Shown in pieces: positions 1-51,359 of a stretch of DNA of 51,359 nt (its first letter is position 1; every line of letters starts with the position of its first letter). Below the pieces are notes generated by a model, which worked only from the letters and a program-made list of their open reading frames with translations, ran no database searches and had not been told where the DNA came from. The position numbers and the translations under genes are program-made. Source of the DNA: Frankia sp. AgB32 (GTDB taxonomy: Bacteria > Actinomycetota > Actinomycetes > Frankiales > Frankiaceae); NCBI RefSeq assembly GCF_023243045.1, contig NZ_JALKFX010000008.1, forward strand, positions 1 through 51,359. The letters run 5' to 3'.

Positions 1-1
1 C

Positions 2-2647
<2,646 letters not shown>

Positions 2648-2695
2648 GGGCGAAACTCCTCCGGCAGGCACGTCGGCGAGGTCACCGACCACACG

Positions 2696-2723
2696 ATGCT
2701 AGCCCCTGAGCCGGCACCCACAA
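2696..2723 (-). promoter_or_regulatory. Candidate secA promoter
   Basis: On the minus strand TTGTGG and TAGCAT are separated by 16 bases. This fits a housekeeping-sigma promoter with a good -10 (TANNNT) and a partial -35. It would give a leader of about 40 bases before the secA GTG. The remaining divergent gap (2724-3017) shows no further gene or site that I can support. Confidence 0.45.
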
Positions 2724-3017
2724 CATCCATCGGTACGCGGTTCCCGAAGCGACGATCGGAGACACCCCACGGAGGACCGGGAGCGCGCCGACGCGCCGGG
2801 TGGCGATAGCGCCGACACAAACAACCACGACGAGACGGACCGCGGCGGGACACGCGATGCTCACCCTTCCCAACGACCGGGAACGTCGTCTGGTGCCCGC
2901 GGCCCGCGCGCCGGTCCAGAGCAGTCCGGCGGCGAGAAGCCGCCCGGAAGTCCGTCGGTCCGGCCGCCGGCCGAGACCGTTACCGCGTCGGTCGGCGGAC
3001 CCGATACAACAGGGGGT

Positions 3018-3581
3018 ATGCGGCCCGTCGAACCCACCGAGATCACCGCCGGCCGGCTGCACCTGCGGCCATGGCGGACCTACGACGTCGAGGCCGTGTA
3101 CCAGGCCTGCCAGGATCCGGAGATCCCGCGGTGGACCCGGATCCCGACTCCGTACGAGCGCCGGCACGCCGAGGACTTCGTCACCCGGCAGACCCCCGCC
3201 GCCTGGGCCAACGGCACGGGGGCTTTCTTCGCCGTCGTGGACGCGACCTCCGAGGTTCTGCTCGCCTCGGTCGGACTGATGGGAATCACCCCGGTCGGCG
3301 ACGCCGAGATCGGCTACTGGTGTGCACCCGCCGCTCGCGGTCGGGGGATCGCCTCGCAGGCGGTGACGGCGGTGGCCCGATGGGGTTTCGGGGCACCGGG
3401 ACTGACCCGGATCGAGTGGCGGGCCGCGGTGGGCAACCTCGCGTCTCTCCGGGTGGCCAGGAAAGCCGGTTTCACGCTGGAGGGAACCCAGCGGTCGGCC
3501 CTGGTGGTGGGCGGCGGCCAGCGTGTCGACTGCTGGGTGGGATCCCGGCTGTCGACCGATCCGCCGCCTCCACCCGGCTGA
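3018..3581 (+). CDS. GNAT-family N-acetyltransferase (RimJ/RimL-like)
   Basis: A 187-residue protein of the GNAT fold, which transfers an acetyl group from acetyl-CoA to an amine. The opening 'RLHLRPWR' strand, the acetyl-CoA loop ARGRGIA (residues 106-112) and the later 'GNLASLRVARKAGF' helix (139-152) are typical of the RimJ/RimL subgroup, which acetylates protein N-termini or small amines. The substrate cannot be read from the sequence. AGGGGG lies just before the ATG. The gene is divergent from secA and convergent with the response regulator, with only 11 bases between their stop codons, so it is probably a single-gene transcript. Confidence 0.88.
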   Translation: MRPVEPTEITAGRLHLRPWRTYDVEAVYQACQDPEIPRWTRIPTPYERRHAEDFVTRQTPAAWANGTGAFFAVVDATSEVLLASVGLMGITPVGDAEIGYWCAPAARGRGIASQAVTAVARWGFGAPGLTRIEWRAAVGNLASLRVARKAGFTLEGTQRSALVVGGGQRVDCWVGSRLSTDPPPPPG

Positions 3582-3592
3582 GCAGAACGAAC

Positions 3593-4306
3593 TCAGGTGA
3601 TTTCGAGCAGTTTCTCACGAACCGCGTAGACGACCGCTTCCATCCTGGAATGGAGCTGCAGCTTCTCCAGAATGTTGCGGATGTGGTTCTTCACGGTGTT
3701 CTCACTGATGTAGAGCTGCTTGGCAATATCGCGGTTGTTCATGCCTTTGGCGACGAGTCGCAACACCTCCATCTCACGGTCGGTCAACCGAGGCGTGGGC
3801 AACTGTGGCCTGTCGTCCTTGTTTTTGATCATGGCCGCGAACTCACTGAGCAGTTTCGACGCCATGGACGGACTAATCAGACTTTGTCCGCCATAGACGG
3901 CGCGAATGTCAGCCGCAACCTCGTCGATCGAGATCTCCTTCAGCAGGTAACCCATGGCACCCGCTTTGATCGCGTCGTAGAGGTCCGCCTCCTCGTCACT
4001 GATCGTCAACATCACGATCTTCGCACTCGGAACCGACTCCTTGATCGCGCTCGTGGCGTCGATCCCACCGCGACGGGGCATCCGCACGTCCATCAGCACG
4101 ATGTCCGGTGCTGTCTCCTTGGCCATGGTCACGGCCTCGGAGCCGTCGGCAGCCTCGCCGACGACCTCGATGTCGACCTCCTGCCCCAGCACCATCTCCA
4201 ACCCACGCCGAAACAGGGCGTGGTCGTCGACGATGAGCACCCGAATGGGGTTCGCCTCCGAGGGCGTCGGCAGCGCCTCCTCAGAGCGCTGCTCCTCCAC
4301 CGTCAT
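3593..4306 (-). CDS. NarL/LuxR-family response regulator, orphan
   Basis: A 237-residue two-domain regulator. The receiver domain (about 20-140) has the acidic pair D27/D28, phospho-acceptor D73 in 'VLMDVRMP', T101 and K123. The LuxR-type helix-turn-helix (about 173-232) contains 'LTDREMEVLRLVAKGMNNRDIAKQL', cut here to its key part, followed by 'SENTVKNHIRNIL'. AAGGAGG four bases before ATG gives a strong start. No sensor kinase lies nearby, so its input is unknown. A related orphan regulator sits beside secA and the hibernation-factor gene in other actinobacteria (from memory of Streptomyces). It follows hpf on the same strand but is separated from it by a strong hairpin. Confidence 0.93.
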   Translation of the reverse strand: MTVEEQRSEEALPTPSEANPIRVLIVDDHALFRRGLEMVLGQEVDIEVVGEAADGSEAVTMAKETAPDIVLMDVRMPRRGGIDATSAIKESVPSAKIVMLTISDEEADLYDAIKAGAMGYLLKEISIDEVAADIRAVYGGQSLISPSMASKLLSEFAAMIKNKDDRPQLPTPRLTDREMEVLRLVAKGMNNRDIAKQLYISENTVKNHIRNILEKLQLHSRMEAVVYAVREKLLEIT

Positions 4307-4338
4307 CTGGCCTCCTTAGGACCACCTGCGCCCAGAAC

Positions 4339-4372
4339 CTGCCACCCCGCGTGGCAACACGCGGGGTGGCAG
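4339..4372 (-). terminator. Perfect 15-bp hairpin between hpf and the response regulator
   Basis: A perfect inverted repeat (CTGCCACCCCGCGTG, loop GCAA, then its complement) lies just downstream of hpf. It has no U-tract, as is common for actinobacterial terminators. It probably ends or attenuates the hpf transcript before the response-regulator gene. Read on the plus strand, the loop is a GNRA tetraloop. Confidence 0.7.
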
Positions 4373-4439
4373 ATCCGTGCACTCCGACACCCGAGGCAAA
4401 TGGTCCCACGTCAGCCGATCGAGGTGACCCGCAGATCGT

Positions 4440-5228
4440 CTAAAGGGCGGAGCTCGCGAGGGCGCCCCGGTCCGCGGCCGGGCGCGCGGCGTGACCCCTC
4501 GCCTCCGCTGACGCGGCTGCGGCCGCATCCGACCCGGCCAGTCTGATCACCCCGTAGTCGTAGCCCACTCGGCGGTAGACGACGCTCGGCAACCCGAGAT
4601 CGACGTCGAGGAACAGGTAGAAGTCGTGACCAACCAGCTCCATGTTCGACAGCGCATCTTCGAGCGTCATCGGGTCCGCCTCGTGCGTCTTCTCCCGGAC
4701 GACCAGAGGTGCGTCGTTCGCGGCTCCGTCCTGGTCGGCCTGATGCTGGACCGAGGCGACCTCCTCGGCCGGGGTCGCCACCACCGGCCGCGACGCCGCA
4801 CCCGCCACATGCTCGTCCGTGAGGACGGGGTGAGCGTCGGCGGGCCGAACACCCTCCAGCGGCATCAGGCTCTCCAGCGGCACCGAGGTGATCCCCGCAG
4901 GCTTGCTTCCAGCGTGGTTGGAGTGGTGGCGGACCCGCCGGTCGGCGGCACGGCGCAGTCGCTCAGCGAGCTTGCTGGCGGCCAGGTCGAGGGCGGCGTA
5001 GCAGTCGGCGGCGGCGGCCTCGGCCCGGGTCACCGGGCCCCGCGAGTACACGGTGAGCTCGACTCGATCACAGAAGTCGGCAAGCCGCGGGTTGTGCTCC
5101 TTGGACAGCTCGACGTCCACGCGAATGATCTGGGAGTTCAGTCGCTCCAACTTGGCGAGCTTGGCCTCGACATGCTTGCGGAACCTGTCCGGAACCACGG
5201 TGTGCCTGCCCTTGACCACGATTTCCAC
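4440..5228 (-). CDS. hpf: Ribosome hibernation promoting factor, long form
   Basis: This family binds the 30S subunit in stationary phase or stress and, in its long form, pairs two ribosomes into inactive 100S particles. The 262-residue protein has the N-terminal S30AE domain (about 1-105, 'MEIVVKGRHTVVPDRFRKHV' onward), a variable Ala/Pro/Gln linker, and the C-terminal dimerisation domain (about 185-240, with 'MTLEDALSNMELVGHDFYLF' and 'VVYRRVGYDYGVIRL'). The GTG start is chosen because GGGAGGT lies about 7 bases upstream and because this is where family homology starts; the frame stays open further upstream. The protein ends in an Ala-rich tail of about 25 residues. I see no clear promoter in the 319-base gap upstream (5229-5547). 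Confidence 0.93.
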   Translation of the reverse strand: MEIVVKGRHTVVPDRFRKHVEAKLAKLERLNSQIIRVDVELSKEHNPRLADFCDRVELTVYSRGPVTRAEAAAADCYAALDLAASKLAERLRRAADRRVRHHSNHAGSKPAGITSVPLESLMPLEGVRPADAHPVLTDEHVAGAASRPVVATPAEEVASVQHQADQDGAANDAPLVVREKTHEADPMTLEDALSNMELVGHDFYLFLDVDLGLPSVVYRRVGYDYGVIRLAGSDAAAAASAEARGHAARPAADRGALASSAL

Positions 5229-5547
5229 GCGATCCACCTCCCGTTCGGATGCCGGCGCCACGGTCGTTGCTCGACCTCGCGCCAGTGTCGTCCGGCGCCC
5301 GCCGGCCTCCCCGGCCGCTGGCCGGGGCACCTGGGGCGCCCTGTCCACCGTCGTCACACCTTTGCCGTCGTACAGAAGCTGCGGATGGATGGCCCGCGTT
5401 CGGCTCCTTCCCCTCTGACGCGGCGCTACTCCGCCCAAACACCCAGCATCAGCACGACGCACGAGCTATGCCGGGCAGAGCGGCGACATTCGTTCACGCG
5501 AGCGACCAACCTCGGCCGGCAGGTGCGGACGGTGCGTAGCGGTAGTT

Positions 5548-6366
5548 TCACCCTGACGGAACATCGATCGCCGGTAGGCCGTGTCTTCCGCGCGTCGGAT
5601 CGGTGGCCGCGACGACCACCGCCGCCGTGGGCCGGATGGCGACGGCGGCCAGGCATCGCACCGCCTCGCCCACCGTCGCGCCCGTTGTCAGCACGTCGTC
5701 GACGATCACCACCCTGGTGTGCCCCAGGGTGTCCAGCAAGGCTGCGCAACGCCGCGGATCACGTAGCGCGAAGGCGCCATCGAGGTTCGCCGCACGCGCG
5801 GCGGCGCCGAGCCCGGCCTGGTCGGCCATGCGTCGCACCGGTCGGAGCATCGGCGTCACCCGCACCCGATGGCCCCGCCGACGCAACACGGCCGCTGCCA
5901 CGGAACACAGCAGCCCCACATGGTCGAAGCCCCGCCGCCGCCGCGCCGCGGACGTCGATGGCACCGGGACGATGGCGAGTGTCGGTCCACGCCGCACCAG
6001 GCCAGCCGGCGCCCGGGCAACGCCGGCGTCGACTCGGTCGCCGACCGCGGCGAGCTCCAGCACGCGGGCCAGAGCGGACCCCAGCGGACGGGCCAGATCC
6101 ACGCGGCCGCGCTCCTTGTAGGCCAGAACCAACGACCGAACGGGACCGCCGTATCGGGCCACCGCCAGGCACGGCGGCAGCCCCCGCCGCCGCGGGGTGG
6201 CCAAGGGGCCCGCGGCGGCGAGGATCACGGGACCACGCAGCATCGCCACGCAGGCCGGGCAGGCGGCCGCAGCACGGGCGCCGCAGCCGGCGCAGGACAG
6301 CGGCACCACGAGGTCGGTCAGAACTGCCAGGCCTCGGGCCAGCAGTGGCGGGAGCACTCGGGTCAT
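5548..6366 (-). CDS. comF: ComF-family phosphoribosyltransferase-like protein
   Basis: A 272-residue protein with an N-terminal zinc-knuckle-like set of cysteines (C25, C28, C36, C39) and a C-terminal type I phosphoribosyltransferase fold with the PRPP loop 'VVIVDDVLTTGAT' (about 219-231). The central 'AIVPVPST' and 'RRRRGFDHV' segments are also typical. The family is named for ComF, needed for DNA uptake in Bacillus; in actinobacteria its substrate is not known. The ATG at 6366 starts at the point of family homology, although no strong ribosome binding site precedes it and the frame is open for about 200 codons upstream, so the start is moderately certain. It may be cotranscribed with hpf. 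Confidence 0.85.
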   Translation of the reverse strand: MTRVLPPLLARGLAVLTDLVVPLSCAGCGARAAAACPACVAMLRGPVILAAAGPLATPRRRGLPPCLAVARYGGPVRSLVLAYKERGRVDLARPLGSALARVLELAAVGDRVDAGVARAPAGLVRRGPTLAIVPVPSTSAARRRRGFDHVGLLCSVAAAVLRRRGHRVRVTPMLRPVRRMADQAGLGAAARAANLDGAFALRDPRRCAALLDTLGHTRVVIVDDVLTTGATVGEAVRCLAAVAIRPTAAVVVAATDPTRGRHGLPAIDVPSG

Positions 6367-6417
6367 GCGAACAGACTCAGCGCGATCCTGGCGCCCGCCA
6401 ACCCCATCGCGACCGAC

Positions 6418-6527
6418 TGTGGATATCGCACCTGCGGCAGCGGTTGGACTGTGGACAACGTCCGCTTCCGCCGTTGGCCGGCCGCCGCTGTCCACAGGCC
6501 CGCCGAGTTCTCCCACGGCTGTCCACA
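6418..6527. promoter_or_regulatory. Cluster of four DnaA-box-like 9-mers
   Basis: Within 110 bases there are TGTGGATAT (6418-6426), TGTGGACAA (6450-6458), CTGTCCACA (6488-6496) and CTGTCCACA (6519-6527). The second is a perfect match, on the minus strand, to the high-GC actinobacterial DnaA box TTGTCCACA; the two CTGTCCACA copies differ from it at one base and the first at two. They occupy the 438-base divergent gap between comF and the next membrane gene, which otherwise holds no gene that I can support. Two sites face each way. DnaA binding is inferred from sequence only. Confidence 0.55.
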
Positions 6528-6804
6528 GATGAGAGGTCACAGGTGCCGGGACCGTTCCGGATCTGGGACGATCGACACCAGACGGCTGATCCGGGGCCGA
6601 CCGCTCCGCCAGGCAGGCTGCGGCAGGCAGCATCTCCGGTCCGGCGGGTTCGGGCAGTTCCGGCACGGCGGCCTCCGCGCGTGCCGGACGGAGGCCGAGA
6701 ATCCGGGCAGGCGCCAGGATGCCCCGCACTACCGCCCGCGATCGGACTGATCGCCGGACGATGAGCCAGGCGCATGAGATGAACCGACGAGTGGAGGCAC
6801 GGCG

Positions 6805-7848
6805 ATGACCGACGGACCCGGCTGGGCTGCACCTGGCGCGCCCCCGAGCGGTGGCTCCGGTGCACCGGGATGGGGCACCCCGCTGCCGCCTGCCGGGCCA
6901 GGTGGCTTCGGGCAGGCTCCCCCGCCCCAGCCGGGATATCCCGGCCAGCCGCCACAAGGCCAGCCACCTCAATGGTCAGGTGGCCCGCCGGGCCCGCAGA
7001 ACCGGTGGCGCTGGAACGCCGCGCCCAAGCCGGGCATCATCCCGCTACGGCCCCTGGCGCTCGGCGAAATCCTGGATGGCACCTTCGCGGCTGTCCGCAC
7101 GAACCCCGGCGCCACGGTGGGGATCACCCTGGCCTCCGCCGCCGTCGTGGAGACGGCGTCCACGCTGATCACGATCGGCACGGACAACGCGTCAACCGCG
7201 GTCGGGGTCCTGGGCACCGTGGCCACGTTCGTGCTCGATCTCGTTCTCGGCCTGTTCCTGGCCGGCGTGCTGAGTGTGGTCGTCAGCGAGGCCACGCTGG
7301 GGAGCCGGATCGGCCCGACCGACGCGGTGCGGCGGCTCGCGCCCCGCCTCGCCGGCCTTTTCGGCCTCACTGCCGTCGTCGCCCTGGCGATCGCGATCGG
7401 CACCCTTGCCCTGCTCGTCGGCGCCGTCGTCGTCGGTGTCTACCTGAGCCTCGCGACTCCCGTCTACGTGCTGGAGGGCGGCAGCCTTCGGCAGTCACTG
7501 CGCCGATCGAGGACGATCGTGCGCGGATCCTGGTGGCGGACGTTCGGCATCCTCCTGCTCGCGTCGCTGGTCGCGTTGTTGCTCAGCGCGGTGTTCGCCA
7601 TCGCCACCGGCCTCGTGCTGGCCTCCGCGCCGGGAGTGTTCGGCGACTTCCTCAACGGTGATCTCACGACGTCCGGCCACATCGTCGAGGGGTTGGGCAA
7701 CCTGCTCGCGACCACGGTCTCGACACCGATCATGTCCGGCGCCGTCGTGCTGATCTACATAGATCTGCGGATTCGACGGGAGGGCCTGGATGTGACGCTC
7801 TCCGAGGCGGCGCGAGCCCGCTCCGCGGGGGCGGGAACACCCGGATGA
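6805..7848 (+). CDS. Polytopic membrane protein with Pro/Gly-rich N-terminus
   Basis: A 347-residue protein that opens with about 70 residues rich in Pro, Gly and Gln, followed by about six hydrophobic segments (from residue 100 to 325). It resembles the actinobacterial membrane proteins, related to the glycerophosphodiester phosphodiesterase membrane domain, found at the head of this cluster (Rv3689 in M. tuberculosis, by recalled gene order). No enzymatic motif is visible. GGAGG lies about 8 bases before ATG. Its stop overlaps the start of the DUF4129 gene (ATGA), which implies translational coupling. It is the first gene of a five-gene operon. Confidence 0.85.
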   Translation: MTDGPGWAAPGAPPSGGSGAPGWGTPLPPAGPGGFGQAPPPQPGYPGQPPQGQPPQWSGGPPGPQNRWRWNAAPKPGIIPLRPLALGEILDGTFAAVRTNPGATVGITLASAAVVETASTLITIGTDNASTAVGVLGTVATFVLDLVLGLFLAGVLSVVVSEATLGSRIGPTDAVRRLAPRLAGLFGLTAVVALAIAIGTLALLVGAVVVGVYLSLATPVYVLEGGSLRQSLRRSRTIVRGSWWRTFGILLLASLVALLLSAVFAIATGLVLASAPGVFGDFLNGDLTTSGHIVEGLGNLLATTVSTPIMSGAVVLIYIDLRIRREGLDVTLSEAARARSAGAGTPG

Positions 7849-8585
7849 CCCTTGGCGGCCCGGTCACCCGGGAGGGCGCTCGTGAGGAAGCCCGTCGCGA
7901 GCTTTCCCGTGCGATCTACCATGACGATCATTCGAGCTGGTGGAACCGTCTGCTCGCCTGGATTGGTGACCGGATCGTCGACCTGATCTCCCGGCTGTTC
8001 CCGCACGGCGGCGTTGGCGGCGGCGCGCATGGATTCGGTGTCCTGTCGATCGTGGTCGTGGCAGCAGTCATCCTTGTCGCGCTGCGCTGGTGGCTGGGTC
8101 CGGTGCGGCGGACCGCCCGAGCGCGGCCAGCGGCCGAGGACGACCTTTCCAGCCCGCTGACCGCCGCCCAGCTCCGGGCCGAGGCCGACAGGCACGCGGC
8201 TCGTGGGGACTACCTACTGGCTGTGCGTTCACGGCTCAGAGCAGTCGTGCGGATGCTGGAGGACCGGGGCCTGCTCGATCCCCGGCCTGGGCGCACGGCC
8301 GGCGAGCTGGTGGCCGACGTGGCCAGGGCGGTCGGGGCACAGGCCCCGGTCAGCGCCGGCCAGGGTCGCGGAGACCCGGGCGACGTTGCTCCTCCGAGCG
8401 GCAACCGCCCGCTGGCTGCCCTGGACGCCGCCGTACAGGCTTTCAGCGAGACCTGGTACGGAGGCCGCCCCGGATCAGCCGCGGACTATCAGGTGCTCGT
8501 GGACGCGGACACGGCGCTGTCCCGGCTACGCCCGGCAGCTCACGAGCACAGCGATGCGGCGGGCACGCCGGCGGTACCCGCATGA
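7845..8585 (+). CDS. DUF4129 membrane protein
   Basis: A 246-residue protein with one clear membrane helix (about 66-86, 'VLSIVVVAAVILVALRWWLG') flanked by an amphipathic N-terminus and a cytosolic C-terminal domain of about 130 residues. That domain has 'RAEADRHAARGDYLLAVRSRLRAVV' and 'FSETWYGGRP', which are typical of DUF4129. DUF4129 proteins sit beside MoxR ATPases and DUF58 proteins and often beside transglutaminases; their biochemical role is not established. Start and stop codons overlap both neighbours by four bases, so expression is probably coupled. Confidence 0.9.
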   Translation: MTLGGPVTREGAREEARRELSRAIYHDDHSSWWNRLLAWIGDRIVDLISRLFPHGGVGGGAHGFGVLSIVVVAAVILVALRWWLGPVRRTARARPAAEDDLSSPLTAAQLRAEADRHAARGDYLLAVRSRLRAVVRMLEDRGLLDPRPGRTAGELVADVARAVGAQAPVSAGQGRGDPGDVAPPSGNRPLAALDAAVQAFSETWYGGRPGSAADYQVLVDADTALSRLRPAAHEHSDAAGTPAVPA

Positions 8586-9984
8586 CGGCCGGCGCGATCA
8601 TGACGACATCCGGCGGCGGCCCCGGTGGCACGGCGTTGCGATCGGGCCCACGCCCACCCGTCGTGCGCCGCGGGCTCAGGGTGGGTGCGGTCGTCGGCGT
8701 GCTCGTCCTCGGCGTCGCGATCGTCTCCGCGCTCGTAACCAGGACTTCCAGCCAGGACGCACTCGACATCCGCTCCACCAAGCCAGCGGGGACCCGCGCG
8801 CTCGCGCAGATCCTGCGGGACCGCGGGGTCTCCGTGTCGGCGCGCGACGCCGTCCCGCCGGATTCCCAGGCGACGAGTGCACCGGACACACTCGTGGTGC
8901 TTGCCCCGGGCCGATTGGACAATGGCACGCTCACCGCGCTGCTTGGTCGGGTCTGGCAGGGTTCCGACGTGGTCCTGGTCGGCGCCGACGATGCCGTGCT
9001 GGATGCCCTCGACGTAGGCATCCGGACCGCCAGCCATGATCCTGGCACCACCGCGACGCCCCGCTGCGCACTGCCGGAAGCGGTCGCGGCCGGGACGACC
9101 TCGCTCACCGGCTCGACGGCATACACGACCGCCATCGGCGGGCATCGCGCGGACATGCGCGTCGTCCTCTGCTTCGGTGATCCGCCGCGCGCGGCGCGCC
9201 TGGCCGTACTCACCCCTGGGCTCGACGAGGTTCCCGCCGGCGCGAATGGCGGCGGCCGGCTGGTGCTGCCGGGCTCCGCGGACTTTCTCACCAACCACGC
9301 GCTGAACCGGGACGGCAACGCGGCGCTGGCGCTTGGACTGCTCGGCCGGCACCCGGCCCTGTCCTGGATCACGCCGGACGCCGGCGCCCCCGGCGGGGTG
9401 GGCCAGCGTGGTGTGCTGCAGCTACTTCCGCCCGGGGTGCGGTGGGCGCTGCTCCAGATCGTCATCGTGGTCGTGCTGTTGGCGCTGTGGCGTGGACGCC
9501 GGCTCGGACCACCGGTGCAGGAGCCGCTTCCCGTCATCGTGCGCGCCGCCGAGGCCGTGGAGGGCCGTGGCCGCCTGTACGCCGCGGCCCGTGCGCGGGA
9601 CCGCGCAGCCGACGCGCTGCGGACCGGCGCCCGCATTCGGCTGGCCGAGCGGGCCGGGCTGCCACTGCGGACGGGCCCGGCCGGCGCGCCCGAACCGAAC
9701 CCGGTGGCCCTCGTGGCCTCCATCGCCGAGCAGACCGGGCGGTCACCCTCGGAAATCGGATCGCTCCTGTACGGTTCGGGCATGCCGCCGCCGACCGACG
9801 CGCGACCAGGTCCGGCCCGCCGGACACTGGACCGCGCCCGGTCCCGGGACCTGCCGTCCGACCCTGCCCGACCGGCGATGGCAGCGCCGGCGGCCGGCGC
9901 CCACAGCGAACCCGGCGGGCAGGACGCCGCGTTACTCAGGCTCGCCCAGAATCTTGACGACCTCGATCGACAGGCAGGTGGACG

Positions 9985-9988
<4 letters not shown>
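8582..9988 (+). CDS. DUF4350 membrane protein
   Basis: A 468-residue protein with a membrane helix near residues 38-58 and a second near 290-305 ('ALLQIVIVVVLLALW'). Between them lies an extracytoplasmic domain that begins 'DIRSTKPAGTRALAQILRDRGV', typical of DUF4350, a GATase-like fold with no assigned reaction. The C-terminal third is cytoplasmic, basic and partly disordered. It overlaps the DUF4129 gene by ATGA and the MoxR gene by GTGA, so it lies in the middle of the coupled operon. Confidence 0.87.
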
Positions 9989-11205
<1,217 letters not shown>

Positions 11206-11214
11206 GCGGCACCG

Positions 11215-12510
11215 GTGGCGATCAGCGGCCGCGCCGTGGCGCTCGCCCTGTTCGGGGCGGCGGTCGTCGTGCTGTCCCCGGCGCCCGGGCTGACCCTCCT
11301 GCTGGTCGACGGGCTGATCGTGATGCTGCTCGGGATCGACGTCGCGCTGGCCGGAGCCGTGCGTTCGCTGGAGTTCAGCCGGTCTGGTCCCACCTCCGCC
11401 CGGCTCGGCCAGCCGGTACCGCTCGTCCTTGGCGTCACCAACCACGGCCCACGCACCGTCCGGGCCAGGATTCGTGACGCGTGGCCGCCATCGGCCGGTG
11501 CCCGGCCGCGGACACGCGAGGTGGAGATCCCCGCCGGCGAACGCCGCTTCGTCGAGAGCACGCTGACGCCGACCCGGCGCGGTGACCGCGAACCGTTCCG
11601 GATCACCGTACGGTCGCTCGGGCCGCTCGGGCTCGCCGGCCGCCAGGGGCGGCATTCCTGTCCCTGGCGGGTACGGGTGTTGCCACCGTTCACCTCCCGC
11701 CGCCACCTGCCCGCGGCGCTGGCCCGACTTCGAGAGATCGAAGGCGAGGTCGCGATCCGTGGCGCAGGAGCCGGTTCGGAGTTCGACAGCCTGCGCGACT
11801 ATGTGATCGGCGACGACGTTCGCCTCATCGACTGGCGCGGCTCGGCGCGGCGCGCTGCGGTGGTCGTCCGTTCCTACCGGCCGGAGCGGGATCGGCGGAT
11901 CGTCTGCGTGCTCGACACCGGGCGCACGTCGGCGGGCCGGGTCGGCGACACCCCTCGGCTGGATCACGCCCTCGACGCCGCGCTGCTACTCACCTCGGTC
12001 GCGCTGCGCGCTGGCGACCGGGTCAGCCTCGTCGCCCACGACAGCGTGCCGCGGCTGAGCCTGCCCGGCTCGCACGACCACACCTTCCTCGCCCGGGTGA
12101 GTGACGCGATGGCCACGCTGGAGCCGGCCATCGTCGAGGCCGACCACAGCGGCATCGTCTCGACGGTGCTGCGGGAGACGTCCCGTCGCAGCCTCGTCGT
12201 GCTGTTCACCGAGCTGGCACCGGCCGTCATCGAGGAGGGCCTCCTGCCGGCGCTGCCAACGCTGACCGCTCGGCACACCGTCGTCGTCGCCGCGCTGCGC
12301 GATCCTCGGATTGACGAGCTGGTCGCCGGCCGGGATGACGTGCGGGCCGTCTACGCCGCCGCAGCCGCCGAACAGACCCAGTTACGCCGCCGGGAGCTCA
12401 CCGACCTGCTCCGCCGTCGCGGGGTCGAGGTCGTCGATGCCTCGCCGGGCAGCTACGCGGCGGCCGTCACCGATACCTACCTGACCCTCAAGTCCCTCGG
12501 GCGGCTCTGA
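11215..12510 (+). CDS. DUF58 protein, MoxR partner
   Basis: A 431-residue protein with two N-terminal membrane helices (about 7-45) and a DUF58 signature at 188-212 ('SEFDSLRDYVIGDDVRLIDW'), followed by a von Willebrand A-like domain that starts 'VCVLDTGRTS' (near 230). The strict DxSxS metal motif appears here as D-T-G-R-T. DUF58 proteins are the usual partners of MoxR ATPases. The GTG start lies nine bases after the moxR stop. The stop codon touches the first base of a glyoxalase fragment, so this gene's 3' end is a recombination boundary. Confidence 0.92.
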   Translation: MAISGRAVALALFGAAVVVLSPAPGLTLLLVDGLIVMLLGIDVALAGAVRSLEFSRSGPTSARLGQPVPLVLGVTNHGPRTVRARIRDAWPPSAGARPRTREVEIPAGERRFVESTLTPTRRGDREPFRITVRSLGPLGLAGRQGRHSCPWRVRVLPPFTSRRHLPAALARLREIEGEVAIRGAGAGSEFDSLRDYVIGDDVRLIDWRGSARRAAVVVRSYRPERDRRIVCVLDTGRTSAGRVGDTPRLDHALDAALLLTSVALRAGDRVSLVAHDSVPRLSLPGSHDHTFLARVSDAMATLEPAIVEADHSGIVSTVLRETSRRSLVVLFTELAPAVIEEGLLPALPTLTARHTVVVAALRDPRIDELVAGRDDVRAVYAAAAAEQTQLRRRELTDLLRRRGVEVVDASPGSYAAAVTDTYLTLKSLGRL

Positions 12511-12626
12511 TCCGCGCGGTGCTGCACGCGCCGCGGGTCTGGCCCGAATACCACCCCGGCTACTACGCCGTGTTCCTGCGCGACCCGGACGGTCACAACG
12601 TCGAGGCCGTCCACCACGGTTTCTAG
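12511..12626 (+). pseudogene. C-terminal remnant of a VOC/glyoxalase-family gene
   Basis: Read from the base following the DUF58 stop, the frame gives 'IRAVLHAPRVWPEYHPGYYA' and then 'VFLRDPDGHNVEAVHHGF' and a stop. This is the C-terminal end of vicinal-oxygen-chelate proteins, with the characteristic 'RDPDGHNVEAV' and the metal-ligand glutamate. Nothing of the N-terminal two-thirds of the protein remains and there is no start signal. It is too short to function and is a decayed or inserted fragment. Confidence 0.8.
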
Positions 12627-12661
12627 CGGCGGTATGCCACCTGGCATCCGAGACGGGTACA

Positions 12662-12677
12662 GCGAGGGCGCCCTCGC
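12662..12677. other. 16-bp perfect palindrome between two gene remnants
   Basis: GCGAGGGCGCCCTCGC is self-complementary over 16 bases. It lies in the 160-base non-coding stretch between the glyoxalase and TetR fragments, whose 3' ends face each other. It may be the terminator of that convergent pair or a TetR-type operator relic. High-GC sequence makes short palindromes fairly common. Confidence 0.35.
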
Positions 12678-12786
12678 GCGCCCCTGACCGACCGCGGGTC
12701 GATCACACCCGTGGTCGGCTCGACGTCGCCACGACCAGCAGTACCGGCCCCGTGGGCCCGGCCGGGCGATCGCCCTCGGGGTCCGG

Positions 12787-12981
12787 CTACGGCCAGATCG
12801 CGCCCAGGACCCGGGCTGGCCAGTCGTCCGGGATGCCAGCGATGGTGGCATGGCGGCCGTAGAAGGAGCCGATGAGCATCCTGCCGAGCGCGTCGGGGTC
12901 GGCCGAGTCCGGGAGCTCGCCGGCCGCCACGCCGGCGGCCAGGGCCGCCGCGAGCAGCGCCCGGCGCGGCGAGTCCCTGCC
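12787..12981 (-). pseudogene. C-terminal remnant of a TetR-family regulator
   Basis: The minus-strand frame gives 'RRALLAAALAAGVAAGELPD' and then 'SADPDALGRMLIGSFYGRHA', ending 'IPDDWPARVLGAIWP' and a stop. This matches the last two helices of TetR-family ligand-binding domains. The DNA-binding N-terminus is missing: the frame upstream runs into the SpoIIM-like coding sequence and loses resemblance there. With the glyoxalase fragment it forms a convergent pair of gene ends. Confidence 0.65.
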
Positions 12982-13010
12982 AGCCGCGGTCCAACGGCCA
13001 GGACAGGCCC

Positions 13011-14021
13011 TCAGACGACGGGAGCGAGATCGGCGGCGCCGTTGCCGATCTCCAGGTCGGCCGTCTCCCCCGCGGCTGCGGCCCGCGCGCCGTAGAGGGC
13101 GACGTAGCCGACGAACATGGCCCATGCCAGCGCGCCGATCCCGATCCGCACCGCCGTCGGCAGCCCGGACGGGGTCACGAACGCCTCGATGACCCCGGAC
13201 ACCGCAAGTGCCACCGCCGCGCCCAGCGTGATCGACACGGCCGCCCGGCCTTCGGCCGCGAGGGCCTCGACCCGCCGGCGCGGCCCGGGCGCGATGATCG
13301 ACCAACCGAGACGCAGGCCCACCGCGCCCGCGAGGAACACGACGGTGAGCTCCAGCAGCCCGTGCGGAAGGATCAGGCTGAAGAACTGGCCGCTCTGCCC
13401 GCAGCCCGTCATGTACCCACCGACCACACCCACGTTCACCGCGTTGATCAGCAGGACCAGCAGCGTCGGCACGCCGAGCAACGCGCCGGCCGCGACCGCG
13501 GTGGCGGCCACCCAGGCGTTGTTCGTCCACACCTGGCTCGCGAACGACGACGCCGGATGCTCGGTGTAGTACGTGGCGAAGTCGGACCGGCAGAGGTCGG
13601 CGACCGCACTGGACGGAGCCACGCCCGCGTGCGCCTCGGGATCGTTGACGATCCACAGACCCACGGCCAGCGCGAGGAGCAGCGAGCCCCCCGTGGTGGC
13701 CAGCACCCACCAGCGCCGTTCGTAGACCGCCCGTGGGAAGGTCACGGTGAAGAACCGGCCGACTACGTGCCAACCGGGGTCGGGCGGCCCGGCGACGGCG
13801 GCCCGGGCGCGGGTGACGAGGTTGGTCAGGTCGTCGACCATGGTCGTGTCGTACGAGCGGGTGCGGATGACCGACAGATGGGTGGCGACCCGCTGGTAGA
13901 GCTCCACGAGCTCATCCAGCTCTCCGGCGCTCATCCGGCGCGGACGGGCGGCCCGGTCCACCAGGCGGCCGAGGCGGATCCACTCCGACCGGTGCACGGC
14001 GACGTACGCATCGAGATCCAT
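13011..14021 (-). CDS. Stage II sporulation protein M-like membrane protein
   Basis: A 336-residue polytopic protein. The N-terminal 100 residues are cytosolic ('MDLDAYVAVHRSEWIRLGRL', typical of this actinobacterial subgroup), and five or six hydrophobic helices follow from about residue 110. It contains 'LILPHGLLELTVVFLAGAVG', the core of the SpoIIM family. The ATG is chosen because GGGAGG lies about 10 bases upstream and homology starts there. In Bacillus SpoIIM belongs to a peptidoglycan-degrading machine; in actinobacteria the role is not known. It is divergent from the RDD gene and pairs with it by conserved gene order (Rv3694c/Rv3695). Confidence 0.9.
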   Translation of the reverse strand: MDLDAYVAVHRSEWIRLGRLVDRAARPRRMSAGELDELVELYQRVATHLSVIRTRSYDTTMVDDLTNLVTRARAAVAGPPDPGWHVVGRFFTVTFPRAVYERRWWVLATTGGSLLLALAVGLWIVNDPEAHAGVAPSSAVADLCRSDFATYYTEHPASSFASQVWTNNAWVAATAVAAGALLGVPTLLVLLINAVNVGVVGGYMTGCGQSGQFFSLILPHGLLELTVVFLAGAVGLRLGWSIIAPGPRRRVEALAAEGRAAVSITLGAAVALAVSGVIEAFVTPSGLPTAVRIGIGALAWAMFVGYVALYGARAAAAGETADLEIGNGAADLAPVV

Positions 14022-14193
14022 GTCCGTCACATCCTCCCAGAACCCGGATGCCACCGGACTGGCGCCGCGGGGAAGTGTCGGGCTGCGCGACCGGTTCGCA
14101 CAGATCATCCGAATCGATGGGTTCGCTCCACCAGGCGACCAGCGAACACCGTAGGGTGATGCGCGGACACATGCCGAGAATCCGGGGGCCCGC

Positions 14194-15120
14194 ATGAACC
14201 AGGCCGTGCGGAGCCAACCGCCCGGCGGTCGGCGTCCGGCTCCCGCGGTGGGCGCCGAGACGATCGTGAGCGGCGAAGCCGTCGCGGTCGACCTGCGAGT
14301 GGCTCGGCTGGGTTCCCGGCTGGTGGCCGCGCTGATCGACCTGCTCGCCCAGCTCTACATCCTCGGCAGCGTGAGCTCGACGATCTTCCTGATCGTGCGG
14401 CCCGGAGACGACGCGCTGGTCGCCGCCATAACTCTGCTGGTGTACGTCACCGTGCTGGTGGGCTACCCGGTCACGTGCGAGACGCTCAGCCGCGGGCGAA
14501 CCCTGGGCAAGATGGTCATGGGGCTTCGGGTGGTTCGCGACGACGGCGGGCCGATCCACTTCCGGCACGCGTTCGCCCGGGGCCTCATCGGTGCGGTCGT
14601 GGAGCGTCCGGGCGCCCTGCTCGGGCTGCCAGCAATCATCAGCATGCTGTCCTCCCGGACCAGCAAACGGCTGGGAGACGTGTTCGCCGGGACGGTCGTC
14701 CTCCAGGTCAGCGTTCCGCGGACGGTGGGCGCACCGCCGTTCGTACCGCCCGCCCTGCTCGGCTGGGCCAGCCTGCTCGACCTGTCCGGCCTGGACGACT
14801 CGCTCGCGCTGCGGGCGCGCCAGTTCCTCAGCCGGGCGCACGCGCTGTCTCCGCCGGCACTCGAACGCCTCGGTAGCGGCCTGGTCGGCGAGATGCGGAC
14901 CGTCGTCACGCCACCACCCCCACCCGGAACGCCGGGCTGGGCCTATCTGTCGGCCGTGCTGGCCGAGCGGAGTCGTCGCAGCTACGCACGTCTCATCGCG
15001 CAGCGACCGGCCAGCGCACAGCCGGGCTTGTCCGCGGCACCGCCCTGGACGCCGACCCGCCCGGCGGTGCCGATCCCCGCCGGTCCACCACGCGGACCGG
15101 ACTACTCCCACCGGTACTAG
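14194..15120 (+). CDS. RDD-family membrane protein
   Basis: A 308-residue protein with an RDD domain (about 33-170). It has 'RLGSRLVAALIDLLAQLYIL', with the conserved Arg and Asp in the first helix, then 'SRGRTLGKMVMGLRVVRDDG' and a helix ending 'KRLGDVFAGTVVL'. The C-terminal 130 residues are cytoplasmic and end in a Pro-rich tail. RDD proteins are proposed transport-related membrane proteins with no firm substrate. A TAGGGT about 35 bases upstream could be its -10 box. Confidence 0.9.
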   Translation: MNQAVRSQPPGGRRPAPAVGAETIVSGEAVAVDLRVARLGSRLVAALIDLLAQLYILGSVSSTIFLIVRPGDDALVAAITLLVYVTVLVGYPVTCETLSRGRTLGKMVMGLRVVRDDGGPIHFRHAFARGLIGAVVERPGALLGLPAIISMLSSRTSKRLGDVFAGTVVLQVSVPRTVGAPPFVPPALLGWASLLDLSGLDDSLALRARQFLSRAHALSPPALERLGSGLVGEMRTVVTPPPPPGTPGWAYLSAVLAERSRRSYARLIAQRPASAQPGLSAAPPWTPTRPAVPIPAGPPRGPDYSHRY

Positions 15121-15613
15121 CATCGCGTTCGCCGTGCGGGTGCTGGCCGAGCCGGAGGTTGCGGCCGACGTGCGCCGCCTCGGCCGCCTCACCCGCCGCA
15201 TCCCACCGCCGCATCCCACCGCCGCCGCCCGTCGCGGCGCTCGACTTCGAGGCCCAGAAGGCGCGGCGCCTGCTGCGGACGGCGGCGCCCACCCGGCCCG
15301 GCGAGACCGCAGCGGAGCGCGGGTCACCAGATCCCCACCCTTTCGACGTGCGTTAGACAATGTGGGATGTGCCGCACACACGGAGCCTGCCAGATGACTC
15401 GGCAGGGAACCGCTCGTCTACCGTTACCTGCGGTATAGGACTCTCCTTCGCAACAAACGCGACGAGGTGCGCACCCCGGGCCACGTCCGGCTCGGTAGGG
15501 AACGCCCGGATCATTCGCGTGGCGCGGATGCCAAGGAGCGACCAAGCGCGGGCTCCCGCATGCTTGGTGAGCGTCCACGAAGATCCCGGCGAGCTCGCCG
15601 GCCCACCGAGGGG
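15121..15613. other. 493-base gap without a supportable gene
   Basis: Open frames exist here, but G/C at third codon positions falls to about 60 percent in the stretch just before the PBP gene, far below the surrounding genes. I see a 13-bp direct repeat (CCGCATCCCACCG twice near 15197-15224), a small hairpin (CCTGCC/GGCAGG near 15387-15408) and a possible -10 (TATAGG at 15434). The beginning may be a gene remnant that I cannot identify. The promoter of the PBP gene probably lies in this gap. Confidence 0.5.
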
Positions 15614-18397
15614 GTGACGTCGACGTCTGGCGGACGGGAGTCAAGCACTCCATCCCTGCCCGTCCCACCGGCGGGTGGCTCGCCGCGTGCGGGTTCGGCC
15701 CAGGCCGGATCTGCCCGGGTGGGCCCGGTCGACGCGGGGCCCACCCGCGCGTATTCGGCGCAGACGCCCCAGCGCGCCGGCGGTCAGCCTCGGTCGGTCG
15801 CCGCTGAACGCGCGGCCACCCCGCCGCGGCCGACGGCCGCGCCGCCGGGGCCCGGCGCCCCGAAGCGGCCTGGCGCCCGGGCGGCCGTCGGAGCCGCGGT
15901 GAAGGCGACGAGATCCGCCGGTTCGCGGCCGACTGCCGGCGGCCGGACCGCGGTCCTGCCCGACGTGGATGCCGGCACCGGCCAGGAGTTCGGCGACAGC
16001 ACGGCCTCGCCCGCGGACAGTGGTGGTGATGGCGCGTCCGGCTCCCGGGCAGCACCTCCGTCGGGCCCGCCCGACGGTGTGCCAAAGGGCTCCAGAGCGT
16101 TTCGGCCGCCGGTCGACCGGCGGTTGCTGGCGCGGAAGATGGCGCTGATCGCGACGGTTCTCGGCCTGGTCGTGGCATTGTTGGCGCTGCCGCTCGTCGG
16201 GGCGGTCGGCCTGTTCGCCAAGGGCAGCGCCGATCACTTCCTCGGCCTGCCCAGCGAGCTGGTCACTCCGCCGCTACCGCAGAGCTCCGTGATTCTGGCC
16301 TCGGACAACTCGGTGATCGCCACGCTGCGCGGTGCCGAGAACCGCATTGTGGTGCCGGGCAACCAGATCCCCAAGGTCATGCGGGAAGCCATCGTCGCAA
16401 TCGAGGACGCCCGCTTCTACGAGCACGGCGGCGTGGACCCGCAGGGGGTGCTGCGCGCCGCGCTGCGCAACAGCGAGTCGGGCGGCGTCGCCCAGGGTGG
16501 CTCGACCCTCACCCAGCAGTACGTGAAGAACGTGCTGCTCCAGAACGCCCGCACCGCGCAGGAACGCGAGGTCGCCGCCGGCGACTCGCTCGACCGCAAG
16601 ATCCAGGAGCTGCGGTACGCCCTCGATATCGAGAAGCGCCTCTCCAAGGACGAGATCCTCGAGCGGTACCTGAACATCGCCTACTTCGGCGATGGCGCCT
16701 ACGGCGTCGGCACGGCCGCGGAGCACTACTTCGGCGTGCCGATCTCCCAGGTGAACGTGCAGCAGGCCGCGCTGCTCGCCGGTCTCGTCCAGAGCCCGTC
16801 CCGGTACAACCCGGCCGCGCATCCGCAGGCCGCGCTCGTCCGCCGCAACACGGTGCTCGACAAGATGGTCGAAAACAAGTACATCACCCCGACGCAGGCG
16901 GATGCCGACAAGCAGGTGCCCCTCAACGTCGTGCCCACACCGCCCCCGGCCGCGGACTCGTGCGTCACGTCGAAGGCGCCGTTCTTCTGCGACTACGTCC
17001 GGTCCCAGCTCCAGGCGAGCCCGGCCCTCGGCAGCACCCTGGAGGAACGCAACCGGCGCATCTACGAGGGCGGCCTCGTCATCCACACCACACTGGACCC
17101 CCAGGTGCAGCAGGCCGCCCAGGACGCCGTGAACTCGACGATCCCCACCGACAGCCGCGTCTCCGCGACCGAGGTGGTCATCCAACCGGGCACCGGCAAC
17201 ATCCTGGCGATAGCGGTCAACCGGGTCTACGGCCCGGACATCGCCAGCAACCAGACCGTGGTCCCGTTGCCCACCAAGGCGACGTTCCAGCCTGGTTCGA
17301 CCTTCAAGACCTTCGTGCTGGCCGCGGCGCTCGAGCAGGGCTACGGCACCTCGACCGCGTTCTACTCGCCGGCGTGCTACGTCAGCAAGAAGTTCCCGCT
17401 GGACCGCGGTGAGGGCGACTGCCCCAAGGGCTACTCGAACTCGGCCGAGTCCGAGGCGGGCATCTACGACATCCCACGCGGCACCTGGGATTCGGTGAAC
17501 ACCTTCTACGTGCAGTTGGCCGAGAAGGTCGGCATCCCGGCCGTGCTGGAGATGGCCAAGCGGCTCGGTGTCAGCCCGCCGCAGGCGGACAGGATCGGTG
17601 CCACCGATGGTGCGACGGCGATCGGCGGTGGTCAGTACATGTACGTGTCACCGCTGCAGATGGCTGACGCCTACGCGACGATCGCTGCGGGCGGACTGCG
17701 CTGCACACCGCGCTTCGCCACCGGGGTGGTGGACTCGAGCCAGACGGCGATCGACCTCGCCAACGGACCACAGTGCGAACAGGTGCTGGCGAAGGGCGTC
17801 GCGGACACGGTGTCCAGCGTGCTGGAAGGTGTGCCGATCAACGGCACCGGCACCAACGCCGCGATCGGCCGGCCGTCGGCCGGTAAGACCGGCACCACCG
17901 ACGAGTTCTCCGCCGCCTGGTATGTCGGCTTCACTCCGCAGATGACGGCGGCGGTTTCGGTCGGCGACCCCTCCGGCGCGGAGCAGCACCCGCTGCGCAA
18001 CGTCGTGGCAAACGGCCGTACCTGGCCGGAGGTCTTCGGCGGTGACCTTCCGGCGATCATCTGGGGCAAGTCGATGCAGGCGGCGCTGGCGGCACTGCCG
18101 GTCGTGCCGCTGCCCGACGCCGACCCCACGGTGGCGCGCGGTACCAAGGGCGGTCTGCAGAACACGCCGCCGCCAGCACCGGCACCGGCACTGACCCAGA
18201 CACCGGGCCTTCCAGGTCTGTTGCAGAACCTTGGCCAGCAGATCGCGCCCGGCCTCACCGGGACAACCCAGGGTGGCGGCCAGACCGGCGCAGGCCAGAC
18301 TGGCGCAGGCCAGACTGGCGGCGGCCAGACCGGCGGGGGCCAGACCGGCGGCGGTGGCGGCCAGAACGGTGGCGGCCAGAACCGCGGGGGGCGGTAG
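15614..18397 (+). CDS. Class A penicillin-binding protein (transglycosylase/transpeptidase)
   Basis: This bifunctional enzyme polymerises lipid II glycan strands and cross-links the peptides on the outer face of the membrane. From the chosen GTG the 927 residues run as a disordered cytoplasmic region rich in Pro/Ala/Arg (1-170), one membrane anchor (about 176-201), a GT51 transglycosylase with catalytic Glu in 'EDARFYEHGG' (near 264) and 'GGSTLTQQYVKN', then a transpeptidase with S562-T-F-K565, SVN (627-629) and KTGT (758-761). The C-terminus is Pro-rich and ends in a glycine/glutamine pentapeptide array. The frame is open to 15467, but codon bias there is poor, so the start is uncertain. Confidence 0.93.
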   Translation: MTSTSGGRESSTPSLPVPPAGGSPRAGSAQAGSARVGPVDAGPTRAYSAQTPQRAGGQPRSVAAERAATPPRPTAAPPGPGAPKRPGARAAVGAAVKATRSAGSRPTAGGRTAVLPDVDAGTGQEFGDSTASPADSGGDGASGSRAAPPSGPPDGVPKGSRAFRPPVDRRLLARKMALIATVLGLVVALLALPLVGAVGLFAKGSADHFLGLPSELVTPPLPQSSVILASDNSVIATLRGAENRIVVPGNQIPKVMREAIVAIEDARFYEHGGVDPQGVLRAALRNSESGGVAQGGSTLTQQYVKNVLLQNARTAQEREVAAGDSLDRKIQELRYALDIEKRLSKDEILERYLNIAYFGDGAYGVGTAAEHYFGVPISQVNVQQAALLAGLVQSPSRYNPAAHPQAALVRRNTVLDKMVENKYITPTQADADKQVPLNVVPTPPPAADSCVTSKAPFFCDYVRSQLQASPALGSTLEERNRRIYEGGLVIHTTLDPQVQQAAQDAVNSTIPTDSRVSATEVVIQPGTGNILAIAVNRVYGPDIASNQTVVPLPTKATFQPGSTFKTFVLAAALEQGYGTSTAFYSPACYVSKKFPLDRGEGDCPKGYSNSAESEAGIYDIPRGTWDSVNTFYVQLAEKVGIPAVLEMAKRLGVSPPQADRIGATDGATAIGGGQYMYVSPLQMADAYATIAAGGLRCTPRFATGVVDSSQTAIDLANGPQCEQVLAKGVADTVSSVLEGVPINGTGTNAAIGRPSAGKTGTTDEFSAAWYVGFTPQMTAAVSVGDPSGAEQHPLRNVVANGRTWPEVFGGDLPAIIWGKSMQAALAALPVVPLPDADPTVARGTKGGLQNTPPPAPAPALTQTPGLPGLLQNLGQQIAPGLTGTTQGGGQTGAGQTGAGQTGGGQTGGGQTGGGGGQNGGGQNRGGR
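18272..18382 (+). repeat. 15-bp tandem array in the PBP 3' end
   Basis: About seven units of the form GGCGGCGGCCAGACC encode Gly-Gly-Gly-Gln-Thr and variants (GAGQT, GGGQN). The array is in frame, so gain or loss of units would change tail length without a frameshift. Confidence 0.9.
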
Positions 18398-18408
18398 CTC
18401 GGCGGGTG

Positions 18409-18448
18409 GCTTCGTGCTTGGCCAGGTCGACTCAGCCGAGCACGAAGC
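18409..18448. terminator. Bidirectional terminator between PBP and the SIS gene
   Basis: GCTTCGTGCTTGGC and GCCGAGCACGAAGC form a 14-bp stem with one G-U-type mismatch around a 12-base loop. It lies in the 110-base gap between two convergent genes, where a shared terminator is expected. Confidence 0.75.
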
Positions 18449-18507
18449 TGGCGCCGTTGCACCGTTCCCGCCGCACCGGATGAGGCCGGCGGGTGGCGAC
18501 GACGGGG

Positions 18508-19671
18508 TTAGCGGCCGAGGTCTCGCACGGCGGCGGGAGTCTGGCTGGGGTCGATCCCGAGGGCGAGAGCCAGATAGACGCCGGTGAAGTCGAACAGTCC
18601 GATCAGGGACGCGAGGCGTTCCAGCGGGTCGACGCCCTCGGCCCGCAGTTCCGTGACTCCGACACCCCGCTCGGCGGCGGCGGAGACGGCGGCATCGGCC
18701 TGGCGGGAGACCTCGGTCCGCTCAGCGGTCGGATCGCGCAGCAGGATCAGTCGCAGCCGGACCGACTCCTCCTCGTCCTCGACCCGGTCGCGAAAGAAGT
18801 TATCCAGGTCGCCCACGCCGGTGGAGCCACTCCCGCCGCGCCCGCCCAGACCGGCGCCGAACGGGCCGTCGAACAGCGCCACCTGGTAGTAGCCAGGATG
18901 CGGCAGTGTTCCCACGAGGGCCGGGTACTTCGCGGTCGCGGACAGCTGGACGGCCGCCCGCTCGGCCGCGACCGCGGTCACCGGCGAGGTGCCCAGGAAG
19001 ATCGGCAGGGTGCCGGCCAGCTCCAGCGCGAGCGTCTTGGCCGGGTTGACGAACGATTCGCTCGACGGGCGGCACCGGGTGGCCACGTCCTCCAGCCGGG
19101 TCGCCGCTGCCTCGACAGCCGCGTCCCCGGTCCGGACGATGCCGAGCGCGCGGGCGATGACGAACAGCGGAACCGTCAGCGACCAGAACGCGGTGTGGGA
19201 TGGCCGCTGCCCGACGAGCGGCACGAGCGGCGCTCCGGCGACCGCGGCCAGATGCGCCAGCGGGGTGTCGGTCGGTGCGACCACGGCCACGCGTGCTCCG
19301 CGCCGGTTCGCCTCCTCCACCGCCGAGCGGGTTTCCGCTGAGGTCCCGGAGGCCGAGACGGCGAGGACCAGGTCGGAGACCCCGACCCAGCCCGGCAGGC
19401 CGTGTTCGTGATGGCCGATGATCGGGACCGGGCTCGTCGGACCGACCGCGGCGGCCAGGAAGCCGGCGGCCAGCGCCGACCCGTCCACGCCGGCGACCAG
19501 GATGGCCCTGGGGCGCCCGTCGGCAGCCAGGCGGTCGACACCGGCCTCCTGGGCGAGCACCGCGCTCTGCCGGACCTGCGGCCCGGCGGACGCCACGTGC
19601 GGCAGCAGGGCCGCGACAGCGCCGGCGTCGAGTCGGGCGGCGTCGTCGAGGACGGCCTCGTCGAGGAACAC
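18508..19671 (-). CDS. SIS-domain phosphosugar isomerase-like protein
   Basis: A 387-residue protein of the bacterial phosphoglucose/phosphomannose isomerase C-terminal family, two SIS sugar-phosphate folds in tandem. Visible features include 'ILVAGVDGSALAAGF', 'LVLAVSASGTSAET' (phosphate-binding serines) and the C-terminal 'LIGLFDFTGVYLALALGIDP'. Between the domains a Gly/Ser stretch ('GGRGGSGSTGVG') is inserted. It follows the Trm112-like gene by seven bases in the order manB, Trm112-like, SIS, which is conserved in actinobacteria (Rv3256c position, from memory). The start is GTG. Whether it is a true isomerase or a regulator of mannose flux cannot be told from the sequence. Confidence 0.85.
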   Translation of the reverse strand: MFLDEAVLDDAARLDAGAVAALLPHVASAGPQVRQSAVLAQEAGVDRLAADGRPRAILVAGVDGSALAAGFLAAAVGPTSPVPIIGHHEHGLPGWVGVSDLVLAVSASGTSAETRSAVEEANRRGARVAVVAPTDTPLAHLAAVAGAPLVPLVGQRPSHTAFWSLTVPLFVIARALGIVRTGDAAVEAAATRLEDVATRCRPSSESFVNPAKTLALELAGTLPIFLGTSPVTAVAAERAAVQLSATAKYPALVGTLPHPGYYQVALFDGPFGAGLGGRGGSGSTGVGDLDNFFRDRVEDEEESVRLRLILLRDPTAERTEVSRQADAAVSAAAERGVGVTELRAEGVDPLERLASLIGLFDFTGVYLALALGIDPSQTPAAVRDLGR

Positions 19672-19678
19672 GCCGACG

Positions 19679-19882
19679 TCAGCTCGACGCCGACGCGGCG
19701 GATCCGGGGAAGGGCACGGCCTCGTCGAGAAGCATCACCGGAATGTCGTCCCGTACCGGAAAGGCAAGGCCGCAGGCGGCGCAGACGAGCACGGGGGCGC
19801 CGTCAAGCTCCTCCGGTCGCAGGTCGCCGTGCTTGCTGCACGGGCAGGCGAGAATCTCCAGCAGCAGCGGGTCGAGGCTCAT
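19679..19882 (-). CDS. Trm112-like small zinc-ribbon protein
   Basis: A 67-residue protein with '[15 protein letters not shown]' and '[20 protein letters not shown]', typical of the Trm112/UPF0434 family. Three or four cysteines (C13, C15, C34, C37 by count) are suited to zinc binding. In eukaryotes Trm112 activates methyltransferases; the bacterial role is unproven. Its ATG shares one base with the manB stop (TGATG), so it is translationally coupled to manB. Confidence 0.88.
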
Positions 19883-21240
19883 CAGGCTTCCTTTCCGCTC
19901 CGGACCTGCGCGAGGATCTCGTCGCGCAGTCGGCTCATCGTCGCGTCGTCAGGGCCCTCGACGTTGAGCCGCAGCAGCGGCTCGGTGTTGGACGGGCGCA
20001 AATTGAACCACGAACTATCGGCGAAGGTGACGGTCAGCCCGTCAAGGTGATCGACCGCGGTGGCGTTCGGGGCATAGCGCTTCTCGACCGCCAGCATCTC
20101 GGCGGTGGCGTCCGCCACCTCGGAGTTGATCTCCCCGGAGGCACTGTAGCGCGCGTAGCCGTCGAGCAGCTCGGACAGCGGCCGATCCTGGCCGCCGAGG
20201 GCGGCGAGGACGTGCAGCGCCGCGAGCATGCCCGAGTCCGCCCGCCAGAAGTCCCGGAAGTAGAAGTGCCCGGAGTGCTCGCCCCCGAAGATCGCCCCCG
20301 TGCGGGCCATCTCGGCCTTGATGAACGAGTGACCGACCCGGGTTCGCACGGGTACGCCGCCCCGCTCGGTGACGAGCTCGGGCACGCCCTGGCTGACGAT
20401 CACGTTGTGGATGATCGTGCCGCCGGGTTCGCGCGCGAGCTCGCGGTCGGCCACCAGCGCGGTGATGACCGACGGGGAGACGATCTCGCCCCGCTCGTCG
20501 ACGACGAAGCAGCGGTCGGCGTCGCCGTCGAAGGCGAGTCCGATGTCGGCGCCGGACGCGCGGACCGCCGCCTGCAGGTCACGCAGGTTCGCCGGCTCGA
20601 TCGGGTTGGCCTCGTGGTTCGGGAAGGAGCCGTCGAGCTCGAAGTAGAGCGGGATGACCTTCACCGGCAGTCCGTCAAACGTCGCCGGCACGGTCAGCCC
20701 GCCCATGCCGTTGCCGGCGTCGACGGCGACGGCGAGCGGACGGATGGCGCTCAGGTCGACGAGAGTGCGCAGGTGGCGGACATAGTCGGCCAGCAGGTCG
20801 CGCTCGGTGATCGCGCCGCGCCGACCGGGACCGGCCGGGACGCCCCGCTCGACCATCTCGCGGATCTCGGCCAACCCGGTCTCCTGGCCGATCGGCGCCG
20901 CGCCGGCCCGGCAGAGCTTGATGCCGTTGTACTTGGCCGGATTGTGCGACGCGGTGAACATCGCCCCGGGGATGTCGAGCGACCCGGCCGCGAAGTACAG
21001 CAGGTCGGTGGAGCCGAGGCCGGCCAGGATGACGTCCGCGCCCTGCTCGGTGGCGCCCTGCGCGAACGCGGCGGCCAGCGGCACCGACGACTCCCGCATA
21101 TCGTGCGCCGTGACGATCCGGTCAGCGCCGGTCAGTCGCACGAACGCGGCGCCGGTCTGCCGGGCGATGTCGGTGTCGAACTCCGACGGAACCACGCCCC
21201 GGACGTCGTACGCCTTGAAGATCCGCGAGAGATCGCGCAT
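19882..21240 (-). CDS. manB: Phosphomannomutase / phosphoglucomutase
   Basis: It interconverts mannose-6-phosphate and mannose-1-phosphate on the way to GDP-mannose. The 452-residue protein shows '[15 protein letters not shown]' at the N-terminus, the active-site serine in 'TASHNP' (about 100-105), the metal loop 'DGDADR' (about 232-237), '[12 protein letters not shown]' for sugar recognition and the phosphate-binding '[14 protein letters not shown]' near the end. The ATG at 21240 is chosen for the purine-rich GGAAGG/GGGAAGGG upstream. It heads the manB, Trm112-like, SIS operon. Confidence 0.95.
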
Positions 21241-21477
21241 AGCCCTTCCCACCTTCCCAGTGTCCCCCGGCACCGGGTGAGGGGTACCCGGTCTGCTCGG
21301 CGCCTGCCGCCGTCACAGGGGACGACGATATCCGGCGGGGCTGACCCCGCCGGGACCGGATCCGCGACGAGCCCACGCGGGACCCACAGCGGAGGCGACT
21401 GGCGAACCGCCCGACCGTGGTGGCCACGCCCACGGCGGACGGCACCTGGCAGGTTCGCCAGGACGGCGGGTGAACCG

Positions 21478-21879
21478 TCAGGACGGGCTCGGAACCGCCC
21501 GTAGATGGCCGCGCCGGCCGCCAGGCGGCCCGCCGCCCTGCGGCCCCTGAGGACCGCCGCCGGGAGGCGGCTCCGGGCCCCGGCGGGGCGACTCGGGGCC
21601 ACGCCGGGAGGCCTCGCGCACCGCGTCCGCGAGCGCCTCCAGGTCATCCCCGGCCACCTCGCGGCCAGCCTCGTTCGCCGCTTCGGCCTCGAGCCGGACG
21701 ACGGCCCAGCCGAGCGGCACGGTGAGCCGGTCGGCGTGGGTGCCGCACAGGTCGTACGAATGCGGCTCGACGTATGGAGACAGCGGGCCCAGCACTGCTG
21801 TCGACTCGGCGTAGGCATACGTGAGCGTCGCGACCGCGGCTGCGGAACAGGCCGAGCGGGAGCAGCGCCGAGGCTTCAC
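21478..21879 (-). CDS. DUF3499 protein
   Basis: A 133-residue protein. The N-terminal half matches DUF3499: 'RRCSRSACSAAAVATLTYAY', then 'STAVLGPLSPYVEPHSYDLC' and 'GTHADRLTVPLGWAVVRL'. Paired cysteines and histidine suggest a small metal site. The C-terminal half is a Pro/Gly/Arg-rich tail that is not conserved. The GTG at 21879 is the last start before the domain, with only a weak ribosome site. It sits upstream of manB and divergent from the metallopeptidase gene, as in mycobacteria (Rv3258c/Rv3259). Function is unknown. Confidence 0.85.
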   Translation of the reverse strand: MKPRRCSRSACSAAAVATLTYAYAESTAVLGPLSPYVEPHSYDLCGTHADRLTVPLGWAVVRLEAEAANEAGREVAGDDLEALADAVREASRRGPESPRRGPEPPPGGGPQGPQGGGPPGGRRGHLRAVPSPS

Positions 21880-22282
21880 GTTCCGGACGGTAGCCCCCGG
21901 AACGGGCGACGGCCACCACCTCTCGTCGTGTCGCGTGACGCGAGGCTGAATCGTCACGCGCTGTCGACCATTTCATCGCGCCCCGCAGCCAAAACTGAGC
22001 GTGGCGAGCGGGTCCGGCCGGATATCGAAATCATCTGATCGTGGAACCTCCTCGGGATGGGAGGGCGTCGAGGCCAGCCGCCCGGGTGGCACGCGAGTGC
22101 CGACGGCCCGGATGGCGGGCCGGGTGCCGGCCGCCGCGACGGCGTGGACCGCCGCTGGCCGGACCTGCGTGCGTGCGCCGGCCGTGGGACCGGCCGGCCT
22201 CTGGCGAGCGCTGCGCCCACCCCGAAGGTGCCGTGGTGAGCACGCGCCCGCCCGACGTCGGCCGGGGCCCGTTCACGAACGC

Positions 22283-22288
22283 TACGCT
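22283..22288 (+). promoter_or_regulatory. Candidate -10 box for a leaderless transcript
   Basis: TACGCT fits TANNNT and lies exactly six bases before the GTG of the metallopeptidase gene. Transcription would start at or next to the start codon. No Shine-Dalgarno sequence precedes that GTG. Confidence 0.55.
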
Positions 22289-22294
22289 CACAGG

Positions 22295-22765
22295 GTGACC
22301 GAGCTCGAACGGTTCCCGGCGGCCACCGGGCCGATCCGCCCCCGGCGGCGCCGCGATCGGCGCGGTCGGGGCATCCGCGGCATGTTGCTGCCGCCGGACG
22401 TGCCTGCCTACGCGACCCGCGGCGACCGGTTCGACGACTTCGTCCTGGACGCGGTGGAACACCTGGATCACCGCTGGTCGGCGGAGCTGGCCGAGGTCGA
22501 GTTCGCGGTTGAGGACGTGCCGCCGGTGGCGGTCTCCGACGAGGAGATCCCGCTCGCCAGATTCCAGCCGGCGAACGGAAAGGGCCGGTCAGGCACCCCA
22601 CGGCGGATCGTGGTCTACCGCCGGCCGATCGAGGCGCGGGCGCTCGACGCGGAGGATCTCGCCGAGCTGGTGCTCGACGCGATCATCCACGAGGTGGCTG
22701 AGATGATGGGCGTCGATCCGGCAGTGATCGACCCGGAGGGCCATGGCTGGGGCGACGAGGAGTAG
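22295..22765 (+). CDS. Zincin-like metallopeptidase-family protein (DUF1025 type)
   Basis: A 156-residue protein. After an Arg-rich start it has 'PAYATRGDRFDDFVLDAVEH', 'VEFAVEDVPP' and 'RRIVVYRRPIEARA', all typical of the metallopeptidase family encoded next to DUF3499. The helix expected to carry the HExxH zinc motif here reads H-E-V-A-E-M-M-G, so the second histidine is a glutamate, and the family may not be an active peptidase in this organism. A -10 box six bases from GTG suggests a leaderless mRNA. It is followed by manA on the same strand after 54 bases. Confidence 0.85.
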   Translation: MTELERFPAATGPIRPRRRRDRRGRGIRGMLLPPDVPAYATRGDRFDDFVLDAVEHLDHRWSAELAEVEFAVEDVPPVAVSDEEIPLARFQPANGKGRSGTPRRIVVYRRPIEARALDAEDLAELVLDAIIHEVAEMMGVDPAVIDPEGHGWGDEE

Positions 22766-22819
22766 GCGGCGCCGACCGATCGGCGCCCGCCGCCACCGCA
22801 CGCCGCTGCGAGGGAGATC

Positions 22820-24103
22820 GTGACCAGGAACACCGCGTCCTCGACGCACCTAGGTGTGCCGCCGACACCCGGAAACTGCCAGGCCACACCGCCCCCGGCG
22901 ACCGTCGGCCCGGCCCGTCTGCTGGCGCTGCACGGCGCCGAGCAGGCCTACGCGTGGGGATCACCGACGGCCATTCCCGACCTGCTCGGCACGCCCGCCG
23001 ACGGTGACCCGGTCGCCGAGCTCTGGCTGGGCACCCATCCGGTGGCACCGGCGCTCGCCGAGGCGGACGGCGTCCGGCTGCCGGCCGCCGATCTGGTGGG
23101 TCCGCTGCCGTTTCTGCTGAAGGTGCTCGCGGCCGACAAGGCGTTGTCGCTGCAGGTGCATCCGGACCTGGATCAGGCCCGGGCGGGCTACGACGCCGAC
23201 GAGGCGGCCGGTCTGGCCGTGGACGGGCCCGAGCGGCGCTACCGGGATCGCAACCACAAGCCCGAGCTCGTCGTCGCGCTCACGCCCTTCCGGGCCCTTG
23301 CCGGTATGCGTGACCCGGCGCGCACCCTGGCGGTCGTAGCCGGGCTCGGCTCGCCCGCGCTGGCCGCGGCCTTCCGCCCGCTCGCCGACGATCCGCGCAG
23401 CGGCACCGCCACGGTGCTGCGAACCTTGTTGACCATGCCGGCCCAACCCGCCCGGGCGCTGGTCCGCGAGCTGATCACCGCCGCCGGACGGCTGCGCGGC
23501 GGCGAGAGCCCCACCGGCGTCGACGGGCCTCCGGACGATCTCGGCCGCGCCGCGGACCTGGTCGCCCGGCTGGCCGCCGCGCACCCGGGTGACGTGGGGA
23601 TCGCCGCCGCCCTGCTGCTCAACGACGTCACGCTGCGCCCGGGTGAGGGGCTGTTCCAGCCGGCCAGAATGCTGCACGCCTACGTCGCCGGCCTCGGCAT
23701 CGAAATCATGGCCACGTCCGACAACGTGCTGCGCGGCGGCCTGACCCCCAAGCACATCGACGTCGACGAGCTGCTTCGGATCCTCGACCCGACACCGGTC
23801 GCGGCGCCCCTGCTCACCCCGCGCACCCTGCGCGTCGGTCCCAGCGGTCTGCTGCGCGGCTGGGACGTCCCCGTCACCGACTTCGTCCTGACCGAGGCGG
23901 TGCTCGCCGGCGGCCGCCTCGCGGTGGGCCGTCCCACGGTGCTGCTGGTCGTCGACGGCGAGGTCGTGGCCGACGCGACCGCGGACGGGAAGCCCGTCGG
24001 CCCGCTCACCCTGCGCCGCGGCGCCTCCGCCCTGGTGACCGCCCCGGCGGAGGTCACTCTGACCGGACACGGCCGGGTGTTCCTCGCCGCCCACGGCGGC
24101 TGA
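22820..24103 (+). CDS. manA: Mannose-6-phosphate isomerase, type I
   Basis: It converts fructose-6-phosphate to mannose-6-phosphate, the entry step to GDP-mannose. The 427-residue cupin-type protein has the zinc-ligand segments 'LSLQVHPD' and 'RNHKPELVVAL', the 'AYAWGS' N-terminal motif and 'SDNVLRGGLTPKHIDVDELL', all standard for type I enzymes. GAGGGAG precedes the GTG start. The gene ends 48 bases from the convergent DUF5719 gene. Confidence 0.94.
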   Translation: MTRNTASSTHLGVPPTPGNCQATPPPATVGPARLLALHGAEQAYAWGSPTAIPDLLGTPADGDPVAELWLGTHPVAPALAEADGVRLPAADLVGPLPFLLKVLAADKALSLQVHPDLDQARAGYDADEAAGLAVDGPERRYRDRNHKPELVVALTPFRALAGMRDPARTLAVVAGLGSPALAAAFRPLADDPRSGTATVLRTLLTMPAQPARALVRELITAAGRLRGGESPTGVDGPPDDLGRAADLVARLAAAHPGDVGIAAALLLNDVTLRPGEGLFQPARMLHAYVAGLGIEIMATSDNVLRGGLTPKHIDVDELLRILDPTPVAAPLLTPRTLRVGPSGLLRGWDVPVTDFVLTEAVLAGGRLAVGRPTVLLVVDGEVVADATADGKPVGPLTLRRGASALVTAPAEVTLTGHGRVFLAAHGG

Positions 24104-24151
24104 GCGGACGCTCCCGCGGCGGTGGGCGTTCACCCGAGGGCGATCGGCCGA

Positions 24152-25864
24152 TCAACGGTAGGCAACCGCCGGATCGGCGACGACCGCGGGAACGTCAAGA
24201 ACGCGGGCCGCACCCGACAGCGGCACCACGGCCGACAGGATCCGCGGCAGCATGGCGCCGGCGGCCGGCCCGGCGCCGGCGGCCGGTGCCGCGCGGACGC
24301 CCGCACCGGGCATCGGCGCGGCGCCGGAGACGACCGTCGCCACCAGCGGCCCACCGACCGCGGAGAGGCTGCCCCCGCCCGGCCCGGTCGGCACGGGTAG
24401 CGCGGCGACGGAACCGGGCCGCAGCCGCACCTCCGCGCCGTCCAGCCAGGCCGTGACGGGCCCCAGGGGAGCGGTGAGGACGACGGCACCCGCCGCTCCC
24501 GGCGGCGTGGGTGGCACGGCGACGACGGCGTCCGGCGCGGTTCCGGCACCCGATGTGGGACCGTCCAGCCGGGACAGCCCGGTGCCGCGACCGTACGCAT
24601 CCAGGCCCTGGCCGCCCGAGGAGGACTGGATCCGGGTGGCGACGGCCCAGGTCCACACCCCGGGCCAGCCCGAGGCCACGCCCAGCCCGGCGACGACGGG
24701 GGCACCGGTGGCCGCGCCACCCGCCCCGGTGGCGGTCGACTCGACCAGGACCGCACTCGCCGCCCCGGCCGGCAACGGCGCCGGCACGGCGATCGCTCCA
24801 CCGGCCGGCACCCGCACCGCCTCCAAACCGACCGGAACACGCGAGCCGGCCTGGGTCAGCACGCTGACCCGGACGGTCGCCGCCCGGCCGGGGGCGGCGA
24901 GCGCCAGGGTGGCCGCCGGGGCGGGCGGCCCGACCGGCACGACGACGCCGCCGAGCAGCAGCCGGCTCGCCGGCGGCGCGGTCGCCGGGACGAACCGGGA
25001 GGCGGCGAACGGGCCGGCCGCGCTCGATCGGTCGCTCACCCAGACGAGCAGTCGGCCGGCGGTCACCTCGACGTCCAGGGCCGTCACGGTGGCTTCCGGG
25101 GCGAACGCGGCCAGCCGGCGGGTGAGCGTCCCCCCGGCGGGCACCGACACCTGGCGGGCGGGACCGGCCGGACCATCCGCGAACACCCGCACGGCGGCCT
25201 GGGAGGGCTGATCACTCAGGTTCGCGAACACGACGACCGGGTCGCGACCCGCCACGGTCGACGGACCCACGAACCAGGTCCGGGACGAGGCCGGAACGCA
25301 ACGGGCCCGCGCCGGACCGGCGCCGTCTCCCGGTGCCGTGACCGTGGCCGACAGTCCCGGCGCCAGCCGGTCGCGCGCGGCGACCTGTAGTGCGCCGTCA
25401 CGACCACCGCCCTCGACCGGCGGCAGCGTGAGCCGCCCGGCGCCGCGAGCGGTGCGAACCTCGCGGTCACCGGGCGCCACCGTCACGCGGCCGTCCGCCA
25501 GCCCGCCGGTGCGCACGTCCAGCCGAACGCCGCCGGCAGGCTCCAGCGGGTCGCCGGCGCCGGGCGGGGTCATCCCCAGATCGGGGCAGGCCAACGTCGC
25601 GGCCACGATCGGCCGGTCGTGCAGCGGCACCGGGCCGGGCCCCTCGTCGGCGAGGAACGCCGCGCCGATCCCGACGACGGCGAGCGGAAGGAGCACGAGG
25701 GCCGCGCCGCGCCGGCCCCGCACCCGGATCGTGGCCGGAGTCCGGCCCGCCGGTGCGGGCCCGGGCGCCGGGAGCCGGCGAGACCGGCGAGACCGGGTGG
25801 GGCTCACGGCGGGCGGGCCGGAGACGGCGGCCGGGTCCGGTGGCCTCGCGTCGGCCGGCGTCAC
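24152..25864 (-). CDS. DUF5719 membrane-anchored extracellular protein
   Basis: A 570-residue protein with a basic Pro/Arg-rich N-terminus, one membrane helix (about 54-72, 'AALVLLPLAVVGIGAAFLAD') and a long extracytoplasmic region rich in Ala, Val, Pro and Gly that looks like repeated beta-sandwich domains (DUF5719). Its GTG overlaps the stop of the large glycosyltransferase gene by GTGA. In actinobacteria this family follows that glycosyltransferase, so the two probably act together in envelope glycan export or assembly, which is an inference. No catalytic motif is visible. Confidence 0.8.
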   Translation of the reverse strand: MTPADARPPDPAAVSGPPAVSPTRSRRSRRLPAPGPAPAGRTPATIRVRGRRGAALVLLPLAVVGIGAAFLADEGPGPVPLHDRPIVAATLACPDLGMTPPGAGDPLEPAGGVRLDVRTGGLADGRVTVAPGDREVRTARGAGRLTLPPVEGGGRDGALQVAARDRLAPGLSATVTAPGDGAGPARARCVPASSRTWFVGPSTVAGRDPVVVFANLSDQPSQAAVRVFADGPAGPARQVSVPAGGTLTRRLAAFAPEATVTALDVEVTAGRLLVWVSDRSSAAGPFAASRFVPATAPPASRLLLGGVVVPVGPPAPAATLALAAPGRAATVRVSVLTQAGSRVPVGLEAVRVPAGGAIAVPAPLPAGAASAVLVESTATGAGGAATGAPVVAGLGVASGWPGVWTWAVATRIQSSSGGQGLDAYGRGTGLSRLDGPTSGAGTAPDAVVAVPPTPPGAAGAVVLTAPLGPVTAWLDGAEVRLRPGSVAALPVPTGPGGGSLSAVGGPLVATVVSGAAPMPGAGVRAAPAAGAGPAAGAMLPRILSAVVPLSGAARVLDVPAVVADPAVAYR

Positions 25865-28800
25865 GGCGTCCGTCCCGCCGACATCAGGGCCGGGTCCGCG
25901 GCGTCGGCGCGGCCGTCGGCCACGCCGACGGTGCCGGGGCTGTCGGCGTCGGGGCTGTCGGCGTCGGGGCTGTCGGTGCCGGGGCTGTCGGCGTCGGGGC
26001 TGTCGGCGTCGGGGCTGTCGGCGTCGGGGCTGTCGGCGTCCCGGCGAGACCGGCGCCACGACATCGCGACCGGCACCCCGGCCAGCAGCAGCAGGCCGAG
26101 CCCGCCGGCCTGCGCGAGCACCCGGTCGTGCGCCCGGCCGTCGGCCCTGGCCAACCGGATCGATCCGCCGCCGGGTGGCAGGTGGAAACCCGCGGCCCAG
26201 CCCCAGGCCCGGAAGGCGGGCAGCGGCCGGCCGTCGAGCCAGGCCTGCCAGCCGATTCCCGCCGGCACGGGGAGGACCAGGTCCCGCCCCCCGCGCGGCC
26301 CGGCCACGGAGACGTTCGCCAGCCGGCCGTCCGCGGGCAGCGCTCGCACCGAGGCAGGCGCGGCCGGCAGCCCGACGGCCCCCGGCGACTGCCCGGCCGC
26401 CGAGGGCGAGGATGCCCCGATCAGGAAGGCCGCGGGTCGGCCCGAGGCCGGCCCGGCCGCGGGTGCGGGCGGCGAGACCGTGGCGGGTGTCGGTCGACGG
26501 CCCGGCGAGGTCGACGGGTGCCAGAGCCACAGGCCCGCGCGGGTGTGCTCCTGGATCAGCGACGGACTGGCAGCCAACCGCTCGGCAAGATCGGCCGAGT
26601 CGCTCGTCGCCGGCACACCGACCGCGACGGCGCCGAGCAGTGGCAGCCAGCCGGCCGCCCGGTCCCCGCCGGCGGCGAGGTCGGTGGCGACGGCCGTCAG
26701 GAAGGACGCCGCCGGGCCGGGGGGTCGGAGCAGTCCGGCCGGGTAGCGGGCGCCGTCACCCGTCGCGAGGGTGTAGCGAACAGGCCCCGACCGCCCGGCG
26801 CGGTACAACACCAGCACGCTGGAGCCCGGCGGTTCGGTGCGCGTGCGGGCGAGCACCGCCCGCGCCACCGCCGACGAGCCGGTGGCGGACCAGGGCGCGA
26901 GGCTGGCCACCGGCGGGTCCGCGTCGGGATCGCCCGCACCGCCGGCCTCGGCCGACACTCCCCCGGCCGAACCGGCGTCGGCGGCGGCGACCACGGACGA
27001 TCGGCCCCAGGAGGTCGGGCTGCCCTGCCAGCTCGAGCCGGCCATGATCCGGTCGGCACCCAGGGCGGCCGGACCGACGACGACCAGCAGGGTCACCGGC
27101 AGGGCAGCGAACCGGCGGGAGCGTGACCGCGGGGCGACGGCTGCCGCGGCGAGCAGTGCACCGGCGATGACCAGGCCGTACTGCGGGCCGGCCCACCATG
27201 CCTCGGCGCCGGGGACGCGCTCGCCCGCATCGGCCGCCACCTGTGGCATGACCAGCACCGCGACCAGCCCCAGGAGCGCCAGCGACCAGCCGAGCCGAGC
27301 CGCCCGCCGCGCTGGCGCGGCCCCGCCGGCGCGGCCAGCCCGGCCGATCAGCCAACAGATCAGACAGCCGGCCAGCAGGCCGACGAGCGCGGCTTTCGGC
27401 CGCTGCCCGGCTCCCGCCAGCAACGGCAGGGACGCCTGCGGCAGGTGGGCCAGCGCGATGGCCGGCTCGGCTCGCATCCCCGCCGGCAGCACCAGGAGGA
27501 TCGGAAGCAGCGTCGCCGGCAGCACCGCGAGAACGTCCCACCACCGACGCCGGCCCACCAGCAGTGCGCCGGCGGCCAGCGCGCACCAGCTCAGCGGCGT
27601 CATCGACGGAGCGCAGGTGCCGAGCCCGACCAGACCGACGGCCAGCGCCCAGACGGCCCGCGCCCGGCTTGCGGGCCCGGCGGGGCTCCCGGCCAGGACC
27701 GTCCCGCCGGCGCGGAGCACCGCCGGCAGGATGATCAACGCGGCCACGGTGTCGGCCCGGCCGGCGACGACCGCGCCGCTCAGCGCCGGGCTGAGGCCGT
27801 AGGCCGCGGCCAGTCCGAACCGGACGACCGGGCGCGGGCGGAGCCGACCGAGCGTCCGGTACGCGCTCAGCCCGGCAAGCGCCGGGCCGAGCGCGAGCAG
27901 AAGCCAGACCGCGGCCGCCACCCGGCCGCCCAGCGCACTCGCAACGGCCGCGAGCAGCGCGGTCGCGGGCGGGACGGGCCCCGCGCCGGCCAGCGGGCCG
28001 GCCGGCTCGGCCACCCGGCCGGACCAGACCGCGACCCACAACTGGTGGACGTCCGCGGGCAGCGGCAGCCCGGCACCGAGCCCGTCCACCGGCATGCCGC
28101 GCATCGCGACGACACCGACGAGGGCGAGCAGGGCGGTGAGCGTCGCCGCGGCCCGCGCCGAACCCGGCCCGGGGGGAACGGCGGGCGCGGGGCGAGGCCG
28201 CCCACCGTTCACCACCGGCCGGGCGTCGTGGCCGTCGGCACCGCGTTCGGCGTCACCCTCACCATCGGCGGGGGTGCGGGGGGTGGGGATGACGGCGGGC
28301 GGCCGAGGCGCGGCTGGCCGGGCCGTGGCGGTTGCTGGCAGGTCGCCCCGGCGGGTACGCGACCGGCCGCGGGGAAACAGCCCCCGGACCACCCGGGCGG
28401 GCACCGCGCGGGTGGTCGCGGCCCGCCGGCGCAGGGCCACGAGCTGGCGTGGCCGGCTCAGCACGGCCCACGGCAGCGCGAGTTCGGACGCCGCCGCCCG
28501 CAGCCGCCCACGCAGCAGCAGGCCCAGCGCGCGCGGGCCGGACCCGAGCACGAGCGCGAGGACCGCGACGGGCAGCAGGGGCCAGGCCGGGTGCGCCAGC
28601 CGGATCCGCAGCGCCGCGACCCGCTGCGGCCACGCCGCGAGGTCGGCCGTCGCGCCGCCGCCGAAACAGGTCAACGAGGTCATGACGGCGGTGGGGACGA
28701 CCACGGTGCGCAACCCGGCCCGGGCGGCTCGCCAGCCGAGATCGATGTCGTGGCCGGCGTCGAGCTCGGGATCCAGGCCATCGAGTCGATGCCACGCCGC

Positions 28801-29433
28801 CGCGCGCACGAGCATGCCGGCACAGGCCACGGCGAGCACGTCCCGCGCGCCGTCATGCTGGCCGAGATCGACCTCTCCCGGCCGGATGCCGGTGCGGCGA
28901 CGGCCGGCACGGTCGACGCTGATCCCCGCCTCGAGCACGACGGGCGGCGCCGCCACGAGGGATCCGGCGCCACCGGACCGAGCGGGCGCGGACTGGCCGG
29001 CGCGCAGCTTGGGGCCGATGACGGCGGCGCCGGGATCGAGGCGGGCGTAGGCCAACAGGGTGCGCAGCGCGTCGGGCGCGGGCACGGCCGAGTCGTCGAG
29101 CAGCCAGAGGTAGCCCTCCGCCGGCGGCCCGCCGAGCCGGCCGAGACCGGCGGCGACCGCGACCGCCAGCCGGGTCCCGGCAGGCACCTCGACCTGTGCC
29201 GACGGACCGGCGGACCGGGGAGCACCCGGCCCGCCGCCGCCGATCCGGACATCGACGACCCTGAGGTCGACGGGTTGGTCAGGCGGCAGCTCCTGCGCCG
29301 CCAGGGCAGCGCGCAGGAGCGCGGCCGCGCCGGGAACACGGCCATGCACGCACACGACGGCCACCCAGGTGGTGGCTGCCTCGCCCCAGCCGGGCGGCGC
29401 CCCGGCGGGGCGCTGCGCGGCCTGGCCGCTCAT
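25861..29433 (-). CDS. Large glycosyltransferase: GT2 domain plus polytopic membrane region
   Basis: About 1190 residues. The N-terminal 250 residues resemble a GT-A family 2 transferase ('YLWLLDDSAVPAPDALRTLL', 'LGWRAARAGLRTVVVP'). The rest has roughly a dozen hydrophobic helices and a large extracytoplasmic domain, ending in one helix ('GGLGLLLLAGVPVAM') and a cytoplasmic tail of Asp-Ala-Asp-Ser-Pro repeats. The usual 'DxD' appears only as D-D-S, so catalysis is uncertain. I choose ATG 29433 (GGTGGGGG just upstream), but GTG 29454 is possible. It lies 9-30 bases after whiB and overlaps the DUF5719 gene, which suggests a whiB-led operon. Confidence 0.85.
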   Translation of the reverse strand: MSGQAAQRPAGAPPGWGEAATTWVAVVCVHGRVPGAAALLRAALAAQELPPDQPVDLRVVDVRIGGGGPGAPRSAGPSAQVEVPAGTRLAVAVAAGLGRLGGPPAEGYLWLLDDSAVPAPDALRTLLAYARLDPGAAVIGPKLRAGQSAPARSGGAGSLVAAPPVVLEAGISVDRAGRRRTGIRPGEVDLGQHDGARDVLAVACAGMLVRAAAWHRLDGLDPELDAGHDIDLGWRAARAGLRTVVVPTAVMTSLTCFGGGATADLAAWPQRVAALRIRLAHPAWPLLPVAVLALVLGSGPRALGLLLRGRLRAAASELALPWAVLSRPRQLVALRRRAATTRAVPARVVRGLFPRGRSRTRRGDLPATATARPAAPRPPAVIPTPRTPADGEGDAERGADGHDARPVVNGGRPRPAPAVPPGPGSARAAATLTALLALVGVVAMRGMPVDGLGAGLPLPADVHQLWVAVWSGRVAEPAGPLAGAGPVPPATALLAAVASALGGRVAAAVWLLLALGPALAGLSAYRTLGRLRPRPVVRFGLAAAYGLSPALSGAVVAGRADTVAALIILPAVLRAGGTVLAGSPAGPASRARAVWALAVGLVGLGTCAPSMTPLSWCALAAGALLVGRRRWWDVLAVLPATLLPILLVLPAGMRAEPAIALAHLPQASLPLLAGAGQRPKAALVGLLAGCLICWLIGRAGRAGGAAPARRAARLGWSLALLGLVAVLVMPQVAADAGERVPGAEAWWAGPQYGLVIAGALLAAAAVAPRSRSRRFAALPVTLLVVVGPAALGADRIMAGSSWQGSPTSWGRSSVVAAADAGSAGGVSAEAGGAGDPDADPPVASLAPWSATGSSAVARAVLARTRTEPPGSSVLVLYRAGRSGPVRYTLATGDGARYPAGLLRPPGPAASFLTAVATDLAAGGDRAAGWLPLLGAVAVGVPATSDSADLAERLAASPSLIQEHTRAGLWLWHPSTSPGRRPTPATVSPPAPAAGPASGRPAAFLIGASSPSAAGQSPGAVGLPAAPASVRALPADGRLANVSVAGPRGGRDLVLPVPAGIGWQAWLDGRPLPAFRAWGWAAGFHLPPGGGSIRLARADGRAHDRVLAQAGGLGLLLLAGVPVAMSWRRSRRDADSPDADSPDADSPDADSPGTDSPDADSPDADSPGTVGVADGRADAADPALMSAGRTP
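25931..26040 (-). repeat. 15-bp tandem array encoding Asp-Ala-Asp-Ser-Pro
   Basis: About seven units of a 15-bp sequence (plus strand GGGGCTGTCGGCGTC; one variant unit has GGTGCC) encode DADSP, with GTDSP variants, in the C-terminal tail of the large glycosyltransferase. The units are nearly identical, which implies recent expansion. Confidence 0.93.
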
Positions 29434-29463
29434 CCCCCACCGGACCCCGTCCACGGCCCCGGA

Positions 29464-30291
29464 TCAGACCGCTCGGCGGCGCTGTTTGCGTCGCTCCCGT
29501 TCGGACATGCCGCCCCAGATGCCGAACCGTTCGTCGTTCTCCAGCGCGTACTCCAGGCATTCGGGCCTGACCTCGCAGCCGGAGCAGATGCGCTTGGCCT
29601 CCCGGGTCGATCCGCCCTTCTCCGGGAAGAACGCCTCGGGGTCGGTCTGCGCGCACAGCGCGCGTTCCTGCCACTCCATCACCTCGCCGAACAGGTCGCC
29701 CAGCCCCAGATCAATCACTGAGGCGAGGGTGTCCCCCTCGACATCGGGATCAAGATCGCCCGCGAGGTCGTCGAGACCAGGATCGTCTCCGGCCAGCTCG
29801 GCGCCGGTGACGTCGTCGCGGACCACGTCGTCCCGGACCACGTCGTCCCGGACCACGTCGTCCCGGACCACGTCGTAGGCCCGGTCCTCATGGGTCGACT
29901 CGTGGACTGCCGGCTCGTCGTGGGCCAGACCGTCGTGGGCCAGACCGTGGCGGGTCGGATCCGCGGTGGCGGGCCCATCGCCGCGCTGGGCACCGATCAT
30001 CCGGTCGTCGACGCCGCCGAAGGTGTGGTCTTCGGCAGCCGGAACATCGGGACGGGCAAGCATGTCCACCCCCACCGGCCGCGGACGCACGGCAGGCGGG
30101 GCGACGGTGACCCGGTCCGGCGGTGCGGTCCGGGCTGATGGCACGGTGGTGGCGGACAGCGACGACTCCGGTGTGGCCTGTGTAGGCCGTTCAGTGAGCA
30201 CCCGCTCGGAGTGGTCACCGAACGGGTCATGCTCAGCGGGACGCTCGACGTCCGCGAGGACGGTGTGGACGCCCGCGTCGGTGTGCTCCAT
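29464..30291 (-). CDS. whiB: WhiB-family iron-sulfur regulator with a long acidic N-terminus
   Basis: WhiB (WhiB2/WhmD type) controls sporulation or division septation in actinobacteria. The C-terminal 80 residues have four cluster cysteines C213, C236, C239 and C245 (C-x22-C-x2-C-x5-C), 'GIWGGMSERERRKQRRRAV' and the basic tail. The usual protein is about 85-130 residues, but here about 200 residues precede the domain, acidic and partly repetitive (GLAHD twice, VVRDD four times). The start is well supported: GGAGGAG lies four bases before ATG. The same position next to the mannose genes holds whiB2 in mycobacteria (Rv3260c). A good promoter lies about 125 bases upstream. Confidence 0.93.
   Translation of the reverse strand: MEHTDAGVHTVLADVERPAEHDPFGDHSERVLTERPTQATPESSLSATTVPSARTAPPDRVTVAPPAVRPRPVGVDMLARPDVPAAEDHTFGGVDDRMIGAQRGDGPATADPTRHGLAHDGLAHDEPAVHESTHEDRAYDVVRDDVVRDDVVRDDVVRDDVTGAELAGDDPGLDDLAGDLDPDVEGDTLASVIDLGLGDLFGEVMEWQERALCAQTDPEAFFPEKGGSTREAKRICSGCEVRPECLEYALENDERFGIWGGMSERERRKQRRRAV
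29809..29880 (-). repeat. 15-bp tandem array encoding VVRDD in whiB
   Basis: Four units of GACCACGTCGTCCCG (plus strand, last one diverged) encode Val-Val-Arg-Asp-Asp at WhiB residues 141-160. The array is in frame. Confidence 0.93.
29917..29946 (-). repeat. 15-bp duplication encoding GLAHD in whiB
   Basis: GTCGTGGGCCAGACC occurs twice in direct succession and encodes Gly-Leu-Ala-His-Asp twice, about 20 residues before the VVRDD array in the same protein extension. Confidence 0.9.
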
Positions 30292-30422
30292 GGGACTCCT
30301 CCAGACCCGTCGCGGTGCGGTCGGCCACCCCCTGGGCGCCGGCGCACAGTGGCTGGTTCCACACCGGTCAGGCGTCGCACTACCGCACGAACCCCGCCAG
30401 CGAGGGGAATGACACGCCGGTA

Positions 30423-30451
30423 ATTACACGCTCCAGACTCGGCCGCGTCAA
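30423..30451 (-). promoter_or_regulatory. Candidate whiB promoter
   Basis: On the minus strand TTGACG, 17 bases and TGTAAT match the housekeeping-sigma consensus at five of six bases in each box. The leader to the whiB ATG would be about 125 bases. The rest of the 445-base whiB/fbiC gap is richer in A and T than its surroundings and contains a small inverted repeat (ACTAC/GTAGT) near 30700, but no gene that I can support. Confidence 0.6.
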
Positions 30452-30736
30452 CCCCACCAGCGCAACATCTTCTACAACCAGCGATCAGACCATAGCTCAC
30501 AGTCACTGCACACCATCGCCCAGGGTCCGGGCAACCACCCGATCGGTAACTGTGTGCAATCGCTACGGCGACGGTGTCCGCATTATGCCGCGCAACCAGA
30601 TCCGACATAAAGACCTAAACGGGCAACTTTGCGTCCGGTAAACGTGATGATCCCACCATTGCCGGACAACTCTTTTGGGCCCGCCGATCCGAACAACTAC
30701 TTACAGTAGTTTCGGGACTCGAAGACATGGCGGGTG

Positions 30737-33436
30737 TCAGGACACCACCGGCAGCACGGTCCGGACCGGTCCGCCTCGGGCAGCGTGAAAGCGCTCGTCC
30801 GGGACCCTCCCGTAGGTCGTGGTCCGTTGCCGAGCAGGGCGACCCGCTGCTGCGGCCACCTCCTCCAGCTCGGCCACGGACCGCCGCGAGCCGTGCTGCG
30901 AGCCGGCCATCCGGCTGATCGTCTCCTCCATCAGCGTCCCGCCGATGTCGTTCACCCCGCCGGCGAGCACCTGCCGGCAGCCGTCGGCGCCGAGCTTGAC
31001 CCACGAGCACTGGATGTTGTCGATGGACCGGTGCAGCAGGATGCGGGCCATCGCGTGCACCGCCCGGTTCTCCTGGACGGTGGGGCCGGGCCTCGCCACG
31101 CCGGCCAGGTAGATCGGCGAGCTGTGGTGGACGAACGGCAGCGCGACGAACTCCGTGAACCCGCCGGTGGTGTCCTGCAGGCGACGCAGCAGCCGCAGAT
31201 GCGCGACCCAGTGCGCCGGGGTGTCCACATGCCCGTACATCATCGTGGCGGTGGAGCGCAGGCCCACCCGGTGCGCCGCGGTGATCACCTCGACCCAGCT
31301 CGCCGTGGGCAGCTTGCCCTTGGTCAGCACCCACCGGACCTCGTCGTCGAGGATCTCCGCGGCGGTGCCGGGGACCGAGTCGACGCCGGCCTCGCGGGCC
31401 GCGGACAGCCAGTCCTCGATCGACATCCCCGTCCGGGTGACGCCGTTGAGGACCTCCATCGGCGAGTAGGCGTGCAGGTGCAGGCCGGGCGCGGCCCGCT
31501 TGATCTCGCGGGCGAGGTCGAAGTAGGCCGTGCCGGGCAGGTCCGGGTGGATGCCGCCCTGGACGCAGACCTCGGTCGCCCCGACCGACCAGGCCTCGGC
31601 GGCCCGGGTACCGACCTCCGCCAGGGACAGGGTGAACGCGTCGGCGTCGCCCCGCCGCTGCGCGAACGCGCAGAATCGGCAGCCGGTGTAGCAGACGTTG
31701 GTAAAGTTGATGTTGCGGTTGACGATGTAGGTGACGTCCTCGCCGACGACATCGCGGCGCAGCCCGTCGGCGAGCAGGCAGAGCTCCTCCAACGCCGTAT
31801 CCCGCGCCCCGAACAGGGTGAGCGCCTCGGCGTCGCTGATCCCGGCCGGGTCGACGCCGGCGTGACTCAGCGCGGACCGCAGGTCGGAGTCCAGCCGCGG
31901 CGGTGCGCCCGCGGCGCGCCGGCCGGTGCCCACCACTCCGTCGGCACCGGTGCCGGCCGCGCTGACCTCGGCGCGCAGTGCCGCCCAGTCGCCGTACACG
32001 GTGTCGAAGTCGGCCCGGGTCTCGCTGTGCCGGCCGACGGTGTCGACCGCGGTGTTCAGATCGGTCCGGCCGCTGTCGCCGAGACCGCCGTCGGGCTCCT
32101 GCCAGGGACGGCCGACCGGGCGGGCGCCCTCGGCGAGCAGCCCGTCAGGCCCGGCGAGGGCACGCACATGCCTCGCGACCCGCGGATCGAGCCACGGCTC
32201 CTCCTGGTACGGGGGGTAGACCGTGAGCCGCGGCCGCAGGGTGAAGCCGGCGTCGGCGGTCACCGCGCGCAGAACGTCCAGGTCGGGCCAGGGCCGCTCG
32301 GGATTGACGTGGTCCGGGGTGACCGGGGAGACGCCACCCCAGTCGTCGATGCCCGCCGCCAGCAGCAGGTCGCACTCGGCGGCGTCGATAAGGTTCGGCG
32401 GCGCCTGCACCCGCGCCGTCGGACCCAGCACGAGCCGGGTGACGGCGACGGCGGCGGCGAGCTCCTCGGCGCCGACGTCGGGCTCCGCGCGCATGGCGGT
32501 GTCGTCCTTCGCCCGGAAGTTCTGGACGATCACTTCCTGGATGGACCCGTAGCGCCGCGACAGCCCACGCAGCTCGAAGATCGTCTCTGCCCGCTCCGCC
32601 CGGGTCTCGCCGATACCCAGCAGCAGACCCGTCGTGAAGGGGACGGAGAGCCGGCCGGCGTCGGTCAGTACCCGCAGCCGGACCGCGGGCTCCTTGTCGG
32701 GCGAGCCGAAGTGCGGGCCGCCCGGCTCCGACCACAGCCGGGTCGCGGTCGTCTCCAGCATCATGCCCATCGACGGGGCGACCGGCTTGAGCCGGGCGAG
32801 CTCGGTCCAGCTCAGCACACCGGGGTTGAGATGCGGCAGCAGGCCGGTCTCCTCCAGCACGGCGATCGCGGCGGCGCGCAGGTAGCCCAGCGTCGAGTCG
32901 TAGCCGTGGGCGTCGAGCCACTCCCGGGCCGCGGGCCAGCGCTCCTCCGGACGGTCACCCAGGGTGAACAACGCCTCGGCGCAGCCGGCGGCGGCCCCCG
33001 CCCGCGCGATGTCCAGCACCTCGTCCAGGGACAGGAACGGCGCGGCCAGGCGGTGCGGCACGGTGGCGAACGTGCAGTAGTGGCAGCGGTCGCGGCACAG
33101 CCGGGTCAGCGGGATGAAGACCTTGGGCGAGTAGGTGACGACGCCCGGCCGGCCGAGCGAGGCCAGGCCCGCGTCACGCACCCGGCCCGCCGAGGCGCAC
33201 AGGTCGGCGAGGTCGTCGCCGCGGGCGGCCAGCAGCACCGCCGCCTCGACGGCATCGAGGGTGGCGCCGTCCCTGGCCCGGCGCAGCGCCCGACGCATGG
33301 CCGACGCGGTCGGCGCGGCATCGACCCGCGGTGACGGCGCACCGGCCGGCCCGGACGTCTCCGCCCGGCCCGGGGCATGGCCCGGGCCGGGCCTCGGGCC
33401 GTCCGCTCCGTCGGATGTCGCCACCGTAGTTGTCAT
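30737..33436 (-). CDS. fbiC: FO synthase, bifunctional CofG/CofH (F420 biosynthesis)
   Basis: This radical SAM enzyme makes the deazaflavin FO from tyrosine and the flavin-pathway diaminouracil. The 899-residue protein has two radical SAM halves: CofG-like with C114-x3-C118-x2-C121 ('[10 protein letters not shown]') and CofH-like with '[10 protein letters not shown]' near residue 583. Each binds a 4Fe-4S cluster. Both modules are of normal length, joined by a linker around residues 440-490 that is Gly/Ala-rich. The ATG at 33436 is chosen for the GAGGAAG upstream. It lies close to fbiA and fbiB, whereas in M. tuberculosis fbiC is located elsewhere. Confidence 0.96.
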
Positions 33437-33555
33437 GTCTTCCTCTGTTCCCGAACGGCGGGACAGGACGCCGCCGCGCACGCCGGCGGGACCTGCCCGC
33501 CGTCATCGATGTCGAAGGGAGAGCGTCGAAGGGATAAGTGCACGGGGCGTCGAAA

Positions 33556-33585
33556 GCATCCCGGGCCGCGCCACGCCCGGGATGC
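33556..33585 (-). terminator. Hairpin terminator downstream of the 93-residue gene
   Basis: GCATCCCGGGC and GCCCGGGATGC form a perfect 11-bp stem around an 8-base loop, followed on the minus strand by TTTCG. It lies between the small gene and fbiC, both on the minus strand, and probably separates their transcripts. A 12-bp direct repeat (GCGTCGAAGGGA-like) lies just beside it near 33505-33535. Confidence 0.7.
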
Positions 33586-33646
33586 GGGGCGCCCGGGCCG
33601 CCGACCGGGAGTGCCGGCGGCGGCCTGAGCGCTCCGGGTCAGGGGA

Positions 33647-33928
33647 TCAGGGGGTGACCCGGCCGGCGCGCCGGCCGGTGGCCGGGCGCCGCAGTCGTTC
33701 GAGCGTGCCGATCAGCATGTTCGTTCGGGAACGGGCGGCCAGTACGTCGTTGACGGCGTGGGCTCGATGATGCGCCCGAGCGGCGCCGTCCGGGGCCGGC
33801 GACGCGGCGGCCTGCCGCATCTGGGCCCGGCGGGCGGCGACGACCTGGGGGGCGCGCGCGCCGGCAAGGGCGCGGTTGAGGGAGGCGGACAGCGCTTCGA
33901 GACTCTTGGTGGTCCTGACCTCGGACAT
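33647..33928 (-). CDS. Small basic protein of unknown function
   Basis: A 93-residue, Ala/Arg-rich protein that I do not recognise ('MSEVRTTKSLEALSASLNRA', then 'RAHHRAHAVNDVLAARSRTN'). It is predicted helical and basic (His/Arg-rich), with no membrane segment or metal motif. AAGGA lies about 8 bases before ATG and a promoter of good quality lies about 30 bases upstream, so it is probably real. Its position between fbiC and a TetR gene suggests a link to F420 metabolism or to nucleic acid binding, but this is context only. Confidence 0.7.
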   Translation of the reverse strand: MSEVRTTKSLEALSASLNRALAGARAPQVVAARRAQMRQAAASPAPDGAARAHHRAHAVNDVLAARSRTNMLIGTLERLRRPATGRRAGRVTP

Positions 33929-33964
33929 GAGGGTCCTTCCAGGCGACGTGGAGAGCTCGTGTTC

Positions 33965-33993
33965 ATCACACAGCCCTCTCTAACCGGAATCAA
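33965..33993 (-). promoter_or_regulatory. Candidate promoter of the 93-residue gene
   Basis: On the minus strand TTGATT, 17 bases and TGTGAT match the housekeeping-sigma boxes at four of six positions each. The predicted leader is about 30 bases, ending at a ribosome site with AAGGA. Confidence 0.45.
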
Positions 33994-34027
33994 GAGAAAC
34001 CGCGTGACGGACGACACATACGGGGGG

Positions 34028-34039
34028 GGTGTCGACACC
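34028..34039. promoter_or_regulatory. 12-bp palindrome, possible TetR operator
   Basis: GGTGTCGACACC is a perfect palindrome in the 372-base divergent region between the 93-residue gene and the TetR gene. It lies about 35 bases upstream of the former's -35 box. TetR-family operators are often palindromes of this kind in their own divergent intergenic region. The rest of that region shows no gene. Confidence 0.35.
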
Positions 34040-34288
34040 TCACACTCGCGACGACGTACTGGTCATCCCCGGACGAGCACCTACCCATCCGGCCTACCCG
34101 CCGGAAATACCCTCGCTGACCTGGACTTTCGTCTAAGCCCAGTGGGCACGCCCCAGCCGCGACCACCCGCGACATGATTCACATCACCACCCAGAACTCG
34201 TAGGTGTGAAGCCTGGTGAAGCTGGGTATCGCAGCGCCAGCAGGTGTGCCGTCCGATGAATCACCGCTCATCTCCGGGCCGATGTCGC

Positions 34289-34294
34289 TACGCT
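34289..34294 (+). promoter_or_regulatory. Candidate -10 box for a leaderless TetR transcript
   Basis: TACGCT lies exactly six bases before the GTG start of the TetR gene. No Shine-Dalgarno sequence is visible between them, which suggests a leaderless mRNA. Confidence 0.5.
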
Positions 34295-34300
34295 GATCAG

Positions 34301-34909
34301 GTGCCACGAAACCGGCAGGACGTGCCCCGCGAGGAGCGGATCGAGGCGTTGCTCGCGGTGGCCGAGGAGCAGTTCCTGGCCCGCGGCTTCGCCGGAACCT
34401 CGATTGCGGAAATCGCCCGCTCCGCCGGGATCGAACCCGGCAGCGTCTACTGGTATTTCCGGTCCAAGGACCACGCGTTCGCCGCAGTGCTCAACCGCCT
34501 GCTCGACGTCGAGGTGGAACGGATCACCGGCCTGCCCGGCAACCCGGCCGAAAAGCTCTTCCTCGGCCTCGACTCGGTGGAACGCCGGCGCACGCTGCAC
34601 CCCTGCGTCGCGGAGCGGGCCCCGCACGCCGAGCCGGTGATGGAGTACCACGAGCGGCTGCACGAATGGCTGCACGGGCTCGCGCTCGCCGCGGTGCACG
34701 ACCTGGTGCCCGAGGCCGACCGTGCGCTCGCCGCCGACGCGGTCGTCGCCACCATCGAGGGCGGCCTCGCCAACCCCGCGCCGACCCGCCCGACCAGCCA
34801 TCTCGTGCACTTCCTGCTCGCGGCCTTCTGCAAGGACTCCGCGCTGCCCGCGAGGACGGAGTTCACCGGCTGGGTGGCTCCGCTGTTCGCCCGGCCCCAG
34901 CTCGGCTGA
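34301..34909 (+). CDS. TetR-family transcriptional regulator
   Basis: A 202-residue repressor-type protein. The N-terminal helix-turn-helix spans about 8-55 ('RIEALLAVAEEQFLARGFAG', 'TSIAEIARSAGIEPGSVYWYF', cut to its core). The C-terminal ligand-binding domain is variable, and its inducer is unknown. The start is GTG at 34301, where family homology begins. It is divergent from the 93-residue gene and lies 127 bases before fbiA on the same strand, so it may control these or its own promoter. Whether it senses an F420-related metabolite is speculation. Confidence 0.93.
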   Translation: MPRNRQDVPREERIEALLAVAEEQFLARGFAGTSIAEIARSAGIEPGSVYWYFRSKDHAFAAVLNRLLDVEVERITGLPGNPAEKLFLGLDSVERRRTLHPCVAERAPHAEPVMEYHERLHEWLHGLALAAVHDLVPEADRALAADAVVATIEGGLANPAPTRPTSHLVHFLLAAFCKDSALPARTEFTGWVAPLFARPQLG

Positions 34910-35036
34910 CCCCGCACCGCGGCACCCCCGGGCGAGGCGTCCGGCCCCGCCCGGGACGGACCGACCTCGCCGGCGCGAACGCGCCCGACCCGGCCGGTGG
35001 GTCACGGCACGCGCCTCGGTGCCAGGATCGATCGTT

Positions 35037-36029
35037 GTGAGAGTGACAGCCCTGGCCGGCGGAATCGGCGCCGCCCGTTTCCTGCGCGGCGTCCGCGCCG
35101 CCCTGCCCGACGCCGACGTGACGGTGATCGGCAACACCGGCGACGACATCACCCTGCACGGTCTGCGGATCTGCCCGGACCTGGACACCGTGATGTACAC
35201 CCTCGGCGGCGGCATCTCCGCCGAACGTGGCTGGGGACGCGAGGGCGAGACGTTCGTCGTCGCCGAGGAGCTCGCCGCCTACGGCGTCGGCCCGTCCTGG
35301 TTCGGCCTCGGCGACCGGGACCTGGCGACCCACCTCGTGCGCACCCAGATGCTCGACGCCGGCCATCCCCTGTCCGACGTCACCCAGGCGATCTGCGACC
35401 GGTGGCAGCCGGGGGTCCGGCTGCTGCCGATGACGAACGAGCGGGTCGAGACCCACGTGGTGATCAACGACGAGGGTGGCCAGCGCGCCGTGCACTTCCA
35501 GGAGTGGTGGCTGCGGCTGCGCGCCGCCGTGCCGGCGCAGGCCATCGTCCCGCTGCGGGCGGAGTCCGCGACGCCCGCGCCGGGCGTGCTCGACGCCATC
35601 GGGGAGGCCGACGTCGTGCTGTTCCCGCCCTCGAACCCGGTGGTGTCGATCGGCACGATCCTGGCGATACCCGGCGTCCGCGACGCGGTGGCGCGGACCC
35701 CGGCGCCCGTCGTCGGGGTCTCCCCGATCATCGGCGGGGCGGCGGTGCGGGGGATGGCCGACGCCTGCCTGACCGCGATCGGTGTGGAGACCTCGGCGCA
35801 GGCGGTCGGGGTGCACTACGGCGGCCGGGGGCGCGGCGCCTCCTCGTCGCCGGGCACGGACGGCGAGCAGGCGCGACCGGCGGGCCTGCTCGACGGCTGG
35901 CTGGTGGACACCGTGGACGCCGCCGCGGTGGTCCCTGGCGCCGTCGTGGCGTCCCGGCCGTTGCTGATGACCGACCTGCCCGCGACCGAGGCGATCGTCC
36001 GGGCGGCCCTGGAGCTCGCCGGTGTCTGA
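35037..36029 (+). CDS. fbiA: 2-phospho-L-lactate transferase (CofD/FbiA)
   Basis: It joins FO and the activated phospho-lactate/phosphoenolpyruvyl guanosine to make (dehydro)F420-0. The 330-residue protein begins '[20 protein letters not shown]', with the GTP-dependent enzyme's glycine-rich loop, and has '[20 protein letters not shown]', '[15 protein letters not shown]' and '[14 protein letters not shown]'. The GTG start is where homology begins; AGGA lies about 11 bases upstream. Near residues 255-275 a low-complexity insertion ('[19 protein letters not shown]') occurs before the final domain. It overlaps fbiB by eight bases. Confidence 0.95.
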
Positions 36030-37377
36030 CCCGACCGGTCAGGACGGTGCTGCCGCCAGGAAGCCGCCCAGCGCCGAGCTGGAGGTCTTCGGCCTCGCCG
36101 GCATCGGGGAGGTCCGGCCGGGTGACGACCTCGCCTCGGTCGTGGCCGGCGCCGTGGCGCGCGGGCGCCCGCGCGTCGACGGGGACGTCCTCGTCGTCAC
36201 CTCGAAGATCGTCTCGAAGGCGGAGGGACGGCTGATCCCGGCCGGCGGCAGCCGGGAGGCCGTCCGGCAGGCCGCGATCGACGCCGAGACCGTCCGCGAG
36301 GTGGCCAGTCGCGGGCCGACCAGGATCGTCGAGACGCGCCATGGGCTCGTCCTGGCCAGCGCCGGCGTCGACGCGTCGAACGTCGCGGCCGACGCGATCG
36401 CGCTGCTCCCGGTGGACCCCGACGCGAGCGCGGCCCGCCTGCGCGCAGGCATCGCCGCCCGGCTGGGGGTGGACGTGGCGGTGGTGGTCACCGACACGGC
36501 CGGACGCCCGTGGCGCAAGGGCCTGACCGACCTGGCGATCGGCGTGGCCGGCATGGCCGCGTTGCGCAGCCACATCGGCGACGTCGACGGCTATGGCAAC
36601 GAGCTGGGCATGACCGAGGTCGCCGAGGCTGACGAGCTGGCCGCCGCGGCCGACCTGGTCAAGGGCAAGCTCGGGGCGACCCCGGTGGCCGTGGTCCGTG
36701 GCTACGCCTGGCTCGCGGACGACGGGCGGGGGGCGCGGTCGCTGGTGCGCCCGTCCGGCGAGGACATGTTCCGCCTCGGCACGCTGGAGGCCCGCCGCTC
36801 GGCGCTGTCGGAGCGGCGCACGGTGCGGGAGTTCACTGCCGACCCGGTCGATCCGGCTGCGGTGCGCCGCGCGGTCGCGGCGGCGCTGACCGCGCCCGCG
36901 CCGCATCACACCACGCCGTGGCGGTTCGTGATCGTCGCCGAGCGGCGCGCGGAGCTGCTCGCCGCGATGGCCGACGCCTGGGCCGACGACCTGCGCCGCG
37001 ACGGGTTCGACGAGGAGTCGATCGGCCGGCGGCTGCGCCGCGGGGACGTGCTGCGGCGCGCTCCGCTGCTGATCGTGCCGATCATGGCGCTGGACGGCGC
37101 GCACCCCTACCCGGACGAGCGACGCGGCCGCGCCGAGGAGCGGATGTTCACCGTCGCCGTCGGCGCGGGAGTGCAGAACCTGCTGGTCGCGCTGGCCACC
37201 GAGGGACTCGGCTCCTGCTGGGTGTCCTCGACGTTGTTCTGCGCCGACGTGGTGACCCGCGTGCTGGACCTGCCGGCCGACTGGGTGCCGATGGGCACGG
37301 TCGGCGTCGGCCACGCCGCCGCGCCGGCGGCCCCCCGGGCGCCGCGCGATCCGGACGGGTACCTGCTGTACCGGTGA
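36022..37377 (+). CDS. fbiB: F420-0:gamma-glutamyl ligase / dehydro-F420-0 reductase (FbiB)
   Basis: It adds the glutamate tail to F420-0 and reduces the dehydro intermediate. The 451-residue protein is a fusion of CofE-like ligase (about 20-245: '[14 protein letters not shown]', '[20 protein letters not shown]') and an FMN-binding nitroreductase-type domain (about 255-451: '[20 protein letters not shown]', '[12 protein letters not shown]', '[10 protein letters not shown]'), as in mycobacterial FbiB. The GTG start lies inside the fbiA 3' end, so they are cotranscribed. Domain order and length match the family. Confidence 0.96.
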
Positions 37378-37533
37378 GGACGGTCGCGGCCGGGTACGGC
37401 TGGCTAGCGGATGGAACGTGACGGTATGGGGGGTGACCCGACGCACCCGGTCCGGCCCGTCCGGGTGCTCACCGGCGGGTCGGATGCATCCTGCCCGTGT
37501 GAAGTGGTTCGACACTTCGTAGGATCAGCCCCC

Positions 37534-38349
37534 GTGGGGAAGAAGAACGCCGAACGCAACGCCCGGCTCGATCAGTTGCGTCGCGAGCAGAAGCGCAAGG
37601 AGCGTCGTCGCGCGCTGGCCATCTATGGGACAGCCGGTGGCGTCGTGCTGGTTCTGCTGGTTGGGATCATCATCTACGCGATCTCCGACAACAACGCCAA
37701 GAGCAGGACGCACCAGGTCGGCTATGTGGCCTCGGCCTCGTCGGCGGCGACCGCGGCCGGCTGCACGGGCACGGTGAACGATGCCTCCCAGGGCAGCACG
37801 CACGTCGCCACGACGGTGGACTACAAGTCGTCGCCGCCCTCGTCCGGCAGCCACAATCCCGATCCGCTGCCCGATGGCATCTCGTTCTACAACCCGAAGT
37901 CGAACATTCGGATCGAACGGGCCGTGCACAACCTGGAGCACGGCTTCATCGTCGGCTGGTACGACCCGAGCCTGCCCACCGCCCAGGTCGACAAGCTGCG
38001 GTCGCTGGCGGCGGACGCCGGCCCGCGGTTCATCGGTGTCCCCTGGACCCGCGGCACGTTCCCGCAGGGCAAGCACTTCGTCCTCACCGCGTGGGACCGC
38101 ACCCAGCGGTGCACCACGGTGTCCGCGGACGTGATCAAGGACTTCGTCGCCAAGCACGCCAACCCGGACCCGGCCGGCGCGACCTGGGACTCCCCGACCG
38201 CACCCGAGTCGGGCGCCCAGGGCGGCACCCTCGACGTCTCCGCGGACGGCCCGCTGGCCGCCGCCCAGAGCGGCTCGTCCACGGCCACGCCGGCCCCGGG
38301 CGCGGGAACCATGTCGGTGTCGCCGAGCAGCCCGACGCCGGCCCCCTGA
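37534..38349 (+). CDS. DUF3105 membrane-anchored protein
   Basis: A 271-residue protein with a very basic N-terminus (Lys/Arg-rich, 1-28), one membrane helix (about 30-50, 'GVVLVLLVGIIIYAISD') and an exported DUF3105 domain ('HNPDPLPDGISFYNPKSNIR', 'AVHNLEHGFIVGWYDP', with conserved His/Glu/His). The C-terminal 60 residues are Ser/Pro/Ala-rich. The function of DUF3105 is unknown. The GTG has AGGA nine bases upstream; TAGGAT eight bases before it could alternatively be a -10 box. Confidence 0.86.
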   Translation: MGKKNAERNARLDQLRREQKRKERRRALAIYGTAGGVVLVLLVGIIIYAISDNNAKSRTHQVGYVASASSAATAAGCTGTVNDASQGSTHVATTVDYKSSPPSSGSHNPDPLPDGISFYNPKSNIRIERAVHNLEHGFIVGWYDPSLPTAQVDKLRSLAADAGPRFIGVPWTRGTFPQGKHFVLTAWDRTQRCTTVSADVIKDFVAKHANPDPAGATWDSPTAPESGAQGGTLDVSADGPLAAAQSGSSTATPAPGAGTMSVSPSSPTPAP

Positions 38350-38393
38350 GCGGGATCGGCTGAGCGGGCTGGATCGGCGGCGCGCGGCCCGAA

Positions 38394-38425
38394 CCTGAGC
38401 GTCCCCGGCCGCGGGGACGCTCAGG
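38394..38425. terminator. Bidirectional terminator overlapping the clamp gene stop
   Basis: CCTGAGCGTCCCC and GGGGACGCTCAGG form a perfect 13-bp stem with loop GGCCGC. It lies between two convergent genes, and its right arm includes the stop codon of the sliding-clamp paralogue. Confidence 0.8.
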
Positions 38426-39605
38426 ACGCCGTGTCGGTCCGGATCGGCATCAGCAGGTAGCGGAAGGCGCCCCCGTCCGGGGACCCCCGCCCGCCCCCGC
38501 TGTCCTTGCCGGTGAGCACCACGGGGCGCGCGGAGGCCTGCGCCGGATCCGCGGCGACGAAGCCGATCGTCGCCTCGTCGTCCTCCACCGCCCCCAGCCC
38601 GTCCAGCAGATAGGACGGGTTGAGCAGCACCGACAGCTCCGGACCCGTGTACTCGACCGGGATCGTCTCGCTGGCCTGCGCCCCGTCGCCGTCACCGGCC
38701 TCGGCGACGACCTGGTCCTGGGTGAAGGTGAAGCGCAGCGGCGCCGTGCGGGTGGCGACCACGGCGACCCGGCGGACCGCCGCCGCCAGCTCCGCGGTCT
38801 GGGCGGTGGCGACGTGGGCGACCGTCTCGGGCAGCAGTTTGCGGTAGTTGGGGAACGTACCGTCGATGAGCCGGACGATGGTCTGCCGGCCGGCTGCGGC
38901 GAACCCCAGCCGCGCCCCCACCGGGTCGGAGATGTCGAGCCCGACCACGATCCGGGACGCGGAGGTCTGCGTGCGGGCCACGTCGGCGAGGACCTTGGCC
39001 GGAACGTGGGCCAGCGCCCAGGGGTCCTCGACGGTCGGCTGCCAGGGAATTCCCCGCACGGCCAGGCGGTAGCGGTCGGTGGCGGCGAGGCTCAGCCCGC
39101 GGCCGGAGATCTCCAGCCGGACCGCGGTCAGCACCGGGACCGTCTCGTCCCGGCCGGCCGCCGGGGCGACCTGGCCGACCGCCTCCGCGAAGCCAAGGGT
39201 GTCGACCTCCCCGATCGGCGCGGGGAAACTCGGCAGCTCCGGATAGTCGGCCGGGTCCATCAGCGGCACGGTGAACCGCACGCTGCCGCAGCGCAGCAGC
39301 AGCCGGTCCCCCTGCGCGGCGACCTGGATCACTGCCGCCGGCAGGCTGCGCACGATGTCGGCCAGCAGCCGGCCCGGCACCAGCACCCGCCCGGGTTCCG
39401 CCACGGTCGCCGCAACCGGGGCCCGCACCGCGACCTCCGTGTCGTACGCGCAGACCACCAGGCCGGTGGCGGCGGCGGAACCCGCGGTCGCGTCGAGCAG
39501 AAGACCGGTCAGGGCATTCGGGGTCAGACCCGGCCGACTGGGCAGATTTCGGGCGGCCCAGCCGGTCGCGTCGGCGAGCACGTCGCGTTCCACGCTGAAC
39601 CTCAT
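38421..39605 (-). CDS. DNA polymerase III beta-clamp paralogue
   Basis: A 394-residue protein with the three-domain beta-clamp fold: 'MRFSVERDVLADATGWAARN' opens domain 1, 'RLEISGRGLSLAATDRYRLA' lies in domain 2, and 'YLLDGLGAVEDDEATIGFV' and the terminal 'YLLMPIRTDTAS' (clamp hydrophobic-pocket region) close domain 3. The principal dnaN normally sits beside dnaA and recF at the origin; here the neighbours are envelope genes and no such genes are present, so this is likely a second copy, as also occurs in Streptomyces. A tail region near residue 370 is Gly-rich ('GKDSGGGRGSPDGGAF'). Confidence 0.85.
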   Translation of the reverse strand: MRFSVERDVLADATGWAARNLPSRPGLTPNALTGLLLDATAGSAAATGLVVCAYDTEVAVRAPVAATVAEPGRVLVPGRLLADIVRSLPAAVIQVAAQGDRLLLRCGSVRFTVPLMDPADYPELPSFPAPIGEVDTLGFAEAVGQVAPAAGRDETVPVLTAVRLEISGRGLSLAATDRYRLAVRGIPWQPTVEDPWALAHVPAKVLADVARTQTSASRIVVGLDISDPVGARLGFAAAGRQTIVRLIDGTFPNYRKLLPETVAHVATAQTAELAAAVRRVAVVATRTAPLRFTFTQDQVVAEAGDGDGAQASETIPVEYTGPELSVLLNPSYLLDGLGAVEDDEATIGFVAADPAQASARPVVLTGKDSGGGRGSPDGGAFRYLLMPIRTDTAS

Positions 39606-39722
39606 GGGGCCGATTCTCCCCGCCATCATCCGGAAATCGCCGCATTCACAGCGAGTGTCCGCGCCCGTTGACCAGCTTTCGCACCTGCGGGGACACCTGG
39701 GCCACACCCGAAGGGACCCGCC

Positions 39723-40796
39723 TCAGGTGCGGTCCGAGCTGAAGCGGACCGCACCGGCGGCGAGCACCGCGCCGGGGAACACCCGCGCGCCGGCGCGCAG
39801 CTCGTTGCCCCGCTCGACGACGGCGCCGTCGCCGATCACCACCCCGTCGAGCACGACGCCCGCGCCGATGACCGCCCCGCGGCCGATGACGCTGTCGCGG
39901 ACGGTGGCTCCCGCCTCCACCACGGCGTCATCGAAGATCACTGCGCCGTCCACCTCCGCGCCGGTGCCCACGCGGGCCCGGGCGCCGACGGTGGCGCCGC
40001 CGCCGACCTTGGCGTCGGGGGCGACCTGGGCGCCGGAGAGCACCAGGCAGTCCCCGACCGGGCCCGGCAGCGCCGAGGAGGCCATCCGCCCGGTCACCAG
40101 GTCCCGGCTGCCCTGGACGAACGCGGCAGGCGTGCCGAGGTCGAGCCAGTAGGTGCTGTCGGGGAAGCCGAGGACCGGCGTGCCCGCGGCGAGCAGCGCG
40201 GGGAAGGTCTCCCGTTCGACCGACACCGGCCGACCGGTCGGAATCGTGTCGATCACAGAGCGGCGGAACACGTAGCAACCGGCATTGATCAGGTTCGTGG
40301 GCGGGTCGGGCGTCTTCTCGAGGAAGGCGGTGACGCGACCGTCGTCGTCAACCGGGACCACACCGAACGCCCGCGGATCCTCCACCTGGGTCAGGTGCAG
40401 GGTCACGGCCGCCTCGGCCTCCCGGTGGCGCCGGATGAGCGCCTGGATGTCCAGGCCGGACAGAATGTCGCCGTTGAAGATCACCACAGGGTCGTCGGCA
40501 TCGCCGCGCAGCCGCCCGGCGACGTTGCGAATCGCGCCACCGGTGCCCAACGGCTCCGTCTCCGTGACGTACTCCAGCTCCAGGCCGTGTGCCGAGCCGT
40601 CCCCGAAGTACTCCTCGAAGACCTCCGCCCGGTACGACGTCGCGAGGACCACCCGACCGATTCCCGCGTCCCGCGCCCGGGCAAGCATGTGCGCCGTGAC
40701 CGGCACCCCCGCGACGGGCAACATCGGCTTGGGCGCCGACATCGTGAGTGGTCGTAGACGGGTCCCCTGACCGCCGACAAGCATCACTGCGTCCAT
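39723..40796 (-). CDS. Mannose-1-phosphate guanylyltransferase-like nucleotidyltransferase
   Basis: It makes GDP-mannose from mannose-1-phosphate and GTP. The 357-residue protein has 'LVGGQGTRLRPLT' (residues 6-18), K23 in 'APKPMLPV', the metal-binding 'FNGDI' (D110), 'LINAGCYVF' and a C-terminal left-handed beta-helix of hexapeptide repeats (about 250-345). The layout and the position next to wbbL match Rv3264c of M. tuberculosis (recalled). The start ATG at 40796 fits homology. With manB and manA in this window it completes the GDP-mannose route. A sugar other than mannose cannot be excluded from sequence. Confidence 0.9.
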   Translation of the reverse strand: MDAVMLVGGQGTRLRPLTMSAPKPMLPVAGVPVTAHMLARARDAGIGRVVLATSYRAEVFEEYFGDGSAHGLELEYVTETEPLGTGGAIRNVAGRLRGDADDPVVIFNGDILSGLDIQALIRRHREAEAAVTLHLTQVEDPRAFGVVPVDDDGRVTAFLEKTPDPPTNLINAGCYVFRRSVIDTIPTGRPVSVERETFPALLAAGTPVLGFPDSTYWLDLGTPAAFVQGSRDLVTGRMASSALPGPVGDCLVLSGAQVAPDAKVGGGATVGARARVGTGAEVDGAVIFDDAVVEAGATVRDSVIGRGAVIGAGVVLDGVVIGDGAVVERGNELRAGARVFPGAVLAAGAVRFSSDRT

Positions 40797-41065
40797 GCAG
40801 CGCAGTGTCGCAGAACACGGGGTAGCCCCTGAAGACGGATGGGTCACGGGACCACTGACCGAACGGGCCGCCATGAAGCCGACACGCTTCGTGGACCACA
40901 CGACACCCGTCCCACCAGGCACCTCACGCGGGCTGGTCACGACCTGCCTGTTTTGTCACAGCGTCGCCGCGGACGGCGAAATTCCGTCGCGGCTCGCCGC
41001 CGCCGAGCAACGAGGGCGACGACACCCTCCCGGGACCACGCCCGGCCGGTGGCCAGCGCCGCGGT

Positions 41066-41986
41066 TCAGGCGCCGGGGGTGGCGTCGCGCGGCGGAAGCA
41101 GCACCGCGGACCGCGTCGCCCGCGCCCCGGCGCTGTCCTTCGCGAAGGCGAGGGCGAGCAGCAGCCGGGCTGTCAGGCCCACGCCGAGCGCCAGCCGCAG
41201 CGGGGCCCGGGCCGTCCCCGGGTACTGCCGGGACAGGTAGCGGAACATGCTGCGGTGGTGGGCGATCACCATCCGCCGGGAGGACCGCTTCGTCGAGTGG
41301 CCGCCGAGGTGCTCGACCACGGCGGTCGGGACGTACACCGACCGCCAGGACGCGAGCCCCAGTCGCCGGCCCAGGTCCACGTCCTCCATGAACATGAAGT
41401 ACGACTCGTCGAAGCCGCCGACCGCCGTGAACGCCTCCCGGCGCACCAGCTGGCACGAGCCGGACAGCCACCCGGCGGTCGTCTCCCGCGGGGCACCCCG
41501 CTCCCGCCGGTAGGAGGCCGTCCACGGATTCGTCGGCCAGCACCAGCCGAACAGCGCGTGGCCGATGCCGCGGCCCAGCGACGGCAGGTCGCGCGCCGAC
41601 GGGTAGAGGGCGCCGTCCGGGTTCGTGATGCCGGGGCCGAACGCGCCCGCGCCCGGCCAGCGGTCCGCCGCGACGATCAGTTCGTCGAGCGCGCCCGGGG
41701 AGAAGGCGATGTCGGCGTTGGACACCACCAGCCACGGCGCTCGCGCACCGGCGGCGCCACGGTTGACGGCGCTGCCATAGCCGAGGTTACGGCCGGGGCG
41801 GAGCAGCTCGGCCTCCGGGCGCCGGGACACGGCGGCGGTCCCCGGGTCGAGCCGGGGCGAGTTGTCGACGACGACGACCTCGTAAGGCCGGGTCGTCGCC
41901 TTGGCCAACGAGTCGAGGAAGGCGCCGATGATCTCGCCGGACCGGAAGGTCACCACGATGACCCGGATCTCCGGTTCCACACCCAT
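41066..41986 (-). CDS. wbbL: WbbL-type rhamnosyltransferase (GT2)
   Basis: In mycobacteria WbbL adds rhamnose to GlcNAc-decaprenyl diphosphate, the linker of arabinogalactan to peptidoglycan. The 306-residue GT-A protein has 'RVIVVTFRSGEIIGAFLDSL', 'EVVVVDNSPRLDPGT', the DxD-like 'SNADIAF', 'GFDESYFMFMEDVDLGRRLG' and a C-terminal basic segment. ATG 41986 is chosen for the GGGCGAG upstream; GTG 42007 is the alternative. Its place after the guanylyltransferase supports the WbbL reading, but in Frankia-like organisms the product could be another glycan. A 269-base gap without a gene precedes the guanylyltransferase start. Confidence 0.85.
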   Translation of the reverse strand: MGVEPEIRVIVVTFRSGEIIGAFLDSLAKATTRPYEVVVVDNSPRLDPGTAAVSRRPEAELLRPGRNLGYGSAVNRGAAGARAPWLVVSNADIAFSPGALDELIVAADRWPGAGAFGPGITNPDGALYPSARDLPSLGRGIGHALFGWCWPTNPWTASYRRERGAPRETTAGWLSGSCQLVRREAFTAVGGFDESYFMFMEDVDLGRRLGLASWRSVYVPTAVVEHLGGHSTKRSSRRMVIAHHRSMFRYLSRQYPGTARAPLRLALGVGLTARLLLALAFAKDSAGARATRSAVLLPPRDATPGA

Positions 41987-42191
41987 GTTCTCGCCCGCCC
42001 GTCTCACCCGACCCGCCCCGCCCGGGGACGCACGCCACGGCTGGCGGCGGCACGATCTCGCCGGCCGCCGATTCCACGCCCCGCACCGTCGCGGTGACGG
42101 CGCGCGGGTACCAGACAGACCGTAGCGCGGCCTTTGCGGCGATCGTCACCCTGGGTCCCGCCCGGACGAACCGCGGCCCGCCTGGCGCCGT

Positions 42192-43322
42192 TCAGCGCTC
42201 GGCGACCGCCCGCGCGTAGCTCGCCAGGTGCGCCTCGGCGCTCGCCGCCCAGGTGAACTCCCGGGCGCGGGCGAGCCCGGCCTCTCCGAGAACCGCACGC
42301 CGGTCGGCGTCGTCGAGCAGGGCACCCATCACCCGGGCGATCGAGTCCGAGTCGGGCTGGGTGTAGGCGACGGCGTCTCCGCCGACCTCGGGCAGGGACA
42401 GCCGCGGCGTGGTCAGCACCGGGGCGCCGCAGGCCATCGCCTCCAGCACCGGCAGGCCGAAGCCCTCGCCGTGCGACGGGTAGGCGACGAGCGTCGCCCC
42501 GCCGAGGTAGCCCGGCAGGTCGGAGAACCGCAGGTAACCCGGCCGGATGACGCGCAGGTGGCTCGGCACGGAGGCGACCGCCGCGTCGACGTCGTCGTCC
42601 CACCCGGAGCCGCCGGCCAGCACGAGCGCGGGCGGCTCGTCGCGCCAGTGCACCGCCTCCGCCCAGCCCCGGATCAGGCTCGGCACGTTCTTGCGCGGCT
42701 CCAGCATCCCGAGGAACGCGATGTAGTTCGAGTCGCCGAGGCCGAGGCGCCGCCGCACCCGCAGCTTGTCGTCCTCGGTGGGCCGGTGGAAGGTCGACGT
42801 GTCGACGCCGTGGTAGGCGACGTCGGTCGTCGTCGACTCCGCGTCGAGCACGCGAACGAGCTCGTCGCGGGTGGCCTTCGACGGCACGATGATGCGGGCG
42901 GCTCGGCGCACCGCCGTCCGCATCGCGGAGCGGAAGAACGTCCCCTTCACCGCCGTGTGCATATCCGGCTCGGTAAAGAAGGTAACGTCATGAATTGTCA
43001 CGCACACGGGCTGCTGCGCCCGCAGCGGCATCGTGTAGTGCGGTGAATGAATGACGGCGGCATTGACCTGTTCCGCGACCAGCGGCAGGCCGGTCTGCTC
43101 CCACGCCAGCCGCGCGGGCCGGTGGGCGATGGCCGCCGGCCCGGACAGAACGGTGGCATGCGGAGCCATTCGGCTGTAGCGTTCCTCGTCCGACCGTTGG
43201 CAGACGAGCGCCATGTCAGCACCGGCCGCGCCCAGCGCCGCGACCAGCCCGTCGACATAACGCCCTACGCCACCACGGTCCGCCGGGACCGAAGTCGCGT
43301 CGACGAGCACCCGGGGTCCCAC
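42192..43322 (-). CDS. Glycosyltransferase family 4 (GT-B)
   Basis: A 376-residue GT-B transferase. It shows 'VDATSVPADRGGVGRYVDGL' (acceptor-side glycine loop), 'HSPHYTMPL', 'FLGMLEPRKNVPSLIRGWAE' and the sugar-nucleotide site 'YPSHGEGFGLPVLEAMACGA' with its EGFGLPxLE signature. It uses an NDP-sugar, possibly GDP-mannose given the neighbours, but the specificity cannot be read. AAGGAG six bases before GTG gives a strong start. It follows the next glycosyltransferase by 82 bases on the same strand. Confidence 0.92.
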   Translation of the reverse strand: MGPRVLVDATSVPADRGGVGRYVDGLVAALGAAGADMALVCQRSDEERYSRMAPHATVLSGPAAIAHRPARLAWEQTGLPLVAEQVNAAVIHSPHYTMPLRAQQPVCVTIHDVTFFTEPDMHTAVKGTFFRSAMRTAVRRAARIIVPSKATRDELVRVLDAESTTTDVAYHGVDTSTFHRPTEDDKLRVRRRLGLGDSNYIAFLGMLEPRKNVPSLIRGWAEAVHWRDEPPALVLAGGSGWDDDVDAAVASVPSHLRVIRPGYLRFSDLPGYLGGATLVAYPSHGEGFGLPVLEAMACGAPVLTTPRLSLPEVGGDAVAYTQPDSDSIARVMGALLDDADRRAVLGEAGLARAREFTWAASAEAHLASYARAVAER

Positions 43323-43404
43323 GGCGCTCCTTCCCTGACGCGCCACCCCGGCAGGGGTGGCTGATCGCTTCACGGTGACCGCTTGCTTCTCAACGGGGGC
43401 AACA

Positions 43405-44754
43405 CTACGCCCGCCCGTCGTCGGCGACGGACACGGCAGGGGAACCGTTGACTCGACGGTAGAGCGCCCACGTCGCCTCCGCTGCCGCATTCCAGGTAAA
43501 TGCCCGGGCGCGGGCCAGTCCGGCAGCCGACAGGTGGGCCCGCAGTCCCGGATCGCCGACGATCCTGGCCACCGCCGCCGCCAGGGCCCCGTCGTCCCCC
43601 ACCCCGACCACCAGCGCGGCCTGGCCAGCGACCTCCACCAGCGCCGGAGCATCGGACACCACCACCGGCACCCCATGCGCCATCGCCTCGACGACGGGCA
43701 GGCCGAAGCCCTCGGACCGGCTCGGCGCGAGCAGCACCGCCGCCCGCGAAAGCACGACCGCGAGATCCTCGTCACTGATTCGCCCAAGAGTGCGGACCCG
43801 CCCCGGGTCCAGGCCATGACGGGCCGCCGCGGCGCCCACGTCCAGCCCACCCCAGCCGGCGGCGCCGACGTGAACCAGGGGCAGACCCGGATCGTCCGGC
43901 CGGCGCAGCGCGGCCAGGGCCGTCTCCAGCCCCTTGCGCGGTTCCAGGGTGGCGAGGGTCAGCAGGTAGCCACCGGGCGGCGGCAGGCCCAGCCGGGCGG
44001 CCCGGGCGTCGGCGTCCCGCGGCACCCGCACGACCGCCTCCGCCACACCCTCCCCGATCGCGTGCAGCCGATGCGGCGGGATCGGCAGATGACGGGCAAC
44101 CTCGGCGGCGACCGCGAGGGTCGGCACGATCACCGCGTCGGCGTGGCGGACCGCGCGCTCGCCCATCTGGCGATGCCAGCGGGCCCCGTGCGGGGTGAGC
44201 GTCTCCGGATGCGTCCAGGGCACCGCGTCGTGGATCGTGACGACCAGCCTGGGCCGGGGACGGCGCCGGTCCAGGGCGCCGGCCAGGGCCGGGGTGACGG
44301 TCGCGCCGAACCAGGTGGCCAGCGGCGGGCGGGCGGAACGTCCGGCCGGCGTCGCGCCGGGGGCGCCGGCGCGGCCGGAACCAGCCGGGCCGCCGGGACG
44401 CCCGGATCCCCCGCGCAGCTTCTCGATCACCGTCTCGGTCAGCGCACCGGTGGTTCCCCCGGCGGGCGGGAGCAGCAGGGTCGGCGCGTGGATGACGTCG
44501 ACACCGGTCGGAGCCGGGCCGACACCCCGCGACCAGGCGGCTGCCAGCGAGCGGCGCGGCAGCGCGAGACGCATCGGGCCGAGCACACCGGGCAGGGCCG
44601 CGGTCTCGAAGCGGCGGTGCGCGGCGCACCAGCCGGCGACCGAGTCACCTGGTTCGGCCTGACGGGCGAGCGCAGCCGCGAGCTCGGCGCTGTACCGGCC
44701 GGTTCCGCCTGGAACCGGCGCGAGCAGCTGCTCGACGAGGAAGCCCACACGCAC
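43405..44754 (-). CDS. Glycosyltransferase family 4 (GT-B) with inserted linker
   Basis: A 449-residue GT-B protein, a paralogue of the gene downstream. Shared features are 'VGFLVEQLLAPVPGGTGRYS', 'HDAVPWTHPETLTPHGARW', 'TLATLEPRKGLETALAAL' and 'APSRSEGFGLPVVEAMAHGV'. An insertion of about 50 residues rich in Gly, Pro, Ala and Arg ('GGSGRPGGPAGSGRAGAPGA' onward) lies around residues 115-165, inside the acceptor domain. The GTG start is moderately supported (GGGGAGA about 9 bases upstream). It probably works on the same glycan as its neighbour. Confidence 0.9.
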   Translation of the reverse strand: MRVGFLVEQLLAPVPGGTGRYSAELAAALARQAEPGDSVAGWCAAHRRFETAALPGVLGPMRLALPRRSLAAAWSRGVGPAPTGVDVIHAPTLLLPPAGGTTGALTETVIEKLRGGSGRPGGPAGSGRAGAPGATPAGRSARPPLATWFGATVTPALAGALDRRRPRPRLVVTIHDAVPWTHPETLTPHGARWHRQMGERAVRHADAVIVPTLAVAAEVARHLPIPPHRLHAIGEGVAEAVVRVPRDADARAARLGLPPPGGYLLTLATLEPRKGLETALAALRRPDDPGLPLVHVGAAGWGGLDVGAAAARHGLDPGRVRTLGRISDEDLAVVLSRAAVLLAPSRSEGFGLPVVEAMAHGVPVVVSDAPALVEVAGQAALVVGVGDDGALAAAVARIVGDPGLRAHLSAAGLARARAFTWNAAAEATWALYRRVNGSPAVSVADDGRA

Positions 44755-44850
44755 AGTTCACAGTCTCCCCCCGCGGTCGGACAGTGTCGGTGCGGGGTGT
44801 CGTTCGGCACCCACCGAGGTGCCGGTTCGACGGACCGTCAGCGGCGCCGC

Positions 44851-45132
44851 TCAGCGCCGCGTGGACCGCACGGCGGCGAGAACCATCACCAGACAGCACA
44901 GGCCGCCGATGAGGTACCCCTCCCAGCGCTGGCCACCCGCCGCGGCGGCACCGGCGGCGGCGCCGAAGACGATCAGCCCGAAGAACAGCACCGTCAGCAG
45001 CACGGCCAGGGCCCGCTGGGCGAGCCGGGACGACGGTGGTGGCGGCGGGCCGGTGCGGGGCGGCAGCGGCTGGCGGCTCGGCGGTGTCCGGCGGGGGCCG
45101 CCGGCCGGCCGGTCGGGACGGGAGGCGCCCAT
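44851..45132 (-). CDS. Small two-helix membrane protein
   Basis: A 93-residue protein with a Pro/Arg-rich N-terminus (1-38) and two membrane helices (about 40-62 and 70-88), ending in 'VRSTRR'. I do not recognise a family. It starts six bases after the methyltransferase stop on the same strand, with GAGGG close to the ATG, so it is probably cotranscribed with that gene. A role in anchoring or scaffolding the glycan enzymes is possible but unsupported. Confidence 0.65.
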   Translation of the reverse strand: MGASRPDRPAGGPRRTPPSRQPLPPRTGPPPPPSSRLAQRALAVLLTVLFFGLIVFGAAAGAAAAGGQRWEGYLIGGLCCLVMVLAAVRSTRR

Positions 45133-45138
45133 CGGCCC

Positions 45139-45852
45139 TCAGCTCGCCCGCTTGCGGGCGTGGGTCAGCACGACGCTGCCCGCGCTGTCCGGCGCCCGCC
45201 GGTCGGCGAGGGCGATCGCCGGGGAGAGCACCGCGGCCGCGTTCCAGCCGGCCCGCCCGCCCTTGGCGGACAGGGCCAGGTAGAGCCGCTCCGCCCGCTC
45301 ACTGCGGAACATGTACGTCTGCCGGACGACGTCCAGCCCGGCGTCGTCGAGCAGCCCGGCGAGCCGGTCGCCCGGGTAGGTCTGCTTGACGTGGTAGCGC
45401 TCGCGGTGCCGGTCGAACAGGTCCGGCCAGTTGGACGCCTTCGTCAGCGCGTCCGCGGACATCACGAGGTCGCCGCCGGGCCGCAGCACCCTGGCCATCT
45501 CCGCCAGGGCGGCCGGGCCGTCGTCGAAGTGCTCGATGGCGCAGACCGACATCACCACGTCGAAGGAGGCGTCGGCGAAGGGCAGCGCGAGCGCGTCGCC
45601 CTCGACCAGGCCGGGATGGCCCCGCAGGCGCCTGCCGAACTCCAGCTTGTGCCGGGCGAGATCGAGGCAGACGGCGCGGGCGCCGCGGCGCACCGCCTGG
45701 CCGGCCCAGTAGCCGTCGCCACCGGCCACGTCCAGCAGGGTGCGGCCGGTCAGCTCCCCCGCCCAGTTCAGCAGGGTGCCGACCTCACGGCGGCGCATCA
45801 CATGGACCTGATGGCCCACAAAGGCGAGGGCGTCGTCACGTACGGGGCTCAA
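45139..45852 (-). CDS. SAM-dependent methyltransferase (class I)
   Basis: A 237-residue Rossmann-fold methyltransferase. Motif I is 'LLDVAGGDGYWAGQAVRRGA' (about 39-58), a motif II-like acidic strand is 'AVCLDLARHKLEF', and the post-motif is 'LPFADASFDVVMSVCAIEHF'. It resembles the UbiE/Methyltransf_11 group. Its place in the glycan cluster suggests methylation of a sugar or lipid carrier. The start is probably TTG at 45852, with GAGAGG about 8 bases upstream. The 116-base gap upstream is A/T-richer and has TATATC on its strand, perhaps part of a promoter. Confidence 0.87.
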   Translation of the reverse strand: MSPVRDDALAFVGHQVHVMRRREVGTLLNWAGELTGRTLLDVAGGDGYWAGQAVRRGARAVCLDLARHKLEFGRRLRGHPGLVEGDALALPFADASFDVVMSVCAIEHFDDGPAALAEMARVLRPGGDLVMSADALTKASNWPDLFDRHRERYHVKQTYPGDRLAGLLDDAGLDVVRQTYMFRSERAERLYLALSAKGGRAGWNAAAVLSPAIALADRRAPDSAGSVVLTHARKRAS

Positions 45853-45968
45853 CAGTCCGCCTCTCGCTCCAGCCGTCGTCGACCGGTCAGTCTGCCCGTG
45901 GCCTGGGCCGGGCCGATACCAGGACCCACCAGATATACATCAAGCGACCATCGTTGAACGGAAAGTAG

Positions 45969-47174
45969 CTACCTGGGTGCGGTCGTGCCCCGGTCGCCGG
46001 CGAGGGCGGAAAGTGTCGCGTCGAGATAAAGCTCCCAGGCCGCCGGCACGTCCGGCGGGACGACCTTGGCCCGCAGGTCGGCCAGCACGCCCGGTTCGTA
46101 GAGCCGGCGCAGGGCGGCGGCGAGCGCGTCGGCGTCGTCCGGCGGCACCAGCAGCCCGTCCACCCCGTCGCGGACGGAGCCGGCGAGTGTGCCCACGGTC
46201 GTCGCGACCACCGGCAGGCCGTGCAGGCGGGCCAGGTCGACGTTCTGCGACGCCGTCCCCGCCCGGTACGGCAGCACGAGCGCGTCCGCGGCCGCGAACA
46301 GCGCGGGTACGTCGGCGGCGTCCACATAGCCGGCCCGCAGGTCCACCCGGTCGGTCAGGCCGAGCTGCCCGACGAGCCGGACGGTGTCCGCCGTGCCCCC
46401 CCAGAACTCTCCGGCCACGGTGAGGCGGATGTCCGCCGGTCCCCGCGCCAGCGCGGTCAGCAGCACGTCGAGCCCCTTGTAGGGCCGGACCAGGCCGAAG
46501 AACAGCAGGTTGCGGCGGACGTCGCCGCTGGTACCGGCGGGAGTGGCGGTGCCGGCGGGAGTGGCGGTGTCCGCGGCCGCGGCGACAGGTCGTGTGCGCC
46601 GGGTCGGCGAGGACCACAGGTGGGGAGCCATCTCGGCGACGGTGACGGGGGCCGGGGTCAGCCGGGCGGCGAGCCCGGCCTGCGCAGGGGTGTGCACCAG
46701 CACCGCCGACGCCCGGCGCAGCACCGCGCGCACGAGCGGCTCGTCGACCGCCCGCCGCTCGTGCGGAAGCACGTTGTGGCACAGCGCCAGCACCGGCGGT
46801 GCCGACCGACGAGCCCGCCGGCCGGCCCCGGACCCGCGGCCGAGTCCGGCGAGAACCGTCAGGTACGCCGGTGCCTGGATGGGCGTGACGACGACCAGCA
46901 CGACCGCGTCGGCCTCGTGTCGCAGCCGGCGGCCCAGGCGCAGCCAGCCGTCCGGGCGACGCCAGGACAGCGGGTAGCAGGTCGGGGCGAACGGCTCCAT
47001 CTCGGGCTCGGCGACCCGCTGCACACCGGGGTAGAGCCGCGCGGGGTACTGGTCCGACCAGGACTCGATCACCACGGCGTGGCCGCGCCCGGCCAGCCGG
47101 TGGGCGAGCTCGGTGGTGTGCTGGGCGATGCCACCCTTGTAGGGGTGGGTCGGGCCGACGATCGCGACGCGCAT
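45969..47174 (-). CDS. Glycosyltransferase family 4-like (GT-B)
   Basis: A 401-residue GT-B protein: 'MRVAIVGPTHPYKGGIAQHT' at the N-terminus, 'CHNVLPHERRAVDEPLVRAV', 'FFGLVRPYKGLDVLLTALAR', and a donor site 'LPYRAGTASQNVDLARLHGL'. The donor-site glutamate common in GT4 is less obvious here than in the two upstream genes. A Thr/Ala/Pro/Gly stretch with an 18-bp duplication (TPAGTA twice) lies in the hinge between the two domains. Its ATG lies two bases after the neighbouring GT2 stop, so they form an operon. Confidence 0.88.
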   Translation of the reverse strand: MRVAIVGPTHPYKGGIAQHTTELAHRLAGRGHAVVIESWSDQYPARLYPGVQRVAEPEMEPFAPTCYPLSWRRPDGWLRLGRRLRHEADAVVLVVVTPIQAPAYLTVLAGLGRGSGAGRRARRSAPPVLALCHNVLPHERRAVDEPLVRAVLRRASAVLVHTPAQAGLAARLTPAPVTVAEMAPHLWSSPTRRTRPVAAAADTATPAGTATPAGTSGDVRRNLLFFGLVRPYKGLDVLLTALARGPADIRLTVAGEFWGGTADTVRLVGQLGLTDRVDLRAGYVDAADVPALFAAADALVLPYRAGTASQNVDLARLHGLPVVATTVGTLAGSVRDGVDGLLVPPDDADALAAALRRLYEPGVLADLRAKVVPPDVPAAWELYLDATLSALAGDRGTTAPR

Positions 47175-47176
47175 CC

Positions 47177-48160
47177 TCAGGTGTTGCTGCGGGACCGGGC
47201 CACCAGATCGCCGATCAGGGCGAGCACCACGATCTGGAAGCCGACGAGGATGGCGAGCAGGGTCGACGTCGCCACGTGGAAGTCGTAGCGGACCAGGTCG
47301 ACGATCAGCTTGACGAATCCCAGACCCATGATCCACAGGGCGAACGGCATCAGCACCTTGAGCGGATCGAAGTACATGACCATCCGCAGCACCTGCAGGA
47401 TGTAGCGCCGGGCGTCGCGGAAGGGGTGGAACTTCGACGTGCCGGCGCGCTTGGCGTAGTCGATCGGGATGTAGTCGACCGGGTGCTGGTTCGACAGGAA
47501 CGACATCGTGATCGTCGTGACGCAGCTGAACCCGGGCGGCAGCAGCCGCAGGTACGGCAGCGACACCTCCCGCCGGAACGCGCGCAGGCCCGAGTTGAGG
47601 TCCGGGATCTTCATGCCGGACAGCCGCTGGGCGATCATCCTGATCAGCCACTTCGCCGGCACCCGGGCCCACTTGTGGGTGCCCTCCTCGGTGAGTCGGG
47701 CGCCGACGACCTGGTCGACGTCGAGGTTGTCGTCGAGGTGGCGGACGAACTCGGGGATGCGCTCGTTCGGGTAGGTCATGTCGGCGTCGGTCCAGACGAC
47801 GATCTTCCCGCGCGCCTCCTGGGTGCCGATCCGCCGGGCCGTGCCCGAGCCGCCGTTGCGGCGGAACGGCATGATCCGCATCCGCGGGAAGCGGGGCGCG
47901 GCCTCCCGCAGGACGGCCAGTGTGTTGTCGGTCGACTTGTCGTCGATCGCGAGGATCTCGTAGGCGTAGCCGCTCACGTCCATCGCGGCGGTGATGCGCT
48001 CCAGCTCACGCACCACGTGGTCCTGCTCGTTGTAACAGGGCAGCACAATGGTGACATAAGGGACGTCAGGTTTGGCCGCGCCGAGGTCGTCGCCGGCCCC
48101 AGGCTGCGTCGGGGTGCTGTTCCCCGGCTGTTCGGGCTTGTGGATGGCGCTGACACTCAC
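47177..48160 (-). CDS. Family 2 glycosyltransferase, polyprenyl-phosphate type
   Basis: A 327-residue GT2 protein: '[20 protein letters not shown]', '[19 protein letters not shown]', the metal-binding 'WTDADMTYP' (D-A-D), '[11 protein letters not shown]' and two C-terminal membrane helices (about 268-288 and 298-318). This is the layout of polyprenol-phosphate mannose or glucose synthases, which load a lipid-phosphate carrier. The GTG at 48160 is chosen as the start of homology; the frame continues upstream for 45 codons. It heads the operon with the GT4-like gene and faces the acetyltransferase gene. Confidence 0.88.
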
Positions 48161-48274
48161 GTCGGTGTGGCTCCCGGTTGTCGTTCCCGGCCGTCCGCTA
48201 CCGCGGGCGGGCCGGTGATTGCTGCCTGGCCGAGATCGTCCCCACTCCGATCGCCGGTCCGCGGCGGTGGTCAC

Positions 48275-48309
48275 GTGCCCTGTTGAAGCGGGCAAAGTGC
48301 CCTGTTGAA
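48275..48309. promoter_or_regulatory. 13-bp direct repeat, possible operator
   Basis: GTGCCCTGTTGAA occurs at 48275-48287 and again at 48297-48309, exactly 22 bases apart (two helical turns). It lies between the divergent polyprenyl glycosyltransferase operon and the acetyltransferase gene, a position suited to a regulator acting on either. A TAGAGT lies at 48320. No gene is supportable in this 299-base gap. Confidence 0.5.
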
Positions 48310-48447
48310 ATTGCCGCCCCTAGAGTCGCACGGCTCGGATCGCTGACCGACGACCGGCCCACCGCCCCGCCGAACGCACCGGATCCCGGCCAGGCGGCGG
48401 ACCCCGCGACAGCCGATGCCGGGCACCGACCGGCCCACGGCGGCGCT

Positions 48448-48453
48448 TACTGT
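48448..48453 (+). promoter_or_regulatory. Candidate -10 box for a leaderless acetyltransferase transcript
   Basis: TACTGT fits TANNNT and lies exactly six bases before the GTG of the acetyltransferase gene. No Shine-Dalgarno sequence is visible. Confidence 0.5.
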
Positions 48454-48459
48454 TTGGAC

Positions 48460-49134
48460 GTGGCTGCGTTCAAAAGTGATCTACGTGAGTACGTGCGGCA
48501 CGTTCGGGCGCTGCGGGCGGCCCGCGAGACCTCGGCCCGCTCCTTCGTCGCCGGTCTGCGCTACCCGCTGGCCCACCGGCAGCCGATCTGGATCGGCTCG
48601 CCGACGGTCATCGAGGGCCGGGAGCGCATCGAGTTCGACGAGGGTGCCGCCCTGCGGGTCGGCCTCGGCGCGTTCGGTCTGACGACGAAGCGGGACACCT
48701 CGATCATCCGGGTGCGCCCGGAGGGCCGGATTCGCTGCGAGGGCGTCGTCTCGCTGCAGCGCGGCATCCGGGTCGTCGTCGACTCCGGGGTGCTGGAGCT
48801 CGGGCCCGCCGCGAACATCAACGGCTTCGCCAAGATCCTGGTGCGCGAGCGGGTCTCGATCGGCGCCTACTGCAACGTCTCGTGGAACACCCAGCTCATG
48901 GACAACGACTTCCATCCGATGATCGTCAACGGGGTCGAACAGCCGATGAGCGGGCCGATCATCCTGGAGGACCGGGCCTGGATCGGCGCCGGCGCGATCG
49001 TGCTCAAGGGCGTCACCATCGGCGAAAGCGCGGTCGTGGCGGCCGGCGCGGTGGTGACCAAGGACGTGCCACCCAAGGCGGTGGCCGCCGGGTCGCCGGC
49101 GAAGATCGTCGGTTCCATCGACTCCTGGCGCTGA
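48460..49134 (+). CDS. Left-handed beta-helix acyltransferase (maltose/galactoside O-acetyltransferase-like)
   Basis: A 224-residue protein with hexapeptide-repeat strands from about residue 55 ('[20 protein letters not shown]') through '[20 protein letters not shown]' to '[20 protein letters not shown]' and '[20 protein letters not shown]', which ends the helix. The extended 'MDNDFHP' loop and the C-terminal 'GSPAKIVG' are typical of sugar O-acetyltransferases that act as trimers with acetyl-CoA. Its place in the glycan region suggests that it decorates the surface polysaccharide. The start is GTG; the mRNA is probably leaderless. Confidence 0.9.
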
Positions 49135-49250
49135 TCAGAACGCCGATGACCAGGCACGGGGCCTTGCCACCCGAACAGTCAAGCGGTAGATGGTGTCCGT
49201 AGCATGACAGCACCTCCGTCCGATGGGACCGTTCAGTCTTGGCTGACTCC

Positions 49251-51359
49251 GTGGAATCGACCGAGGCGGCCCCCGTCGCCGCCAGGCCCGGTCAGGCCGC
49301 GCCCGCACGCGCGGCCGGGCTCCGGCGGCCCGCGCGCAGCGGGCCACCCGCGCGCAGCGGGCCACCCGCGCACACCCGACCGCCGAGGGCGGCCCGACCG
49401 CCGGTGGAGACCCAGGCGCCGGGTGTGACCCTGTTCCGGCCGTGGCGCATCCTGCGCTCCGCGCCGCCGGCTGTCTGGGTGATCACGCTGCTGTTCGCCG
49501 CGATGCTCGCCGGCTGGTCGGTGATGGTGCCGCAGTACCACGCGCCGGACGAGCCCAACCACGTCGACGCGGTCATGCGGCTGGTCGAGGGCCGAGGCTG
49601 GCCGCATCCCGGGCACGCGATCGTGACCCAGGGTGGCGTCGGCGCGATCATGCAGGCGCCGTACGGATCCTGGCAGTCCATTCGGGACCTCTCCGCCGGG
49701 CCGTTCATCGCGGCGGAGTCGACCCCCCGGGACCAGCGGCCGACCTGGCGGACGCTGGAGCGCACGCCCGCGCCGCGGGGCGGCATCCAACAACTCGTGC
49801 AACATCCACCGCTGTACTACTGGGTGGACGCGGAAGCCCTCAAGGCGCTCCCCGGTGACGCCGTCGACCTGCGCTGGGACGAGATCATCGGCATCCTGCG
49901 GCTGCTCAGCGTCCTGATGGTCGCCCCGCTGCCGCTGCTGGCCTGGGCCGGTGCCAATCGGCTGTCCGACGGCAGTCGGGTCGCGGGGATCTGCGCCGCC
50001 CTCGTCCCCCTCGCCGTCCCCGAGCTGGCGCATATCGGCTCCAGCGTCAACAACGACAACCTGCTCGTCCTGACCGGCGGACTGACCACGATCGCGGTGG
50101 TACACGTGCTGCGCGGCGACACCACGCTGCGTACGTCGTTCTACACCGGCGCCTTCCTCGGCCTCGCGCTGATGACCAAGTCCCTGGCGATCGTGCTGGT
50201 CCCGATGGCCGTGCTCGCCTATGTGGTGGCCTGGTCCAGGGCCCGCCGCGACGCCCGCGCGCTACGGGCGGACCGGCCGGCGGAGCAGGCGACGGACACC
50301 GCGCCGTTCCGACTCGCCGAGGTCGGTCCGATGGGGCCGTCCGCCGCGGCGCTGCGGGTGCCGTGGCGGCAGATCGCGCTCGGCGGAGCGGTGATGATCG
50401 CCCTGGGTGGCTGGTGGTGGATCGTCAACGTCGTGCGCTGGGGCGCCTTCCAGCCGCAGACGCCCGGCTTCCCACTCGGCCAGTACCTGGGTGACGACTG
50501 GGGCGCCTACACCGAGGTCCTGGTGAACGGGACGTTCCTGCGCTGGTGGGGATCGTTCGGCTGGTTCGAGGTGAACCTCACGACCACCCCGATCCGCACC
50601 GCCTCGGGACTGATCATCTTCTTCTTCGCGCTGGCGCTGATCCGCGGCCGCGGCTGGCGACGGCGGGTCGACCTGCTGTTCCTGCTCTGGGTCACCTGGG
50701 CTCTGTTCGGCCTGATGACGCTCCAGTCCGCCCAGAACTTCGACAAGTACTTCCACGTCAGCGGCATTTCCGGCCGCTACCTGTACGCCGGGATCGCCTC
50801 GGTGGCGATCGGGGTGGGGATGGGCGCCGCGGCCACCGGCCGCTGTCTGTCGCGGATCATGCCGCTGTTGTTCCTCGCGGGCGCCGCCACCCTGCAGACC
50901 TGGTCGATCAGCATGGTGTTCCCACACTTCTGGCGGCCGGCCGACGGCGATCTCCACGACGCGTGGACGAACATGACCGCCTGGTCGCCCTGGCCGCCGG
51001 CCGTCGCGGCGATCATCGCCGTGGCGGTGTGCGTGCTGGCGGTGCTCACGCTGGTCGCCTGCCTGTGGACCCTCGTCGTCGGTGACACCGCCGCTCCCCG
51101 GCGCCGGGCCGGGAGGGCCGCCCCGGTTGCTGCCAGGACGGCAACGGCGGTCCGCCCGGACGCGAACGCGCCCACGTCGGCGAACCGCAGCGAAACGTCC
51201 GCCGCCGTCACCGCGGCGCGGGCAGAGGCGCCGGCCACGAACGACCATCCAGTGACGGCGGGCTCGGTCACGGCGGGCCCGGTCACGGCGGGCCCGGTCA
51301 CGGCGGGCCCGGTCACGGCGGGCCCGGTCACGGCGGGCCCGGTCACGGCGGGCCCGTCA
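49251..51359 (+). CDS. Polytopic membrane glycosyltransferase-like protein (partial, runs off window)
   Basis: An open frame of about 700 codons with no stop before the window edge. After an Ala/Pro/Arg-rich start (first 58 residues, with RSGPPA twice) come about ten hydrophobic helices, an N-terminal 'YHAPDEPNHVDAVMRLVEG' with the Asp-Glu motif typical of DUF2142/GT39-like transferases, and a large loop. The C-terminus becomes hydrophilic and ends in Val-Thr-Ala-Gly-Pro repeats. The start is uncertain: GTG 49251 (chosen for codon bias), TTG 49239 or GTG 49425. It likely transfers a sugar from a lipid carrier outside the membrane, by analogy with its family. Confidence 0.85.
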   Translation, partial: MESTEAAPVAARPGQAAPARAAGLRRPARSGPPARSGPPAHTRPPRAARPPVETQAPGVTLFRPWRILRSAPPAVWVITLLFAAMLAGWSVMVPQYHAPDEPNHVDAVMRLVEGRGWPHPGHAIVTQGGVGAIMQAPYGSWQSIRDLSAGPFIAAESTPRDQRPTWRTLERTPAPRGGIQQLVQHPPLYYWVDAEALKALPGDAVDLRWDEIIGILRLLSVLMVAPLPLLAWAGANRLSDGSRVAGICAALVPLAVPELAHIGSSVNNDNLLVLTGGLTTIAVVHVLRGDTTLRTSFYTGAFLGLALMTKSLAIVLVPMAVLAYVVAWSRARRDARALRADRPAEQATDTAPFRLAEVGPMGPSAAALRVPWRQIALGGAVMIALGGWWWIVNVVRWGAFQPQTPGFPLGQYLGDDWGAYTEVLVNGTFLRWWGSFGWFEVNLTTTPIRTASGLIIFFFALALIRGRGWRRRVDLLFLLWVTWALFGLMTLQSAQNFDKYFHVSGISGRYLYAGIASVAIGVGMGAAATGRCLSRIMPLLFLAGAATLQTWSISMVFPHFWRPADGDLHDAWTNMTAWSPWPPAVAAIIAVAVCVLAVLTLVACLWTLVVGDTAAPRRRAGRAAPVAARTATAVRPDANAPTSANRSETSAAVTAARAEAPATNDHPVTAGSVTAGPVTAGPVTAGPVTAGPVTAGPVTAGPS
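51252..51359 (+). repeat. 15-bp tandem array at the window end
   Basis: About seven units of GTCACGGCGGGCCCG, in frame, encode Val-Thr-Ala-Gly-Pro (the first has a C-to-T change). The last unit lacks one G before the final TCA, which would shift the frame. This may be a sequence error at a contig end. Confidence 0.9.

Follow-up and report, generated by a model that had tools for sequence, protein, structure and literature searches.

We analysed a window of DNA (the whole stretch of 51,359 nucleotides) from Frankia sp. AgB32, in which a whiB gene on the minus strand is flanked downstream by a large glycosyltransferase gene and upstream by a bifunctional cofGH gene. The whiB frame starts at an ATG at 30291, which is preceded by CTGGAGGAGTCCC, and ends at a stop at 29464. 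The features of this locus are:

29464 to 30291, minus strand: whiB (class II Wbl) ORF, long form of 275 aa; the long start is present in 31 of 33 family orthologues.
29467 to 29673, minus strand: predicted Fe-S domain and basic tail of WhiB, residues 207–275 (PF02467; invariant columns in 26 sequences).
29674 to 29727, minus strand: pre-domain segment LASVIDLGLGDLFGEVME, residues 189–206, modelled as a helix and low in pN/pS.
29728 to 29916, minus strand: acidic part of the extension, residues 126–188, of which the most acidic 40 residues are 149–188 (net charge −14).
29812 to 29871, minus strand: VVRDD four times in tandem, residues 141–160; lineage-specific, absent from the nearest relative (G006).
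29917 to 29946, minus strand: GLAHD twice, residues 116–125 (array 29916–29948); G006 has three in tandem.
29917 to 30216, minus strand: remaining variable part of the extension, prone to disorder, residues 26–125, as judged by pN/pS and a model without secondary structure.
30217 to 30291, minus strand: first 25 codons (MEHTDAGVHTVLADVERPAEHDPFG), conserved at the nucleotide level.
30270 to 30319, minus strand: candidate stem round the ribosome site and ATG, pairing CGCACCGCGACGG in the leader with CCGACGCGGGCG in codons 4–8 (RNAalifold and pair counts).
30404 to 30451, minus strand: probable whiB promoter, TTGACG (30451–30446), 17 nt, TGTAAT (30428–30423), conserved in 31 family genomes.

The glycosyltransferase of the window was matched at 48 of 80 fetched whiB loci, a count in which misses may be cut off, since the flanks did not exceed about 2 kb. 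The C-terminus of its ORF consists of acidic, repeat-built DADSP/GTDSP units encoded by a 15-bp array of 7.1 copies (25935–26040, minus strand), and another 15-bp tandem array (6.8 copies, 98% match) was detected at the window end (51255–51356). The upstream neighbour, a bifunctional FO synthase CofGH of the F420 pathway (30740–33481, minus strand), lay within the fetched flanks at 8 of the 80 loci.

A first-pass annotation of this DNA had described the reading frame, a strong ribosome site, the repeats and an acidic N-terminus, all of which were confirmed by ORF reading and Pfam analysis; the Whib profile (PF02467) matched residues 207–269 with 92.1 bits (cut-off 23.6). Cys213, Cys236, Cys239 and Cys245 were invariant in an alignment of 26 sequences and, by this comparison, correspond to the four invariant cysteines for the predicted [4Fe-4S] cluster of Wbl proteins. 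Among solved Wbl structures, the best match was 8dy7_H, in which positions 14–87 aligned with Frankia residues 202–275 (E 2.6e-36), whereas the best WhiB1 structure reached only 1.3e-15. We take 8dy7 and 8dy9 to be Streptomyces WhiB, and likewise assume the SCO3034 orthology (compare PMC4255298). This protein has the same class II domain in a structure of 87 residues, with 13 residues before the matched part compared with 201 in Frankia. The Wbl domain was also matched in solved structures of WhiB3 (WhiD), WhiB1, WhiB4 and WhiB7, which belong to other Wbl classes. The sequence GIWGG at 257–261 represents the Wbl G[V/I]WGG motif, and beside it is the triplet ERF (254–256), a class II mark that is given for WhiB2 of M. 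tuberculosis (PMC6282962). Because the four cysteines, GIWGG and ERF match the class described in that review, the Frankia protein is assigned by sequence as an orthologue of WhiB/WhmD in class II (WhiB/WhiB2/WhmD/WhcD). With 275 residues it is outside the typical Wbl size of 81–139 residues; however, size does not define the family, as the same review says "typical" and itself lists larger members (PMC6282962). The genome also had one match above the cut-off to the HTH_WhiA profile, representing a WhiA-type gene.

Orthologues of whiB (E <= 1e-30) were found in 33 of 35 Frankiaceae genomes, the collections containing one genome per species; the two genomes without an orthologue were assemblies of 1200 contigs and of 63% completeness. 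The distal ATG was kept in all 31 genomes whose locus holds the start, and each of these had a GGAGG site upstream, in the form (C/T)TGGAGG(A/G)G a few bases 5' of the ATG, with ME(H/R/N)(T/A)DA following. The remaining two orthologues were G034, in which the gene is split by contig ends so that the start region and the domain are on separate contigs, and G013, a 3-Mb genome with a short WhiB of 89 aa that has its own ribosome site and about 18 residues before the domain. In the 31 genomes, the number of residues before the domain varied from 66 (G014) to 217 (G029), and none of them had a stop in the WhiB frame from codon 26 up to the domain, whereas each of the other two sense frames was open in 3 of 31. 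The antisense frames were open in 25, 11 and 3 genomes over the same stretch, which means little in GC-rich DNA. Since the ATG and its GGAGG site are kept and the frame is held open in 31 genomes, the long form appears to be the rule in the family, and we infer that it is the general product in Frankiaceae. This supports the earlier placement of the start approximately 200 residues before the Fe-S domain, and a short form conserved in all relatives was not found (31 of 33 long, one cut by a contig end and one short). On the other side, G014 with its 66 residues and G013 with its protein of 89 aa show that some members of the family do without a long tail.

The 204 residues before the domain carry a net charge of −31 and contain 23% Asp+Glu. 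The VVRDD array has a 15-bp unit (29810–29876, 4.5 copies, 98% match), and different repeats are found in other lineages, for example DEA in G003, VEDTR in G033 and TGD in G023. Thus, the GLAHD and VVRDD repeats pointed out in the first-pass annotation are real but lineage-specific, VVRDD being missing even from the nearest relative, and it is not the repeats that are conserved but the start, the acidic character and the domain-adjacent segment. Substitution patterns followed the same division. In the own genus, pN/pS was 0.53 in codons 26–45, 0.80 in codons 46–188 and ~0.00 in the domain; within each of four genera (g1, g5, g6 and g7), codons 46–188 gave 0.66–0.85 and the domain 0.00–0.05. 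The pre-domain segment (~189–206) had pN/pS values of 0.20 (g1), 0.18 (g5) and 0.05 (g7), with weaker constraint in g6 (0.47). One segment of the extension reached 0.94 within a genus, and a value of 1.01 was obtained over the whole family, a figure affected by saturated pairs and by an unreliable alignment of the middle region; the within-genus values are preferred. Net charge of the extension was negative in 31 of 31 family genomes (−11 to −35), so that the variable-length acidic extension proposed earlier proved real. The mean charge was −0.152 per residue, whereas a null model based on codon-position composition predicts about −0.09; 27 of the 31 genomes were below this null at p<=0.05, and four did not beat it. 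The variable part contained 78% disorder-promoting residues, and AlphaFold modelled residues 1–196 without secondary structure (block-mean pLDDT 43–58), followed by a helix at 197–214, in a model of low overall confidence (mean pLDDT 53.4). These properties characterize the extension as a predicted intrinsically disordered acidic tail, in which disorder and negative charge seem to persist as the sequence drifts and whose length, judged from the family comparison, changes fast, driven by repeats.

Seven places with a Whib domain were found in the genome. Probable WhiB1-, WhiB4- and WhiB7-like paralogues (class names assigned by eye) had starts giving 82, 118 and 95 aa, respectively, and a fourth (C24) had a start giving 110 aa; another (C12) was a 402-codon open frame without a clear start, and one (C155) gave no row in the start comparison. 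In 42 loci (41 from non-family genomes of the class, plus G013), which were read by eye with at most six candidate starts each, a start with a ribosome site gave 82–98 residues in 23 and 102–182 residues in 11, and 8 were ambiguous. Among 80 named loci, 25 Mycobacteriales had a start with a strong ribosome site giving 109–210 residues, and 16 such starts outside Mycobacteriales and Frankiaceae gave 85–112 residues. The tails of 16 of the 25 Mycobacteriales proteins were read out; they comprised 46–141 residues before the domain and were net negative in all 16 (−5 to −30), the value of −30 belonging to Rhodococcoides fascians. Four Rhodococcus/Rhodococcoides orthologues (L149, L164, L171 and L177) had their own acidic tails with net charges of −17 to −30, some with repeats, and these apparently represent a separate lengthening. 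More generally, WhmD/WhiB2 of Mycobacterium and the orthologues of Rhodococcus, Nocardia and Gordonia are of the same class and also have acidic tails, some with repeats, but are shorter than the Frankia protein (up to 210 aa in total); their tails showed no similarity to the Frankia tail by eye, and we take the lengthening to be separate. As all 16 Mycobacteriales tails that were read out are acidic, a variable acidic N-terminus appears to recur in class II Wbl proteins, with Frankiaceae having the longest among those examined. The length that the first-pass annotation considered notable does exceed the typical 81–139 residues given in PMC6282962, but acidic extensions also occur in Mycobacteriales, and 15-bp in-frame tandem arrays are also present elsewhere in the window, including the adjacent glycosyltransferase gene. 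A literature search covering titles and abstract openings of open-licence papers returned no paper on an extended Frankia WhiB, and nothing on the WhiB N-terminus was present in the available portions of two Frankia expression papers (PMC3188489, PMC5563000).

The reading we prefer, with a probability of roughly 45%, is that the acidic tail modulates, by electrostatic means, the encounters of WhiB with WhiA, sigma/RNA polymerase and DNA. WhiB acts together with WhiA (PMC6282962, PMC4850268), and Wbl proteins other than WhiB bind region 4 of sigma-A; in WhiB3, residues just before the first Cys contact both this region and the beta tip (PMC10245118). Since the constrained pre-domain segment of Frankia WhiB is located where WhiB3 makes these contacts, by analogy it probably keeps a polymerase contact. 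The tail would hang from this conserved segment just before the Trp-Gln motif, near promoter DNA, and would act via its charge, not its sequence. It could rival DNA as a partner of the protein's basic C-terminus (RERRKQRRRAV) and of basic surfaces on sigma and WhiA, and may thereby damp non-specific DNA binding, with productive binding depending on WhiA plus RNA polymerase; gain and loss of repeats would set tail length and charge. A precedent by analogy for a functional tail is the N-terminus of actinobacterial sigma-A, which belongs to a different protein family but is likewise a long, variable, disordered and partly acidic extension on a transcription initiation factor, and truncations there revealed function (PMC10011835).

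A serious rival, which we consider somewhat unlikely, is that the extension, although translated, evolves almost neutrally, as a GC-rich insertion prone to slippage and tolerated since the N-terminus is free, with acidity mostly a by-product of codon make-up in GAC/GAG-rich repeats. The weak constraint described above (0.66–0.85 in the middle region within genera, and the values of up to 0.94 and 1.01) would also fit such a linker, as would the 15-bp arrays elsewhere in the window, including the acidic DADSP array of the adjacent glycosyltransferase, and the portion of the negative charge that codon-position composition alone predicts. In addition, S. venezuelae WhiB with an N-terminal 3xFLAG-linker tag was fully functional (PMC4850268), indicating that an N-terminal appendage is tolerated, which fits the tuning and the neutral role alike. 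However, a neutral linker would not readily account for a charge below the composition null in 27 of 31 genomes, nor for negative tails in 16 of 16 Mycobacteriales orthologues, nor for the retention of at least 66 residues in 31 of 33 orthologues, though repeats come and go.

Sequence ahead of the ATG is conserved too. The promoter region contains a conserved block, GTGTAATTACCGGCGTGTCATTCCCC, at 30429–30404, with near-perfect identity and approximately 138 nt 5' of the ATG, within which GTGTAATT-N6-GTGTCATTC is nearly invariant in the family; the short-form genome G013 kept the block with two mismatches. In other families, a degenerate form of this block was present upstream of whiB, and TGTAAT occurred in the best-matching stretch near whiB at 34 of 42 loci (a raw count read by eye in 41 non-family genomes and G013). 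A stretch of ~40 bases 5' of the −35 box (30461–30501, minus strand; TGTGAGCTATGGTCTGATCGCTGGTTGTAGAAGATGTTGCG) was also strongly conserved in the family and resembles an activator site. Outside the family, leader DNA gave short and weak matches (best E 1.7e-5 among the matches listed), those in G095 and G109 being located upstream of whiB. A leader ORF starting GTGGCCGACCGC was rejected because the GTG-to-ATG spacing differs between genomes and thus no frame is kept. The N-terminal peptide was a weak candidate for a binding motif: past MEHTDAGV, what g1 and g5 share is conserved at the nucleotide level no less than at the residue level, and elsewhere in the class outside the family the peptide gave chance-level matches only (best E 0.005).

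In 12 genomes of the own genus, synonymous sites in codons 1–25 were almost frozen (pS 0.019, compared with 0.358 in the domain), and synonymous variation was seen in 2 of 24 degenerate codons (2–25) against 49 of 67 domain codons. One explanation, which we regard as improbable, is that the start region is a regulatory RNA, in which the leader pairs with codons 4–8, hides the ribosome site and ATG and sets WhiB output at translation. The stem found by RNAalifold kept 329 of 330 pair cells in 30 genomes, and its sole synonymous change (G-C to G-U, 4 genomes) keeps pairing; however, no pair was altered on both sides, i.e., no compensatory change was seen, one pair is lost in G029, and in G007, which is not among the 30 genomes, the leader arm carries a substitution. 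The single-sequence folding energy was not better than that of dinucleotide shuffles (z +0.67, with 141 of 200 as good; z +0.66 for a longer leader), and the RNAalifold column-shuffle z-scores were inflated, with one of five stretches (−60 to +30) giving z −0.09. An Rfam search of 29400–31000 yielded one match only, below the cut-off and on the other strand, at chance level (E 0.21). Furthermore, a similar dip was observed in the WhiB1-like paralogue (L030 and five orthologues; pS 0.037 in the first codons and 0.278 at the end, compared with 0.046 and 0.327 for whiB in 5 of those 6 genomes) and in the WhiB4-like gene (0.000 in codons 2–8 and 0.200, 3 genomes), a comparison that involved three control genes or fewer. 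As the dinucleotide shuffles and the paralogue control went against it, the start-codon hairpin was downgraded from a main finding and is retained as a candidate.

Similarly improbable is a main product of the classical short kind, with 84 or 71 residues, translated from an internal GTG located 13 codons ahead of the domain or from a domain-adjacent ATG/GTG, the upstream ORF being little used or only regulatory: this GTG is present in 21 of 31 genomes, would yield the classical length and has GAGGGGGA 13 nt upstream in Frankia sp. AgB32, but no internal start is common to all genomes, G024 is devoid of any start codon within 60 codons, five genomes of g6 lack both internal positions, and no GGAGG-type site was present at the GTG in the aligned rows showing it, whereas in all 31 genomes a GGAGG precedes the distal ATG, and the upstream frame is held open. 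A short isoform may be made in addition in many members of the family, although not in all.

Streptomyces WhiB is a short protein that governs the switch to cell division and sporulation (PMC6282962, PMC4850268). In its broadest form, the tuning model would state that class II WhiB across actinomycetes has a charge-conserved, sequence-free acidic tail of repeat-set length, a built-in DNA mimic that sets the WhiA/RNA polymerase threshold for activation of cell division, with Frankiaceae having the longest tails and a start under nucleotide-level control; we consider this generalization unlikely. On the practical side, cloning Frankia WhiB at Streptomyces length would miss the N-terminus, and the effects of tail length and charge could be tested directly with the range of lengths in this one family. 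If lineages do tune WhiB by a disordered acidic tail, the naturally occurring lengths, with about 18 to 217 residues ahead of the domain, would serve to examine how the activity of a sigma-linked co-activator depends on tail charge and length.
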